Assembly: GCF_023806465.1 (NCBI RefSeq) | Contig: NZ_JAMSLS010000002.1 | Span: 310,001 to 374,000, forward strand | DNA: 64,000 nt | Direction of reading: 5' to 3' | From: Thermomicrobium sp. CFH 73360 | GTDB lineage: Bacteria > Chloroflexota > Chloroflexia > Thermomicrobiales > Thermomicrobiaceae | Shown here: positions 1-64,000 of the stretch, in pieces | How the letters are laid out: each line of letters begins with the position of its first letter | How positions within the stretch are numbered: the stretch's first letter is position 1 | Notes under the pieces: model-generated | Seen by the model: only the letters and a program-made list of their open reading frames with translations | Told to the model about the DNA's origin: nothing | Databases searched by the model: none | Position numbers and translations under genes: made by a program

Positions 1-1028
1 AGCAGGATGAAAAAGTATCCGTCGCGGCGCAGCACGGCGGGCGGCACTGACGCTCGCTCGAGTGCGGTGTGGAGCTCGTTCAGGGTGAGGGCTTGTTCGG
101 GCACAGCGGCCACGGCGAACGGTGGCTCAGGAAAGCCGTACTCCCGCACCAGAAGATCCACGGCCAGGTCAGGGCTGATCCGCCGGTCGGCCAGCTGCGC
201 AAACAGTTCCCCGGCGAGGCGCTGCTGCCGCTCCCGCTCCGCAGCCTTCCGCTCCAGCGCCAGCGCGATGACGGTCGCCGCGTGTCGCAGCACCACCACG
301 TCGTGCCCGCGACGACGATCCTTCGGCATCACCACCAGGAATGCGCGGCCTCGAGCCGGGACAGCGAGTGCGATGGCGCCTGGCTCAAGCCCGGGCACTT
401 GCACGACCGCGGGAAGTTGGCCCTCTGGATACCGTTCGACGGCCCGACACACCTCATGGAGCAGACGGGCCGGCGGTTCGGCGGGCGGCACAAGCTCTCG
501 TCCGGTCACCAGGTCGAGGACGACGAGTCGCGCCGCGAGGATCCGCTCCAGGCGTGCCCGAAGCTCCGCCTCGTCCAATGCTCCCTGCATCACCAACCGT
601 GCTACCTCGTAGATTTGCAGGGTCCGGCGCAAGCGTTCATGCTCATCGCCGCGGTTCGCGTCGGCAACGACGCGCGAGACAGCAACGAACGGCACTTCGT
701 ACGCGGTGAGCAATACCGGAAGCCCCCACCGGTCGGCTGTCTCCAGCATGGCATCGGTGAGCGGCGGTGCGCGCATTCCCTCGCAGATCATGAGACCGCT
801 CAGCTGCGCCCGAGCCAGGCGTTCGACGTAGGCCACCTGCCCGGCCTCGTCGCGCGGAATCCCGATCCCCACCGTCATCACCAGCTCGCCGCCGCAGAGC
901 CAGACCGTCGGATCCTCCAACTCACAGACATGCGCCCAGGTAATCGGCCGATCCAACCCCTTCTCGCCAGCCACGAGCCGCGTCCTGAGTTCGGGATGTT
1001 CCAGGAGCTCTCGCACCGTAATACCCAT
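1..1028 (-). CDS. PucR-family transcriptional regulator (partial, C-terminus beyond left edge)
   Basis: Reading leftwards from an ATG at 1028, an uninterrupted frame runs to the window edge, giving 342 codons of an incomplete protein. The N-terminus (MGITVRELLEHPEL, then residues to about 125 with the pattern of a domain sensing a small ligand) matches the PucR-like N-terminal domain known from regulators of purine and amine catabolism. The middle is a GAF/GGDEF-like spacer region. The C-terminal helix-turn-helix expected for the family would lie outside the window and cannot be seen. The gene is divergent from the CoxG-like gene, with a perfect inverted repeat between them (1083-1103), so it probably controls the amine-degradation cluster to its right. 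That role is inferred from position. Confidence 0.82.
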   Translation of the reverse strand, partial: MGITVRELLEHPELRTRLVAGEKGLDRPITWAHVCELEDPTVWLCGGELVMTVGIGIPRDEAGQVAYVERLARAQLSGLMICEGMRAPPLTDAMLETADRWGLPVLLTAYEVPFVAVSRVVADANRGDEHERLRRTLQIYEVARLVMQGALDEAELRARLERILAARLVVLDLVTGRELVPPAEPPARLLHEVCRAVERYPEGQLPAVVQVPGLEPGAIALAVPARGRAFLVVMPKDRRRGHDVVVLRHAATVIALALERKAAERERQQRLAGELFAQLADRRISPDLAVDLLVREYGFPEPPFAVAAVPEQALTLNELHTALERASVPPAVLRRDGYFFIL

Positions 1029-1082
1029 CGCCGGCCGTCCCTGCTACCGACGCACTTGGATTCGACGTCTCTCCTCTAGAGT

Positions 1083-1103
1083 GAAACCATACCGGATGGT
1101 TTC
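1083..1103. promoter_or_regulatory. Inverted repeat, probable operator between divergent genes
   Basis: GAAACCAT, five bases, then ATGGTTTC form a perfect 8-bp inverted repeat in the divergent gap between the PucR-type regulator (start 1028) and the CoxG-like gene (start 1253). Its position suits autoregulation plus control of the downstream cluster. Binding by PucR is an inference. Confidence 0.45.
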
Positions 1104-1252
1104 CTGCAACTGTCGCACGGTTGCTCGTTCCTTCTGGCAGCTGTGGCATTGCGCTCGCATTGGAGCCAGCTCACAATGGCATTGTCGCCGGTCGAAACGG
1201 CAGCCTTGACCGACGTCCGAACATTCGAGACCGAGTCACGAGGAGTACAAGA

Positions 1253-1753
1253 GTGACCGAACCTATTAGAAGTGAGCGCGCAGTTACAGCCTGCTCCGAA
1301 GCCGTCCTGCCGGCACCGCGCGCCGCAGTCTGGCAACTTCTCCTGGATATCCCACGGTCCACTCGCTGCCTTCCGGGAGTGCACGACGTCGAACAGGTTG
1401 ACGAGCGCACCTACCGCGGCACGGTACGCTTCCGTGCCGGATTCCTCCCCTTGACCTTCCAGGCCACCGTCGAGCTGAGTGAGCTCGTCCCGCCGGAGCG
1501 GATCCGGCTTGCCGCACGTGCGATTGATCCCCTCACCGGTGAGGAGGTCATTGCCAGCGCGCTGGCGGAACTCTCCCAACTCGAGGGATCACGAACCCTG
1601 CTCCGGTACGCCTTCACGATCGAGAACCCCGGATTGCTTGGTGGACTCGGGCGCCGCATGCTGGAAGAGGTCAATCGCCGAATGATTCAGCAGTTCTTGC
1701 AGTGCATCGAGCGGGAACTCGTCACGGCGGACAAGCTCTCAAGCGACTGCTGA
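1253..1753 (+). CDS. CoxG/SRPBCC-family protein
   Basis: A 166-residue protein starting at GTG 1253, chosen because AGGAG at 1241-1245 sits seven bases upstream; longer in-frame starts have no such site. The fold family is the SRPBCC/CoxG type: an early E(A)VLPAPRAAVWQLLLDI segment (first strand and helix), a central GTVRFRAGFLPLTFQATVEL strand pair and a long C-terminal amphipathic helix. Members bind hydrophobic ligands or help insert molybdenum hydroxylases such as CO dehydrogenase into the membrane. No CO dehydrogenase genes are visible here. It lies 41 bases before an FAD oxidoreductase on the same strand, so co-transcription is likely. Its role in this cluster is unknown. Confidence 0.7.
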   Translation: MTEPIRSERAVTACSEAVLPAPRAAVWQLLLDIPRSTRCLPGVHDVEQVDERTYRGTVRFRAGFLPLTFQATVELSELVPPERIRLAARAIDPLTGEEVIASALAELSQLEGSRTLLRYAFTIENPGLLGGLGRRMLEEVNRRMIQQFLQCIERELVTADKLSSDC

Positions 1754-1794
1754 GCACCGCTCGCATGAGTTGATAAGGAAGAAGGAGGTAAGCC

Positions 1795-2958
1795 ATGGCA
1801 GCATATGACGTCCTCGTTATTGGCGCCGGGAACCTGGGTCTCTGGACGGCCTATCACTTGGCCAAGCGCGGCGTCCAGCGCATCGCCGTCTGTGAACGCT
1901 CCTGGGCTGGCTATGGTGCCACAATGCGTTCGGCCGGCATCATGCGTCAGCAAGGTGGCTCAGAGACAGCGGTTAAGCTGGGCAAGTGGTCTCGCGAGTT
2001 GTACCAGCAGCTGGGAGCCGAACTCGGTGTGGACAGCGGCTTCCGGGAGGTCGGCTACTACGTCGTGGCCTCGAGCCCGATGGAAAAGGCGGTGTTCCAG
2101 CGGCTGGTCGAATTGCGCACGGCAAACGGCATCCCCAACGAGTGGCTGGAGCCCGAGGAACTCTGCACGCGCGTTCCCTACGTCGATTGGAGCCGCTTTG
2201 TCGGTGCAACCTACACACCGACCGATGGCTATGTCGAACCAGCGATTGTGATGCGTAACATCGTCATGGCTGCGCGTGCTCGGGGTGTCGAACTCTTCGA
2301 GCAATGCGAGGTGCGCGTGATCGAGCCACTCCAGAGCGGCTATCGGGTCGAGACGAGTCGCGGCGTGTTCGAGGCCGAGCGGATAGTGAACGCTGCTGGC
2401 CCGCGCGGTGCGCGCCGCATCGGTGAACTCCTTGGGATCGATGTGCCAGTGGCTGCGTCGCGGCACATGGTCGTCTCGTTTCCCGAGCGGCCTGTGGAGA
2501 TACCCCCGGCCTTCCCGATGATGTTCGTCCTCGCCTCCGGCTTTTATCTGCGCCCGGACGAGCAGGGAGTGCTCCTCGGCTTCAGTAACCCGCTCGAGCA
2601 AGCAGATCCGAGCGACCGCTTCCTGCTCGATTTCGACTGGAACTATTTCGAGCGACTACGGCCGGAGTGGGAGGCCACCATCCCCAGCCTGGCTGGCAAG
2701 ACGATCGGCCGGGCTTGGACGGGCTCGATCGACTACACGCCAGATCAGCTGCCGATCATTGATGAGCCCCGCTTCGGCTTCTATGTCTTAGCGGCTGGCG
2801 GGCACGGAATTATGTGGGGCCCCGGGCTGGGAATGAAGATGGCTGAACTGATCGTGGAAGAACGCGTCTCGGAGCTCCCAGCAGAAGAGATCCGGCTCAG
2901 CCGATTCGCCGAGGGACAGCTCGCCGCCGACGCAATTCACCTGCCCTTCCCGCACTGA
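1795..2958 (+). CDS. FAD-dependent amine oxidoreductase (DAO family), copy A
   Basis: A 387-residue flavoprotein of the glycine/D-amino-acid oxidase (DAO) family, like the sarcosine or dimethylglycine oxidase group. The N-terminus has the FAD-binding GAGNLG motif at residues 10-15, followed by an RSAGIMRQQGG segment typical of the sarcosine oxidase beta/dimethylglycine dehydrogenase branch, and a C-terminal GSIDYTPDQLPIID...AAGGHGIMWGPG flavin-contacting region. These enzymes oxidise N-methyl groups of secondary or tertiary amines. GAAGGAGGT lies just before the ATG. It is a close paralogue of the gene at 5016-6182, with near-identical blocks throughout, and the pair flank a Rieske oxygenase. 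The precise substrate cannot be read from the sequence. Confidence 0.88.
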   Translation: MAAYDVLVIGAGNLGLWTAYHLAKRGVQRIAVCERSWAGYGATMRSAGIMRQQGGSETAVKLGKWSRELYQQLGAELGVDSGFREVGYYVVASSPMEKAVFQRLVELRTANGIPNEWLEPEELCTRVPYVDWSRFVGATYTPTDGYVEPAIVMRNIVMAARARGVELFEQCEVRVIEPLQSGYRVETSRGVFEAERIVNAAGPRGARRIGELLGIDVPVAASRHMVVSFPERPVEIPPAFPMMFVLASGFYLRPDEQGVLLGFSNPLEQADPSDRFLLDFDWNYFERLRPEWEATIPSLAGKTIGRAWTGSIDYTPDQLPIIDEPRFGFYVLAAGGHGIMWGPGLGMKMAELIVEERVSELPAEEIRLSRFAEGQLAADAIHLPFPH

Positions 2959-3673
2959 ACGTCGCACGCAGTGGGCTGTCCAGCGCGCCAAGTGAGTAAA
3001 CTCCCAGCAGGAGCATCACGGGGGACGCGGCAAGCTGGCGTCCCCCCGCCATGGGTTCCACGAGGAACATGCTTGGGCAGTGTCTTCATGCGACGGTAGC
3101 GGTTGCACTTTTATTCACCGCCTGCCAAACACCGGCGGCGGAACCCTAGTCGCAGAACGATCCTCTGTTGACTTTCGTCACCACTCGTCATGACTGCGCG
3201 CCCCGCGGCGCTGGCGCTTTAAGCAAAACAGCCTGGAGAACTAGGCTCCGCCCTCCCGTATGAAGGATGCACTCAAGCAGCAAGCGTCCGCGGCCACGCG
3301 TCGTTTCGCCAGCTTGCTCCCAAATACGGAATGCCCTCAATCGCTGGAAGGTCACTGGCAGCCGTACGTGAACACTGGCTCCCGCAATGACCGTTCTGGA
3401 GATGAGCCCCCGCTGCCACCCACTGGCATGTAGCCGTCCAGAGCAGCCTGACTCACGCGGGCGTCAGTACTCTAGCAGGTCCCCCACTCGGAGAACGCCA
3501 GCGCTTGGCACAGTGCCAACACCCTCCTATGCTCTGGCACAAGGCGTCCGAGAACGACAACCACAAGGAGATCCCAGGAGCAGAGAGCAGCGAGCTCCGA
3601 TGAACCACTCGCAAAGCAGCGCCACGACCAACGCCCTTGCAGCCTTCCGCCCCCCCACCGATCGCTTTCATCA
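2959..3673. other. Non-coding gap after first oxidoreductase
   Basis: Apart from a hairpin at 3020-3046 no gene is supported. Short open frames here have poor composition and no ribosome binding sites. The gap separates the first oxidoreductase from the Rieske gene, so those two units are probably transcribed separately. Confidence 0.6.
3020..3046 (+). terminator. Hairpin terminator candidate
   Basis: GGGGGACGC (3020-3028) pairs perfectly with GCGTCCCCC (3038-3046) across a nine-base loop, 62 bases after the first oxidoreductase. There is no T-tract, so intrinsic termination is uncertain. Confidence 0.45.
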
Positions 3674-3750
3674 AAACGTATGAAACAGAACGTTTCGGCT
3701 TGGACAGTCGACATATTGCCTTGATGATTCCCACCACGTATTCAATACGT
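3674..3750 (+). promoter_or_regulatory. Candidate promoter with two inverted repeats upstream of Rieske gene
   Basis: TTGCCT (3716-3721), 17 bases and TATTCA (3739-3744) resemble a sigma-70 promoter 90 bases ahead of the Rieske gene. A perfect 7-bp inverted repeat with a one-base centre, ACGTATT-C-AATACGT (3736-3750), covers the -10 box. Upstream, GAAAC-N5-GTTTC (3682-3696) lies inside a longer AAACGT...ACGTTT pair (3674-3695). These look like repressor or activator sites. The GAAAC/GTTTC halves also occur, at wider spacing, at 1083-1103. Confidence 0.4.
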
Positions 3751-3830
3751 AGTATCCGGAAGAGACAGCCGGTATGGAGCAGGATACCGATTCGGCAGCA
3801 TCAGTGCTGACGCGACGACGGAGGTGAAGC

Positions 3831-4955
3831 GTGGACCCTCGCACTGCAGCGATCGTCCCCACCCTGCCTGGCCGATTTTACTGGGATCCCGACCTGTACC
3901 GTAGCGAGAGCGAGGAAATCTTCGCCCGTCTCTGGATGTGCGTGGGGCTGGCCGCATCCTTACCGCAGCCGGGTGACTTTCTCACCACCGAGGTAGCTGG
4001 CGAGCCACTCCTCGTCGTCCGTGGGCAAGACAGGGAGCTACGCGCCTTCCTCAATGTGTGCCGCCACCGCGGTGCGCGTCTCTGCACCGAGCCCTGTGGA
4101 CACCTCACCGGCCACGTCATCCAGTGCCCCTACCACGCCTGGAGTTACGCGTTGGACGGCCGGCTTATCGGCGCGCCCAACATGCGGGACGCTGCCGGCT
4201 TCGCAGCCGACGCGTACGGCCTCCACCCCATTCCGCTCGCCATCTGGCACGGGCTCATCTGGGTCAACTTGTCGGACGATCCACCGCCGGTGGAGTCGCA
4301 GCTGGTGCCGCCAATTCTCGAGCGGTTCGGCGAGACGGAGACGTTCGAGCGCTATCGTATCGGTGACCTTGCCGTCGGCGCGAGCATCACCTATGACGTC
4401 GCCGCCAATTGGAAGCTCGTGGTGGAGAACTTCATGGAGTGCTACCACTGCGCCGTCGTCCACCCCGAGCTCAGCCGCCTCGTCCCCAGCTTCCGGGCCG
4501 GCCAGGCCTATCAACAGGGGGTCGGTGCAACCTTCGCCGAGGGAGTGGAGACGCTGACCCTGACCGGCAGGCGCACCCGACCCCTCCTGCCGGGACTCCG
4601 ACCGGAGGACGACCGCACGTACTACGGACTCGTCCTGCGTCCCAACGTCTTCGTCAACCTGCACCCGGATTACGTCCTGATCCATCGGCTGGAGCCCCTC
4701 GCACCCGACCGCACCCGCATCGTCTGCGACTGGCTCTTCGCCCCCGAGGTCGTCAGCGCGCCGGACTTCGACCCCAGCGACGCGGTCGAGTTTTGGGACC
4801 TCGTGAACCGGCAGGATTGGGAGATGTGCGAGCGCTGTCAGCTGTCGATGCACTCCCGTGCCTACGCCGAGGGCGGCATCTTCGCCCCGATCGAGGCGCA
4901 TATCCGCCGCTTTAACGACTGGGTGTTGGAACAGCTCGGAGTGGCCGACAACTGA
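3831..4955 (+). CDS. Rieske [2Fe-2S] ring-hydroxylating-type oxygenase, quaternary-amine branch
   Basis: A 374-residue oxygenase alpha subunit. The Rieske cluster ligands are Cys77, His79, Cys99 and His102 (C-R-H ... C-P-Y-H). The catalytic domain carries NWKLVVENFMECYHC with His206 and His211 as likely mononuclear iron ligands. The ENFMECYHCAVVHPE pattern is characteristic of the glycine betaine, choline, carnitine and stachydrine monooxygenase branch rather than aromatic dioxygenases. It starts at GTG 3831 after CGGAGGTG. The likely reaction is oxidative N-demethylation using electrons from a reductase that is not present in the window. The neighbouring DAO-family oxidases could remove the next methyl group. 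Substrate is inferred only from family and context. Confidence 0.85.
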   Translation: MDPRTAAIVPTLPGRFYWDPDLYRSESEEIFARLWMCVGLAASLPQPGDFLTTEVAGEPLLVVRGQDRELRAFLNVCRHRGARLCTEPCGHLTGHVIQCPYHAWSYALDGRLIGAPNMRDAAGFAADAYGLHPIPLAIWHGLIWVNLSDDPPPVESQLVPPILERFGETETFERYRIGDLAVGASITYDVAANWKLVVENFMECYHCAVVHPELSRLVPSFRAGQAYQQGVGATFAEGVETLTLTGRRTRPLLPGLRPEDDRTYYGLVLRPNVFVNLHPDYVLIHRLEPLAPDRTRIVCDWLFAPEVVSAPDFDPSDAVEFWDLVNRQDWEMCERCQLSMHSRAYAEGGIFAPIEAHIRRFNDWVLEQLGVADN

Positions 4956-5015
4956 CGCAGCACGGTGAGGACGAGCGTGAGGCAGATCGGTGAGGACGGA
5001 AAGGATGGGGAAGCG

Positions 5016-6182
5016 ATGCCCACGTATGACGTCTTGATTATCGGCGGCGGCAACCTCGGGCTCTGGACGGCCTATCACCTCGCCAAGCGGGGCGTGCAGC
5101 GCATTGCCGTCTGCGAGCGCTATTGGGCTGGTTTCGGCGCCACCACCCGCTCGGCCGGAATCGTGCGTCAACAAGGCGGCTCGGAGACCGCAGTCAAGCT
5201 CGGCAAGTGGTCGCGTGAGCTCTATCAGGAGCTCGGGCGCGAGCTCGGCCTGGGGAGCGGCTTTGTGGAGGTTGGCTACTACGTCCTGGCCTCGAGCCCA
5301 GAAGAGCGTGCAGCCTTCCAAGACCTCGTCGCGCTTCGCCAGCGTTGCGGGGTCGAGAACGTCTGGCTGGAGCCTGAGGAGGCCGCCCGGCACGCCCCCT
5401 TCATCGATTGGAGTCGGTTCCTTGGTGCCACCTACACCCCGAACGACGGCTTCGTTTACCCGGCGATCGTCGCCCGGAACATCACGCATGCCGTCCTGCG
5501 CGCGGGTGTGGCGCTCTTTGAGGAGTGCGAGGTCCTGGAGATCGAGCCGCTCGAGAGCGGCTACCGCGTGCGGACGAGTCGCGGTGTCTTTGAGGCTGAG
5601 CGGGTGGTCAACGCTGCCGGCCCGCGTGGTGCCCGGCGCATCGGCCAGCTCCTCGGCATCGATGTTCCCGTCTCGGCTGCCCGCCACCAGATTGTCAGCT
5701 TCCCGACTCGCCCGCCTGAACTGCCACCGTCTTTCCCGATGTTCTTCGTTCTCGCCCAGGGCTACTACGTGCGGCCGGACGAGCAGGGCGTCCTGCTCGG
5801 CATGAGCAACCCCGAGGAGCAGCCTGATCCGACCGACCGCTTCCTCCTGGAGTTCGACTGGGACTACTTCGAGCGGCTCAAGCCGCACTGGGAGGCGACC
5901 GTCCCGGCGCTGCGCGGCCTGCCGATCGGTCGCGCCTGGACCGGTTCCATTGATTACACGCCGGATCATCTCCCGATCATCGACGAGCCGCGGTTTGGCT
6001 TTTACGTCCTAGCCGCTGGCGGCCACGGCATGATGTGGGGTCCGGCACTGGGGATGAAGATGGCCGAACTGATCCTGGACGAACGGGTCACGGAGCTCCC
6101 TGAGGACGAGATCCGGCTCGCCCGTTTCCAAGAGCCCAGCAAGGTGCGCGATACCATCGCGCTCCCCTTCCCGACGCGGTGA
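5016..6182 (+). CDS. FAD-dependent amine oxidoreductase (DAO family), copy B
   Basis: A 388-residue DAO-family flavoprotein closely similar to the gene at 1795-2958 across its length. An in-frame GTG at 4965 would add 17 residues, but ATG 5016 is preferred because it aligns with the paralogue start (MPTYDVLIIGGGNLG against MAAYDVLVIGAGNLG) and follows AAGGATGGGG. FAD-binding GGGNLG is at residues 10-15; the RSAGIVRQQGG and C-terminal GSIDYTPDHLPIIDEP blocks are intact. It begins 60 bases after the Rieske gene, probably in one operon. Having two such paralogues suggests consecutive demethylation steps or different substrates. A covalent flavin site cannot be decided from the sequence. Confidence 0.88.
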   Translation: MPTYDVLIIGGGNLGLWTAYHLAKRGVQRIAVCERYWAGFGATTRSAGIVRQQGGSETAVKLGKWSRELYQELGRELGLGSGFVEVGYYVLASSPEERAAFQDLVALRQRCGVENVWLEPEEAARHAPFIDWSRFLGATYTPNDGFVYPAIVARNITHAVLRAGVALFEECEVLEIEPLESGYRVRTSRGVFEAERVVNAAGPRGARRIGQLLGIDVPVSAARHQIVSFPTRPPELPPSFPMFFVLAQGYYVRPDEQGVLLGMSNPEEQPDPTDRFLLEFDWDYFERLKPHWEATVPALRGLPIGRAWTGSIDYTPDHLPIIDEPRFGFYVLAAGGHGMMWGPALGMKMAELILDERVTELPEDEIRLARFQEPSKVRDTIALPFPTR

Positions 6183-6218
6183 GGTGATGAGGGTCACGAC
6201 TTGCGAGGAGGAGCCAAC

Positions 6219-7421
6219 ATGGCAGACCGCATCGATGCACTGCTTCGTTTCCTGTTCCACCAGCAACGGCTGCGCCGCCGGGAGCTCTTGGTAGGAATCG
6301 CCGCAGCCGGGGCGATGGCAGCCTGCCGGCAAGCTGCCACACCGACACCCGCCCCAGTAGCGTTCGGTACTCCCACACCCTCAGGGGCTGGAGCCACACC
6401 ACCAGCCACCGCAGCTGATACACTGCTCGTCCCCGGTTACGACGACCCCAACCGTTGGAAGGGACGCACCCTCGTCGTCACCTCCTGGGGCGGTGCACTC
6501 CAGGACGCATTGCGAAAGGCGATCTATGAACCGTTCTCCCGCCTGACTGGTTGCCAGATCGTTGAGGACACGACGGACGAAGCCAAACTCCGCACGATGG
6601 TTGAGTCGGGCCGCGTTGAATGGGACGTGGTCGACGTTGGGACTGAAGCCGTCATCCCGATGGGCCGGCTCAACCTGCTCGAGCCGCTTGACTATAGCAA
6701 GATCGACACCAAGGACATTTTCCCGGAACTGGTGCTCGAGCACGGTATTGGCTATTACTACTACTCCACTTGCCTGGCCTACCGGAAGGACAAGTTCCCG
6801 CAGAAGCCACCGAACAGCTGGGCCGACTTCTGGGATGTGCAGGGCTTCCCGGGTGTGCGCGCCTTCCAGAAATACGCGCAGTGGGGACCGATCGAGGCGG
6901 CTCTCTTGGCCGACGGCGTGCCGATTGATCAGCTCTATCCGCTCGACATCGACCGTGCCTTCCGCTCCCTCGACCGGATCAAGCCGCACGTTCGCGTCTG
7001 GTGGGAGGCCGGCGCCCAACCGGCCCAGCTCTTGAGCGACGGCGAAGTTGATCTGACCGACGCCTGGATTGCCCGTATCCAGTTCCTGATTGAGCAAGGC
7101 TCGACCGTCCTCGGCTACACCTGGAACCAGGGACGCCTCTCCAGCGACTCACTGGTGATTCCCCGCGGCTCAAAGAACGTCGATGTGGCCCACGACTTCA
7201 TCAACTTCGCACTCCGCCCAGAGATCCAGCGGGGCTTCGCCATGATCTATCCGGACGGTCCAGCCAACAAGCGGGCTTTCGAGGCGCTGCCGCCTGAGCG
7301 CGTGGCCGTCCTGCCCAGTGCGCCGCAGAACAAGGCGCTGCAGGTCTACCCTGATTACCAGTGGTGGGCAGAACACCTCGACGCCGTCGTCGAACGGTGG
7401 AATGCCTGGGTTGCTGCTTAA
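6219..7421 (+). CDS. ABC transporter substrate-binding lipoprotein (PotD-like)
   Basis: A 400-residue extracellular solute-binding protein. ATG 6219 follows GAGGAGGAG and is preferred over an upstream TTG at 6201. The leader has a twin-arginine-like RLRRRELLVG stretch and a lipobox (AMAAC) at about residues 31-35, then a Pro/Thr-rich linker, so it should be anchored outside the membrane. The mature part (GRTLVVTSWGGALQDALRKA, then DEAKLRTMVESGRVEWDVVDVG) is typical of the polyamine/amine binding family. It directly follows the amine oxidase and probably delivers the cluster's substrate. The matching permease and ATPase genes are not in the window. Confidence 0.88.
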   Translation: MADRIDALLRFLFHQQRLRRRELLVGIAAAGAMAACRQAATPTPAPVAFGTPTPSGAGATPPATAADTLLVPGYDDPNRWKGRTLVVTSWGGALQDALRKAIYEPFSRLTGCQIVEDTTDEAKLRTMVESGRVEWDVVDVGTEAVIPMGRLNLLEPLDYSKIDTKDIFPELVLEHGIGYYYYSTCLAYRKDKFPQKPPNSWADFWDVQGFPGVRAFQKYAQWGPIEAALLADGVPIDQLYPLDIDRAFRSLDRIKPHVRVWWEAGAQPAQLLSDGEVDLTDAWIARIQFLIEQGSTVLGYTWNQGRLSSDSLVIPRGSKNVDVAHDFINFALRPEIQRGFAMIYPDGPANKRAFEALPPERVAVLPSAPQNKALQVYPDYQWWAEHLDAVVERWNAWVAA

Positions 7422-7443
7422 ACTGCACACGTTCCAGCACTCC

Positions 7444-7474
7444 CCGGGCCGGGCTCGTTGCGAGCTCGGCCCGG
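7444..7474 (+). terminator. Terminator hairpin after substrate-binding protein
   Basis: CCGGGCCGGGCTCG (7444-7457) pairs with CGAGCTCGGCCCGG (7461-7474) with one G-T mismatch and a 3-base loop, 22 bases after the stop codon. It marks the end of the amine cluster. No T-tract follows. Confidence 0.6.
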
Positions 7475-7607
7475 CTCCCGTGCTCGTCGGCGTTCTGCCC
7501 TGACAACACCGCGCCTCCAGGGTATTGGGTAATCAGAAGAGACCAGCCAACCTGGCATCTGCTATGATCCTTCTCAGGCAAGCGGGAAGAGTCGGGAAGG
7601 GACCAAC

Positions 7608-7940
7608 ATGTCGACTGACCTGCTGATTACCACAACGACCGCTGTGGAGGGACGGCCGGTCAAGGAATATCTTGGGGTGGTGACCGGCGAGGCGATCCTC
7701 GGCGCCAACATCTTCCGCGATATCTTTGCCAGCATCCGCGATATCGTCGGTGGCCGCTCGGCAGCGTACGAGAAGGAGCTCCGCAAGGCGCGCGAGATCG
7801 CCTTCCAGGAGATGGCCGAGGCCGCCCGGCAGCTCGGCGCGAATGCGGTAATCGGCGTCGATATCGACTACGAGACGATCGACATGGGCGGCGGCAACAT
7901 GCTGATGGTGACGGTTTCTGGGACAGCAGTGCGGATCTGA
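7608..7940 (+). CDS. UPF0145 (YbjQ-like) family protein
   Basis: A 110-residue protein with the whole-length YbjQ/UPF0145 pattern: an N-terminal [25 protein letters not shown] segment, a central [22 protein letters not shown] helix and the C-terminal [13 protein letters not shown] strand region. The family forms small pentameric rings and is sometimes described as heavy-metal-binding, but its function is unproven. GGGAAGGGA lies seven bases before the ATG. It is monocistronic, between the amine cluster and a convergent peptidase gene. Confidence 0.87.
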
Positions 7941-8413
7941 GGGGGTCCGAGGAACGCGCTCTCCGTCCGAAACACATGTCGGCAAGCCACTCTGAGCGTC
8001 GGTGCACCGGCGCGCGGCAGGGCAGCCGCCTCTCCCCGTCAGATCACCCTGGAGGACCACCTTACCTTGCATTCGCCCCTGAACAAGTGGCAGCACTCGC
8101 GTCCAGGCCATACCATGACCACTTCAACTGAAGGGTGAGAGAGAACGCCCGGATAGTACCGACCGTACTAGGCATTCTGCTTCGCAACGGACCAATCAAC
8201 GAGCAGGCTCATGCGCATCCCGGGCACCCAATGCTCGCGCGGCAGTTCGGGGGTGCGCCGTTGCCCTATCCCCCAAAACGCGACGACACGCGCCGATAGC
8301 TACTGTCCTTCCGTGGCGCTGGTCTCCGTGGCCACGCTCACCGCACTCTGCCAAACGCCACCGCCGCCTCTCGCCGCGTTGGGAAGGGGCTCCAGCGGGC
8401 GCTTGCCCTCTGC
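7941..8413. other. Non-coding gap between convergent genes
   Basis: About 470 bases between the UPF0145 gene and the 3' end of the M28 gene. I see no gene and no clear terminator hairpin. Confidence 0.5.
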
Positions 8414-10186
8414 TCAGCTCAGCAGCTCGGCGATCCGACGATGCGCTTGGCGGAGCGACCACACGACCTGGTTCTGTCCACGCAAAAGATGCGTCCGTAC
8501 GCGGTGCCAACGATCACTCCCCGGCGCAAGCCGCGGTAGCTCAAGCGCAGCCGCCACCTCTGGGACTGGCGGGATCGGTTCGGCCGGATCATGGCGGAAG
8601 CGGCCACGGCGCACGTAATTGACCGGCACCAGGTGGCGCGCCAGCGCTCGCTGTGCCCCATTCATCCGCCGTACCTCCGGATCGTCGACCGGGCGATCCA
8701 AAAGGGTCGCGGTGTGCTCGTAGAACCGGTCAAGTGTCGTCAACAAGTTCCCCGCCGCTTGCAACGCCGGGCGAAGGTCGAACGCCTCACCGGCTGCTTC
8801 CTGGTAGCGATAGAGCGCAGCTTCGATCTCCCGGACCGTGGCTCGGAAATCGAGCGGATGGATCGGCGCATTGGCGAGGCGCAAAACGACCGCTGCATAG
8901 ACGCGGATGTCCCGCAGAAGCACGTCCGGGTCGGCGACCTCCATCGTATCGCCCTCGGTGTGCCACACGATATTGCCGCCGCAGCCTCCAACCCGATAGT
9001 ATCCCTTCGCCTGACGGAGCTCATCCGGCATCGTCGAGGAGAGCATGAGGCACCCGGTGATCCCCAAGTTCGTGAACGAGTAGTCGCCGGCACGCGGTGG
9101 GCGGGCCGTGGTGGCCTCCTTGCCCGTCAGGTCACGGATCGCGGTGCGCACCAGCGCCGCTGCCTCGGCCATGGCGGCAACGTCCCGATACTCGCTCGCC
9201 TCCCGGCAGCCAGGTGAGTCGCAGTTGACATGGGCGACGCAGTTTGGCACCAAGTCCTGCGCATGCGCGTCGGCATACCACGTGGAGCCAGCGTAGCGAC
9301 CATGCGAATGGCCGGACCACCAGGCGATACGCACCGTCCGCGCCAAAAGCTCACGGTGCTGCCAGAAGACGCGGGCCAGCTCCAAGAGCGCAGCGTCGCC
9401 AGTCGCATTGTCCCCGACCCCGACGTGCCAGGAGTCGAGGTGTCCGTGCAGCAGCACAAACTCATCGGCCGCCTGCGTCCCGGGGATCTCAGCGACGAGC
9501 ACCGGAAGAGGGCGCCACTCCGTCTCGACCATCGTGCTCACGGCCACCGTAACCGGTCCCTGAGCGGCCAGGGTGCGGAGCGCTTCACCGTCAGGTCGGG
9601 CAATCGCGAGCACCGGCACCGCTGGCACTGTCCCCTCCGCATCAAGGTCAGGCGACCCCCAACTGGTGGTGGCGATCCCTTCGTGGATTGCGTCGCCGGG
9701 GTGAACGAAGACCACGGCAAGCGCACCAGTGGCCGCCCAACGCACCGCCTGCGCGGCAAAGCCGAACCCCTCGACCAGCACCACCTTACCGCGCAGATCG
9801 GGAAGCTCCGGCGGAAGGGCAGCGCCAAAGAGCTCGGCCGACTCACCCTGCCCGGACATGACGACCAGCTCGCCGATCAGCTCGGCACCACCGGTTGAGG
9901 GAGAAAAGGCGAGCGTCTTGGCGCGCAGGGGACGCTCACCGGGTCCGACCACACGGAGCGTCGCGTAGACCGGGCGGGAGATCAAGCAGGTCGGCCAGAA
10001 GACACGAAAAGGGATGCCCCAGCGCTCGAGTCGGTCCGTCAGGTACTCGAGCGCCTGCCGTTCCTCAGGGCCGCCGGAGAACCGGTTAAGAAGCGAGAAG
10101 GTCTCCACCACGCCCCACGGCTCGTCGAGCGAGACGGCAGCCAAGAGACGACGTTCGACCTCCGGGTCGCGCCAGGCGGTGTGCAT
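8414..10186 (-). CDS. M28-family peptidase with PA domain, lacking the usual catalytic Glu pair
   Basis: A 590-residue cytosolic-looking protein (no signal peptide). ATG 10186 follows AAAGGGGTGGAGG; a longer in-frame start at 10255 lacks this site. The middle holds a PA-like insert (DLRGKVVLVEGFGFAAQAV... to about residue 230), and then an M28 metal-binding motif HGHLDSWHVGVGDNATG with His249 and Asp251. Where M28 aminopeptidases have the general-base Glu-Glu (AEE-GLLGS), this protein reads GHSHGRYAGSTWYAD, so the pair is replaced by Ser-His. Related WxGHSxGRYAGSTWYAD proteins occur in other bacteria as far as I recall, so this may be a subfamily with a different reaction. The gene stands alone, convergent with the UPF0145 gene. 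Confidence 0.8.
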   Translation of the reverse strand: MHTAWRDPEVERRLLAAVSLDEPWGVVETFSLLNRFSGGPEERQALEYLTDRLERWGIPFRVFWPTCLISRPVYATLRVVGPGERPLRAKTLAFSPSTGGAELIGELVVMSGQGESAELFGAALPPELPDLRGKVVLVEGFGFAAQAVRWAATGALAVVFVHPGDAIHEGIATTSWGSPDLDAEGTVPAVPVLAIARPDGEALRTLAAQGPVTVAVSTMVETEWRPLPVLVAEIPGTQAADEFVLLHGHLDSWHVGVGDNATGDAALLELARVFWQHRELLARTVRIAWWSGHSHGRYAGSTWYADAHAQDLVPNCVAHVNCDSPGCREASEYRDVAAMAEAAALVRTAIRDLTGKEATTARPPRAGDYSFTNLGITGCLMLSSTMPDELRQAKGYYRVGGCGGNIVWHTEGDTMEVADPDVLLRDIRVYAAVVLRLANAPIHPLDFRATVREIEAALYRYQEAAGEAFDLRPALQAAGNLLTTLDRFYEHTATLLDRPVDDPEVRRMNGAQRALARHLVPVNYVRRGRFRHDPAEPIPPVPEVAAALELPRLAPGSDRWHRVRTHLLRGQNQVVWSLRQAHRRIAELLS

Positions 10187-11010
10187 CCTCCACCCCTTTC
10201 CTGGTGTGGCCCGTGACCGGGCGATCTCGCGGGGATATCCTAACTGATCTCGCACAACTGCTGCATGAGACAGTGCTCACGCGTTCCCAGCACCCGGAAT
10301 CGTTTGCTCCGCTACGGGCAGGCGGGAATCCGGGGGCAATCACACATCCAGCTGCGCGGGACTGAAACCCAGGCGGGACAAGACGCCGCTCGCTGAAAGC
10401 CCGGCGAATTGCAACCTCACAACACCTTCACGACACCCGCTGCTCAATCCCTCAGGCCCCCTAAAGGGAACTTGAGTTGGAAACGTGGACACGAGACATC
10501 ACATGCTCGACCTTTGACGTGTGTCAGCGCGCGACCCCACGTTCGGAGACCACATGCCCGGGAGTTGACGTGCGCCAAGGTTGCAGCCCGGGGCTGAAAA
10601 CCCCGTTTCCATCCACTAAGCCCCGGAGGTGGCTGGCACGGAACCTTGTCTCCCGGGCAGTATCCCCCACGCCGTGGAGGGACAAATCGGATCCGGCTTC
10701 AGCCGACATCAGGATTGAGCTCGGTCGTTGACGGCCGGGCGAGGTGAATGACCAACGCCGGTTTCACGATTGAGTCCGGCCGTCAACGGCCGGGAAAGAT
10801 TCGGAGAGCGGCGTTGGGAGGGAGCCCGGCCGTTTGTCGTCAGGCAGCAACCAAGAGCATCCCTCTTGCGGCCGCGGTGTGCCCGGGGATGCCGGGCGAG
10901 GCACCGACCCACGCTGCCGGCCAACACGACCGAGTACCACAGCGCTTGGTTCCTGCTCGTTCGCTTCGCCAAACGGCAGTCCAGCGACGCATCCCCATCC
11001 GCTACTTCCA
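10187..11010. other. Non-coding gap carrying dispersed repeats
   Basis: No gene is supported in this stretch between divergent genes. Its right two-thirds belong to a repeat family (see 10545-10800). Confidence 0.55.
10545..10800. repeat. Dispersed repeat family 2, copy 1
   Basis: A degenerate block containing CATGCCCGGGAGTTGACGTG, a short palindrome around GCAGCCCGGGGCTG, then GGCTTCAGCCGACATCAGGA and the inverted pair GTTGACGGCCGGG / CCGGCCGTCAACGGCCGGG. The same elements in the same order occur at about 19,990-20,290, where the first element reads CATGTGCCCAGGGCTTGACG and the second TTCAGCCAGTATCGGGATTC. It has no coding capacity and resembles a REP-like intergenic repeat. Confidence 0.5.
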
Positions 11011-11058
11011 TTGACAACTGGACGGAGCGGTCGTAGAATACGTACATATGTTCGTATT
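11011..11058 (+). promoter_or_regulatory. Near-consensus sigma-70 promoter overlapping a 22-bp palindrome
   Basis: TTGACA (11011-11016), a 17-base spacer and TAGAAT (11034-11039) precede the sigma-like gene. A palindrome from 11037 to 11058, arms AATACG and CGTATT around a centre ACATATGT, matches in 20 of 22 positions and spans the -10 box and expected start site. This layout is typical of a repressor-controlled or autoregulated promoter. The same half-site (AATACG/CGTATT) occurs in the palindrome at 3736-3750. Confidence 0.7.
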
Positions 11059-11083
11059 TGCTCTGAGGGAAAGGGAGTAAGGG

Positions 11084-11917
11084 GTGCAGCAACCGTTTGC
11101 TTCCGGTGCCGATCAAGACCGTTTGGCGAATACCGGCCACGCCGCTGCCCAGCGGCTCAGTGGCACGGTACAGGCCCAGCACGCAGCAGGAGAAGGCCAC
11201 CCACCAGCGCAGGACCGTTACCGCCTGACGCCGAACGCTGCCCAGTCTCTGGACGGTCAGGAACACGCGACGCAGGCCGTTACAGACGCCAGGACCCGCA
11301 GCTCCTCTAGTGATCCTCCCCACGAGACCAAGAGCGGCCGCACGCGCCGCACCGGCACGGGCAGTGGACTCCCGCCCGACCCGATCGAAGAGGGGTTTCT
11401 GGACGGCCTGGCCCGCCTGGCTCAGCGCGGCGACCGCCAGCTACGCGACCGGCTCTACGAGCGCTTCTCCCCGTATCTGGACCGTGTTTGTGCGTCCCTG
11501 GCTCGCCGGGCCTGGGTACGCCTGGCAGAGCTGGACGATATCCGCCACGAAGGCTACCTTGTTTTCTGCACACTCCTCACCGATTGGCCGGGTGAGGAGC
11601 GCTTTGCCGGCTTTCTCTTTGCGCACTTTGCACGACGCCTCACCGCCGCCGTCCGGCGGTTCGAGGGGCTCCGTCCGCGCGGCCCGCTCGCTCCACCGCC
11701 GACGTTGGATGCCACGCTGGACGACGGCGCAGCAACAATGGCAGTGCTCGAACTCCTGACCGGCCTGGACGCCGCCGAGCGCACGTTGCTGGAACTCCTG
11801 CTCACCGGCTACAGCCTGCGGGAGGCGGCAGCGCGTCTTGGCATCAGCGAACGAACAGCGCGCCGCCGCCTCCGTCGGCTTGGTCGGCGGCTCCGGGCCA
11901 CTCCTGGCCACCCCTGA
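11084..11917 (+). CDS. Sigma-70-like DNA-binding regulator
   Basis: A 277-residue protein starting at GTG 11084, with GGGAAAGGGAG just upstream. The first 100 residues are low-complexity and probably disordered. Residues about 105-200 resemble sigma region 2 (LARLAQRGDRQLRDRLYERFSPYL, then LDDIRHEGYLVFCTLL). Residues about 225-275 resemble region 4, with a helix-turn-helix SLREAAARLGISERTARRRL. It may be a divergent sigma factor or a phage-type late regulator. It is the first gene of the accessory region, and its own promoter overlaps an operator-like palindrome. The link to the phage genes further right is positional only. Alternative: a plain HTH regulator without RNA polymerase binding. 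Confidence 0.6.
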   Translation: MQQPFASGADQDRLANTGHAAAQRLSGTVQAQHAAGEGHPPAQDRYRLTPNAAQSLDGQEHATQAVTDARTRSSSSDPPHETKSGRTRRTGTGSGLPPDPIEEGFLDGLARLAQRGDRQLRDRLYERFSPYLDRVCASLARRAWVRLAELDDIRHEGYLVFCTLLTDWPGEERFAGFLFAHFARRLTAAVRRFEGLRPRGPLAPPPTLDATLDDGAATMAVLELLTGLDAAERTLLELLLTGYSLREAAARLGISERTARRRLRRLGRRLRATPGHP

Positions 11918-11937
11918 CCGGGTGGGCCGCCGGTCAG
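11914..11937 (+). terminator. Hairpin at the stop codon of the sigma-like gene
   Basis: CTGACCGG (11914-11921) pairs perfectly with CCGGTCAG (11930-11937) over an 8-base loop, overlapping the TGA stop. There is no T-tract. Confidence 0.4.
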
Positions 11938-12664
11938 CCGGAGCACGGTGACCAGTCGCTTTGCAACCAGCACCGCCGCACCTTTTGAGCACCAAGCCTG
12001 CCTTGGAGCGGCGTGGCACCGGCTCGCTGCTGAGCCTGCTCGAGCCATCAGCCGCCCATGCGGGCCGGAGCGCGCAGCCTCCACGGCGCCCTGGAGCCGA
12101 AGCGCCGGCTCGAGTTTGGCGGACGCTGTCTTGCAACGGGTAACACCCGCACACCTGGCAACAGGACGAGAGTGACGCCAACAGCAGCGTTGCGCGCTAC
12201 TCAACAGCAGGAGTCTGTTCTCAACGTTGCTCGCACAGGCACGCTCCCGCGCCTCCTCGTCCTGCCCTGGCAACCGTCCCCAGCGGCGTCCCTGCTGACC
12301 TCGAAGAACTCCGGTCGGGCGCTCGGCGGGTCAGGTACGTTGCTCCAGGCGTCGAGACGCGCGTCGTGGCAGGTCGCAGGGCAGTGGACAACGCCCGCCA
12401 CTTCACGCAACCGCGCAACACGAGCACTCCCGAAAGGGATCATCGGTCATTGGAGTGGCCTCCATGGATCGGGCTCAAGGAGCTGCTTGCGGTGCCACAA
12501 CCCAAGCTCGGCCCCCCGTTAGGGCCAAGAGCACCGACCCAGTGCCGCGTGGCTCCGCCTTCACGGAGCAGGCCGCTTTTCGGCACGGCAGAATCTTCTT
12601 CGCCAGCGACATGACAGCGTGTGCGACATCGCGGGGACGTGTCGGGAGATGTACGGACATGCGA
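11938..12664. other. Non-coding gap
   Basis: About 730 bases with no supportable gene. Open frames on both strands have arginine- and serine-rich composition typical of GC-rich antisense reading. Confidence 0.5.
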
Positions 12665-12693
12665 TTGACTCGGCACGTTGTTCGTTGTATAAG
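12665..12693 (+). promoter_or_regulatory. Sigma-70 promoter for secreted protein gene
   Basis: TTGACT (12665-12670), exactly 17 bases, then TATAAG (12688-12693), about 95 bases before the start at 12789. It is the only strong promoter match in this AT-richer patch. Confidence 0.65.
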
Positions 12694-12788
12694 GTGAGAG
12701 AAGAATGCTGACCTGACCGTACGTACCGGGGGACGGTCGCAGGTGCGTATGCGTTGGGTCGGTGAGATGGCAAGAAGGAGGTGCGGGT

Positions 12789-14231
12789 ATGAGTCTTTTG
12801 CGACCGTTACGTCCTGCCGCTGACGGGGAACGGCGGCGCTGGCGGCTGGGTGGCCGAGGGGTCGCGCTCCTGGTCGCAGCGGCACTGGTGGTGGCAGCGG
12901 TGCTCCCGTCGGCCGCGCAGAGCGTCTACGACTGGATCATCGCTGGCCACCGTGTGCCGAATCTCCCGCCGGAGTCGGCCGTGGTACCAGCAGCTCCCAA
13001 GCCGGGGTGCCGGTACTTCCCGGAGACGCGGCACAACCTGTGCGGTGAATTCCTGGCCTATTGGGACCGCACGGGCGGGCTGATGCAGCATGGCTATCCG
13101 CTCACGGAGGAGTACTATGCGCCCGAACTCGGCGTGACCGCGCAGTGGTTTGAGCGCGCCCGCTTCGAGTTCCACCCGAACAATCCGCCGCAGTTCCGAG
13201 TGCTCGAGGGCCACGTCTCGCGGGAGATCATCATCCTGCTCGCCCAGCGGCAACAGCTGACACCCGCCCCGACCTACACGCCGTACCCGACCTACACGCC
13301 GTACCCGACACCGACGCCGGCACCGACGGCGACGCCGACCCCAACCCCGACACCGACCCCAACGCCGCTGCTTGCCGTCCTGCGTATCACTGATCCGTCG
13401 GGGAACCCGGTTATCGGCCCCAAGCTGACCGTGAGCGGTTTTGGGGAAACGTATGTGTTGCCGATTCGGGACGCTAGCGGGAACCAAATTACCAACGGTA
13501 CGATACCAACTTCATGGAGGGTGAGCTGCGATACCAATTTCAACCCTGGTACACCGCTGTCCATTATTGAGTATGAGGAGATCAATGCCGGCTCGACATC
13601 AGATATACTGACGATGACCGGGGCCACCGGGCTTGCTGCCAACGCATCGTATCGAAATATCACTGCAGATCCCTTTGGCGATGCGCAGGTGAATGTGACC
13701 CTGAACACAACCCCCGCTGAGGACGGTGACGTCCTCCGTATTGAGTGCTGGTCTGGGAACTATCCGGGACTAATCAAGCTCGCCGAGGTGCGCGTCATCT
13801 TCACCAAGCTGACACTGACGCTCCAAGATCTGGGCAATCCGAACGACGCCCGGGTGCGGGGCACCCCACAAGTGGGCCCAGCCGCCGACGGCCGCCTCGT
13901 CGCTCGTGTGCTCCGCGGTATCACGGGGATCAACGGGGTACCGCTGATTTTGCGTAGCGTGAATTCGGATATGGCCGCAGTCGATGATTACATCTTCACG
14001 AACACCTCTACAACATGCCCGTACAACACCGATGTCCAAGTCTTAGGTACAACCACGACGGTCGGCCCAGGCGCGGGGACGTTCCAGCAGGATGTGTACT
14101 GGCAGTGTGATGGTGGCGCCAGCACTCCCGAAGCCGGCGTCTTCCGCGTCTACTGGGACGCGAATCAGAATGGTGTCCCCGACGATATCTATGAGGGGGT
14201 TTCGCAAGGCAGCGGCACCCCGATCAGCTGA
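12789..14231 (+). CDS. Secreted protein with FPET/WFER surface module and Pro-Thr linker
   Basis: A 480-residue exported protein. ATG 12789 follows AAGGAGGTG; a start at 12762 has no site. A basic N-terminus and a hydrophobic segment (GVALLVAAALVVAAVL, about residues 26-41) ending near AAQS form a signal peptide or anchor. Residues about 78-160 carry a Chloroflexota-type module (YFPETRHNLCGEFLAYW, GYPLTEEYY, VTAQWFERARFEFHP) that recurs in the phage endolysin at 27176-28432. A linker of TPYPTYTPYPTPTP repeats follows, then about 280 residues of Ig-like or invasin-like beta-rich sequence with several cysteines. It is probably a cell-surface protein of unknown role. Convergent with the tail-like gene. 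Confidence 0.65.
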   Translation: MSLLRPLRPAADGERRRWRLGGRGVALLVAAALVVAAVLPSAAQSVYDWIIAGHRVPNLPPESAVVPAAPKPGCRYFPETRHNLCGEFLAYWDRTGGLMQHGYPLTEEYYAPELGVTAQWFERARFEFHPNNPPQFRVLEGHVSREIIILLAQRQQLTPAPTYTPYPTYTPYPTPTPAPTATPTPTPTPTPTPLLAVLRITDPSGNPVIGPKLTVSGFGETYVLPIRDASGNQITNGTIPTSWRVSCDTNFNPGTPLSIIEYEEINAGSTSDILTMTGATGLAANASYRNITADPFGDAQVNVTLNTTPAEDGDVLRIECWSGNYPGLIKLAEVRVIFTKLTLTLQDLGNPNDARVRGTPQVGPAADGRLVARVLRGITGINGVPLILRSVNSDMAAVDDYIFTNTSTTCPYNTDVQVLGTTTTVGPGAGTFQQDVYWQCDGGASTPEAGVFRVYWDANQNGVPDDIYEGVSQGSGTPIS

Positions 14232-14259
14232 AGTCGTCGGGTCACTTTCATCTCAGGGC

Positions 14260-14285
14260 AGGGGCCGGCTCCTGGGCCGGCCCCT
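14260..14285. terminator. Bidirectional terminator hairpin
   Basis: AGGGGCCGGC (14260-14269) pairs perfectly with GCCGGCCCCT (14276-14285) over a 6-base loop, between the convergent secreted-protein and tail-like genes. Confidence 0.65.
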
Positions 14286-14290
14286 CCGTT

Positions 14291-16090
14291 TCACCCCACC
14301 TCGACGAGCTCCATGTCTACGCGCCGGGCGTGGCGCACGTCGATCCCCTCCCACCGCTCACTGAGCCCTACCACCTGCACCAGGCAGTCCTCGCCAACCC
14401 CCGCATCGATGTCCCGAAACGCGACCACCGCCCCGCTCCGCCAGAGCTCCCACAATGCTGCGGCGAGCGTCCCTCCATCCCGCGTCTCCGCCCCACCACT
14501 GTCCCGCAGCAGCGGCGGCGCAAGCTGCACCGCAAACTGCCAGCGCCGCCGCGGTAGCCAGACTCCCTCACTCGCGCTTCCTCCACTTCCCTCCCCCACC
14601 GCCCCACCGGCCAACGCCCAGAGGCCCACGACCGCTGGCGACCAATCGGTGACGCCACTAACCGCAACCGTGGCCTGAAGCGCAGGAGACTCAAGCGGCA
14701 TGGTGAACCGCTCTTCCAGCACCACAAAGCCGCTCGCTGCCCCACCACCCACGCTCCGCCAGCTCCCCCAGCTCCAACTGGCCCCAGCATCGGCACTCCA
14801 GCCCACTCGCGCCTGCACCGCGCTCGCACCGCCCTCACCCAGCCAGGCGAGCGCCGCACCGACCCCAAGCCAGGGCACACTCGGCAGAGGGAGCCCCACC
14901 GCCAGCCCACTGGCCACGCGGAAGCTGCTGCGCAGTCCCGGAGAACCAGGACGGGGGACGGCTTGTCCGACGAGGAGTCCGTTCGTCCCCACCTGCACGA
15001 GCAGGAGGTCCGCGTCTGGGTGTCGGCCACCGACAGCCACCGGCCAGCCAGCCCCACTATCCGTCCACTCCTCCAGCAGGTACCACGGCTCCTCGCGCTC
15101 CCAATCCAGCACCAGCCCCTGCAGGGTGGCGAGTCGGCCCGGCGTGGCCCAGAGCTGCCACCGTCCGCTCACGGCGTCCTGGAGCACCACCCACAAGTAC
15201 CCCCCGGCACTCGCTGCCCCACGTGTCGCCAGCCCCCGTGGTCCGGTCGGCGTCCAGCCCCGGACCGACCCGGTGGTATCGGCCCGGTGCACTTGGCCAC
15301 TGAGCCAGGTATAGAGCGCGGTGCCGTGCCCGACGAGGAAGGCACCGTCGTCTTGGTTCAGCAGTGGCGTGAAGGTGAACAGGAGCTCGGCCGTGGTGCC
15401 TTTCAGGCGCCAGAGGGCGGTACGGGTCAGGGCCCAGACGAAACCAGCATGGCTGGCAAGCCGCCGCACTGGCGCGTCAAGGAGGAGCGTCGTGGAGCTC
15501 GTCGCCGCAGTGTAGCGGAGCACGCGGTCGTCCTGCCCGGCCGTGGTGGGCACCAGGTAGCCCGCTTGGCCATCGGTCGCGATGAGCCGTGCCGTATTCT
15601 GGTAGAAGCTCGTTGTGTAGGTGTTGGCCACAAGGTCGATACTCGAAACCTGCGCAGCAGACCCGTGGGTCAAGAGCAGCCTGGTGCCCATCTGGCAGGC
15701 ATCGACGACCGCGGCCGCGAGCGACCGCACTTCAGTCAGCCCACTGTAGCCGCTCCCCGGCGTTCCGGCGAGCCGCCACTGCCGATTGCCCGCGACCAGA
15801 TGCACCTCGGGTGCTACGATGCCGCTCCAGGCTGGACTCCCGCTCGGCCAGTTGGCCGGCGCGGTCGCCTCCACCAGTCGCGGTCCGGCGCGCAGCCCTT
15901 GCCCGTCCCAGACCGGCCAGGCGCCCAGGGAACTCCAGTACCGATCAGCTGCCCGCTGGAGTGCCTGCCCGGCCCGCGTAAAGCTCCGTACCACGACCCG
16001 TACCGGCCCGCTCGGCCGACGCGCCAGTGTCTCCCGCCGGTAGGTCCCGGGCAGGACCACGAGCGGGATTCCCGCCAGTTCCACCTCCAT
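14291..16090 (-). CDS. Phage tail/virion structural protein-like
   Basis: A 599-residue protein starting at ATG 16090 after AAGGGAAGGTG. The central part has repeated short beta-strand units (for example LIATDGQAGYLVPTTAG, ASHAGFVWALTRTALWRL, LVGHGTALYTWLSGQV) suggesting a beta-propeller. The last 90 residues (WQFAVQLAPPLLRD ... LAAALWELWRSGAVVAFRDI ... VQVVGLSERWEGIDV ... MELVEV) match the pattern of C-terminal domains of siphophage tail and virion proteins, where W-x-x-G-x-x-V-x-F-x-D is followed by a strand ending in LVEV. It is the last gene of the minus-strand phage series and is separated from the capsid gene by the DUF559 repeat cassette. Identification as tail is moderate. Confidence 0.55.
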   Translation of the reverse strand: MEVELAGIPLVVLPGTYRRETLARRPSGPVRVVVRSFTRAGQALQRAADRYWSSLGAWPVWDGQGLRAGPRLVEATAPANWPSGSPAWSGIVAPEVHLVAGNRQWRLAGTPGSGYSGLTEVRSLAAAVVDACQMGTRLLLTHGSAAQVSSIDLVANTYTTSFYQNTARLIATDGQAGYLVPTTAGQDDRVLRYTAATSSTTLLLDAPVRRLASHAGFVWALTRTALWRLKGTTAELLFTFTPLLNQDDGAFLVGHGTALYTWLSGQVHRADTTGSVRGWTPTGPRGLATRGAASAGGYLWVVLQDAVSGRWQLWATPGRLATLQGLVLDWEREEPWYLLEEWTDSGAGWPVAVGGRHPDADLLLVQVGTNGLLVGQAVPRPGSPGLRSSFRVASGLAVGLPLPSVPWLGVGAALAWLGEGGASAVQARVGWSADAGASWSWGSWRSVGGGAASGFVVLEERFTMPLESPALQATVAVSGVTDWSPAVVGLWALAGGAVGEGSGGSASEGVWLPRRRWQFAVQLAPPLLRDSGGAETRDGGTLAAALWELWRSGAVVAFRDIDAGVGEDCLVQVVGLSERWEGIDVRHARRVDMELVEVG

Positions 16091-16800
16091 GCGTCACCTT
16101 CCCTTCAGGCACGCGTCTCAATGCGGCTGCCCAATGGCGCACGTCAGCACGCTCGCCAACCGCGCGTTGCTGCGTCACACTGGCTGCGACCAGAGATCGA
16201 TCACCAGGCACCGCAGCGCGCGGACACTCTTGCGCACTGGCCTGCGCGGTGGGAATGGCAAGACCAGGCAGCAGACCGCCGGAGGCACGGTCTTTGTGTG
16301 TCTGCCAAGGCGTGCAGCGTCGAACCGCGGCATGCTGCCCAGGTCGGTCTCGGCTGCGCAGTCTGCGCTCTCCCCTACTTACCAAGTCGGCGACCGCTGC
16401 GCCACGCGGTACGCTCAAGCTTCCACGGCACCGCCCCCCGGTTCCCCACAGGACTGGGAACTCCCGGTCCACCGCACAGCCGAGGTCGCCCGCGCTCCAA
16501 CGCACGGGCGGGATCGGCCACATGGTTCAGTCGATACGACCATTGCATCCCACGCCACAAAAGTCAGGCATCTCCTCCGCCGACCTCCCCGCCCCAGCGA
16601 CCCCTCTTGCCGCAGCGGGCACCGACTTCGGGCGCATGGCCTCTCCGTATCGCCCCGCTTGCCAGCGTGCGCCATCCTTGTTCACGGACCTTCAGCCGTC
16701 CTGCAGCGACCGCTTGGTCAGCGCCCGGCATCCTGGTGAAAGACCCGGCGGGAAATCGGAAGGCCCACGCGCAGGCCCGTCCAGCCAGCACCCCATGATC
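16091..16800. other. Non-coding gap upstream of tail-like gene
   Basis: No gene supported. Long open frames cross it in several directions, but none has a start signal or protein-like composition. In an ordinary tailed phage this position would hold further tail genes. Confidence 0.5.
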
Positions 16801-17215
16801 TCCCTCTCGCGCTGGTTCCTCCCTCCCCAGGCCCCCTCTCCCCCTGGTTCTGCCCTCACCCCCTCGGCCCTGGCGACTGTCTTCACCCCTGCCCGCGTCC
16901 CGTATCTGCCTCCCGAAGCGCCCGTGACCACTCTCCCACTGGTTCTGCCCTCACCCCCAGGCCCCCTCTCACCCACGGGTTCTACCCTCACCCGCTGGCC
17001 CCCTCTCCCACACTCAGTGGGAGAGGGGGCCTTCCCTCACCCCCTGCCCCCTCTCCCACTGGTTCTGCCCTCACCCCCAGGCCCCCTCTCCCGCACGGAG
17101 CGGGAGAGGGGGTTGGGGGTGAGGGGTGTCTCTGCAGGAGGAAGCTGGTTCCCCCTGTCCCGCCAGATGGGCCACGGGTTGGGAGTGAGGGTGGTTCTGA
17201 CGGGTGAGAGAGGTT
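16801..17215. repeat. GGGAGAGGGGG/CCCTCACCCC repeat array, left of DUF559 gene
   Basis: Tandem half-units (CCCCCTCTCCCACTGGTTC ... TGCCCTCACCCCCAGG) at about 16,830, 16,930 and 17,048 lead into two palindromes. One is CCCCTCTCCCAC / GTGGGAGAGGGG at 16999-17029. The larger is centred near 17,096: CCCTCACCCC...CCCCCTCTCCCGC paired with GCGGGAGAGGGGG...GGGTGAGGG (17068-17125). The array ends with a 65-base block (17127-17191) that is repeated, with 5 mismatches, at 18379-18443 on the other side of the endonuclease gene. Confidence 0.85.
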
Positions 17216-17439
17216 AGCGGGTAGAGGGGACCGGCTGCAGCGGGGATTGTGGAGTGCGGGCAGAAAGGGAACCGCTGTCGATCCGCTCTCTGACCGGCGG
17301 TGAAGGAGGGAACGGGATCAACGAGCCGACGGCGTCGGGTGGCTGACGACTCCCTAAGGTTCAGCAGAGGACAATTGGCTGAACTGGAGTTCACCAGTCT
17401 GGATCATTCTCTCTCACTCGTGCGCAACCGCCGAGCGGT

Positions 17440-17802
17440 TCACTCGGGTCTTGACGGAAGTGCCCGATGGATCCGCTCGAGAACCTGTGGCAGGTCGTCA
17501 AAAACGTCGTGGTTCTCGAATCGGAGGACGGTATAGCCGAGAGCTCGGAGGTACTCGTCCCGGTACTGATCGTACTCTTGCTGCTGCTCATGCACTGGGC
17601 CATCGACCTCTACCACAAGTCGAGCAGCAAGGCACACGAAATCGACGATGTACGGACCCAGCTGGTGCTGGCGGCGGAACTTCCAACCGGCGAGCTGGCG
17701 ATTCCGCAGAGCGTTCCAAAGACGGCGCTCGGCCTCTGTCTGTCGAGCCCGCAGCTCGCGCCGCTGCAACCGGCGATTCTCTCGTTGCTCGTCCATCCAC
17801 AT
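17440..17802 (-). CDS. DUF559 (Vsr/restriction-endonuclease-like) protein
   Basis: About 120 residues from ATG 17802 (a second ATG at 17796 is equally possible; no strong ribosome binding site is seen; the frame opens further upstream but without family similarity). The sequence shows the DUF559 pattern: RRELRARQTEAERRLWNALRNRQLAGWKFRRQ, then VDFVCLAARLVVEVDGPVH with the PD-(D/E)XK-type D...E-x-DG-x-x-H residues, and LRALGYTVLRFENHDV. Family members are predicted single-domain nucleases related to Vsr. It is flanked on both sides by arrays of one complex palindromic repeat, as RAYT transposases are by REP sequences. Substrate and function are unknown. Confidence 0.8.
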   Translation of the reverse strand: MWMDEQRENRRLQRRELRARQTEAERRLWNALRNRQLAGWKFRRQHQLGPYIVDFVCLAARLVVEVDGPVHEQQQEYDQYRDEYLRALGYTVLRFENHDVFDDLPQVLERIHRALPSRPE

Positions 17803-18059
17803 CTCTGGTGTGTGCAATCCGTTGGAACGCCCGCTAGCAGAGCCGTCTTGATGCCGGTGCGAGGACGCTGCTGGGCGGAAGCATAGCAGATTGCGACGCC
17901 TCTGTTTGTACCCGCCAGGTCGGTCACCACTGGCTGAACAGCGCAACGTGCTTGTCGTGCAGGCGCGTTCCAATCTCTGGCGATCTTGACCCGCGGTGGT
18001 GTACTGGGTCCGCCTCCTTCACCAGGTGCCGGAGATACTGCCCCTACCTGCCTGGCTCT

Positions 18060-18560
18060 CGGGATTACCCTCAAGGCCCTACTCCCACGCGTTCTGCCCT
18101 CACCCCTTTGCCCCCTCTCACCCACTGTTTCCGCCCTCACCCCCTGACCCCCTCTCCCACACTCAGTGGGAGAGGGGGGCTTCCCTCACCCCTTAGCCCC
18201 CTCTCCCGCACGGAGCGGGAGAGGGGGTTGGGGGTGAGGGTTGTCTCTGCGGGAGAGGGGGTTGGGGGTGAGGGTTGTCTCTGCGGGAGAGGGGATTGGG
18301 GGGTGAGGGTTGTCTCTCCGGGAGCGCGGGTTGGGGGTGAGGGTTGCCTCTCCGGGAGAGGCGGCTGGGCGCGAGGGGTGTCCCTGCAGAAGAAAGGTGG
18401 TTCCCTCTGTCCCGCCAGATGGGCCACGGGTTGGGAGTGAGGGCTGTCTGTGCGGGATGAGGGTGGCCTGCGGAAGCGGGAATGGGAGAGTGAGGGTGGT
18501 TGCAACGGGAGAGGGAGGTTGCGGGATGGCGGTGACCTTCGGCAGCTGGGTTGGGGAGCG
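18060..18560. repeat. GGGAGAGGGGG/CCCTCACCCC repeat array, right of DUF559 gene
   Basis: The array opens with CCCTCACCCC half-units, then palindromes centred near 18,164 and 18,211, then about five tandem copies of a roughly 35-base unit (GGGAGAGGGGGTTGGGGGTG + AGGGTTGTCTCTGC) with increasing divergence, and the 65-base terminal block (18379-18443). Degenerate units continue to about 18,530. Sub-element order and orientation match the left array. Confidence 0.85.
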
Positions 18561-18666
18561 CCCGCAGGCGAGCGAAGCAGGGAGTATCAGACGCGCAATG
18601 GGTAGGGTAGGCTCATGAGATGGAACGACACCGCGGGGTGTCGGGCAGCCGAGACCCCGCCATCGA

Positions 18667-19554
18667 TTAGTTCGCGGTGATCCCCTGCAGTTGCGCCACC
18701 GCCACGGTCGAGAAGAGCGCTAGCCCCACGTACCAGCGCACCCGCCACCGTCGGGCGTTCTTGGTCTCCAACGCCCCCACTTCCTCCACCGTGATTCCGC
18801 CGTTTTCCAACCCCATCAGCCCACTCGGCCCAAACTTCACGGCGTAGATCGAGGAGAGGTTCGTCCCCGACCCCAGCGTCTCGTCGTCCGGCACAAAGTC
18901 GTCCACCAGCACCGGGATACCATCGTAGGTGACAATCCGCTGCCCGAACTGATCGATTTCGCTTTCCAACACCGTGCCGCTGCTGCGCCGCAGTTGGGCC
19001 AGCTTGCGCCGCGTACGCTTGGACATGAGCAGCGCGTCCGGCTTGCCCGGCTTGACCAGGTCGATCAGCTGGTCGAGGAGCTCCAGCGTGAGGCTGCCGC
19101 CGTTCGGCCCAGGCTGGATCGTCTGGCTGGCCGGCACGAGCTTGCGCAGCCCATCGAACTGTTTGGGGTTGACCACGCTGTTACCCCGGTAGAAGGCCTG
19201 CAGGAAGGCATGGGCCACTGCCTTCGCCTTCTGCTGCAGCACCACCGCCTCGAGCTGGTTCGGATCGCGGTAGGTCTGCAAGAGAAAATGATCGATATCA
19301 GCGTCCCCACCGAGGATCTTGAGCCCGGTCGTGACCTGCTCAAACGTGGGAGTCGATTCTGTCCAGGTATCACCGACATCGTAGAACTCGGCGGCCGGGA
19401 GGGTCGCTTCGCGGTTGTACGTCAGCCCGGTCCCAACGACCTCCATGAACGGCAGCCGCTGCAGCACCGGCGACTCCATGACGATCGTCTCGATCACCCC
19501 ACGTAGCAAGAGGTCATTGGTCAACTTGGCCGCTTCTGCCTTGGTCAGTGCCAT
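18667..19554 (-). CDS. Phage major capsid protein (HK97-type)
   Basis: A 295-residue protein. ATG 19554 follows GAAGGAGGAG; an upstream extension to 19803 is low-quality sequence. The pattern fits phage capsid proteins of the HK97 fold: an N-terminal MALTKAEAAKLTNDLLLRGVIETIVMESPVLQRLPF arm, an E-loop-like TYNREATLPAAEFYDVGDTWTE region, the spine helix DPNQLEAVVLQQKAKAVAHAFLQAFYRG, a P-domain/A-domain stretch LDQLIDLVKPGKPDALLMSKRTRRKL, and the C-terminal RWYVGLALFSTVAVAQLQGI strand. It is short and has no prohead protease or scaffold domain; no separate protease gene is seen. Flanked by repeats on both sides. Confidence 0.82.
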   Translation of the reverse strand: MALTKAEAAKLTNDLLLRGVIETIVMESPVLQRLPFMEVVGTGLTYNREATLPAAEFYDVGDTWTESTPTFEQVTTGLKILGGDADIDHFLLQTYRDPNQLEAVVLQQKAKAVAHAFLQAFYRGNSVVNPKQFDGLRKLVPASQTIQPGPNGGSLTLELLDQLIDLVKPGKPDALLMSKRTRRKLAQLRRSSGTVLESEIDQFGQRIVTYDGIPVLVDDFVPDDETLGSGTNLSSIYAVKFGPSGLMGLENGGITVEEVGALETKNARRWRVRWYVGLALFSTVAVAQLQGITAN

Positions 19555-19789
19555 CGGTCTCCTCCTTCCTCGACAGCAACGCTCTCGACTTCCGCTGCCG
19601 CAGCAAAACGCGCCTGTACGCCTGACCCATCGCCGGGCCAGTAGTGCAGTGCCGGATCGATTGCAACGGCACCGCAGTCCGCAGCTGCCCAGGCAACACA
19701 AGGCGGGAATTGCCGGCGATGCAGCCTCTGGCGCCCGCGGTTGCCAATGACGCCCGGGCACACCACTGACAGCCCGGTGCAAAACGCTG

Positions 19790-20290
19790 TCTGAATTCCC
19801 CACGCCCCGGCGGGGCTCGCGCGCAACCCGGTGCCCCCGGCTGTACTCCCCACGCCCCCAGTGGGGGTGCCGCGATTCAGCTCAGTCGTTCACGAATGGG
19901 CCGGTGGTGGGCGACAGGTCGATTGCCCCTCCCAGTGGCGGTGATGTGTCCGATGGTGCATGATGGTCCCGGCAAATGTGGCCGGGGCGCAACCGCGGAC
20001 CCGCGGCATCATGTGCCCAGGGCTTGACGTGCCCCGGGTTCGCAACCCGGACTTTCAACCCGCAGCCTGAATTCCCCACGCCCTGACGAGACTAACGTGG
20101 AACCTGGTGCCCTGGGGCTGAATCCCACCCCCGGTGGGACACATCCGAGCCGACTTCAGCCAGTATCGGGATTCAGCCCAGGCGTTCACGAGCGGGAGCT
20201 AGTGGCCAATCGGTACCGCCGTCTCATTTCAACCCGGCCGTTCATACGGCTGGGCGCATCAATCGGCCGTTCACGGCTGGGCTGGCACGG
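19790..20290. repeat. Dispersed repeat family 2, copy 2 and related palindromes
   Basis: Contains CCCACGCCCC-x-GGGG units (about 19,800 and 19,850), CATGTGCCCAGGGCTTGACG followed by the palindrome CCGGGTTCGCAACCCGG (about 20,035-20,051), GGGGCTGAATCCCACCCC, GACTTCAGCCAGTATCGGGA and CCGTTCACGGCTGGG elements. Order and sequence match the block at 10545-10800. Non-coding, upstream of the capsid gene. Confidence 0.5.
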
Positions 20291-20993
20291 ACCCCTGCAA
20301 TGCATCACAGGGTTGGCATTCTGCGCACCGCAACACATGGACCAAACGGCTGCGGGCCGACGCAGGAGCGCTCAGACCATGCCAGGGAGGGTCTCAGGCC
20401 GACCAGGCCTGTAAACGAACGCTCAGGCGAGGAACCCGAGGAGCCGCTTCTGCCTCGGCCGCTCGAGTCGCCGGTGAGTGACCACCCGTAGTCATCGCGA
20501 GCGCTGAGGTCGCCTGCCTCATGGCACCGACCGTGCTCGCATACAGAGCGAATGACGCTCGGGAGGTCACGCTCGCTGACGAACAGAACGCCAAATTCGA
20601 CCTGCCAGGCGAAGGCTTCGCCGAACTCCTGCGCGCGCCAACGGGAACGTGCCCCCTTCACACGCCCGATCGCCGTTGCCAAGGCGTCGCGTGTGGGGAC
20701 AGGACACGACACGGTGGACCTCGTCACGAGAGCCGCCAACTGCGTGCCCGACCACCCCGTGGCGATGTGCCGTGCGCGCGACTGTGGACCAAACGATCCG
20801 TTCACCCTCAGGGGAGCTGAACGGATGACGCTCTCGCGTTGACCACATCACGCGGTCAACGCGACGCCACTATGGCACAGCTCCTCCATTCTCGCCCAGC
20901 CGGCCATCCACTCGCTGCAGTGCTACCACGGCAGCCCATGTTCTCCCAGGGCAAGAGGCCTAGCGATCAGGGGCGGCGTATCTCATCCCCCGC
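20291..20993. other. Non-coding gap between capsid and small head gene
   Basis: No gene is supported. Short frames exist on both strands but lack start signals. Confidence 0.45.
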
Positions 20994-21545
20994 TCACCCA
21001 ACGCGGACAACCCGCACGCTGCGCGGGAGCGCCGCGCCAGCACGCTCACGGGCGCTTCGCACTGCAGCCAGCGCTGCCATCAGCGGCTCGGTCGGTCCTT
21101 GGTGGCGGGCCTGCACGGTGACCACCTGTGTCAGCAGCGTCTCAACGGCTGCGGCGAGGAGATAGGCTTCCTCCGCTGGGTCCGTCAGCGGCAGGGTTTG
21201 GTCGGGCTGGGTGACGAGCTCCCGGGCAAGGTGGCAGCGCAGCTCGACCGTGCCGATGACTGGCTCACCCAGCAGCAACGTCCCATTCCAGACAGCCCAA
21301 TGATCGAGCGGCCGTCCCTTGACGAGCACAGCCCAGACGCGCCGCACCGTACTGGGCAGCGGGAGTTGGTCGGTACCGGCTGCGGCCAACGTGACGGTCC
21401 CCTGCCGTGGAGCCAGAGCATCAAGCTGCGCGAGCGCCGTGACGAGTGCTGCATCCAGGTCGGCGTCGGTCACGGCCGTCGGAGGAACCAGATCACCGAG
21501 CCAGCGACGGAGCGCCAGCCGGGCCTCAGCCAGCGTCAGCGTCAT
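20994..21545 (-). CDS. Phage-associated hypothetical protein (possible head completion/connector)
   Basis: A 183-residue soluble protein, ATG 21545, with GGGAAGGGGTG ten bases upstream. It starts MTLTLAEARLALRRWLGD, reminiscent of head-tail connector proteins, and is rich in Leu/Ala/Thr, with a beta-rich middle (TVTLAAAGTDQLPLPSTVRRVWAVLVKG) and helical C-terminus. I do not recognise it with certainty. It lies between portal and capsid genes on the same strand, where small head proteins or scaffolds are usual. Confidence that it is a real gene is high; the role is inferred from position. Confidence 0.6.
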   Translation of the reverse strand: MTLTLAEARLALRRWLGDLVPPTAVTDADLDAALVTALAQLDALAPRQGTVTLAAAGTDQLPLPSTVRRVWAVLVKGRPLDHWAVWNGTLLLGEPVIGTVELRCHLARELVTQPDQTLPLTDPAEEAYLLAAAVETLLTQVVTVQARHQGPTEPLMAALAAVRSARERAGAALPRSVRVVRVG

Positions 21546-21745
21546 TAGTCACACCCCTTCCCTGACCACCGGTCGTCCACCGTGGCCCCCGCTCAGCTAG
21601 GCGGCCTTCCAGCACCGCGGCTGGGCAAAAACACTGTCCGCAGCAGTACCTTCGGCAGCCGCAGCGGAAGGGCAAGACCAGGAAACGGTACTGGTCTCAC
21701 CTGATGCTGGAAGACTCAGGGACACCCATGGACCACATCGGAGCG

Positions 21746-22032
21746 CTACGCAGGAGCATCGAGTGCGCCTGCCCGCAAAACGGTCCCGAGCTGCTCGAGT
21801 GCATGGTCAGCATCGCACTGGAGCTCCAAGCGGAAGCAGAGAGCGCAGCAGACGATTCGCATCCCGTGTCGTGCATGGTGCACGTGGGCTGTGACGTCAA
21901 ACCCACGCTCTCGCCGATCAACTGGCGCACCAGCGCTTGCCACAGCGCGATGGCATAACGCGCAGGAGAGGGCAACAGCGCGTGCATGGCGCGGCGAGCA
22001 TCTGCGTCCTGCACTTGCCCGTCAGAACTCAC
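21746..22032 (-). CDS. Possible small gene after portal, with a candidate -1 frameshift site
   Basis: A GTG at 22032 overlaps the portal stop codon and opens a frame (SSDGQVQDADARRAM...YAIALWQALVRQLIGESVG) ending at 21697 if read straight. At GTG GGT TTG (about 21,903) the heptamer G GGT TTG fits the X XXY YYZ slippery pattern. A -1 shift there continues as FDVTAHVHHARHGMRIVCC... to a stop at 21746, with clustered His/Cys residues. Neither product is recognised, and an opposite-strand frame (21704-21958) is equally open, so the gene itself is doubtful. Confidence 0.25.
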
Positions 22033-23312
22033 AGACCGGCGGCACGCTCCGCCTCGACGCGCTGGAGCTCCGCCTCCGGGTCAAGCGCCCCGAGCTCCCG
22101 GGCCGCAGTCAGCCGCGAGCGGATGCCAGCTCCCACCAGGGCCACCTGGACACGTGCCGCCCGCTCGTCGTCCACGGGGAGCGTCGGTCCCCAGACCAGC
22201 TCGACGGCACGGACGCCGTGAAACTCGGCACCACCAAAACGCTCGGCCAAGTCGAGCACCCGCCAGGCACGTTGGCGCAGTGCTCGTTCCCAAGCCCGCC
22301 GCTTGCGTTCCACCTTATGGACTAATGGTTGCAGCTCCAACTCCAAGGCCGCGCCGGAAAGGTCCCGCCCGTGGTCGCCAAAGGCGGCTCGGGGGACCTC
22401 AGCCAGGTCATGGAGCACCTGGAAGAGGAGGCGCACGTACTCCAGATGGAGCGCGACGCCACCGCCACTCAACATGTCGAGGAGATAGGCACGGCTGCCC
22501 TCGGGCAGTTCCCAGATAGCCCCCTCCTCGGCCCGGATCCCCTCGCTGGCCGTCACGTTCTCGAGCACGACGATCGGGTTGCCGCTGACCTGCAGGATGC
22601 GTGAAAGGACGGTCATCCGCCGATTGATCTCCCGGCAGATGTCGATGAGATCAGCCAGGTCGCTTTCTCCCCAGACGTCGCCCGGGATTGGGGAATTGGG
22701 CACGAGCACGTAGGGAATCCACCCGTAGGGATTGGGCCCGTCATGGACGACCTGTCCGCCCACGAGGAGTCGATAGCCCTCGGCCGTCCATTCCTCGCGC
22801 ACCGTCACCCACCCTTCCGGACCCAGCGCCGGGAGCTTGAGCCCAAACACCTGCTCCACCGCGCCCAGCGTCAGCGGATACTCGTGCGCGAGCGCCACCA
22901 CCTCACGCACGTCATCGGGACGGGACGCAACGACCAGCTGTGCCGGATCGACCGCAGTCACGCGCGGGCGACGACGTTCCTGATCCCACGTCACCTTGAA
23001 GGCAGCATCCCCCAGCACCGCAGCATCCAGCGCCGCTGCGTAATCAAGCCCATGCCAGTCACTCTCCCCGGCCAGCTGGGCCAGGTAGCGCTCTGCCGCC
23101 GCCGATTCCGGCACGCTGTAGCGCACTGGTCGACTGAACAGGACACTGGTGACCTTACGCACCAAGGCCCGGGCGTAGTTCAGGACCAGGCGTGTCTCCC
23201 CAGGACGCGGTCGATCCGGCCACTGCCGACCTTCCCAGAAAGCCAGATACTCACGATAGCGCGCCCAACGGGCCCGATCGGCCGCGGTGGGCTCCAGGGG
23301 CACTGGGTCCAT
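22029..23312 (-). CDS. Phage portal protein
   Basis: A 427-residue protein starting at ATG 23312 after AAGGAAGGAG. It has the portal pattern of the SPP1-gp6/phage_portal group: RYREYLAFWEGRQW near the start, then LVLNYARALVRKVTSVLFSRPVRY (the family's N-terminal clip/wing entry), a middle with SDLADLIDICREINRRMTVLSRILQVSGNPIVV (crown-adjacent helices), PEGSRAYLLDMLSGGGVALHLEYVRLL, and a long stem helix around LELELQPLVHKVERKRRAWERALRQRAW. The portal forms the dodecameric DNA gate of the head and docks the large terminase. It is separated from the terminase gene by a 600-base gap filled with palindromic repeats. Confidence 0.83.
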   Translation of the reverse strand: MDPVPLEPTAADRARWARYREYLAFWEGRQWPDRPRPGETRLVLNYARALVRKVTSVLFSRPVRYSVPESAAAERYLAQLAGESDWHGLDYAAALDAAVLGDAAFKVTWDQERRRPRVTAVDPAQLVVASRPDDVREVVALAHEYPLTLGAVEQVFGLKLPALGPEGWVTVREEWTAEGYRLLVGGQVVHDGPNPYGWIPYVLVPNSPIPGDVWGESDLADLIDICREINRRMTVLSRILQVSGNPIVVLENVTASEGIRAEEGAIWELPEGSRAYLLDMLSGGGVALHLEYVRLLFQVLHDLAEVPRAAFGDHGRDLSGAALELELQPLVHKVERKRRAWERALRQRAWRVLDLAERFGGAEFHGVRAVELVWGPTLPVDDERAARVQVALVGAGIRSRLTAARELGALDPEAELQRVEAERAAGL

Positions 23313-23914
23313 CAGCGTCTCCTTCCTTCGGAGATCCGGTCAACTGGCAAGGGCCGCACGCGATGCCGCCGCCGCGGCGCCCTCTCCCGGCAACTCCTTC
23401 TCAACCCGCCATTCCGATCCCGCCCGCCCGGCGCGACCGGGATAGCGGCAGCAGGCAACGCCGCAACCTGGTCGTCGCGATACCGGCCCAGAAACTCATC
23501 TGCAGGCACCACTCTCAGCCCCTCACCCGCAGGGCCACCCCTGTCCCCGCTCCGGTGGTTGCCCGCTCACTCCCGGCCGCGCTCCTGCAGGCTCTCCTCA
23601 CCCCCGTCTTTACTCCTGCCAGTTCCCCGCACCGCCATCACCGCTCCCGTCGGCTCCCCTCACCCACAACCCCCTCTCCCGTAGGCTCCCCTCACCTGCA
23701 ACCCCCTCTCCCGTCGGCTCCCCTCACCCCCAACCCCCTCTCCCGCAATGTGCGGGAGAGGGGGCGAAGGGGGTGAGGGTGGTAACCGCGAGAGGGGGCG
23801 AAGGGGGTGAGGGTGGTAACCGCGAGAGGGGGCAAGGGGGTGAGGGTGGCAACCGGGCGGGAGAGGGGGGTGAGGGTGGTAACCACGGGCAAGGAGACGA
23901 GGGTCGTGCCGGGG
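23313..23914. repeat. GGGAGAGGGGG/CCCTCACCCC repeat array between portal and terminase genes
   Basis: The right half (about 23,640-23,910) holds half-units GGCTCCCCTCACC...AACCCCCTCTCCCGT, a palindrome CCCTCTCCCGCA / TGCGGGAGAGGG around 23,745, then tandem units GGGGGCGAAGGGGGTGAGGG with GTGGTAACCGCGAGA. It is the same family as the arrays around the DUF559 gene, with no endonuclease gene here. The left 300 bases are featureless. Confidence 0.8.
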
Positions 23915-25414
23915 CTAGGGGTGAGGGCCGGGACCACTCCCCACCCGCCCGCGGGCCACCCGCGGGCGCCAGTCCTCGTCGTCGAGACACGTCGTGAGTG
24001 CAGCACTCACCGCCAGGTCATCGTGCGGCTCACCCCACCAGCGGAGCAGTCGTCCCGGCCCCGGAGCAACGACTCCCTTGAGGCTGGCCAACTCGGCCAG
24101 GAACGCCTCCGACAGCGCCGCGAGTTCTGGCGGCGTCGCCGGATCCAGGGCGTAGTCACGGTAGCGACCACTCTCAACCAGCCCAATGAAGGCCCAGCCC
24201 AGTTCTGACTTCACCCGTGGGCTGAAGACAATCGGTCGCACCCGCTCGCCGAGGGCCTGTCGGAGGAAGCTCGCCAGCCCCGCCCCGATGCCGGTGGCAT
24301 CGACCACCACCCGTTCAGCGCGCCACGCCCGGGCCAGTCGCACCAACTCCTCGTACTGCCGCACCTGCCGCAGACCGACCCACCGTGCTCGCCACACCGC
24401 CTCATAGCGCGGCCGCTCACCGGGGACGATCCGCACCACCGTCAACGCTGTCGCATCACGGCGCACGGTCGGATCGGTCCGGAGCTCCTCCTGGCTTGCC
24501 TCGTCTTCCCCCGCGACGTCGACCAGCAGCGCGTAGCGCTCGCCGGCACGCGGAGCGAGCAGTCCGGCATGAGTACCGCGCACCAGGGCCAGTCGCTCCG
24601 GCGGGAAGAGACGACCCTGACCGGCCAACTCCTCCAAACAGTACTCAGTGCGGATAAATGGATGCCCTGGGCCCAACTGGGCGATCCGCTCCTCGACGTG
24701 GACCTTGTAGGCTGGCAGCGTGGCGGCCACCACCGTCCAGGGGACGCGCCAGACACGCCGCTGCCCGTCATCCTGTTCGAGCGCCTCGAGATAGCGCAGC
24801 TCCCGAGCCAACAGCGAATCGGCGTCCCATGGCGTGCCGAGGTAGAGGGCGGGAGCGCCGGTCGAGGCGGCCATCGGAGCAAAGGCGCTATCCCACCGGT
24901 CCGGCCGGATATCCTGCGCCTCGTTGGCCACCAAGAGGAGCGATGCAGTCAGGCCTCGGACGTTCGCGCTCGGTCCAGCAGAGACATAGCGCACGACGGC
25001 GCGTCCCAAGGTCACGCTGCTGCCACTGACCTGAGGCATGAGCTCGAGCGCTGTCAGGAGTGCTGCCAGCCGCGGCGAGGTGAGGACCGCCCGCAAGCGT
25101 TCCCGTGCCACGACACCTTGCGGCCGCCACGAAGGGAGTGCCACCACAATCTCACCCCCGCGGCGATGATAGCGGAGCAGCAGCCAAGCCAAGAGCTGCG
25201 CCAACGCCTCGTCCTTCCCCGACTGCCGGCTGAACAGCCACACCTGCGCGTGCGGTACCGCACGGTCCCCCCGCGCCCGGCCCACAACCATCGCCGCCGT
25301 AGCCACTACCGGCCCAACTTGGTAGGCACGGAGGGCACGCTCCGGCAGGAGCTGGTGCGAGAACGCGACCGGATCAGCCAGAAGGCAACGCAGAACGTGC
25401 TGGGCAACGGTCAT
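23915..25414 (-). CDS. Phage terminase large subunit (TerL)
   Basis: A 499-residue DNA-packaging motor protein. The ATPase half has a Walker A-like SRQSGKDEA at about residues 62-70 (Asp where Ser/Thr is common), an LLLVANEAQDI Walker B with the catalytic Glu, and an LYLGTPW coupling-like motif. The nuclease half has three acidic clusters: LLVDVAGED, RVVVDATGIG and HDDLAVSAAL, as in RNase H-fold terminase nucleases. ATG 25414 overlaps the stop of the holin-like gene by four bases (ATGA), so they are translationally coupled. All key residues appear intact, which argues for function or recent loss rather than long decay. Confidence 0.88.
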   Translation of the reverse strand: MTVAQHVLRCLLADPVAFSHQLLPERALRAYQVGPVVATAAMVVGRARGDRAVPHAQVWLFSRQSGKDEALAQLLAWLLLRYHRRGGEIVVALPSWRPQGVVARERLRAVLTSPRLAALLTALELMPQVSGSSVTLGRAVVRYVSAGPSANVRGLTASLLLVANEAQDIRPDRWDSAFAPMAASTGAPALYLGTPWDADSLLARELRYLEALEQDDGQRRVWRVPWTVVAATLPAYKVHVEERIAQLGPGHPFIRTEYCLEELAGQGRLFPPERLALVRGTHAGLLAPRAGERYALLVDVAGEDEASQEELRTDPTVRRDATALTVVRIVPGERPRYEAVWRARWVGLRQVRQYEELVRLARAWRAERVVVDATGIGAGLASFLRQALGERVRPIVFSPRVKSELGWAFIGLVESGRYRDYALDPATPPELAALSEAFLAELASLKGVVAPGPGRLLRWWGEPHDDLAVSAALTTCLDDEDWRPRVARGRVGSGPGPHP

Positions 25415-25713
25415 CCCTGTCCTGACGGAGCGGCGAACTCGCGCCGGAGAAATCGCGTCGTCTCATACGCCCCAGTCGCACCCAGTCCCAGGAGAAGCGT
25501 CGCCACAGCCCAGCGCACCACCGGCTCAAGAACCGGCATGAATGGCAGCGCTTCCGCTGCACCGGCCACCAGCCCGGCCGCCACCAACGTCGCAAGCGGC
25601 GCATACCGGGTGGGCAACCCGACCCGCTTTGCCGCCTCGACGACGAGTGGCACCAGCACCACCGCAGGGACACCCGCTACCAGCAGCGTCTCGGTGAAGA
25701 ACGGTTCGGTCAT
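25411..25713 (-). CDS. Small holin-like membrane protein
   Basis: A 100-residue protein, ATG 25713 after GAAGGGGGTG. It has three hydrophobic segments (LLVAGVPAVVLVPLVVEAA, YAPLATLVAAGLVAGAAEAL, VVRWAVATLLLGLGATGAY) and a short charged tail (RFLRREFA), the usual size and topology of a phage holin. It overlaps the terminase start by four bases. Function is inferred from topology and from the nearby amidase and XhlA-like genes. Confidence 0.6.
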   Translation of the reverse strand: MTEPFFTETLLVAGVPAVVLVPLVVEAAKRVGLPTRYAPLATLVAAGLVAGAAEALPFMPVLEPVVRWAVATLLLGLGATGAYETTRFLRREFAAPSGQG

Positions 25714-26028
25714 CGCACCCCCTTCCCATCCTCCTGCACCGTCCACCGTGTCACCACAGCAGCCCGATACCGCCGACAGCAACAACCCGCAGGGCGACGC
25801 GCGTGCAACGCCTGCCCCAGAGACGAAGCGGTGCAAACCGGAGTGGCCGCCCACCGTGCCGCGCCAACGCACAACTCTTGCTCCACCGCCCCAGCGCGGT
25901 CGGTCACCGTCGGGTTCTTCTCAGGGCACCATCGGCAGGAAGCACCGCGCATCACGCACCGCGCACAACCGCATCATCTCCTCCATGTCATGCGCTGCCC
26001 GCCCCGACGCCACGGCCCGTCCTGCTGC
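25714..26028. other. Short non-coding gap between the two holin-like genes
   Basis: About 315 bases without a supportable gene or repeat. Confidence 0.4.
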
Positions 26029-26253
26029 TCACTGCCACCAGCGGAGGAGCAGCTCCAACACTACCGCCCCCACGACGGTCGTGAACAGTTGGTCCAGCCG
26101 CCGCTTGACGTCGGCAACATCGCGGGCCAACTGCTCGACCATCTGACGGGTGACGAGCTCATAGGCAGTCTGGGGCCGATCAGGCAGCGGCTGCTCACGG
26201 CGGCCGCTCACGACCCGCCGGAGCTGGTCGATCCCGGTCGGTCCTCCCTCCAT
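26029..26253 (-). CDS. XhlA-like small membrane protein
   Basis: A 74-residue protein, ATG 26253, with GAGGAG seven bases upstream. An amphipathic helix (TRQMVEQLARDVADVKRRLDQL, about residues 36-57) leads into one C-terminal membrane segment (FTTVVGAVVLELLLRWW). This is the layout of haemolysin XhlA proteins that work with holin and amidase in phage-type lysis. It is too short for the ordinary gene-size cut-offs but has a clear start signal and lies between lysis genes. Confidence 0.6.
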   Translation of the reverse strand: MEGGPTGIDQLRRVVSGRREQPLPDRPQTAYELVTRQMVEQLARDVADVKRRLDQLFTTVVGAVVLELLLRWWQ

Positions 26254-26798
26254 CACCCCGCTCCTCGCGCATCGCGTGCGCACCACGCCGAACCAGCGGC
26301 CCGGACACCACCGCAACCCCATCGAGCTCCATGTTCGCCGCCCGCACACCGCCTGACCACGGTGGCCGCCCGCGCCTACCATCACCGTGCCGAACCGTGA
26401 ACGGCACCACCGGCGGGACCGCGCTCAACTGCGCGCTGCTGGCGCCTCTACCTCGCCCGGCCGTTACCGGCCGATTCGTCTGCCCGGCCGCGTTTGGCAC
26501 AGGGATTCGGGCGGCGAAGAACGACTGGTTGATCCGGCCCCACCGTGACCAGCCGGTTCATGCGCCCGACCATGATCGGTCGGTGCACTGCTGCGACCGC
26601 ATACGACCGGGTGATGCGCCCGGCCGTGAACAACCCCCAACCCGGTACACGCCGTCTCTCGTCAGTTCCCGTCCACGGGGGCTTCGGGAATACAACCCGG
26701 GATTTCACCCCCGGGCCATTGCACTCCCCCGCCACCCGGGTTTCCAACCCGGACGTAGTTCATCCCCCGCCCCATCCGGATGTCATGCCCCGTCATGC
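26254..26798. repeat. Non-coding gap with repeat family 2 elements
   Basis: The stretch 26,450-26,770 holds CCCGGCCGTTACCGGCCG, ACCATGATCGGTCGGTG, GCCCGGCCGTGAACAACCCC, CAACCCGGGATTTCACCCCCGGG and CACCCGGGTTTCCAACCCGG units, related to the elements at 10.5 and 20.0 kb. No gene is supported. Confidence 0.45.
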
Positions 26799-27179
26799 TC
26801 ACCGCCCGCCCTCGCCCTCCCCGAGCCCGAGCTCCACCAGCAGTTGGGTCAATGCACCAGCCAGATCATCCGCCTTCCGACCAGCCAACAGCCGTTGGGC
26901 CCGCAGTGCCCGCACCTCCACGTCGATGAGCCGCGCCACATGGCTCACCAGGCGGCGCGGATCCGGCTCGGCCAGCAGCACCTCACCTAACACCTGACGC
27001 AGTGCCTCGATCTCTCGTTCGAGGTCGTCGGTTGCCGCCTCCGCCCGTAACAGAGCCAAGATCCGCTCCGCCAACTCGGCTCGCTCGACCGGTACTTCCA
27101 CTTCCTGCGACTCGGGCACTGTGCGGCGTTGGCTCGCAGTGCGTCGGGTGCGGCGACGCGCGCCCACCGACTCGCTCAC
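26799..27179 (-). CDS. Phage-associated helical protein, possible small terminase
   Basis: A 126-residue protein with a basic N-terminus (RRRTRRTASQRR) followed by almost continuous helix (ERAELAERILALLRAE, DLEREIEALRQVLGEVLLAEPDPRRLVSHVARLIDVEVRALRAQRLLAG) and an acidic/glycine tail. Its start overlaps the stop codon of the amidase gene by four bases. Size, helical oligomerisation segment and a place upstream of the large terminase fit a small terminase subunit, but no DNA-binding motif is obvious, so this remains a suggestion. Confidence 0.5.
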   Translation of the reverse strand: MSESVGARRRTRRTASQRRTVPESQEVEVPVERAELAERILALLRAEAATDDLEREIEALRQVLGEVLLAEPDPRRLVSHVARLIDVEVRALRAQRLLAGRKADDLAGALTQLLVELGLGEGEGGR

Positions 27180-28432
27180 CCATCACCTCCCTCCGCGCGC
27201 CGTCGGGCCAAAAGCTCGGCACCGAGCCGCCGCAACAACACCTGCTGCCCCGGCGGCAATTCGTCGTGCCGCTCCAAGCAGGCACGCTCAAACCACTGCA
27301 CCAGGTGTTCGTGCCCGTCCTCACACTGCTCTCTCTGCTCGCTACTCAGGGGATACCCAAAGAGTTCCAATCCGCCACGCTGCTCACAGAACGTCAAGAA
27401 ATCGCCCCGTACCCACTGCCCCGTCTCTGGGAAAAAGCGCCCCGCGCGCACTGCCAAGAGCGCTGCCACCCGCTGCTGAAACCCAGCAAAGCCGCTGGCC
27501 AAGAGCCGCCGTGGACACCGCTTCCCGCTCCAGCGCTGGTGCGGCACCACCCGCTCGGGGCCGAGCTGGAAGGCCTGGCAGAGCACCGCGGCCAGCTGGG
27601 CACCATGCTCTTGCGTCCGCTGCCAGTCGGAGCCAGCGTGCACACAGAGTTCAATGGCCAGCGAGCTTCTGTTTCCCGGCCCGTTCGGGCCGTCCCCCGC
27701 ATGCCAACCGATCTCGGTGGTGGGGAGCAACTGCACCACCTCCCGGTCATCAACCACAAAGTGGAAACTCACCCCTTCCCGGCCGCCCCCCGCATGGACG
27801 AAGCGCCGATGCGCCTCGGCATCAGCCCCCGGCGCTTCGTTGGCCGTCTCATGGATCGTGATCCACTCCGGCCGCAGCGCCAGCCCCGGCCGATTGCCTC
27901 GTCCCCGCGCCACCCAGTCGATGCGGAGCGAGATGCCAGGAAGCGGTTCCTCCGCGTGCCGGGTCACGAACGCACGCAGTGCTGCCGTATAGGCTGCGGG
28001 ATCATTCCCGTCAGCGGCCGGCGCCCACCGCGGGACGATCGCCTCCACTATCTCCGCTCCCTGCCGACGATAGACAAAGCCGGGATCAACGAGCCGCCGG
28101 GCCAGGTCGCGGAAGCCTGCTTCCCAGGTCGGGTACCGCCAAAACTGCCCGCGCCCGGGCACCGAGACTGCATCCCCCTCGCCGGTGCGGCTGGTGCGGG
28201 TGGCACCGGGATTCTTGAGGTCATACCTCGGCACCAGCCCCACCGTGCCAAAGCGCGACTCGTGGTGGAAGATCGCGAGCGCAAAGAGCGGATCCACACC
28301 CTCGCTCGCCACCGCGGCCCAGCAAGCGTCTGCCTCACTGGCAGCGGGAGAGCCTGCCGCCGCGAGCACCGCTGCGAACCGCTCCCGGCTGATCCGCGGC
28401 AGGACTCCGACCACACACAGTTCCCCACCCAT
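27176..28432 (-). CDS. Phage-type endolysin: muramidase-like + N-acetylmuramoyl-L-alanine amidase + surface module
   Basis: A 418-residue cytosolic protein (no signal peptide). ATG 28432 follows GAGAGGGGTTGTG. Residues about 20-150 resemble a glucosaminidase/lysozyme fold (PLFALAIFHHESRFGTVG, KNPGATRTS, FWRYPTWEAGFRDLARRL). Residues about 190-330 are an Amidase_2 domain: WITIHETAN with the first zinc His, GWHAGDG, and VVPHQRWSGKRCP with the last zinc ligands. The C-terminal 85 residues (FFPETGQWVRGDFLTF, GYPLSSEQ, VQWFERACLE) repeat the module of the secreted protein at 12789, probably a wall-binding element. It likely cleaves peptidoglycan after holin release. Its stop overlaps the next gene. 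Confidence 0.8.
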   Translation of the reverse strand: MGGELCVVGVLPRISRERFAAVLAAAGSPAASEADACWAAVASEGVDPLFALAIFHHESRFGTVGLVPRYDLKNPGATRTSRTGEGDAVSVPGRGQFWRYPTWEAGFRDLARRLVDPGFVYRRQGAEIVEAIVPRWAPAADGNDPAAYTAALRAFVTRHAEEPLPGISLRIDWVARGRGNRPGLALRPEWITIHETANEAPGADAEAHRRFVHAGGGREGVSFHFVVDDREVVQLLPTTEIGWHAGDGPNGPGNRSSLAIELCVHAGSDWQRTQEHGAQLAAVLCQAFQLGPERVVPHQRWSGKRCPRRLLASGFAGFQQRVAALLAVRAGRFFPETGQWVRGDFLTFCEQRGGLELFGYPLSSEQREQCEDGHEHLVQWFERACLERHDELPPGQQVLLRRLGAELLARRRAEGGDG

Positions 28433-28726
28433 CACAACCCCTCTCCCTCGCAGCACACTGCCGACGGCACACCCAGCCGTATCGTCGTCCAAAGCGATGC
28501 TGCCGCGTCACTGACCCGGCGCGCCAGACCGAGTGGTCGTCTGCCCGCCGGAGCGAGCTCGGCAAGCGGCCGCTGGCCACCCCACCGCGGGATGCACGAA
28601 CACCCACGAATCACGCAGCCCCGGTCATCGGGGCCCCACGGCTGGGGGCAGGACCGGCATGACTGTGCGGACATCGCTCTGTGTCGTCACGCCACGCGGC
28701 ATCCAGAGCTCGTGACCCCCAGACCC

Positions 28727-29284
28727 TCAGCTCCCCCGCCCGGCAATCGCGTGCCGGATTTTCTCGAGGGGCGAAAGGCGAGCCACCGCTTCCCCCTCGA
28801 CCCGCCGTGGTGCGCCTGCCGCGACCGGTGTCCCAGCGTTGGCCTCTGCAAGGAGCCGCTGCCGCAGCTCCACCGCGCGCTCTGCACTCGCAACAAGCGC
28901 CTCCAGCGTCTCCCCCTGCACCAGCTCCGGGAGCGCCTCCGGATACGCCCGCAACACAAGCGACCGCAACAGGTCCAGCGGCACGCTCGCCGTCAACGGT
29001 GCCGCGCTGTCAGGAATGCCGCCTGTCACCGGGTCCCCTGTCAGGGCGCCCTCTTCCCGGGTAGTGCGAGACTCCCCCAGCGCTGCTGGCTCCCCACGCG
29101 CCGGCGTCCCCTCTTGGTGCACGCCCGCTCGTCCGGCCAATCCCGACCCCTGCCCCAGGACATCCTCGCCCGTCCGTGGCCTCTCGTCAGCGTCCCTCCC
29201 CGGCTCGACGTTCACGACGTCTCCCCGGCTCTCCACCTCCGCGGTCTCCAGTCCACCGTTGTCCCGCATGGCCTCTTGGGTCAT
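28727..29284 (-). CDS. Phage-associated hypothetical protein, acidic
   Basis: A 185-residue protein, ATG 29284, with GGGAAGGAGAC upstream; upstream in-frame extension lacks coding character. The N-terminal 100 residues are acidic and glycine-rich, probably disordered; the C-terminal part is helical (PLDLLRSLVLRAYPEALPELV, TLEALVASAERAVELRQRLLAEA, LSPLEKIRHAIAG). I do not recognise it. A scaffold- or adaptor-like role is possible from its position at the head of the minus-strand phage series, 295 bases before the endolysin. Confidence 0.5.
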   Translation of the reverse strand: MTQEAMRDNGGLETAEVESRGDVVNVEPGRDADERPRTGEDVLGQGSGLAGRAGVHQEGTPARGEPAALGESRTTREEGALTGDPVTGGIPDSAAPLTASVPLDLLRSLVLRAYPEALPELVQGETLEALVASAERAVELRQRLLAEANAGTPVAAGAPRRVEGEAVARLSPLEKIRHAIAGRGS

Positions 29285-30801
29285 ACCACCGTCTCCTTCC
29301 CACCCTCCATTGGCCGATGCCCCGTGAGCGCAACGGGGGCATACAGCCGCGCCACGCGCCCGGGTGAAGCCCGCCGTGCTGCCGGGAGTCCTCCAGAAAG
29401 GTGCCTCCATAAAAAAGACACAGCAGAAGCGAGGCAAAAGCGGACAGGGGGTGGTGTGAACGCTCAGCCGCGGACACTGGACCCACGGGAGATCCCGGCC
29501 CCGAGCGGACCGGGAGCGGTGCGAGAGCGCAGCGAGCTCCGTGCATGCCCTGCTGCGGCCATCCCATCAGCAGGAGCAGCACCGGGTGAACGTGAAGCTC
29601 GCCCGTGCGACGGGTCCACCACAGACTGCGAGGATGATCCAGCAACCCAGAGCCAGGCAGTCCGCCCCGGGGAGCATTCGACGGCGCCTCCCAAGGGAGT
29701 TCGCCGAGTGGTGGAGGCGGACACGACGGGACCGGATGGGCGGGAACGGATCCGGGGCCGGGATGAGGGAGCTGGCAAACGTGCAGCGCACCTGGCCGGA
29801 CAGAGGTTGGCGGCGGGCACACCGCGCACGCCCCGGCAGGGCCTGATCAGTGCAACGAGTGAGCTCGCTGACGCGCTTCCCCGGGCACGGTGCAGCCGCA
29901 CGTGTCCTCTTGGCAGGACACAGCTTCCGTCCCAGCAGCGGCGCAGTCGCTGCAGTCCGCCGGCGACCAGGCCAGCGCGTCTGCTCCCTGCCGTTCCCGC
30001 ACGCCCCGGCCCCAAGGTACACTCCCGCTCCACGCGTGATGACCGCGGCACGCCACAGGCGGGCAGCATCCGGCGTCCCCCACGCGGCGGCGGACATTGC
30101 AAATTCCCGGGTTCCTCAACCGCGCTTTCCCGATCATATCGCAACGCCTTTCACGGCGCCCGTCAGCCCTTTAGCAATCGGGATGGTGGCCGGCGCAACG
30201 CCCGCTTCCCCCACCACGCACGGCAGCGCTTCACGGTGGAGCACCCCACCGGTGCTCCACAGCCGGGTGACCTGCCGCCCCGAGTGTGACGCGCGTGCTG
30301 CTGGACGTTACCGTCTGGTCGGCAGAAACCCTGACGGGTGTTTGGGCACCCACCGTACGCCCGCATTCTCTCGGCGCAGCAACGCTGCCACCTGAAACCC
30401 TGGAGGTGCCCGTCCACCGCGTTGCCGCCCCATCGCCTGTCTCTCGCCCGGCTGTCACGTGCTGCCAACACCCCGGCAGGCGCCGTCCTCGGCCGCCCGG
30501 CCTGCATCGGCGATGGACAGGATGTCAATACCGTTGCCGCGATCACCCCACACCAGGCCATGCACCACTCCGTCCATCTTGCCGCAAGGCGTCGTGCACG
30601 ACTCAAACAGCACCGAGTCCGCCCATGGGAGAAGCGAAATCCAGTGACATCCTGCGCTCCTCGCTTGCCCTCGACCGACACACTCCCCCTCAACGAGCGA
30701 ACAACGGGGCGCTGCACTCGTGCCTCCCAGCGCGGGTGCACCACCTCTCTCCCCATCTTCGGTCCAGTGCAGCGTGCTACCCAGCCGTTCGCGTCGGTCC
30801 G
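29285..30801. other. Long non-coding gap
   Basis: About 1.5 kb with no supportable gene. Open frames run on both strands but are Arg/Pro/Ser-rich and unsupported. No clear family 1 repeat is present. Confidence 0.45.
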
Positions 30802-32292
30802 TTAGCCCGTGTCTTCCTGGTCCGCATTCCCCGAGAGGACAAGCCAAGCCGCTTCCACACGGCTGGCTACCCCAAGCTTCCGGTAGGCCCGCTCCAGGTG
30901 TGTCCGTACCGTCCCGATCCGCACCCCAAGCTGGAGAGCAATCTCCTTGTTGGTCAGTCCCTGCAGTGCCAGCTCCAGGACGTCGGCCTCGCGCCGCGAT
31001 AACCGGTACTGCACTACCAGCCGCTGCCGCAGATCCACCGGCAGCAGCGGCACGTCGGTGGTGGCTGCCCCGACTCGGTCGTCCCCAAGTCCTGCCCCGG
31101 CTCCGCCGAGAACACCCTGGCCAGACACTCCAGGAGCTCCCGGAGGCATCGCCTTCTGCCCCTGTGGTGTCAGGCCAGCGCTCTCCTCCAGTCGGCCCGG
31201 GCCCGGTGGATCGAGCTCGTCGAGCGCCACCTGTCGGGCCATGCGCTGTTCCTCCCGCACAACCAGGCTCGCTGGATCACTCGGCACCAGCAGCGCAGCG
31301 CCGAGCAGCCCCAGCATCGCCACCAGCGGGCCGCCAATCGTCGGCACCAGCCCCTCACTCGCCGTCGTCAGAGGAATGCCCAGGCCGAGCGCGAGCACCA
31401 TGACCCCAAGCCCCACGGGATACGCCCGCCCCCAGCCACGCTCCTCCCCCAACCGCGTCCACCACCCGACATCCAGGAATGCCCAGCAGCCGACTGCCGT
31501 GGCAGCAACCAGCGCCGCGCCCCGACCCACGACCCATCCCACCAGCGACAGCGCCAGGAGAAACAGCCCAGCTCGCACGGCCGGTCCAGCCTGCCCCAAC
31601 CCCGCCAGTACTGCGGCCAATGGCAGCAGGAGCAGATACGGCACGACCCCCACCCCTCCGCCACCCAGACCGGGCAGCAACATCCCATAGGTCAGACCGC
31701 CAGCCAGATAACAGGCCCCAACGGCCACGAGCGACCGCAACCCAGGCCACGAGACCGGCAGCGGACCCGGCCGCACCAGCACTCCCTGCCCAGCAACCAA
31801 GAGTCCCGCCAATCCACCAGCCACCCGCAGCAGCGACCCCGGCGTGGTAGCGTCCAGGAGGAGCAGCGGCAGATTGGCCAGCGCCGCGCCCAGCGCCACC
31901 GCCCACGCCCGGCGTCTCCCCTCAAGCCGCCCCAGCTCCCATCCTGCTGCCGCCACCGGGAGGGCCACCAGGACCCCACCAAGCAGCAGCGTGAAGAGCG
32001 CTGCTCGACCACTGAGCCCCACACCAAGCAGGCTCACCGCCGCCACGGGTAACCCACCCCAGCGCGCCACGGCAACCAGCTGACGGCGTGCTATCAGCCC
32101 CACCACAACGAGCCCCGCACCGTGCGCCAGCGCAACCCCGGTACTCGTCCCCGGCCCCGCCAGATGCTGCCCGACCGGGCCAAGCGGCACCAGGAGGATC
32201 CAGCTCATCGGCAGCGCCACGGCAACCCCAGTGCGCACCACCGGACGGAACTCGCCCGGCCCCATCCCGTCTTGCTCTCCGCCGTCGGTCAT
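30802..32292 (-). CDS. Membrane-anchored LuxR-type transcriptional regulator
   Basis: A 496-residue protein, ATG 32292. About ten hydrophobic segments fill residues 18-375 (for example VALPMSWILLVPLGPVG, LAHGAGLVVVGLIA, LFTLLLGGVLVALPVAAAGW, ALGAALANLPLLLL, MVLALGLGIPLTTA), separated by short basic loops. A soluble linker follows, and residues about 430-488 form a LuxR/GerE helix-turn-helix (YRLSRREADVLELALQGLTNKEIALQLGVRIGTVRTHLERAYRKLGV). No response-regulator receiver domain is present, so the signal is presumably sensed in the membrane. It is the most upstream minus-strand gene before the phage block and could control it; that is positional inference. Confidence 0.8.
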   Translation of the reverse strand: MTDGGEQDGMGPGEFRPVVRTGVAVALPMSWILLVPLGPVGQHLAGPGTSTGVALAHGAGLVVVGLIARRQLVAVARWGGLPVAAVSLLGVGLSGRAALFTLLLGGVLVALPVAAAGWELGRLEGRRRAWAVALGAALANLPLLLLDATTPGSLLRVAGGLAGLLVAGQGVLVRPGPLPVSWPGLRSLVAVGACYLAGGLTYGMLLPGLGGGGVGVVPYLLLLPLAAVLAGLGQAGPAVRAGLFLLALSLVGWVVGRGAALVAATAVGCWAFLDVGWWTRLGEERGWGRAYPVGLGVMVLALGLGIPLTTASEGLVPTIGGPLVAMLGLLGAALLVPSDPASLVVREEQRMARQVALDELDPPGPGRLEESAGLTPQGQKAMPPGAPGVSGQGVLGGAGAGLGDDRVGAATTDVPLLPVDLRQRLVVQYRLSRREADVLELALQGLTNKEIALQLGVRIGTVRTHLERAYRKLGVASRVEAAWLVLSGNADQEDTG

Positions 32293-33544
32293 GCCCGGGA
32301 CCGCTCATCCCAAAGCGACCGAACACTGTCTCCGAACAATACAGCAGGGAAGCCGGGCCACCCCCGAGTATACGCCAGCAGTCGCACCCCGACCAATCGT
32401 CGCCAACCGCCACGCGACCGGCGCTGGCCCACAGGCCAGAACGGTCGGTGCAACCTGCTCCTCCGTACGCACGAGGCATTACTCCTGTGCCCCCGCAGTT
32501 TCCCACGACGCCAGACACAGCGCACCGCTCTTCACACCAGCCTCTCACCCAGGGTCCAGCAGTGCTACCCTCTTCCTCGGGGCCGCTCGCCTCCTCACCG
32601 TGCTGATCCAGAGCCCTCGAGGCCACAGGTGGCCCACCAAGCCGGACACGGTGCCTCCATGCCGACCACCTCCCCTGTCCTCCCACCGGCACCGCTGGCC
32701 GCACACCCGGCACTCTGCGACCGACCAACTCCCACCCTCACACCGTCGCTCCGGCACTCGCCTCCGTTCCCGGCCCCGTCCCCCGCTAAGCTCCCGCCCC
32801 GCCCTCTCCGCTGCTCCCTGCGCCCAGCCCGACCACCCACGCTCGGTCCCCCAGCCACTCCCTTTGCTCCCTACCCCCCACCTCCCCCAAAACACTCCAC
32901 CGTCGCGCAGCCCACGCCCACCTGTTCCCCCTCTCCCTCGCACCCCGTCACACGTCCCACTTCTCCCCCTGTCGGTCATGCGACGGACAGTCCCACCACC
33001 CCTGGGGCCCACCGCACCCGCCTCCCCTCCCCCGATGTCCGTCACACGGCGGATACCATTCGCCCGAACTTGCCACTACGCTGGGAGAGAGCAATGGCGC
33101 CGTTCTCTGGAGAGGGCCTGCCACCGCGCGGGTCAACACCGTTGCGCGGCGTCAGCGGGTGGCTGTGCATCCCCGTAGCGGCCGCCAGGACCCGAGGAGC
33201 AGTGCAGTCGGCCGGCACGGCAGGAGACCGCTTTGGACGCCGCTCACCAGCCGCTCCCGGCTCTGCCGGGCCCACGAGTCGGTCGTTAGTAGCGGGTGGG
33301 GAAAGGGGGTGAAAACACCGCCGCGGAGCGAAGGTCAGCCCTCACCGGTCGCCCCAGCCACCATGGCGGCGCACAGCGGCAGTGACGACGGAAAGGGGGA
33401 CAGTAACGCGTGCTTCGTCGCCTTCGTCGGGCCACAGATCCAGCACCCGCGTGCGCACGGCGGACGGTTCACCGCCAACCTCGACAGCAGCGTGGCGCGC
33501 AGCTGGAACGACCGGTCATTGTGCTTTGCCGTGTTGGTGTAATC
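32293..33544. other. Long non-coding gap between divergent genes
   Basis: About 1.25 kb, C-rich on the plus strand, with no supportable gene. It must contain the promoters for the LuxR-type and beta-helix genes, but none is convincing. Confidence 0.4.
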
Positions 33545-33556
33545 GGGAGGTGTATG

Positions 33557-35635
33557 ATGCGGAACTCGACCCGTCAGGACAGTCTCCCCACCCTCCGGCG
33601 TGCCACCGTGCGCTGGCTCCTCACCCTCGCTCTGGTCCTCAGCGCCGTTGCCACCCTCTCCTTCCCCACCCAGGCGGCAACCTTTAACGTCGCCGCGTGG
33701 GTGGTCGATGTGAACCCCAACGACAACCAGTGCTCGCTCCTGGAAGCGTTAATCAACGCGGCCAACAACGAGCCGACCCACGCCGATTGCCCGGACGGTG
33801 AGCAAAACCAGGTTGACGTCATCCAACTCCCCGCGGGGACCTACTCCTTCCCCGCGAGCATGCCCGAGGGATGGACCCCACTGGTGAACGCCACCACCGG
33901 ACCACTCCGCCTGGTCGGCGCCGGGGCCGCCTCGACTATCCTGGACGGCTCGGCGAACGTCGACGGCCTCACGCTCTTCGACGTCGACGGCGGGCAACTG
34001 ACCCTCGAAAACCTGACACTGCAGCGTTTCACTGGCGCGTCCACAGGGCCGATTCAGGTGCAAAATAACGGCACGCTCACGGTGCAGTCCGCCGTCTTGC
34101 AGGGGAACAGCGCGCCAGTAACCAACGGCGGCGCAATCTGGGCTTCTAACGCCACGGTCACCATCTCCAACTCCACCTTCTCCTCCAATCAAGCAGATGA
34201 ATATGGAGGTGCGATCTACGCAAACGACGCCACGGTCACCATCTCCAACTCCACTTTCACACAGAACTCGGCCGGCGAGGGCGGCGCGATCGCCACTTAT
34301 TTTGGCGACGCTGATGTCAACATCTCCAACTCCACTTTCACACAGAACACGGCTAACGCGGAGGGCGGTGCGATCGCCGCTTTGGGCCACTATGGTAGCG
34401 CCACGTTCACCATCTCCAACTCCACTTTCACACAGAACACGGCCAACGTGGGCGGCGCGATCTCCTCAGACGCCTACATTGGTAGCGCCACGGTCACCAT
34501 CTCCAACTCCACCTTCAGTCTGAATCAAGCATTAAACCAGTGGTATTGGGGCGGCGGTGCGATCTACGCAGGGGAAGACGCCACGGTGACCATCTCCGAC
34601 TCCACTTTCACGCAGAACACGGCACCAGAGTACGGCGGTGCCATCTTCGCGTATGCAGCCAACCTGACTGTTTCTGGCTCCACCTTCAGTCAGAATCAGG
34701 CAGATGACTCGGGCGGGGCATTCTATCTCGGAGGAACCACGGTACTCCGGCTCACCAACTCCACCCTCTCCGGCAACAGCACCGCTACCACGGGCTCAGG
34801 TTCCGCTATCGGAATCGGCATAGCTACCAATGTGCAGGTGGACCTCGCCTTCGTGACGCTCGCCGACCAGACCGGCAGCCCCGCCCTCGCAGCTCATTAC
34901 CAATCGGACCGCGGACAGCTGCGGCTGCGCAACACGATCCTTGCTAACCCCCAAGTCAACGAGTGCGGCTCTCTTGCCCAAGTCACCCTCACTGCCGGAG
35001 GCGCCGTCCTGGCTGACGATGCCACCTGCACTGGTGCCTCCGTCATTCCGACCCTCCGCTCCACCCTCGGCAACCTGGCCAATAACGGCGGCCCCACCCT
35101 CACCCATGCGCTCCTCACCGGCTCCCCCGCCATCGACGCCGTCCCGTCCGGCCAGTGCACCGACTGGAACAACACTCCTGTCACCACCGACCAGCGCGGC
35201 CAACAGCGCCCGAACCCCGCAAACACTCCGTGCGATGCCGGCGCTGTCGAGGTCGCCTCTTCCCAGCCCACCCCCACCCCAACACCCGGCCGCGTCGAGC
35301 TTACCCTGCAACGCATTCGCCTCTCCCGCCCCGCGCCAGACACTCTCCAACTGAACTTCGTCCTTCGCAACCTCGGCCGCGACCCGGCCCCCGCCACGAC
35401 CATCCGAGTCCTTGTCACTGACCATCCCCGCCGCGGTACCACTACGCTCCTCGCTACCCTCCCAGCCCCCGCCCTCGATGGCCGCTCCAGCCAAACGCTC
35501 TCCCAGTCCCTCACCTTGCCTCAAGACCCCTCCGCACGCTTCCTCATCCTCATCGTTGACCCAGACAACTCCATCCCCGAACGGAACGAGCGCAACAACC
35601 AGCGCACTGTCCGTATCCCCCGCTTCCGCCCATAA
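33557..35635 (+). CDS. Secreted right-handed beta-helix (Pmp-repeat) protein with CARDB domain
   Basis: A 692-residue exported protein; ATG 33557 is six bases after GGGAGG (ATG 33554 is the alternative). A signal peptide (RWLLTLALVLSAVATLSFPTQA) is followed by a CSLREA-like segment (NQCSLLEALINAANN), then a right-handed beta-helix with about seven polymorphic-membrane-protein repeats of the form GGAI-x(n)-TISNSTF-x-QN between residues 225 and 420. A TPTPTP linker leads to a C-terminal CARDB-type Ig domain ending NSIPERNERNNQRTVRI. Such proteins are surface adhesins or polysaccharide-binding proteins. Repeat units are also near-identical at DNA level, so the array can change length by recombination. 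Confidence 0.8.
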   Translation: MRNSTRQDSLPTLRRATVRWLLTLALVLSAVATLSFPTQAATFNVAAWVVDVNPNDNQCSLLEALINAANNEPTHADCPDGEQNQVDVIQLPAGTYSFPASMPEGWTPLVNATTGPLRLVGAGAASTILDGSANVDGLTLFDVDGGQLTLENLTLQRFTGASTGPIQVQNNGTLTVQSAVLQGNSAPVTNGGAIWASNATVTISNSTFSSNQADEYGGAIYANDATVTISNSTFTQNSAGEGGAIATYFGDADVNISNSTFTQNTANAEGGAIAALGHYGSATFTISNSTFTQNTANVGGAISSDAYIGSATVTISNSTFSLNQALNQWYWGGGAIYAGEDATVTISDSTFTQNTAPEYGGAIFAYAANLTVSGSTFSQNQADDSGGAFYLGGTTVLRLTNSTLSGNSTATTGSGSAIGIGIATNVQVDLAFVTLADQTGSPALAAHYQSDRGQLRLRNTILANPQVNECGSLAQVTLTAGGAVLADDATCTGASVIPTLRSTLGNLANNGGPTLTHALLTGSPAIDAVPSGQCTDWNNTPVTTDQRGQQRPNPANTPCDAGAVEVASSQPTPTPTPGRVELTLQRIRLSRPAPDTLQLNFVLRNLGRDPAPATTIRVLVTDHPRRGTTTLLATLPAPALDGRSSQTLSQSLTLPQDPSARFLILIVDPDNSIPERNERNNQRTVRIPRFRP

Positions 35636-35653
35636 CCCTCCCACGCGCAACTC

Positions 35654-35681
35654 TGCCCCCGCCTCCCTCGAGGCGGGGGCA
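35654..35681 (+). terminator. Terminator hairpin after beta-helix gene
   Basis: TGCCCCCGCCT (35654-35664) pairs perfectly with AGGCGGGGGCA (35671-35681) over a six-base loop, 18 bases after the stop codon. Confidence 0.7.
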
Positions 35682-36026
35682 GCACCCTCCCACTCCCCCG
35701 TACCCTTGCAGAACCGCAACCCAACTACCAGGCTTTCCCCCCTGCGCCTCTGATGCCCTCGCTCTGCCGTCACGCCGGTGGCTCCGCGCTGCCGCACCCC
35801 TCATGCCCGCCGCAGCGCCGGAGACATCAGACCCAGCTCACACTCCATCGTGCCCGGCAGCAACTCGTCCGGGTCACACCCGACCTCCGGTGCGAACCTC
35901 CTACGATGTCCTCCCTACACGCTGCCTGCCAACAAGGTCAACCGCAGCCCCATCACCACCGCGCTTTGCCCTTTGCCGCCCCACAACCCACCCCGACGCC
36001 TGAGCCACAGCGCATCACAGCCCAAC
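35682..36026. other. Non-coding gap between convergent genes
   Basis: About 345 bases between the two terminator hairpins of convergent secreted-protein genes; nothing further is seen. Confidence 0.45.
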
Positions 36027-36059
36027 AAAAGTGGACCCGGGCGAGAGCCCGGGCCCACT
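36027..36059 (-). terminator. Intrinsic terminator of minus-strand secreted protein gene
   Basis: Arms GTGGACCCGGGC and GCCCGGGCCCAC (36031-36058) form a 12-bp stem with one mismatch and a GAGA-type loop. Read on the minus strand it is followed by TTTTG, giving a U-tract, 21 bases after the stop of the gene at 36080-37912. Confidence 0.75.
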
Positions 36060-36079
36060 ACCATCACGAAAGATCGACG

Positions 36080-37912
36080 TCAGTCAAGAACCGCCAAATT
36101 GAACGCAGCGGCACCATCATAGGACGGGCCCGCAGCCGCATTTGGCGCGTCACGGTAGGCCACATTATTCGAAACAGCCACTACGGTGTCGTAGGCGTCA
36201 ATAACAATGTTTCCAGTAAAGCCGCCCGGCAACTCCGGTAGGTCGATGGTCGGATAAAGGATGGCAGCACCACGTGGGCTGATCGAGAACTGGATGTCCG
36301 CGTACAGGTTACCCACGCGGTTATACACTTCCACTGTCACGTCCGTGATCGTCTCCTCCGGATTGAAGATGGCCACGCCGCTCAGGTCGTTGGAGCTACC
36401 GGCGTTCTGGAACAGCGGTAGCGCCAGGTCAGTTCCGCCATCCTGAGCGTTGTAGCTGAGCGCATGCCCAGTATCCTGGTCATCACCAACATACTTCACC
36501 GAATCGACTGCGACTGCAATGGGCTCGTCGGCTGTAATGATCGCCTGCGCATGGGCACGCAGCCCCAGGTTGGACAAGCTCGGCCGGTAGACCCACTCGA
36601 CCGCTCGCGGGCGGAGACGCATCGTCGCGCTACCAGCCGGGGCACCGGCCAGATTGAAGAACTGAATCGTGACATTCGCATCGTATTCAGCGCTCAGGTT
36701 GACCACCGCGAACCCAGTATTCCACCCGTTATAGCGGTCAAACACCAATGGCGCGTAGACTTCTTCGGCGGCTTCCTCGAACGGCTGCCCCACATTGGAG
36801 ATGGCCATGTTGACGGGGTCACCCCACGGCTGCTCCGCCTTGATGCGATCACTGCTCACGCCGATCTGGCAGTCCGCATCGATGAAGGCTGAGCCTGCCC
36901 AATTCTGCCGCCACCCGGTCAGATCGAGGATCCACGTCTCTCCACGATTCAGCGTCTCCGAGAAGATTCCCGGGGCCGGATCCCCAAGCCCAAAGGGCGA
37001 CTGATACAGCGTGACATCAACGGCGCAGTTGTTCACATCGTCAAAATTGGTGATATAGATGACCGAGTTCCAACCGCTCCACCCTGACTGCACAATCGGC
37101 AAAGCCCACTGAACGCCCTCATCGAGAGCGGCTAGGGCATCAATCGCTTCGAATGGAAGGGCGCTGTAACCGGTCACCATCTCGGTGCGGCCACTGGTCC
37201 GCGCATCGGAGCTCAACGCCACCGGAGCCGCGGACTTCATCAGGCCAGCAATGAGGGCATCTTCGTCTAAGGGTCTCTGCTGTTGGTCCACGTCACCACA
37301 CGCGTTGTTATTGTTGCCATCGACGCAGGCCCGGACCCATACTCCACCGCCGGCACCACAACCAGGCCCAGAGGCGGTCACTTGATAGGTCGATCCTGCG
37401 GCCGGTTCATTGCCACCGGGTGCCCAGTTGATCGTCAGAACTCCACCGGAGAAGCTCCAGGTGTAGTCTGCCGGTGAGCTAAATGCGGTGTTACCCTGCC
37501 GAACTGAGATCGACACAGGGCTGCAGGCTCCGGTCCGAATAGTGTCCGCGGTATCAGCCGGTGCCCCTCGAACAGGGGAGAACGTCGTTGCCCCGGCCGT
37601 CCCGAAAATATCGCGGGCAGTGAATGTCCGGGAACCGTTCTCGTTCACCCGAGCCCAGGCCGTGCGCGTGTTGCTGCCTGCCGGAAATACCTCGATGATC
37701 ACCTGGCCATTTTCCAAGTTTTGCACGGTGATCGTCCCGAACCAGGGACCGGTTCCGGCAAGCTCCTCGCCATTCGGCACAAACGGGAAGAAGATACTCG
37801 TATCTGGCCACTCCGGACCCGTCTGTGCCCCAGCCGGCGCGACGGTCAACCCGGCAAAGGCGCTGACCGCCAGCGCAAGTGCTAAGAGCAAACTCACCAA
37901 TCGCTTACCCAT
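36080..37912 (-). CDS. Large secreted surface protein with repeated beta-sandwich units
   Basis: A 610-residue protein, ATG 37912, with AAGGAGG eleven bases and GGAG five bases upstream. A clear signal peptide (VSLLLALALAVSAFAGLTVAPAGAQ) is followed by tandem beta-rich units with shared phrases: FFPFVPNGEELAGTGPWFGTITVQNL, ALPIVQSGWSGWNSVIYITNF, YAPLVFDRYNGWNTGFAVVNLS, ALPLFQNAGSSNDLSGVAIFN. These look like four copies of one domain that mediates surface attachment or S-layer-type assembly. Three cysteine-containing stretches occur near residues 125-210. Codon use is less GC-extreme than in neighbours. I do not recognise a named family. It is convergent with the beta-helix gene. Confidence 0.6.
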   Translation of the reverse strand: MGKRLVSLLLALALAVSAFAGLTVAPAGAQTGPEWPDTSIFFPFVPNGEELAGTGPWFGTITVQNLENGQVIIEVFPAGSNTRTAWARVNENGSRTFTARDIFGTAGATTFSPVRGAPADTADTIRTGACSPVSISVRQGNTAFSSPADYTWSFSGGVLTINWAPGGNEPAAGSTYQVTASGPGCGAGGGVWVRACVDGNNNNACGDVDQQQRPLDEDALIAGLMKSAAPVALSSDARTSGRTEMVTGYSALPFEAIDALAALDEGVQWALPIVQSGWSGWNSVIYITNFDDVNNCAVDVTLYQSPFGLGDPAPGIFSETLNRGETWILDLTGWRQNWAGSAFIDADCQIGVSSDRIKAEQPWGDPVNMAISNVGQPFEEAAEEVYAPLVFDRYNGWNTGFAVVNLSAEYDANVTIQFFNLAGAPAGSATMRLRPRAVEWVYRPSLSNLGLRAHAQAIITADEPIAVAVDSVKYVGDDQDTGHALSYNAQDGGTDLALPLFQNAGSSNDLSGVAIFNPEETITDVTVEVYNRVGNLYADIQFSISPRGAAILYPTIDLPELPGGFTGNIVIDAYDTVVAVSNNVAYRDAPNAAAGPSYDGAAAFNLAVLD

Positions 37913-38972
37913 ACGTCTCCAAACCTCCTTGCGTCATCGGCGTAGGACACGTCGACGACACTCGACCGCGGGCAAGACGTCCTCGCCCGCTGCCGCATCT
38001 TCGCCTGTCCGGGCGCGGGGGCGGCACCCCGCTCAACCGCTTGCCGCTCCTGCGGCTCACCTCCCCTTCCCTCGGCGCCTTCCCTCCTTTCCCCAGTCCG
38101 TTCCCATCCCTTGACGCGCAGTCTTCTCCGTTCCCCCAACCGGAACCGGCGGGTGCGCCCGCCCGCTCGGCCCCAGGCGCAGTCTACCAGCGTTCTCGCC
38201 GGGTGTCTAGTCCCAACGCGCGGAAGCGACCACTCGGGCAGCCCCCGCTCGACTGCACCCACTATCTCTAACGTACGAAGCGGACTCATGGTTGCGCAGC
38301 TGTGACCGTCCCGCCCTCTCCCGTCTGCTCCCCTCACCCCCAACTCCGCTCCCCGCGGCTCCTCTCACCCTAACCCCTCTCCCGCCTTTGTTTCCCTCAC
38401 CCCCCAACCCCCCTCTCCCGCACGTTACGGGAGAGGGGGTTGGGGGGTGAGGGTGGCAACCCCCCTCTCCTGCGTGTTGCGGGAGAGGGGGTGAAGGGGC
38501 GGTGGGGGTGGTGCCTGCGGGAGAGAGAGCAACGGGGTGAGGGTGGTCACCGCAGCAGAGGGCGCCAGGGGGTGAGGGTGGCACCCCCTCTCCCACACGT
38601 GGTGAGAGAGGGGGCACGGGGGTGAGGGCGGTCACTGCGAGAGGGGCAAGGGACACAGCCGCATCGCCCCTCCAGGAGTCAGACCCCTCGCGCACCGGGC
38701 CGCACTCACCCTGCCCCCGGTGACTCGAGTGACGAGCTCCTCCCCTGCGATCGTCTCATCGGCCGAGCGATGTTCGTGCCGCCAGATCACGACGAGCGGC
38801 GCTCCTCGCCCTTCGAGGCCGGTGACACACCCAGGCGTCGTCGCCATGCGCTAGTCACCGATGCCCCGTCAGGCCGTGCCGCCAGACGCGACGGGCCATT
38901 GCCACGTCGCGCTGACGACGATGGATCCGCCGCGGGCTCGTGTTCTGGACTGACGGCGTGTCTGGTGCACGC
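37913..38972. repeat. Gap with GGGAGAGGGGG/CCCTCACCCC repeat array
   Basis: The array at about 38,310-38,650 has a near-perfect palindrome CCCCCCTCTCCCGCACG / TTACGGGAGAGGGGG around 38,422, a second CTCTCCTGCGTG / TTGCGGGAGAGGGGG near 38,475, then tandem GGGGTGAGGGTGGTCACCGC and GGGGGTGAGGGTGGCACCCC units and a third palindrome near 38,600. Same family as around the DUF559 gene; no endonuclease gene here. The rest of the gap shows nothing. Confidence 0.8.
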
Positions 38973-39570
38973 TTAGAACCGCGGCCGGTACTCCCCCCAC
39001 ACCTGCCGCAGCCGCCCACAAATCTGCCCCAGCGTCGCTCCCGCCAACAGCGCTTCCCGCAGCACCGGCAGCAGGTTCTCTCTCCCCCGCGCCGCCTCCT
39101 CCACCCAGGCAAGCGCTCGGGCCACGTGCTCACCATCTTGCCGCGCTCGATACTCCTCGACCCGCCGAATCTGTCGCTCCACCGCCGCCTCATCCAGCCG
39201 ATGCACCGGCACCTGCACCGGTGTCGTGTCCTGGTAGCGGTTCACCCCAACCACGATCCGCTCACCACGCGCCACCGCTTGCTCCCACGCATAGGCGCTC
39301 TCCGCAATCTGCGCCTGAATCCAGCCCCGCTCAATCGCCGTCACCGCACCACCAAGCGCCTCAATCGCCTCAATGAGCTCCCAGGCCCGCCGCTCCACCT
39401 CGTCCGTCAGCGCCTCAACGAAGAAGGAGCCACCCAGCGGATCGGCGGTGTCCGCGACGCCTGTTTCTTCCGCGAGGGTTTGCTGTGTCCGCGACGCCTG
39501 TTTCTTCCGCGAGGGTTTGCTGTGTCCGCAACGCGAGTGTTTCTGATTCTTCGGTCGGAAGCCCAATGAA
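38973..39570 (-). pseudogene. Methylmalonyl-CoA mutase large subunit, 3' remnant with frameshifting duplication
   Basis: The minus strand encodes the C-terminal part of the mutase catalytic (alpha/large) chain: GLPTEESETLALRTQQTLAEETGVADT, then DPLGGSFFVEALTDEVERRAWELIEAI and ERGWIQAQIAESAYAWEQAV to a normal end at GEYRPRF. A perfect 37-bp tandem duplication (39451-39524) inside the RTQQTLAEETGVADT stretch shifts the frame; removing one copy restores a continuous reading. Similarity stops upstream of about 39,570, so roughly the first 350 residues are missing and the protein cannot be active. The intact epimerase gene lies upstream on the same strand at 40457-40873, suggesting a former operon. 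Confidence 0.82.
39451..39524. repeat. Perfect 37-bp tandem duplication in mutase remnant
   Basis: Positions 39451-39487 and 39488-39524 are identical (each begins TCCGCGACGCCTGTTTCTTC and ends TTTGCTGTG), followed by a partial third start. Length 37 is not a multiple of three, so each copy shifts the reading frame. Confidence 0.95.
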
Positions 39571-40456
39571 TCGGCCCCCTCCATCGCAACCGTGACGATG
39601 CCCCTTCACTGATGGGGCGCCAATCACGGCGCCCGCAGTCCCAAGGGGCTGTATCACCTTGCAAGCTCCAGAGACTGACAGGCGTGATGAATCACTGCCC
39701 TGCGTGGAGCTGTGCGCAGTCCGCGGCGGCCACCGAGGCCAGGACACCGTTCCTGGTGGCCGCACACCTGGGAGCGCGATCTGCCAGTGGCCACTCCAGG
39801 GAGGCGGCCACCGGGGCGGCAGGAAGCAGAAGGCGCAGCGGGCGACGTCCCCACGCACCTGCCCGCCTACCGTGTCTCTGCCCGCCGAACAGCCAGCGCG
39901 AGGCCAGCCAGCCTTGTGAGGAAAGACGCCGTACACCGCTGACCAGGGCACCCCTCCGCGACGACTGCGGCCAGAAGCCAGCCATCGTACGTCACACCCG
40001 GAAGCCCCGCCGACGCATAGTCAAAACGCTCGGCGGCCATCGTCAGCTGGACCGAGTGGCGGTCGCTGTGCAGCGTAACCAATTGGAGCGCTCCGAGACG
40101 AGCAAGGGAAGGGGTCTGAATCGACCAGAGAATCACCGTTCGGACATGGACCTCACCCCCGGTTTGTGCCCAGGAGCTTCCCCTGCCGTTCACGGCCCGC
40201 ACGCTGCAAGCCTTGACGAGCACAAGAGGGAGATCGGACGAGGCTTGCCCGCCCATTTGTGAGCCGCCCGGACGACGCGCCAAAGCACGCTGGCCCGGGA
40301 CACGTCAGGGTAGCGCCCCGGGAGCAGCTGCGGGAACAGAGCGGTTCCCGTACATCGAGGAGGCAGCCCGAGGGCATGCGTGCAGGAGGCGACACCGCAA
40401 ACCACAGGCGCCGGTCGGCACGAAACCACCCGGAGCGCCACACCCGGCAGAGCCGC
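39571..40456. other. Non-coding replacement of the mutase 5' region
   Basis: About 890 bases where the first two-thirds of the mutase gene would be expected. No mutase-like reading and no other gene, insertion sequence or clear repeat is seen. Confidence 0.5.
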
Positions 40457-40873
40457 TCAGTGGCTGCTGCCTTCCGGCACTTCCACGAGCTCGGTCAGCA
40501 CCCCATGGCAGGACTCGTGATGGATAAAGGCCACTGGGAGTCCATGCAACCCGATCACCGGCTCTCGGTGAATAAGCTGGAATCCCTGCGCCTCCAGCTG
40601 TGCTAGTGCCGTACGGATATCCCGGACGGCGTAGGCGACATGGTGAATTCCGCCACGCTTGGCCAGGAACCGCCCCAAGTCTGACTCCGGGTCCGTCGGC
40701 TCAAAGAGCTCGACGTGGCTCTCCCCGCCGTGGAAGAGTGCCACCCGCGTGTGTGGGAACTCCTTGACCCCATCGAATGCGAGGCCAAGTTTCTTGTAGT
40801 CCTCTATCGCCTCGTCCAGGTTCCCCACCACGATCCCGATATGATGGATTCCGATCACCGGCACCGGTACCAT
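40457..40873 (-). CDS. mce: Methylmalonyl-CoA epimerase
   Basis: A 138-residue single-domain protein of the vicinal-oxygen-chelate fold, ATG 40873, with GAGGGGAG nine bases upstream. The two beta-alpha-beta-beta-beta halves carry the metal-binding pattern: IHHIGIVV (His), HVELFEP (Glu side), IHHVAYAV (His) and HGVLTELVE (Glu). It interconverts (2S)- and (2R)-methylmalonyl-CoA between propionyl-CoA carboxylase and the mutase. Length is normal for the family. It follows minE by about 95 bases on the same strand and precedes the mutase remnant, so its original partner here is lost; another mutase copy may exist elsewhere. Confidence 0.9.
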   Translation of the reverse strand: MVPVPVIGIHHIGIVVGNLDEAIEDYKKLGLAFDGVKEFPHTRVALFHGGESHVELFEPTDPESDLGRFLAKRGGIHHVAYAVRDIRTALAQLEAQGFQLIHREPVIGLHGLPVAFIHHESCHGVLTELVEVPEGSSH

Positions 40874-40967
40874 GCGTCAGTTCTCCCCTCGACCGTCCAA
40901 CCTGTGCGACACCGCCAGGATAGCACGGCTCGCCAGCAATTGGTATAGGGCTCAACCAAAAGGGCGC

Positions 40968-41246
40968 CTATCGTCGCCCTGTGCCCGCGCGCCGCACGGG
41001 GACGTTGGCGATCAGGCGCTCGCCGCCTTCACCGCGGACGATGCTGATCTCGATCCGATCCGCGTCAATGTCGAGGTGACGCGAGAGGATCTGGCACATC
41101 TCGGAGCGGATCGCCTCCAGGACGTCTGGTGTCACCTTGACGTGGTCATACACCAACACTTCTACCAGACGTTGTTTCGCGACCTGCGCGCTGCCCCGCG
41201 GTGCTCGGCCCGACCCGCGACCGAAGAGCGTGTCCAACCAACCCAT
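40968..41246 (-). CDS. minE: Cell division topological specificity factor MinE
   Basis: A 92-residue protein, ATG 41246 after GAGGAGGG. The N-terminal membrane-targeting/MinD-contact stretch (MGWLDTLFGRG, then AKQRLVEVLVYDHVKVTPDVLEAI) and the C-terminal dimerising topological domain (EMCQILSRHLDIDADRIEISIVRGEGGERLIANVPV) are both present. MinE displaces MinD from the membrane and drives the oscillation that restricts FtsZ ring placement to mid-cell. It begins 20 bases after minD and ends the minC-minD-minE set. Confidence 0.92.
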   Translation of the reverse strand: MGWLDTLFGRGSGRAPRGSAQVAKQRLVEVLVYDHVKVTPDVLEAIRSEMCQILSRHLDIDADRIEISIVRGEGGERLIANVPVRRAGTGRR

Positions 41247-41266
41247 CCGCTATCCCTCCTCGCTCC

Positions 41267-42091
41267 TCAGGCTCGACCACCGAAGCCGAGCGCGCGCAGC
41301 ATCCGTCGCCACACCCCGTTGGGAATTTCGAGCGGCTGGAACGGGACATCCTCCCCCAGGAGTCGCGCCGCGATGTCGCGGAACGCCTGTCCCGCTCGCG
41401 ACTGCGGATCAAGCGCCACCGGCTCGCCGCGGTTGGTGGAGGTCACGATCGCCTCGTCGGCCGGGACGACTCCGATGAGTGGGATGGCCAGGATCTCGAG
41501 CACGTCCTCCACCGAGAGCATGTCCCCCCGCCGGACGAGCTCCGGGTCAATCCGGTTGACAATCAGTCGCGGTGGTGGGAGCTCCGCTGCCTCCACCAGC
41601 CCGACGATCCGGTCGGCATCGCGCACCGCCGAGACTTCCGGATTCGTCACCACCAACACTTCATCGGCTCCGGCGATCGCGTTCCGGAAGCCGCGCTCGA
41701 TACCGGCTGGAGAGTCAATCAGGACGAAGTCGAACTGTTGACGAAGCTCGGCGCAGAGCTCCCGCATCTGTTCCGGTGAGACCGCTTCCTTGTCCCGCGT
41801 CTGGGCTGCTGGGATCAAGGCCAGGTTGGAAAGTCGCTTGTCCCGGATCAGTGCTTGGCGCAGCCGACAGCGCCCCTCCACAACGTCCACAATGTCGTAG
41901 ACGATCCGGTTCTCCAACCCCAGCACAATGTCCAGGTTCCGGAGGCCGATATCGGCATCGACAAGGACAACCGACTTGCCTTGGGCGGCCAGGGCTGCGC
42001 CGACATTGGCGGTCGTCGTCGTCTTGCCCACACCGCCTTTCCCCGACGTGATAGTAATCACCCGACCGTTGCGATCCTGCTGCTCCTCCAC
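41267..42091 (-). CDS. minD: Septum site-determining ATPase MinD
   Basis: A 274-residue ParA/MinD ATPase, GTG 42091, with AGGAGGGG just upstream. The deviant Walker A ITSGKGGVGKTTTTAN is at about residues 14-29, followed by VDADIGLRNLDIVLGLEN (switch I) and FVLIDSPAGIERGF (switch II). The C-terminus ends in a basic, amphipathic helix (GVWRRMLRALGFGG) serving as membrane-targeting sequence. Together with MinC it blocks FtsZ assembly away from mid-cell; MinE stimulates its ATPase. It is followed by minE on the same transcript. Confidence 0.93.
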   Translation of the reverse strand: MEEQQDRNGRVITITSGKGGVGKTTTTANVGAALAAQGKSVVLVDADIGLRNLDIVLGLENRIVYDIVDVVEGRCRLRQALIRDKRLSNLALIPAAQTRDKEAVSPEQMRELCAELRQQFDFVLIDSPAGIERGFRNAIAGADEVLVVTNPEVSAVRDADRIVGLVEAAELPPPRLIVNRIDPELVRRGDMLSVEDVLEILAIPLIGVVPADEAIVTSTNRGEPVALDPQSRAGQAFRDIAARLLGEDVPFQPLEIPNGVWRRMLRALGFGGRA

Positions 42092-42118
42092 CGCACCCCT
42101 CCTGCTGGCGCGTCTGTC

Positions 42119-42826
42119 TCAGCGTCGCTCAATCCGCCACGGTTCGATGACGATCTGCCCATCGGCCACGCGCGCGAGTGCTGGGGCATCGAGGTGCTGC
42201 GCACCCCGATCAGGCGCTCGCGCCACCAGGTTGGCGATGCGCAGCTGCATCGGCGCCAGCCGCAGCGCCGCGATGACTGCTTCGGTGTCTCCGTTGCGCC
42301 CGGCATGGACCGTGCCACGCACCACGCCCCAGACCAGGACGTCACCGCCAGCAACAACCAGCGCTCCCGGATTGACGTCACCGAGAAGCACAAGGTGTCC
42401 CGCTGCCTCCACGGCCATTCCCGAACGAAGTGTCCGCCGCACGTAAGTGGCTTTTCCGTCCGTCTCCTCGTCACTCCCCGGCGCGATCAGCCGCAACCGC
42501 CGCACAGGTTCGGCCCCCTCCGTCCGGTATCCCCAGCGAGCCAAGCGCTCACGGTACTCGGCCGTCCCCGCGCTGATCGCCTGCACCCGCACCCCGCGCG
42601 CATCGAGCACCTGCTGGAGCGTCACGATCTCGTTGAGTTGCGGTTCCCGCTCGGTAAAGTCCAACGTCAGCGCGGAGCCGTGGAAGAAGGTCGGGCGCGT
42701 CTCGAGGAGGTCCTGGACCTGGGCCAGGACCGTTGCGAACGGTACCGTCGGCGGCAGCAGGAGCCGCACGCCGTCTTGCGTTCCGCGCACCCGGACCGCT
42801 GCCTCAGCTCGTTGACCGTCCAACAT
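42119..42826 (-). CDS. minC: Septum site-determining protein MinC
   Basis: A 235-residue FtsZ assembly inhibitor. ATG 42826 is preferred over a GTG at 42850 because GGAGGTGAAAGGGG precedes it. The N-terminal domain (VRVRGTQDGVRLLLPP ... FFHGSALTLDFTEREPQLNEI) contacts FtsZ; the C-terminal beta-helix (RRTLRSGMAVEAAGHLVLLGDVNPGALVVAGGDVLVWGVVRGTVHAG) binds MinD, with the family's RSGQ/GDVNPGA signature. It begins directly after the PBP2 gene, in the mreD-mrdA-minCDE operon. Confidence 0.92.
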   Translation of the reverse strand: MLDGQRAEAAVRVRGTQDGVRLLLPPTVPFATVLAQVQDLLETRPTFFHGSALTLDFTEREPQLNEIVTLQQVLDARGVRVQAISAGTAEYRERLARWGYRTEGAEPVRRLRLIAPGSDEETDGKATYVRRTLRSGMAVEAAGHLVLLGDVNPGALVVAGGDVLVWGVVRGTVHAGRNGDTEAVIAALRLAPMQLRIANLVARAPDRGAQHLDAPALARVADGQIVIEPWRIERR

Positions 42827-42850
42827 CGCTGCCCCTTTCACCTCCTGCAC

Positions 42851-45103
42851 TCACGCCACGCGTCCGAAGTAGGTGGCGAAGATCTGGTCTGCCACCGGCA
42901 CCGCGAACGTTGACCCCTCCCCACCATCGCGAATGAGCACCAGGACGAGGATTTCCGGGTCGTCGTACGGGGCAAAGGCGGTGAACCACGCGTGCGCTTT
43001 CTTGTACCGCCCCTCCTCTGCTTCGCCATACTCAGCGGTACCGGTCTTCCCTGCGATCGGAATGTCGTCTCCCGTCCGCACGAACTTCCCTTTTGCCGTA
43101 CCATCCGTGACCGTTCGACGCATCCCGCGTCGGACCGTCTCGATGTGCTCCGGGGCGATCGCCAGTTGCCGAACCGCTTCCGGCTCGAACCGGCGTACGA
43201 CCTGACCGGCCGCGTCGCGCAGTTCCTTGACGATCCGTGGTCGATAGTACGTCCCTCCATTGGCGATCGCGGCCAACGCGCAGGCCAACTGCAACGGCGT
43301 ACAGGCCAGGTGCCCCTGGCCGATGGAGACGTTTATAGTATCCCCGACCGACCAGTATTCCCGCAACGTCTGGAAGAGCCACCGCGGATTCGGTACCAGC
43401 CCATCCGCCTCACCAGCAAGTTCAATGCCGGTCACTTGGCCAAAACCGAATACCTCGCGCAGGTACTTCTCGATCCGCTCAATCCCGAGCCCCTCAAAAT
43501 ACTGCTTTTCTGGATCGCCAGGGATGTAGTAGTGGAGCGGTTCGGTCCCGCCTTCCGGCGTCTGCCCCGGTGCCCCAACGTTGTAGAAGAAGATGTTGCA
43601 GGACTGCGCGATCCCATCGAGCACGTCGACCTCGCCGTGCCCTGTTGCGAGCCAACACACGTAGGTATTGCCACCCTGCTCGTCCCAGACCGTCGGCACA
43701 CGGATCGACCCACGGCAGGTATAAGTCGTTTGCGTGGTGATCACTCCCTCCTGGAGCGCAGCACACGCCAGGAGCGGCTTGACAGTCGAGCCTGGGGGGA
43801 ATTCTCCACTGATCGCAAAATTGACGAGCGGGTGGAACGGATCATCCAACAGCGCCTGGTATTCGGCCTGGGTCAGGCCGCGCACGAACCGCGCATTCGC
43901 GTAGGTTGGCAGTGACACCAGCGCCAGGAGCTCTCCCGAGCGTGGATCGAGCACAATGGCCACGCCCGAGCCAACCGGATCACGCCCTTTCTCGCGTGCT
44001 GCACGGTCAGCCTCGCGGATTCCCTCGGCGAGTGCCTGGGTGACGGCCCGTTGCAATTCCGCATCGATCGTTAGAACTACCGTCAGCCCAGGTACCGGGT
44101 CACGTCGGCGCCCTGGCACCTCGCCCACAACAACGTTGCGCGCATCGACTTGGACCCAGCGCCCGCCGTGCTGCCCCCGTAGCACTTCCTCCATCGCCTG
44201 CTCGACGCCACCACGCCCCACGCGGTCGTCCGGTCGGTAGGGGTTGGCCGGACTGTCGCCACCCGCCGCTTCGTACTCTTCTTTGGTGATCGGGCCCACA
44301 TAGCCGAGGATATGTGAAAAGTCTGGTCCACCCGGATATTCACGCACCAACGTGTCGTCCGTCACGCGGATACCTGGGAGCGCCGTCGGATTGGCCGCCA
44401 GCGTCAAGGCGAGCTCGCGCGGAACATCCTCCGCCAGTGCTACCGGCACGGCACTCCCAGCCGCCACTGCCAGATAATCGAAGCGGTTCAGCACGTGGAC
44501 GCCCGGCAGCCGCTTCGCAGCCTCACGCAGCGAAGCTGCTTCCTCGGGTCGCAGCTTCTCCCGGACGACGACATACCGCTGGTCTTTCGGCGCAGAGAAG
44601 ACTTTGCCCGCTACTTCGGCTCCCGGTACGTTGAGCACTTCGGCTAGCTCGTCCAGTACTGCCCGTTCGTTCCCTGGCGGAAGCGCCGGACGGTGCACTA
44701 CCAGGAGCTCGTCGAGCCCCAGCGCAGTGATCAGCTGCTCGCGAATCCGTTCGCGCTCCACCTCATCATCCGGCAGTTCAGTTGGAACCAGCCAGACGGT
44801 CCAACTCCGCCGGTTCCGCGCCAGGACTTCGCCGTTGCGGTCCAAGATCAGCCCGCGTGGCGCACGTAATGGCTCAAACCGCACCATGCTCCCTTGTGCC
44901 GCTGCTTGGTACCGCGGCCGCTCGCGCAGCTGCATCAGACCGAGCTTGGCCAGCACGGCACCAAAGCCAAGCACCATCGCACCGCGCAGCAGGAACACAC
45001 GCCGCGTCAAGCGCTGGTCATGCCCCGACTCCGGCGTCTCTGGTGGCACGATCGACTTGGGAGCGGGCAGATTCAGCCCACGCCGGGACACTTTAGTGCG
45101 CAC
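42851..45103 (-). CDS. mrdA: Penicillin-binding protein 2 (elongation transpeptidase)
   Basis: A 750-residue class B penicillin-binding protein. GTG 45103 after GGGGGTG is chosen; it overlaps the mreD stop by 11 bases. One N-terminal membrane segment (RRVFLLRGAMVLGFGAVLAKLGLMQL) is followed by the pedestal domain starting APRGLILDRNGEVLARN and the transpeptidase domain with SxxK (GSTVKP, about residue 438), SCN (about 504) and KTGTAE (about 685). It is the elongasome transpeptidase cross-linking lateral-wall peptidoglycan. An insert rich in Pro/Gly near residues 510-540 is longer than in E. coli. Placement between mreD and minC links elongation and division-site control in one transcript. Confidence 0.92.
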   Translation of the reverse strand: MRTKVSRRGLNLPAPKSIVPPETPESGHDQRLTRRVFLLRGAMVLGFGAVLAKLGLMQLRERPRYQAAAQGSMVRFEPLRAPRGLILDRNGEVLARNRRSWTVWLVPTELPDDEVERERIREQLITALGLDELLVVHRPALPPGNERAVLDELAEVLNVPGAEVAGKVFSAPKDQRYVVVREKLRPEEAASLREAAKRLPGVHVLNRFDYLAVAAGSAVPVALAEDVPRELALTLAANPTALPGIRVTDDTLVREYPGGPDFSHILGYVGPITKEEYEAAGGDSPANPYRPDDRVGRGGVEQAMEEVLRGQHGGRWVQVDARNVVVGEVPGRRRDPVPGLTVVLTIDAELQRAVTQALAEGIREADRAAREKGRDPVGSGVAIVLDPRSGELLALVSLPTYANARFVRGLTQAEYQALLDDPFHPLVNFAISGEFPPGSTVKPLLACAALQEGVITTQTTYTCRGSIRVPTVWDEQGGNTYVCWLATGHGEVDVLDGIAQSCNIFFYNVGAPGQTPEGGTEPLHYYIPGDPEKQYFEGLGIERIEKYLREVFGFGQVTGIELAGEADGLVPNPRWLFQTLREYWSVGDTINVSIGQGHLACTPLQLACALAAIANGGTYYRPRIVKELRDAAGQVVRRFEPEAVRQLAIAPEHIETVRRGMRRTVTDGTAKGKFVRTGDDIPIAGKTGTAEYGEAEEGRYKKAHAWFTAFAPYDDPEILVLVLIRDGGEGSTFAVPVADQIFATYFGRVA

Positions 45104-45581
45104 GTCGCACCCCCGCTCGCCCCAGCAGGGCAACGACCCCGTACACAACCGGCACCGCGATGACGTTGAGCAGACCAACCAACACCGCTGTCAGCATCGC
45201 GTCCAACCACGCCTCGATCGAGCCTGGCCATCGCACCAGAAGAAGGAGGAAACGATAGGCAAGCGTCAGCCCACCCACAAGCCCCATCAGCGGGAGCAGC
45301 GCACTCCGGTAGATGCTGCGCCGGGCAGCTGAGCCGGCAAACACCGCCGGCAGCAAGGCAAGGACGTGCGCACCAAGCGGGCTCGCTGTGAGCAGGTCAA
45401 AGAGTACGCCCCCTGCAATCGCCCAGGCAACGCCAGCGCCGAGCCCCTCGAATGCGCTGGCCACGAGGACGATCCCCAGCACAAAATCCGGGAACAGGCC
45501 AAAGGGTGTCACGCGCGGGAGCACCGTGACCTCGAGCACAGCCGCTCCAAGGAAGAGCGTCGCGATCACCAGCTGCCGCAC
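45093..45581 (-). CDS. mreD: Rod-shape determining membrane protein MreD
   Basis: A 162-residue protein with five or six membrane segments (RQLVIATLFLGAAVLEVTVL, FGLFPDFVLGIVLVASAF, GLGAGVAWAIAGGVLFDLL, LLPLMGLVGGLTLAYRFLLLL, MLTAVLVGLLNVIAVPVVYGVVALL) and the MreD-typical P-D-F-VLGIVLV and G-x-x-FDLLTASPLGA phrases. It bridges MreC and the PBP2/RodA machinery. Its usual upstream partners mreB and mreC are not adjacent but 15 kb to the right on the same strand. Confidence 0.88.
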   Translation of the reverse strand: MRQLVIATLFLGAAVLEVTVLPRVTPFGLFPDFVLGIVLVASAFEGLGAGVAWAIAGGVLFDLLTASPLGAHVLALLPAVFAGSAARRSIYRSALLPLMGLVGGLTLAYRFLLLLVRWPGSIEAWLDAMLTAVLVGLLNVIAVPVVYGVVALLGRAGVRRAH

Positions 45582-45636
45582 CAGACCGCACTCCGACCAC
45601 TCGTTTGCAGTCCCGGCAATCGTACCACGCTGTCAC

Positions 45637-46392
45637 TCACGTTCCAGGCGGTCGGGCCGTCTCCAGCACCCGCACCTGCAGCTCTGCTCCCGGCATCCCG
45701 CTCCTCCGGAGCGCTTCAATCGTCTGCTCGACCGGATAGGCAACCCGTCGGAAGGTGACGCCCCATCGCTCGCCGTTCCACTCCAGCACCGTGTAGGCCG
45801 CCTGCTGGTCACCGTCAAACGGGAGTCCCACACTCCCGACCGCGATCACCAGTCGGCCGTCAAGCTCCCAGCGCACCTGCAGGTGGATGTGCCCATAGGC
45901 AAGCGCCGCCCCGCCGGAGCGCTCGAGCAGTTCCTCAAGCTGCTCACGCGGCGCGTTTGGCGGCACCACTGGGTGTGCGCTCCAAGGCGTCGCATGGACC
46001 ACCACAAGGACCGCCCCGGTCGGCGCTGGTACTGCATAGCGCAGGGGCAGCGATGCGAGGTACTCCACGTGCTCGCGGGTCAGCCGCTCGGCACACCACC
46101 GGTAGCGGTCCGCCATGGCAGGGTTCTCAAGGTGCCGCAGCCGCGGGTCATCAACCTGCGCCGGCCAAGCCCCACCGGTCGCGACCTCCACGAGGAACTC
46201 ATCAGTGTTCCCGCGGACTGCCGGAATCCCACGGCTGCGGACGAGATCGATGCACTCGCTCGGCCACGGCCCGCCAAAGGCAAAGTCGCCCGCCATCACC
46301 ACCAGATCCGGTCCCAGCCGCTCAATGTCCTGGAACACTGCCTCGAGTGCCGGGAGGTTCCCGTGTGTGTCAGAAATCACTGCTACCTGCAT
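45637..46392 (-). CDS. Calcineurin-like metallophosphoesterase (YfcE-type)
   Basis: A 251-residue phosphoesterase; ATG 46392 fits the family start MQVAVISDTHGN, with AAGGAG ten bases upstream; in-frame sequence before it is unlike the family. Metal-binding motifs are SDTHGN (D-x-H), AGDFAFGG (GD), RGNTDE (GN-D), VHATPW (H) and YGHIH (GH-x-H). It probably hydrolyses phosphodiesters or nucleotides; substrate unknown. It is divergent from glgE and upstream of mreD on the same strand, 55 bases apart. Confidence 0.87.
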   Translation of the reverse strand: MQVAVISDTHGNLPALEAVFQDIERLGPDLVVMAGDFAFGGPWPSECIDLVRSRGIPAVRGNTDEFLVEVATGGAWPAQVDDPRLRHLENPAMADRYRWCAERLTREHVEYLASLPLRYAVPAPTGAVLVVVHATPWSAHPVVPPNAPREQLEELLERSGGAALAYGHIHLQVRWELDGRLVIAVGSVGLPFDGDQQAAYTVLEWNGERWGVTFRRVAYPVEQTIEALRRSGMPGAELQVRVLETARPPGT

Positions 46393-46508
46393 CGGTCGGT
46401 CTACTCCTTGCTTGACTCTGACCCTATCGGTGCCACGCGCCAGCAGCAAGCGTACCGCGTTTAGTAGAGTGAACGGGCGAAGGGCATCGGAGGAGTCGGA
46501 GGGAACGA

Positions 46509-48530
46509 GTGACCACACCGGGTACTCAAACGAGCGAAGTGATCGCACGAATGCCGAGCGAGGGACGCCGACGCGTCATCATCGCGCGGGTCAGCCCCGA
46601 ACTTGATTGTGGACGATTCCCGGTCAAACGGATTGTCGGCGACGAACTCGTCGTCGAGGCAGACATTTTCGCCGACGGACACGACGAACTCGCCGCGATA
46701 CTCCGCTACCGTGGCCCGGGGACGGCAGACTGGCACGAGGTTCCGATGACCTTCCTCAGCAACGACCGCTGGCGGGCAACTTTCACCGTGACGGAGCTGG
46801 GTGTCTGGGAATACACAGTTGTTGCCTGGATTGACCGTTTTGCTACCTGGCAGCGCGACCTGCAAAAGCGGCTCGATGCGGGGCAGGACGTCACGGTTGA
46901 CCTTCTGATCGGCGCCGAACTCGTTGAAGCGACCGCAGCGCAGGCAAGCGATGCTGATGCGGCCTGGTTGCAGCACGCGGCTACCTCGCTGCGGCAGGGA
47001 CCAGACGCGATCGCTGTTGCGCGCTCAGCAGAACTCGCTGCGCGCATGCGACGAGCCGATCCCCGTCCCTTCATGGCCGAGTATCCGCGCGTTCTGCGCG
47101 TGGTTGTCGACCGTGAACGCGCGCGCTTCAGTACGTGGTATGAACTGTTCCCGCGCTCCTGTTCCCCAGATCCGGGTCGGCATGGAACGTTCCGAGACTG
47201 CGAGGCGTGGCTCCCACACATCGCCGAACTCGGCTTCGACGTCCTGTACCTCCCGCCTATCCATCCGATCGGTCGCACCCACCGAAAGGGGAAGAACAAT
47301 AGCCTCGTCGCCGGGCCGAATGATCCTGGCAGTCCGTGGGCCATCGGTAGTGCGGAAGGTGGGCACGATGCCGTTCATCCCCAGCTTGGCACACTCGAGG
47401 ATTTCCGACGGTTCGTGGCCCGCGCCCGCGACTACGGCATCGAAATCGCGCTCGACCTCGCCTTCCAATGCTCGCCCGACCACCCGTACGTGCGCGAGCA
47501 TCCTGAGTGGTTCCGCCGTCGCCCCGATGGCACCATCCAGTATGCGGAGAACCCGCCAAAGAAGTATCAGGACATCTATCCCTTCGATTTCGAGTCACCC
47601 GCTTGGCAGGAACTCTGGCTGGAACTCCTCCGCATCGTGACTTTTTGGATCGAGCAAGGAATCCGGATCTTCCGGGTCGACAACCCACACACCAAGCCGT
47701 TCGCCTTCTGGGAATGGCTGATCGACACGGTCAAGCGGGACTACCCGGAAGTGATCTTTCTCTCGGAGGCGTTCACCCGCCCCAAGGTGATGTATCACCT
47801 GGCCAAACTCGGCTTCACCCAGTCATACACCTATTTTGCCTGGCGGAACACGAAGAGCGAACTCGAGGCCTACTTCACCGAACTCACCCAGACCGAGGTG
47901 CGTGAGTTCTTCCGCCCCAATCTCTGGCCCAATACGCCCGATATCTTGACCGAATTCCTGCAGACTGGCGGCCGACCAGCCTTCCTCATCCGCCTGATCT
48001 TGGCTGCCACGCTCGGGGCAAGCTACGGTCTCTACGGGCCGCCGTACGAGCTCTGCGAGGCGACGCCGCTTGCTCCAGGGAGTGAAGAGTACCTGGATTC
48101 GGAAAAATATGAGATCCGACACTGGAAACTCGACTCACCGCACTCGATCGCACCGGTCATTGCCCGCGTCAACCGCATCCGACGGGAAAACCCAGCACTC
48201 CAACAGGACTGGACACTACGGTTCCATTCGGTCGACAACGATGCGTTGATCGCCTACTCCAAGATCAGTCACGATGGGCAGAACGCGATCGTCACCGTGG
48301 TCAATCTCGACCCACACCATCGACATGCCGGCTGGGTCACACTCGATCTGGCTGTCCTCGGGATCACGCCGGAGACGCCCTACCAGATGCACGATCTTTT
48401 AAGTGGTGAGCGGTACATCTGGCATGGGCCACGAAACTACGTGGAACTTGACCCACACATCATGCCGGCGCATATCTTTGCCGTCCGTCCACGCATCCGG
48501 TCGGAGCACGATTTTGAATACTACGAGTGA
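46509..48530 (+). CDS. glgE: Alpha-1,4-glucan:maltose-1-phosphate maltosyltransferase
   Basis: A 673-residue GH13_3 enzyme that adds maltose from maltose-1-phosphate to alpha-1,4-glucan. GTG 46509 follows GGAGGGAAC. The N-terminal Ig-like dimerisation domain (GRRRVIIARVSPELDCGRFPVKR) precedes the barrel. Key barrel motifs are YLPPIHPIGRTHRKGKNNSL, the nucleophile Asp391 in RVDNPHTKP, the acid/base Glu420 in LSEAFTRP, and YGLYGPPYELCE. Spacing of the catalytic pair matches characterised GlgE. It is the first gene of a five-gene plus-strand operon that completes the trehalose-to-glycogen GlgE pathway. Confidence 0.93.
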   Translation: MTTPGTQTSEVIARMPSEGRRRVIIARVSPELDCGRFPVKRIVGDELVVEADIFADGHDELAAILRYRGPGTADWHEVPMTFLSNDRWRATFTVTELGVWEYTVVAWIDRFATWQRDLQKRLDAGQDVTVDLLIGAELVEATAAQASDADAAWLQHAATSLRQGPDAIAVARSAELAARMRRADPRPFMAEYPRVLRVVVDRERARFSTWYELFPRSCSPDPGRHGTFRDCEAWLPHIAELGFDVLYLPPIHPIGRTHRKGKNNSLVAGPNDPGSPWAIGSAEGGHDAVHPQLGTLEDFRRFVARARDYGIEIALDLAFQCSPDHPYVREHPEWFRRRPDGTIQYAENPPKKYQDIYPFDFESPAWQELWLELLRIVTFWIEQGIRIFRVDNPHTKPFAFWEWLIDTVKRDYPEVIFLSEAFTRPKVMYHLAKLGFTQSYTYFAWRNTKSELEAYFTELTQTEVREFFRPNLWPNTPDILTEFLQTGGRPAFLIRLILAATLGASYGLYGPPYELCEATPLAPGSEEYLDSEKYEIRHWKLDSPHSIAPVIARVNRIRRENPALQQDWTLRFHSVDNDALIAYSKISHDGQNAIVTVVNLDPHHRHAGWVTLDLAVLGITPETPYQMHDLLSGERYIWHGPRNYVELDPHIMPAHIFAVRPRIRSEHDFEYYE

Positions 48531-48539
48531 GGGGCTTCT

Positions 48540-51500
48540 ATGGCGGTCAAGGTCGCCGAACGTCGTCGAGCTACACCGGTACCACAGCTTCCCGACGATC
48601 CACTCTGGTACAAGGACGCCATTCTTTACGAGCTCCACGTCCGCGCCTTCTACGATAGCAACGGGGACGGAATTGGTGACTTCCCAGGGCTCACACAAAA
48701 ACTTGACTACCTCGAAGACCTCGGGATCACTGCTGTCTGGCTCTTGCCGTTCTACCCGTCACCGCTCCGTGACGATGGATATGACATCGCCGACTATACG
48801 GACGTTCACCCCGCCTATGGCACCCTCCGCGATGTCAAAGAGTTCATCCGCGAGGCCCACCGGCGCGGCATCCGGGTGATCACCGAACTCGTCCTCAACC
48901 ACACGTCGGACCAACATCCGTGGTTCCAACGGGCACGGCGCGCAGCACCCGGTAGTGTCTGGCGCAACTTCTACGTCTGGAGCGACACGCCGGAAAAGTA
49001 TAAAGAGGCCCGCATTATCTTCAAGGACTTCGAGACCTCCAATTGGGCATGGGATCCGGTTGCCAAAGCCTACTACTGGCATCGCTTCTACTCGCATCAA
49101 CCTGACCTCAATTACGAGAACCCAGCGGTACGCCGTGCCATCCTCCGCGTCCTCGATTTCTGGATGCGCCTTGGTGTCGACGGAATGCGGCTGGATGCTG
49201 TGCCGTATCTCTATGAGCGTGAAGGGACGAACTGCGAGAACCTGCCCGAGACCCACGCGTTCTTGAAGGAACTCCGCCGTTCCGTTGATAGTCGTTACCG
49301 CAATCGCATGCTGTTGGCCGAGGCAAACCAGTGGCCGGAAGACGCGGTCGCCTATTTTGGGCAGGGCGACGAGTGTCATATGGCCTTTCACTTTCCCCTG
49401 ATGCCACGCCTCTTTATGGCAATCCGTATGGAAGACCGCTTCCCGATCGTCGATATCCTGTCCCAGACTCCAGCCATTCCGGACACTGCTCAATGGGCCC
49501 TCTTCCTGCGCAATCACGATGAGCTGACGCTCGAGATGGTTACCGACGAAGAGCGCGACTACATGTATCGCGTCTATGCGCGTGATCCGGTTGCCCGCAT
49601 CAACCTTGGCATTCGCCGGCGGCTGGCGCCGCTCCTTGGGAACAACCGGCGCCGCATCGAGCTGATGAATGGCCTTCTCTTCTCGCTCCCTGGCACCCCG
49701 GTCATTTACTACGGTGACGAGATCGGGATGGGGGACAATGTCTATCTTGGAGACCGGAACGGCGTGCGCACGCCGATGCAGTGGAGCGCCGACCGCAACG
49801 CTGGCTTCTCGACCGCACCGCGCCAGCGCCTCTATTTGCCAGTGATCGTCGATGCTGAGTACCACTACGAGGCAGTCAACGTCGAAGCGCAGCAGGCAAA
49901 TCCCCATTCACTGCTCTGGTGGATGAAGCGACTGATCGCACTCCGCAAACAATTCAAGGCGTTCGGGCGCGGATCGTTCGAGTTCATCCCGGTCGACAAC
50001 CGGAAAGTCTTGGCGTATGTCCGCCGCTACGAGCAGGAAACGATCCTCGTCGTTGCAAACCTCTCCCGCTTTGTCCAGTGGGCTGAACTAGATCTTTCCG
50101 CCTATCGTGGCATGGTTCCGATAGAACTCTTCGGTCGTATCGAGTTCCCCCCGATCGGTGAAGAGCCGTATCGGGTTATGCTTGGCCCGCACAGCTTCTA
50201 CTGGTTCAGCCTTGAGCGCCCGCGCGCCGGTGAAGAGCTGCTCGTGGTGACACCGAGTGAACTCCCGGTCATTCCGGTGCGGGAGCGCGAGGGGACACTG
50301 GACCTCAGCACGGCGCAACGCACGCTCTTGGACGAACTTCCACGCTATCTCCGGGCGCGGCGCTGGTTTGCGGGCAAGGCCCGGCGGATCAAGCAGGTAC
50401 AGATCGCCGATCAGATACCGCTTCCCGTCGACGGACTCGCGGTAACCCTCCTCCTTCTCTCCGTCGAGTACACCGAGGGCGATCCGGAACTGTATGTCCT
50501 CCCGCTGGCCATCGCCCGTGGCGATCTTGCACGCGACCTTATCGAACGCACACCACACGCCGTCATCGCTCGTACAGTGCCGGACGAAACGGCTCTCCTC
50601 GTCGACGCGCTGGCAGTTCCCTCGTTCAGTCGCAACCTCATCGAGCAGATCGGTCGTCGGCGACGTTTCCGGGGAGAGCACGGCACGGTGGTCGGACAGC
50701 CGACGACCGCGTTCCGTCGCCTCGTCGGGCAAGGGACACCGCTCCCCGAACCAGTGCTCGGCCGTGCTGAACAAAGTAACACCTCAGTGATCTTCCCCGA
50801 ACGGGTTCTCCTGAAGCTCTACCGGAAGATCGAACCTGGCCCAAACCCAGAGCTTGAGCTCGAACGAGCGCTCAGTGAGCGACTTGGTTTTCGCTCTGTC
50901 CCGCCGCTGGCCGGCAGCCTCGACTACCGACCGGCGAGCGGCGAGGCGATGACGCTTGCCGTGTTGCTCGGCTATGTACCGAATGAGGGTGACGCTTGGC
51001 AGTACACGCTGGACATGCTTGCCGGATTCCTTGAACGCGCCCTCGCGTACAGCGAAGAGCCACCGTCTATCGGTTTGGATGCTGAAGCCCTCTTGACCCG
51101 CGCGGCAAGCTCCCCACCGCCGATCGTCTATGAGTTAATTGACACGTATGTCGAGTCCGCGCATCTCCTCGGCCAGCGCACTGCTGAACTTCACCGAGCA
51201 CTCGCTCGCCTGACAGACGATCCCGCGTTTGCACCGGAACCGTTCTCCATGCTCTACCAGCGCTCGCTCTACCAGGCAATGCGCAGTCAGCTGCTGCAGA
51301 CCTTCACCCTCTTGCGGGACCGGCTTGCCCAGCTTCCCGAGCATGTCCGCAACGAGGCCGAAACTGTCCTCCAACGCGAACGCGAGATCGTCCAAGTCTA
51401 CCAGCGATTGCTGCAGCAGTTGCTACCAGCCCAGCGCATCCGTTGCCATGGGGACTACCACCTGGGGCAGGTGCTCTATACTGGCCGCGACTTCGTCATT

Positions 51501-51908
51501 ATCGACTTTGAGGGGGAACCAGCTCGCCCGCTCAGCGAGCGGCGGCTCAAGCGCTCGCCGCTGACCGATGTCGCCGGCATGCTTCGCTCGTTCCACTATG
51601 CTGCTTCGGCAACGCTCTTTGACCAACTCCAGCGTGGGCTCCTGAGCGACATGGCACGGGCAGAGGCGTGGCTTCGCTTCTGGTACGGGTGGGTCGCCGC
51701 AGCTTTTCTCCAGGGCTATCTCGAGGGCTTGCAATCGACCACGCTGATCCCCACGGACCCGAAACAGCTGGCGGTACTGCTCGAAGCCAATCTACTGGAC
51801 AAGGCGATCTACGAGCTCCGCTATGAGCTGGGACACCGGCCGGGCTGGCTGGCAATCCCTCTCCGCGGCATCCTTGAGCTGCTTCGCGCCCGGGAGGGTG
51901 GCGCATGA
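48540..51908 (+). CDS. treS: Trehalose synthase/maltokinase fusion protein
   Basis: A 1122-residue bifunctional protein. Residues 1-565 are GH13_16 trehalose synthase ([29 protein letters not shown]; nucleophile Asp219 in [13 protein letters not shown]; acid/base Glu261 in [26 protein letters not shown]). Residues about 590-1122 are a maltokinase (Mak/Pep2): an N-cap region [16 protein letters not shown], the catalytic [12 protein letters not shown] near residue 970 and the metal-binding [13 protein letters not shown] near 990. TreS interconverts trehalose and maltose; Mak makes maltose-1-phosphate for GlgE. The start is nine bases after glgE. The stop overlaps malQ by four bases (ATGA). Confidence 0.93.
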
Positions 51909-53977
51909 ACCGGTTCGCTGCCCTCCGCGCCCTGGCGCACGACGCCGGCCTCCAGCTCGCCTACCGTGACATCGCTGGGGCGCGGCAGGTCGCCCGCGCG
52001 GAACAGCTCCTTGCGACGCTCCGTGCCCTCGGCATTCCGATCCGTACACCTGAAGAAGCAGCAACGTTGCTCCGGGAGCGCTGGCACGTACGCATGGAGC
52101 GACGCTGTGAACCGGTGCACGTCTGGACACACGGTCGGGGAACACCGCGTCTCCGTCTACTGCTCCCAGCACAACCTCATGGCCGCTTTGAACTTTTTGT
52201 CCGCAGTGAGAACAACGACGTGCAACACCTCGTTGTCTCTTCTGAGGACCTCAGCGATATAAAGCCGGTAGCAGGACCCCCGGTGCCCGATCCTGCTGTC
52301 AGCGGCGTACAGGTCGAGCTCCCGCTTCGCTTTCAGCCGCCGGTCGGCTACCACGAAGTGGAGATTGCATGTCCCGATGGTCGCATCACTCGCACGCTCT
52401 TGATGGTCCGCCCGGCGACTGTACGACCTCCGGAAGATGTCGGACTTGACTCTGTTTGGGGCGTCTTCCTCCCGCTGTACGCCGCCTGGCGTGAGGAGCC
52501 GCGCGACGGCGCGACCTACCGACGACTCCAGGACCTCGTGACCTGGACGCGCCAGTGCGGTGGTGCGCTCGTTGGAACCCTCCCGCTCCTGCCAACCTAC
52601 CTCGGCAATGACCCGTATGACCCCAGTCCGTATGCGCCAGTCAGTCGCCTTGCCTGGAGCGAGTTTTTTGTCGATCTCCGCGCACTTCCGCTTCCAGTTG
52701 ACGCAGTCGAGTGCCAGCTCACGACGGGACCGGGGGCTCGTGGCACGCGCCTGGTGGACTACCAGACGAGCTGGCAGCAACGGTTCGCTGCGCTCCAAGC
52801 CGCCAGTCACCACCTGGCGCAGCAGCCTACCGTGCGGCAAGAGATCGAGACTTGGCTGGAGACCCATCCGATCCTCGCGGAGTATGCGCGTTTCCGCGCT
52901 GCGGTCGACCGCTTTGGTCGTCCCAGCCGTTGGTCATCCGGCCTCCGTGCAGAACTCCTGAGAAGCGAGGTGGGACCTGGTGAGCCTGCTTGGCCCTATG
53001 CAGTGGCACAATGGCTGGCGGCACAGCAGATCGCCACAGTTGGACACGACGCGCTTTATCTCGATCTGCCACTCGGCGTCCATCCCGAGGGGTTCGATGT
53101 CTGGCGCTGGCCGCATCTCTTCGCAACGGACGTCAGTGCCGGTGCGCCGCCCGACCCGTTCTTCGCCGAGGGGCAGGTATGGGGCTTTCCGCCGCTTCAT
53201 CCCGAACGCGTCCGCGAGGACGGGTATCGCTACGTACGAGCGGTCTTTACTCACCATCTTGGCGCAGCACGCCTTCTCCGTCTCGACCACGTTATGGGGT
53301 TCCACCGCTTGTACTGGGTTCCAGCGCAGGCGAGCGGACGGGAAGGGGTTTACGTCCGCTATCCGGCTGAGGAGTACTACGCCGTCCTGGCGATCGAGAG
53401 TTCCCGGACCGGATGTGCCGTCGCGGGTGAAGACCTTGGTACTGTCCCGCGAGCGGTACGGCAGGCTATGACAAGGGAGGGCTTACTCCGGCTGTGGGTT
53501 CTGCCGTTTGAACGGCGCAACGGCACCTTCACCACACCACCGAGACTTTGCGTGGCCAGTCTGGACACGCATGACCTCCCACCGTTCGCCGCGCTTTGGG
53601 ACGAGTGGAGCCACGATATTCAGCACGCCGTCGTCGCCTGGCTCGCAAGCGCAGGTTTTCTCGACCAAAAGACTGCACCAGGGTTGCACGATGTCATCGG
53701 CGCACTCCTCCGCTTCCTTGGTTCCAGCGACGCTGCGGTCGTCCTCGTCAACCTCGAGGATCTCTGGGGCGAGCGCCATCCGCAGAACCAACCAGGGACT
53801 GGACTCGAACAGCCGAACTGGCGCCGTCTGGCACAGTACGGCATCGCTGACTTTGCCACCAACGCAGTCGTCTTGGAGCTCCTTGAGACGCTCAACCGTG
53901 CCCGAAAGGAGCGTCGGCATCGCGCCACGAATTCACCCACTCCCCCGTCACACAACCGGTTGGGGAAGGAGGTGTGA
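51905..53977 (+). CDS. malQ: 4-alpha-glucanotransferase (GH77)
   Basis: A 690-residue amylomaltase-type enzyme. An N-terminal beta-sandwich region of about 170 residues (unlike the short bacterial form) precedes the GH77 barrel, which has [27 protein letters not shown] (substrate-binding loop), [17 protein letters not shown] (nucleophile Asp in R-x-DH), [13 protein letters not shown] (acid/base Glu in GEDLG) and [14 protein letters not shown] (third acid in THD). It disproportionates malto-oligosaccharides and so trims or primes glucans in the pathway. Translationally coupled to treS upstream; its 3' end carries the ribosome binding site of glgB. Confidence 0.9.
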
Positions 53978-53981
53978 GGCG

Positions 53982-55925
53982 ATGGCAGAACAGCCAGTCG
54001 GCCCGGTACGCCACGATCGGTCGCTCCTGACGGACCACGATGTCCACCTCTTTAACGAGGGTACGTGGCTCCGGGCCTACGAGAAAATGGGTGCGCATCC
54101 ATGCGTGCTCGACGGCGAGGATGGGGTCTTTTTTGCGGTCTGGGCTCCCAATGCCGAGCGCGTCTCCGTTGTTGGTGACTTCAACGGCTGGACACCGGGG
54201 AAGCACCCTCTTGCACCGCGCGGGAGCTCCGGCATTTGGGAAGGCTTCATCCCAGGACTCAGGGTCGGTGCGCGCTATAAGTACCACATTGTCTCTCGCT
54301 ACCACGGGTATCAGGTGTTCAAGGCCGATCCGTATGGCTTTTGGCACGAGTGTCCACCGGGAACCGCGTCATTCGTCTGGGAACTCAATTACGAGTGGCA
54401 CGATGCCGATTGGATGCACCGACGCAGGCAGGCAAATGCGCTCGACGCTCCGATGCAGATCTACGAGGTGCATCTCGGGTCATGGATGCGCGCCCCCGAA
54501 GAGGGGAACCGCTGGCTCACCTACCGGGACATCGCTCCGCGCCTGGCGGAGCATGTGCGCCGCATGGGCTTCACGCACGTGGAGTTTTTGCCGGTGATGG
54601 AGCATCCCTTCTACGGCTCCTGGGGATATCAGATCACCGGCTACTTTGCGCCGACAGCACGCTACGGCACGCCCCAGGACTTCATGGCGTTGATCGACGA
54701 ACTCCATCAGCAGGATATCGGCGTGATCCTCGACTGGGTCCCCTCCCATTTCCCAACCGACGAGCACGGTCTTGTCTTCTTCGATGGGACGCACCTCTAC
54801 GAACATGCGGACCCCCGGAAGGGGTTCCACCCCGACTGGCACACTGCGATCTTCAACTATGGGCGCAACGAAGTACGGACATTCTTGCTCTCCAGCGCCA
54901 TGTTCTGGCTCGATCGTTATCATGCCGACGGACTCCGCGTCGACGCCGTCGCCTCCATGCTCTATCTCGATTACTCCCGCGCACCGGGCGAGTGGATCCC
55001 CAACGAATACGGCGGACGCGAGAACTTGGAGGCGATCGCCTTCCTACGACGGTTGAATGAGGAGGTTTACCGGCACTTTCCCGACGTCCAGACCATCGCC
55101 GAAGAATCGACCGCCTGGCCAATGGTCTCGCGACCGACCTACGTCGGAGGTCTCGGCTTCGGTCTCAAATGGGACATGGGGTGGATGCACGATACGTTGC
55201 GCTACTTCAGCCACGATCCGATCTACCGGAAATATCATCACCACGAGTTGACGTTTCGTATGCTCTACGCCTTCAACGAGAACTTTGTCCTGCCACTCTC
55301 GCACGATGAAGTTGTGCACGGGAAAGGATCCCTGCTCGCCAAGATGCCTGGTGACGATTGGCAAAAATTTGCCAACCTGCGGCTGCTCTACGGCTACCAG
55401 TACACGCAGCCCGGTAAGAAGCTCCTCTTCATGGGAGCTGAACTCGCACCGTGGCGGGAGTGGAACCACGAGTCAAGCCTAGACTGGGATCTCCTCCAGT
55501 ACGCACCGCACGAGGGCATTCGGCGCTGGCTTGCTGACTTGAATCACCTCGCGCGGACGAAGCCAGCACTGTACGAACTCGACTGCTCGCCCGAAGGTTT
55601 TGAATGGATCGACTGCAATGACGCCGAAAACAGCGTGCTCGTCTACCTCCGCAAGAGTCGACGGCCCGGTGAGGAACTCCTCATCGTGTGCAACTTTACC
55701 CCGGTGCCGCGGCAAAATTACCGTGTGGGAGTTCCCCTACCGGGCTTTTGGCGCGAACTGCTCAACAGCGACGCGCGCGAGTATGGCGGCAGCGGTTGGG
55801 GCAACCTGGGTGGGGTGGAGACGGTTCCGGTGCCCTGGCATGGACGACGCTACTCGCTGGTCCTCACGCTGCCACCACTCGCCATCGTCATCTTCGAGCG
55901 TGTGAGCGATCGGAGCCTGCCGTGA
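53982..55925 (+). CDS. glgB: 1,4-alpha-glucan branching enzyme
   Basis: A 647-residue GH13_9 enzyme; ATG 53982 follows GGAAGGAGGTG inside the malQ 3' end. CBM48 ([22 protein letters not shown], about residues 48-70) precedes the barrel with [16 protein letters not shown], the nucleophile Asp321 in [15 protein letters not shown], the AEEST segment at Glu374-375 and [13 protein letters not shown]. The C-terminal all-beta domain is normal. It introduces alpha-1,6 branches into the GlgE product. Its stop overlaps the next gene (GTGA). Confidence 0.94.
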
Positions 55926-58366
55926 GGTCTGTCTGCATCCATGGGCATTTCTATCAGCCGCCACGGGAAAATCCGTGGCTCGAAATCGTCGAACTCGAGG
56001 ATTCTGCCTACCCATATCACGACTGGAACGAGCGAATCACCGCCGAGTGCTATGGCCCCAATGCCTGGTCCCGCATCCTCGACCCGCGCGGTCGTATCGT
56101 CCGGATTGTGAACAACTATGCCTGGATCAGCTTCGACTTCGGCCCAACACTGCTCTGGTGGCTCGAACGCGAAGCCCCCGACGTCTACCACGCGATTCTC
56201 GATGCTGACCGAGAGGGATGCGAACGCTTCAACGGGCACGGCCCCGCCATCGCTCATCCCTATCACCACATCATTTTGCCGCTCGCGAACGAGCACGACC
56301 GACGCACCGAGCTTCTCTGGGGGATCCGCGACTTCGAACATCGTTTTGGCCGTCGCCCGGAAGGGATCTGGCTGCCGGAAACAGCAGTCGATCTACCAAC
56401 GCTGGAACTCGTTGCTGAATTCGGTATTCGCTTCGTCATCCTTGCGCCCCACCAAGCAGCGGCCGTTCGTCCGCCGGGCTTCAGCGGGTGGCAGGACGTC
56501 TCCGGCGGACGCGTCGAAACGACACGTCCTTATCGAGTTGTCCTCCCATCGGGGCGAGAACTCGTCGCGCTTTTCTACGACGGAGCGATCGCGCGGGACG
56601 TCGCCTTCGGTGATCTGTTAAACGACGGGCGCCAGCTCGCTGCCCGCCTGCTCGCAGCCGCGAGCGATACCACCGATCGTCTCGCCCACATTGCAACCGA
56701 CGGCGAGACCTACGGGCATCACCATCGCTTCGGGGACATGGCGCTTGCCGCAGCCATCGCCACGATCCAAGCGTCAAAGGACGCACGTGTCATCACGTAC
56801 GGAGCGTACTTGGCCGAGCACCCGCCGACGTGGGAAGCGCAGATCGTCGAGCAAACGTCCTGGAGCTGCATCCATGGCATCGAGCGCTGGCGGAGCAACT
56901 GCGGGTGCAATACGGGCGCCCACCCAGAGTGGACGCAGGAGTGGCGTGGCCCACTTCGTGAGGCACTTGATTGGCTCCGTGATGCTGTCGCCCAGCGTTA
57001 CGAGGAGCAGCTCAGCCAGTTCCTCACTGACCCGTGGGCAGCCCGCGACGACTATATCGAGGTGATTCTCGACCGGTCCCCGGAGAACGTGCAGCGGTTC
57101 CTCGACCGCTGGCAACGACGCGCACTTCAGTCAGCCGAGCAGGTCGCTGTGCTCGAAGCGCTCGAGATGCAGCGACACGCCTTGCGGATGTACTCGAGTG
57201 ATGCTTGGTTCTTCGACGAACTGTCCGGTCTGGAAACGGTCCAGGCTCTCCAGTCCGCTGCCCGTGTCATCCAGATTGCTGAGGAGCTCTTCCACACCGC
57301 GCTTGAGCAAGAGTTCGTCGAGCGACTGGCGCGTGCGCCAAGTAACCTCCCACAGTATCACGACGGCCGCGGTGTCTGGGATCGCCTGGTTCGGCCAGCA
57401 CGGGTCGAATTTGCCAATGTCGCCGCGCACTATGCCCTCAGCGCGCTGTTCGAGGACTATCCAGAGCGCGCCTCTATCGGTTGCTTTGAAATCGAGCGCC
57501 TCGAGGGGATCGCCCAACGTGCCGGACGGGCACAACTGTTCATTGCCCGTGTCCGCGTAACTTCAACTCTCACTGGACGACAGCAAGGGTTTCTCACCGC
57601 TGCCTTGCACCTCGGCGAGCACAACCTCGTTGGTGGCGTCGAATCGGATGGCACACCAGACCGCTACGCGGAAGTCCGTCAACTCCTCAGCGAACCGTTC
57701 GGGCGGGCAGATCTGCCAGAAACAGTGCGGGCACTTGACCGCGCATTCGGTCGGGCCGACTACTCGCTGCGCTCCCTCTTCAAGGACGAGCAACGCAAGC
57801 TTCTCGACATCATTCTCACCTCCACGCTTGCGGAAGCAGAGGAGCTGTATCGCCACTTGTACGAGGACAGTCAGCCTTTGATGCGCTTCCTCGCCGATTT
57901 GGGTGTCCCAATCCCCCGTGCCTTCCTGATCGCCGCTGAGATGACGGTCAACGCGGAGCTCCGCCATACCCTGGCCGAACCGCGTCCCTCCGTCGAGCAG
58001 CTGGAGCAACTGTTCCAAGAGGCAGACGTCTGGCGACTCACGCTCGACCAACCTGGACTCGCTTACGCGCTCCAGGAGGCACTCGAAGCACTCGCCCAGG
58101 AGTGGCGTCACCAGCCGGACGATCTGGAGCTCTTGGACACCCTGACGGGCTTGGCCAAGGTGACGAGCCACCTGAGTGAACCAGTCAATACGTGGCGTCT
58201 CCAGAACATCGTTTACGAACTGCTGCAGCGCGCGCTCCCAGAACGACGCTGGCGCGCCGAGCGCGGCGAGCAAACGGCACGGGAATGGATCGAGCGTTTC
58301 CGCGCACTCTGCGACGTTCTCTGGATTGCATTCGAGACAGCGGAAGCCGATCTCACCGTCTCGTGA
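55922..58366 (+). CDS. GH57-family glycosidase with DUF3536 domain
   Basis: An 814-residue protein; GTG 55922 overlaps the glgB stop by four bases and opens with the family's [19 protein letters not shown]. Residues 1-430 form the GH57 catalytic region: [40 protein letters not shown] with a candidate catalytic Glu, [13 protein letters not shown] with candidate Asp/Glu, and [21 protein letters not shown]. The remainder matches the all-helical DUF3536 extension. It is probably an intracellular alpha-glucan-acting amylase or transferase of the operon; specificity is unknown. It overlaps the convergent gatD gene by 14 bases. Confidence 0.88.
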
Positions 58367-59117
58367 GCAGCCAGAAGCGGCGAAGCGCCTGCCGTTCGAC
58401 GCGCGCACGTTCCACTGCTTCCTCATGCGCCACCCGCGCGAGTGCGTCGTCGAGCGGCTCCAGGCTGCCAACCCATCCGTGCAGAGTGAGCGCACAAGCG
58501 ATCAGGTGATCGGTCAGTTGCGGGTTCTTCGGTAGTACCGGCCCGTGAAGGTACGTGCCAATGGCGTTGTGGTACCGGCAGCCCTCCGTTCGGTCCTTGC
58601 CGTTGTTGCCGTACCCGATCCGTACCGTGCCGAGCGGACGCGCACGAGGACCAAGAAAGGTACGTCCACTGTGGTTCTCAAAGCCAACCACCTCGCCGAA
58701 GTCGGGGGAATCCACGACCACGTTCCCAATCATTCGCTGTGATCCCGCAACGGTCCAGGCATCAAACACGCCAAGCCCGGGGAGCTCCGGTCCCTCATGA
58801 GGGCGGTAGAACCGACCGAGCAGCTGGTATCCGCCACAGACCGCAAGGAGCGGAACTCCTCGCTCGATCTCGGCTCGCAAGACCTCCCCCTTGGGACCTT
58901 GAAGGTCCTCAGCCGCGGCAATCTGCTCTCGGTCTTGTCCCCCGCCCCAGAAGAAGAGGTCGCAGCGGCCCGGTTCGAGCAGCTCCCCGACGCCGATTTC
59001 GACCACCTCCGTCTCAATTCCCCGGCGACGACATCGCTCGACCAGGGCCAGGACGTTGCCACGGTCACCGTAGATGTTCATCGTGCGCGCATACAGCCAG
59101 CAGATCGTCAAGCGCAC
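58353..59117 (-). CDS. gatD: Lipid II isoglutaminyl synthase, glutaminase subunit GatD
   Basis: A 254-residue class I glutamine amidotransferase of the CobB/CobQ type. GTG 59117 follows GGAGGG, 12 bases after the murT stop. Motifs are LYARTMNIYGDRGNVLAL at the N-terminus, the oxyanion/nucleophile region PLLAVCGGYQLLG (catalytic Cys about residue 94) and a C-terminal NAIGTYLHGPVLPKNPQ (catalytic His about 191). It supplies ammonia to MurT, which amidates the D-Glu of lipid II to D-isoglutamine, modifying peptidoglycan for cross-linking. Its 3' end overlaps the convergent GH57 gene. Confidence 0.9.
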   Translation of the reverse strand: MRLTICWLYARTMNIYGDRGNVLALVERCRRRGIETEVVEIGVGELLEPGRCDLFFWGGGQDREQIAAAEDLQGPKGEVLRAEIERGVPLLAVCGGYQLLGRFYRPHEGPELPGLGVFDAWTVAGSQRMIGNVVVDSPDFGEVVGFENHSGRTFLGPRARPLGTVRIGYGNNGKDRTEGCRYHNAIGTYLHGPVLPKNPQLTDHLIACALTLHGWVGSLEPLDDALARVAHEEAVERARVERQALRRFWLLTRR

Positions 59118-59129
59118 AGCATCCCTCCG

Positions 59130-60503
59130 TCACTGCGCCCAGAATTCGACCGCCGCCCCCCGCCGGGCCAGCTCACGACGGAGTTCCAGCATCGCCGTGT
59201 AGGTTGCGAGTACCCAGCCACAGCCCTCCGGTGGGAGAGTCGCCAGCCAACGATCGAGTGCTTCCACGACTCCAGGATAGCGTCCACATGGCTCGATCCC
59301 TGCATAGGCGAGTCGGAGGGCAATCTCCCCGCTCCGGATCCCACCGGTGCTGACCGGTACCGAGAGTACTCGCAGCGCCTCCAGATCGACATCCCAAAGC
59401 CAGGAGACGTCACGTCCGTCCGCATCGAGGTCATTGATCACAATGAGCACTGGGCAGTGTCTCTTTGTTGACACGAGGAGCCGGATCGCCTCATTGAACC
59501 CCGTCGGGTTCTTGATGAGGAGCAACGTGAGCTCGCGTCCCGCCACTCGAACACGCTCTTGCCGCCCGAAGGCTGCCGGGACCTCGGCCAGCGCCGGAAG
59601 CAGCGTTTCTGGCGCGAGCCCGAGCGCAACTCCCGCACTCGTCGCTGCAAGGAGGTTGTACGCGTTGTAGACACCGGAAAGCCGACTACGCACCGCGAAT
59701 GTCCGATTACCCCAGTCCACATCGAGGCCAAGTCCAGTCGACTCCTGCCGTACCGTCCGCGCCACAACCGTCGGCGCCGGACGGCCAAAGGCACAGGCAC
59801 GACAGCGATAGCGCCCGAGGTGCCCGAGGTACACTCGTTCGTACTCGAGCGAAGCCCCACAGCGCGGGCAGAGTCGCCAATCAGCCGCATGTGGGAGCGT
59901 CGGCAGCACCACTGCGGGATCCTCCAGCCCGAACGTGCACCGACGCTCTTGGAAGCCTGCAGTCAACTCAGCCAAGATTGGATCGTCAGCATTCACGACC
60001 ACGGTGGCATCCGGGGAGAGTTTGTCCAGCGCCTTCCGCCAGGTTCGTGCAATCGTCTCCAGCTCTCCATACCGGTCAAGCTGATCGCGGAACAGGTTGA
60101 GAAGAACGAGCATGCGCGGCTTCACCGCCCTGACCACAGCTGGGAGGGCAAATTCGTCGACCTCGAGTACCGCGATATCACCATCCAGCCGCCCCAACCA
60201 GTCAGTGGCCTCAAGGAACGTCGCTGCAATACCCCGCGGCAGATTGCTGCCAGAACGGTTGTGCACGACGTGAAGGCCACTGGCCCGGAGCGACTCGGCG
60301 AGGAGACGCGCGGTCGTCGTCTTCCCATTCGTCCCAGCGATGACAACGACACCAGACGGGAGCTTGCTTGCCAGCGTCGTCAGGAGGTCAGGTGCGAGCC
60401 GCAGCGCGATGAGTCCAGGCAAGGCCGTTCCCCCACCAAGCCCCGAACGCCGCGTTGCCCACGCGACGATTCGCCCCGTGACGATCGCCAAGCGCGTGGT
60501 CAT
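59130..60503 (-). CDS. murT: Lipid II isoglutaminyl synthase, ligase subunit MurT
   Basis: A 457-residue Mur-ligase-like protein, ATG 60503. The ATP loop is GTNGKTTTARLLAE (about residues 57-70); EVDEFALP and LVLLNLFRDQLDRYGELE follow as in MurT. A four-cysteine zinc ribbon (CPRCGASLEYERVYLGHLG ... RCRAC, about residues 224-250) is characteristic of MurT and absent from MurC-F. The C-terminal domain (LLIKNPTGFNEAIRLL, VLIVINDLDADGRDVSWLWDVD) is the typical MurT DUF1727 region. With GatD it amidates lipid II. It starts about 10 bases after mreC. Confidence 0.92.
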   Translation of the reverse strand: MTTRLAIVTGRIVAWATRRSGLGGGTALPGLIALRLAPDLLTTLASKLPSGVVVIAGTNGKTTTARLLAESLRASGLHVVHNRSGSNLPRGIAATFLEATDWLGRLDGDIAVLEVDEFALPAVVRAVKPRMLVLLNLFRDQLDRYGELETIARTWRKALDKLSPDATVVVNADDPILAELTAGFQERRCTFGLEDPAVVLPTLPHAADWRLCPRCGASLEYERVYLGHLGRYRCRACAFGRPAPTVVARTVRQESTGLGLDVDWGNRTFAVRSRLSGVYNAYNLLAATSAGVALGLAPETLLPALAEVPAAFGRQERVRVAGRELTLLLIKNPTGFNEAIRLLVSTKRHCPVLIVINDLDADGRDVSWLWDVDLEALRVLSVPVSTGGIRSGEIALRLAYAGIEPCGRYPGVVEALDRWLATLPPEGCGWVLATYTAMLELRRELARRGAAVEFWAQ

Positions 60504-60513
60504 CCGTACCCAC

Positions 60514-61329
60514 CTACTGGCTTGCTTGGCCGAGCAGGACGCTCACTGACTCAAGCGAACGAAACTCGACGAGTGGCCGCACCGTCAGCCGGAGCTCGTC
60601 CTCGGCGACCTGCCGCGTGCCCCCAGTCACGACCCCGATGACGAGTCCAGGGGGAATCCCAGCTGTCCGTCCTGATGTCACAACGAGCTCCCCCTGGCGC
60701 ACCGGCGTGTCAGGCGGTAAGTGCCGGAACTCGAGCGAGCCGTTCTCCCGCCAGCCACGCCCGTACACGATTCCTTCCGCCCCGGAATCGAGGAGGCGAG
60801 CACCGAGCTGTATGGATGGGTCGGTGAGCACTGTGACTTGCGCCCGATCGCTCTCGACGCGCGTGACGATCCCCACCATCACGCTCGGGTTCAGCACAGC
60901 CATGCCGACCCGGATTCCAGCGTCCGCACCCTGGTCGATGATAAACACGCGTTGCGGTTGTTCAGGATCATACCCGATGACGTGTGCCGGTACGAGCTGG
61001 AGCCCGGGATGCTCCTGCTGGAAACGGAGTTGGGCACGCAACTGGTCGAGTTCCTGTTGCGCCTGCCGGAGCTTTGCAACTTCGGCCAGAAGCGCGTCAC
61101 GCTCACTGCGCAGTCGTTCCACTTCTTGCCGGAGTTCGTCGTCGTTCGCCCAGGTCGGAAACGAGACCTTCCCGAGCACTGGGGCGAACAGCCGCTGCGC
61201 CTCAGTGACGAAGGCGACGAGAGGAGCTTTGACGGTCGTCAGCCGTTGCTGTCGGTCAAGGACGACGGCAGCGAGCACCATCACAACTGTCAAGATAAGT
61301 AGCGAAGCACGCCGGAGCGTGACGGGCAT
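60514..61329 (-). CDS. mreC: Rod-shape determining protein MreC
   Basis: A 271-residue protein, ATG 61329. One N-terminal membrane segment (SLLILTVVMVLAAVVL) precedes a coiled coil (DDELRQEVERLRSERDALLAEVAKLRQAQQELDQLRAQL, about residues 63-103) and two extracytoplasmic beta-barrel domains (VPAHVIGYDPEQPQRVFIIDQGADAGIRVGMAVL..., GELVVTSGRTAGIPPGLVIGVV). MreC scaffolds the elongasome by contacting PBP2, whose gene (mrdA) lies 15 kb to the left. Confidence 0.9.
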   Translation of the reverse strand: MPVTLRRASLLILTVVMVLAAVVLDRQQRLTTVKAPLVAFVTEAQRLFAPVLGKVSFPTWANDDELRQEVERLRSERDALLAEVAKLRQAQQELDQLRAQLRFQQEHPGLQLVPAHVIGYDPEQPQRVFIIDQGADAGIRVGMAVLNPSVMVGIVTRVESDRAQVTVLTDPSIQLGARLLDSGAEGIVYGRGWRENGSLEFRHLPPDTPVRQGELVVTSGRTAGIPPGLVIGVVTGGTRQVAEDELRLTVRPLVEFRSLESVSVLLGQASQ

Positions 61330-61347
61330 TCCTCACCGGTCTCGTCT

Positions 61348-62424
61348 TCATGTCGTCGACGTCGAGGTCGCTGGTGTCCGCCGTTGCTGCGTACCCTGCA
61401 ATGCACGCTGGTACAAGTGGAGCGCTTCCGCAACGCGTCCGGTACCGCGTGCCACACAGGTGAGCGGATCGTCGGCAAGATACACCGGGATGCGGAGCTC
61501 GGCTTGCAGCCGCTTATCGAGCCCCATGAGGAGTGCCCCACCGCCAGCAAGGACAATCCCGCGCTCCATGATATCGGCCAGGAGCTCTGGCGGTGTCTCC
61601 TCGACGCAGGAGCGAACTGCCTCGATGATCTGGTTCACCGGGCCGGCGATCGCTTCCCGGATCTCAACTGAACTGACCTCCACTGCCTTCGGCAAGCCGG
61701 TCAGGACGTCACGCCCGCGGAGGACAACGCGTCGCTCTTCCTCAAGCGGGTACGCCGACCCGGCAGCGATCTTCGCATTTTCTGCCGTCCGCTCGCCGAT
61801 GATCAGGTTATGGTCACGCCTGGCCCACTGCACGATAGCCTCGTCGATCTCATCTCCTGCCACACGGATCGATCGGTTGACCACGATTCCACCCAGCGAG
61901 ATGACGGCCACTTCAGTCGTGCCACCGCCGATGTCCACGATCATACTGCCAACCGGCTCATTGATTGGTAATCCGGCGCCGATTGCTGCCGCCATCGGCT
62001 CCTCGATCGTATACGCTTCGCGCGCCCCCGCGCTCAAGGCCGCATCCTTCGCCGCCCGCTTTTCGACTTCGGTCACCCCGGAAGGGATCCCAATCACAAC
62101 GCGTGGGTGTGGGGTCAGGAGCTGCTGAGAGTGCACCTTGCGAATGAAGTAGTGGAGCATCACCTCGACGGTATCGAAGTCGGCGATCACCCCGTCCTTG
62201 AGCGGACGGACAGCGACAATCGACTCCGGCGTCTTCCCAACCATCGCCTTCGCTTCGACACCGACTGCGAGCACGCGCTTCGTTTTCTTGTCGACAGCTA
62301 CGACGGACGGCTCGGAGATCACAATTCCCTTCCCGCGCACGTAGACCAAGGTGTTCGCCGTGCCCAGATCGATCCCGAGATCACGGCTGAACAACCCGAA
62401 CAGTGCGCTGAGCGGTCGAATCAT
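61348..62424 (-). CDS. mreB: Actin-like cell-shape protein MreB
   Basis: A 358-residue bacterial actin. ATG 62424 is chosen over a longer frame (62574) because it aligns with the family and follows GGAGGAAGGG. Motifs are DLGIDLGTANTLVYVRGKGIV (phosphate 1), VIGIPSGVTEVEKRA, EEPMAAAIGAGLPI, IVDIGGGTTEVAVISLGGIV (phosphate 2) and GIVLAGGGALL (adenosine). A short hydrophobic/basic N-terminus (IRPLSALFGLF) may aid membrane binding. It forms filaments that guide lateral-wall synthesis. mreC follows 18 bases later. Confidence 0.95.
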   Translation of the reverse strand: MIRPLSALFGLFSRDLGIDLGTANTLVYVRGKGIVISEPSVVAVDKKTKRVLAVGVEAKAMVGKTPESIVAVRPLKDGVIADFDTVEVMLHYFIRKVHSQQLLTPHPRVVIGIPSGVTEVEKRAAKDAALSAGAREAYTIEEPMAAAIGAGLPINEPVGSMIVDIGGGTTEVAVISLGGIVVNRSIRVAGDEIDEAIVQWARRDHNLIIGERTAENAKIAAGSAYPLEEERRVVLRGRDVLTGLPKAVEVSSVEIREAIAGPVNQIIEAVRSCVEETPPELLADIMERGIVLAGGGALLMGLDKRLQAELRIPVYLADDPLTCVARGTGRVAEALHLYQRALQGTQQRRTPATSTSTT

Positions 62425-62450
62425 CCTTTTGCCCTTCCTCCCACCGGCTT

Positions 62451-64000
62451 CTACCGAAGGTAGAGTGCCGGGTCTTGATAAACGCCGTTGTACATGATGA
62501 TGAAGTGGACGTGTGGTCCAGTCGAATAGCCGGTGCTCCCCATCGGCCCGATATATTGTCCCTGATTGACCCACTGCCCCACCTGCACCGGCGGGGGCTC
62601 AGCCATATGCCCATACCACGTCACGAAACCGTTCCCATGGTCAATCGCCACGGCATAACCGAGCCCATAGTTGTTCCAGCCACTAAAGATCACCGTGCCA
62701 CTGTCGGCTGCCACAATCGGCGTGTACATGTTGTTGGCGATATCCCAACCGTTGTGGCGGGCGTGGAAGTATTGCGTGATCACCCCAGTCGTTGGCCAGA
62801 TAAACGAGCCACGTGGTGCCTGCCGCTGCGCTGGCGGACTGCTGGGTGCCGACGCTGGCGGCGCACTCGGGGCAGGTGGCGGGGGTGGTGGAGGTGGTGG
62901 CGGTGGTGGTTCACCACCGGGAATCATCACCAGCTGCCCCACTCGGAGCACCCCGTTTGGGCCAATCCCGTTCATCGGGTAATCGCGGATCGCTTCCGGT
63001 TTCACACCCCAGTACTCAGCCAGCGATTCGATTGTGTCACCCTCTTTGACCTTGACCATCACCCCATCGGTCGGCAAGATGGCCAGCTGCTGACCCGGAT
63101 AGATGAGCTCCGGATCAGGCAACGAGTTTGCCCACGTGATTGTCTGCACCTTAAGTCCAAAGCGCTGCGCTATCTTCCAGAGGGTATCTCCCTCTTGCAC
63201 CGTGTACATAATCACTCGGTCTCGGCTCGGCATCTTCCCGCCGGGAACCATGATGAGCCGGTTGGGCACGAGGTCCGTATCGCGTTGCACACCGTTCGGC
63301 TCATACCCGGTGATCGCCTCCGGCGTGACGCCATATCGGGCTGCCACCGACTCCAGCGTGTCACCCTCACGCACCACGTGCAACATCCCGTCGACCGGCG
63401 GCACACGCAGCTGCAGCCCGGCTGGTAGCGGAGCACCCGGGTCAAGCAAGTTGTTTGCCCAGAGGAGCGTCTCCACGCTCCGCCCCGTTGCACGGGAGAC
63501 GTCATAGATCGTCTCACCGGCACTCGTCACGTACGTGTCGAGCACCAAGACGTCTGGCTTGACCGCTAACCCACCGGTCGCAAGGTATCCGAGTCGAGGA
63601 TCGCTGACGCTGAGGCTTGCAATCTGCGCGACTGGTTGTCCTTGCACCCCAGTCACACCATTCCACACCGCGGCAATCTGATCCGTACCGGCAGCCACCC
63701 GCACCGGCAGCGGTCGTCGCCAGAACCCACCGCCGAGTGTGACAACAACAACACAGGTTAGGACCGCAACGTGGAGCACCCACCACGCACGCAACCGGGG
63801 GTGCCAAACAGACGCTGATACTGCGCGCGAGACGACCGCTCGTGCTACCGCACCAGCGGTCGGCCGCTGGACCGGGGCGAGCACAGGAGCCGCACCCACT
63901 CTCCTATTCCCTAACGCGCGCTGGGGCAACCAAGGCTCCCGAGCGCCGTTGATCCCATCCCCGACCGTGTGGCTGGCACCAACCGTCTCGCCTTGTGGTG
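62451..64000 (-). CDS. LysM-repeat M23 peptidase (partial; N-terminus beyond right edge)
   Basis: The frame stays open to the right edge (reading ETVGASHTVGDGINGAREPW before a possible TTG at 63929), so the true start is probably outside the window. One membrane segment (VLHVAVLTCVVVVTLGGGFW) is followed by four LysM-type units (around SAGETIYDVSRATG, REGDTLESVAARYG, QEGDTLWKIAQRFG and KEGDTIESLAEYWG), a linker of about a dozen prolines and a C-terminal M23 domain with zinc motifs HARHNGWDIA (H-x-x-x-D type) and GPHVHF. It probably cuts or remodels peptidoglycan during elongation, fitting its place 27 bases before mreB. Confidence 0.88.
   Translation of the reverse strand, partial: PQGETVGASHTVGDGINGAREPWLPQRALGNRRVGAAPVLAPVQRPTAGAVARAVVSRAVSASVWHPRLRAWWVLHVAVLTCVVVVTLGGGFWRRPLPVRVAAGTDQIAAVWNGVTGVQGQPVAQIASLSVSDPRLGYLATGGLAVKPDVLVLDTYVTSAGETIYDVSRATGRSVETLLWANNLLDPGAPLPAGLQLRVPPVDGMLHVVREGDTLESVAARYGVTPEAITGYEPNGVQRDTDLVPNRLIMVPGGKMPSRDRVIMYTVQEGDTLWKIAQRFGLKVQTITWANSLPDPELIYPGQQLAILPTDGVMVKVKEGDTIESLAEYWGVKPEAIRDYPMNGIGPNGVLRVGQLVMIPGGEPPPPPPPPPPPPAPSAPPASAPSSPPAQRQAPRGSFIWPTTGVITQYFHARHNGWDIANNMYTPIVAADSGTVIFSGWNNYGLGYAVAIDHGNGFVTWYGHMAEPPPVQVGQWVNQGQYIGPMGSTGYSTGPHVHFIIMYNGVYQDPALYLR

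Follow-up and report, generated by a model that had tools for sequence, protein, structure and literature searches.

A DUF559 nuclease gene between palindromic repeat arrays in Thermomicrobium, and the association of the two across bacteria

In the stretch of the Thermomicrobium sp. CFH 73360 genome analysed here (the window: 64,000 nucleotides, positions 310,001 to 374,000 of contig NZ_JAMSLS010000002.1), one small nuclease gene lies between two arrays of a complex palindromic repeat. An initial annotation, made from the letters of the sequence, had suggested that DUF559 proteins may mobilise or maintain the repeat in a manner analogous to the RAYT enzymes of REP sequences.

The DUF559 gene and its flanking arrays

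The gene (17440..17796, minus strand) encodes a YcjD-like protein of 118 aa from an ATG start; its reading frame stays open up to 17973, and 17440-17796 is the likeliest coding sequence. It is the only DUF559 gene in the whole host genome, which spans 3.06 Mb and is 99.7% complete. The protein belongs to the DUF559/YcjD family, matching PF04480 with an E-value of 5e-40 and 136 bits (curated cut-off 20.6) and the DUF559 protein model NF007294 at 2.5e-26, and it falls outside the Vsr family, scoring 19 bits on TIGR00632 where the cut-off is 97.85. The conserved E...D...ExDGxxH...D residues are intact (E23, D52, E63, D65, H69 and D76), so the nuclease with its catalytic residues is indeed present between the blocks, as first described. 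Foldseek ranked the AlphaFold2 model of the protein (mean pLDDT 86.8) closest to the DUF559 structure 3HRL (E 6e-9), then to the catalytic domain of I-Bth0305I (E 1e-4), and more weakly to Vsr (E 0.12); earlier work had placed YcjD, together with its relative Vsr, in the PD-(D/E)XK superfamily (PMC1189080). The gene thus encodes a DUF559 protein with a predicted PD-(D/E)XK/Vsr-like fold and not an HUH Y1 transposase. None of the PADLOC models matched the system in the window, and on that ground an anti-phage defence function was set aside.

The left repeat block (16985..17191, unstranded) is built of CCCTCACCC tags and CCCCCTCTCCC...GGGAGAGGGGG hairpin units oriented both ways and closes with a terminal unit. 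Its plus-strand elements are a first hairpin at 16999..17029 (CCCCCTCTCCCACACTCAGTGGGAGAGGGGG), a composite of tag, hairpin and inverted tag at 17068..17126 (GGGGTGAGGGG; family D3) and the 65-base terminal unit at 17127..17191. The right block (18097..18443, unstranded; families D1 and D3-D5) carries the same sub-elements in the same order, together with extra 34-bp tandem units; its core (18134..18240, plus strand) consists of a tag and hairpin (18134-18178) followed by a tag, hairpin and inverted tag (18183-18240), and its terminal unit (18379..18443, plus strand) is the counterpart of 17127-17191. The two terminal units are identical at 60 of 65 positions, the longer stretches 17101-17191 and 18353-18443 at 82 of 91, and the first hairpins (16999-17033 and 18148-18182) at 34 of 35, which confirms the earlier reading that the left-block sub-elements recur on the right with order and orientation kept. 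The two blocks are therefore direct copies, each composed of tag-and-hairpin units in both orientations. Degenerate half-units of family D2 precede the left block (16825..16980, plus strand), and arrays of the same repeat family without a DUF559 gene lie at 23641..23900, between the portal and terminase genes, and at 38314..38590 (both unstranded). A strict half-unit, defined as CCCTCACCCN{0,9}CCCTCTCCC, occurs 15 times in the window and not once in 100 dinucleotide shuffles of it; among the 16 found genome-wide, nine flank the DUF559 gene, six fall at 23657-23876 and 38394-38453, and one is on another contig.

The locus is part of a prophage-like block (14291-25414; terminase, portal and major head protein) that holds several repeat arrays. 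In G126, which belongs to the genus of the window, two arrays but no DUF559 gene occupy the orthologous prophage interval, and in the related prophage of G174 the DUF559 gene is located elsewhere. The head protein gene of the G126 prophage contains one in-frame TGA (L349; G126:C1:157375-158295), so this prophage may be decaying. A phage origin of the gene-repeat pair was considered and rejected: an annotated phage collection searched by tblastn held no DUF559 relative, and of the closest relatives on viral contigs, only a subset has repeats beside the gene. On these grounds the prophage looks like a host of the pair and not its source.

The repeat is GC-rich. In the window, a short spacer separates the pyrimidine tag of the unit, CCCTCACCC, from its hairpin, CCCTCTCCC-loop-GGGAGAGGG, and the unit is found in both orientations. 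The tag, as a putative third strand, is mirror-symmetric to the GC-rich stem (CCCTCACCC to CCCTCTCCC in the window), as in the PIT, boxC and TM-ECO intrastrand triplex motifs described by Holder et al. 2015 (PMC4666352). When a mirror tag was counted at 7/9 matches or better, 177 of 305 units at DUF559 loci carried one on the gene-proximal side, versus 53 of 305 on the distal side. The tag also covaries with its stem, matching its own stem better than the stems of others across 76 stem types (p 6e-7), and many DUF559 loci that lack the exact 9-mers have variants built on this design, such as CCCCCATCCTAACCTTCCCCC or CCCATCCCCACCCTAGCCCTCCCC. Because the tag mirrors the stem and changes with it, the geometry is that of an intrastrand triplex and, judged by this design, the window repeat is of the already known PIT/boxC/TM kind. 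The triplex of the E. coli motif has been formed in vitro (PMC4666352), and type A and type B copies form inverted pairs both in that work and in the present analysis. Where the two differ is in the neighbouring gene: the earlier study gave no link to flanking genes, never met mobility-providing activities near the motif and leaves DUF559 unmentioned (PMC4666352), whereas a DUF559 neighbour is found here.

The link between DUF559 genes and the repeat across phyla

The initial annotation had proposed looking for the repeat beside DUF559 genes in other genomes. The association proved strong in all three samples drawn, one from Chloroflexota, an independent one from Pseudomonadota and one spanning many phyla, and it is absent for Vsr genes. 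In each sample, the density of repeat motifs within 250 bp of DUF559 genes is ~40-60 times that at distances of kilobases. Around 80 Chloroflexota DUF559 genes, the strict half-unit reaches 1.57/kb within 250 bp, falls to 0.34/kb at 250-500 bp and to 0.03-0.09/kb beyond; at 80 GTDB loci from many phyla, picked by protein similarity alone, the 9-mers CCCTCACCC/CCCTCTCCC occur at 8.3/kb within 250 bp versus 0.03-0.35/kb beyond; and in a draw of 60 Pseudomonadota DUF559 genes, the 9-mers stand at 7.1/kb near the gene versus ~0.1/kb beyond 1 kb. Across 251 Chloroflexota genomes, the repeat is present in 67 of 81 with a strong DUF559 match and in 53 of 170 without (odds ratio 10.6, p 7e-15), and in Pseudomonadota in 41 of 61 and 17 of 188, respectively (odds ratio 20.6, p 1e-18). 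These genome counts ignore shared ancestry; the decay with distance within a locus needs no such correction.

We also used a motif-free test, in which the inverted similarity between the 200 bp on either side of the gene was scored against a threshold and compared with control windows. Inverted-repeat flanks were found at 58 of 77 GTDB, 39 of 60 Pseudomonadota and 34 of 78 Chloroflexota DUF559 loci, while control windows passed the same score in 4 of 2651 and 1 of 1005 cases (~0.1%). Genes of the related Vsr nuclease family gave inverted flanks in 0 of 27 cases, with 9-mers at 0.07/kb. Together, these measurements establish a link between the DUF559 gene and the repeat that spans many phyla. 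In a Mantel test, DUF559 similarity correlated weakly with repeat similarity (r 0.15 overall and 0.09 between phyla, a value reached in 156 of 2000 shuffles), and for this reason we do not claim tight co-speciation of enzyme and repeat sequence.

E. coli K-12 carries a single ycjD gene, which we take to be its sole known annotated DUF559 gene, alongside 23 reported copies of the repeat. A full repeat unit, reading CCCTCACCCTAACCCTCTCCC, lies ~170 bp downstream of K-12 ycjD, outside the promoter. Among 5426 E. coli genomes searched, the repeat occurs in 5377 and ycjD in 3365 (62%). A clean empty site was sought in E. coli and the candidate discarded: the ycjD-less strains examined carry an efflux operon between fabI and sapF, so the ycjD site has been replaced and is not empty. 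This operon (L448:2529-10017) comprises TetR, an RND pump and an MFS gene. At the start of K-12 ycjD lies a long near-perfect palindrome, TCACCTCATTCTGACAA...TTGTCAGAATGAGGTGA (L157:6761-6805), which is unlike the triplex repeat and is possibly an operator.

Cassettes at unrelated sites, inside genes and at one metH site

Cassettes of repeat, DUF559 gene and repeat, 598-697 bp in length, occur at unrelated sites. Similar cassettes are present twice in G111 (93% identical) and twice in G168 (81%), and also in G078 and G110; in the clearest pairs, the homologous stretch is bounded by the outer repeat edges or by points just beyond them. The G111 cassettes (L108 and L120) end in terminal inverted repeats of ~90 bp, and their terminal motif has 12 near-matches in the G111 genome. 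Other cassettes lie in frame inside restriction-modification genes and inside metH, mfd and valS: the mfd insert has a stretch of homology to E. coli Mfd on either side, and the valS insert falls between Thermus residues 590 and 603. A Rickettsiales mfd (L191:8618-12997) is split in frame by DUF559, with repeat arrays on both sides. Translation of the repeats explains the 'NPLPxGEG'-type protein tails at DUF559 loci and the in-frame inserts in metH, mfd and valS. Judged by where its copies lie, the cassette has been mobile over evolutionary time.

Copies without the gene are found as well. The genome of G487 contains dispersed elements of ~150 bp with sharp ends, arranged as hairpin-tag-spacer-tag-hairpin; of six copies, two share flanks and the others have unrelated ones, and the layout of their ends is that of the cassettes. 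Doublets in G315 have the layout opposite to that in G487.

One metH site in one Chloroflexota family is found in three states. It is empty in G112, G005, G264 and G261, holds repeats only in G253, G272 and G254, and holds repeat, DUF559 gene and repeat in G046, G255, G018, G274 and G290, and also in G224 and G028; the full sites have direct composite repeats, as the window does. Sites lacking the gene, which the first reading of this locus had called for, thus exist both here and in the same-genus prophage interval that has arrays alone. The seven metH inserts form one clade (100/98), and the host tree requires 5-6 changes of state to accommodate them. The host data reject a grouping of G018 with G290 (p 1e-88), and the insert data reject a grouping of G018 with its genus-mate G046 (p 0.008, from ~100 aa and for a clade picked after the identities had been seen). 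As is expected of a homing gene, the site is occupied in some relatives and the insert tree conflicts with that of the hosts, the conflict test being post hoc. One insert clade, scattered hosts and conflicting trees together point to site-specific horizontal spread, and at the level of sequence this pattern is the signature that homing elements show. At L323, L339 and L324, loci of other genomes, this metH linker contains another kind of repeat, which starts with GTAG (GTAGGGACAGGTCTCGCACCTGTCC) and is possibly a RAYT-type REP; the linker thus seems prone to insertions in general.

Known systems and competing explanations

By behaviour, REPINs with their RAYTs are the nearest known system. In both, the gene of a single-domain DNA enzyme is flanked by tag-and-hairpin palindromes, the dispersed unit is an inverted doublet, repeats outnumber genes, and variants differ by genome. 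However, the RAYT is an HUH Y1 transposase (TnpA-REP) and the REP tag is GTAG, whereas DUF559 is predicted from its model to be a Vsr/PD-(D/E)XK-type nuclease and the tag of its repeat usually mirrors the stem, in triplex geometry. Further, RAYTs are described as single-copy and not self-mobile (PMC3116915), whereas the cassette with the DUF559 gene is mobile and inserts into coding sequences. Assignment to the REPIN/RAYT family fails on the enzyme, which is no HUH transposase. The REP/RAYT-like analogy first drawn for this locus therefore holds structurally, in the tag-and-hairpin units, inverted pairs and REPIN-like solo elements, but the metH data favour homing-type spread of the cassette at least as much as RAYT-style transposition.

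The EDxHD homing endonuclease I-Bth0305I (PDB 3R3P) has what appears from the model to be the closest solved fold after 3HRL, and it too is a selfish nuclease gene placed at specific sites; DUF559 differs in being a lone domain of ~110 aa, surrounded by palindromic repeats and outside introns. The Vsr mismatch endonuclease has a probably related fold (E 0.12) and a weak profile match, and differs in that its genes have no repeat flanks (0/27). A ShiLan-type homing insertion (PMC11855218) likewise leaves the frame of the host gene open; there, an HNH nuclease lies out of frame in phage methylases, whereas DUF559 lies in frame and is bounded by repeats. No paper linking DUF559 to the repeat was found in the literature searched, which took in few subscription journals.

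We consider it probable that the locus in the window is one copy of a selfish element with a wide distribution, composed of a small nuclease gene of putative PD-(D/E)XK (Vsr/I-Bth0305I) fold and its cognate tag-and-hairpin repeats, and behaving in a homing- or REPIN-RAYT-like manner. DUF559 is the best candidate for the spreader of the repeat, since its gene sits between repeat copies and the unit acts like a selfish mobile element. The protein would recognise the repeat in hairpin form, or folded into a possible intrastrand triplex of tag and stem, and would cut at the repeat or a related site; repair of the break by copying a repeat-DUF559-repeat donor would then spread the cassette, which is homing. 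REPINs are thought to spread via RAYTs in trans, and solo repeats may do the same here as non-autonomous passengers, while arrays would expand or drop the gene by recombination between direct copies. Several observations count against the selfish-element reading: the arrays in the window are direct and lie ~250-340 bp from the DUF559 gene, a looser spacing than usual; more than half of Chloroflexota DUF559 genes are without a clear inverted flank at the threshold used (34 of 78 pass); the Mantel correlation between phyla is weak; the insert-side tree conflict at metH comes from ~100 aa and a post hoc choice of clade; and 20 Chloroflexota genomes with at least 20 half-units, as well as G460 and G481, are rich in the repeat and have no strong DUF559 match.

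Solo doublets far exceed DUF559 genes (389 half-units and one DUF559 gene in G110), and they are dispersed, with constant spacing and sharp ends, as they would be if DUF559 acted by RAYT-style transposition, excising the repeat doublet and inserting it by way of a structured single-stranded intermediate while its own gene moved rarely. We regard this as unlikely. The gene is found in cassettes at different sites, with two same-genome pairs, and at one metH site in scattered hosts, none of which is the conduct of a single-copy gene that does not move itself, and the predicted fold is PD-(D/E)XK, not HUH. It is improbable that DUF559 serves as a nuclease of repair or DNA-structure processing that keeps breaks or triplexes at the repeats in check, with flanks that regulate the gene and a domesticated pair that travels jointly: regulation leaves the in-frame metH, mfd and valS cassettes and the copies at unrelated sites unexplained, and the full unit in E. 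coli lies downstream of ycjD and not in its promoter, even though a Vsr-like fold, a repeat tied to genome instability (PMC4666352) and a standing ycjD locus would all suit such a role.

Some cassettes have long terminal inverted repeats, as the L108/L120 pair does, and gene-less copies with cassette ends exist; both would be expected had DUF559 been captured as cargo by a repeat-ended MITE-like element that an unrelated transposase moves. Mere cargo, however, would not recur across phyla with differing repeat variants while the nuclease family stays constant, and we give this explanation a slender chance. Scarcely credible is passive accumulation, in which repeats and DUF559 genes share tolerant sites and are functionally unlinked: repeats lie within tens of bases of the gene on both sides, their ~50-fold enrichment fades within 500 bp and Vsr genes show no such flanks, despite the existence of solo repeats without DUF559 and of unrelated GTAG-type repeats at the metH site.

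The repeat is widespread in E. coli and other bacteria, its spread has been unexplained, and the 2015 survey found no nearby mobility gene; one small nuclease family of unknown function is now found beside it across phyla. We put at about even the chance that DUF559 proteins are the missing mobility enzymes of the PIT/boxC/triplex repeats, that is, Vsr-fold nucleases that recognise a triplex or hairpin and spread their own gene along with non-autonomous doublets, in many phyla including E. coli (ycjD) and even in frame in essential genes. If this is true, it would constitute a second REPIN-like system, with a nuclease unrelated to RAYT; it would give DUF559 a function and would link DNA triplex-forming sequences to a protein. 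The long-open question of how the repeat spreads becomes directly testable in E. coli K-12.
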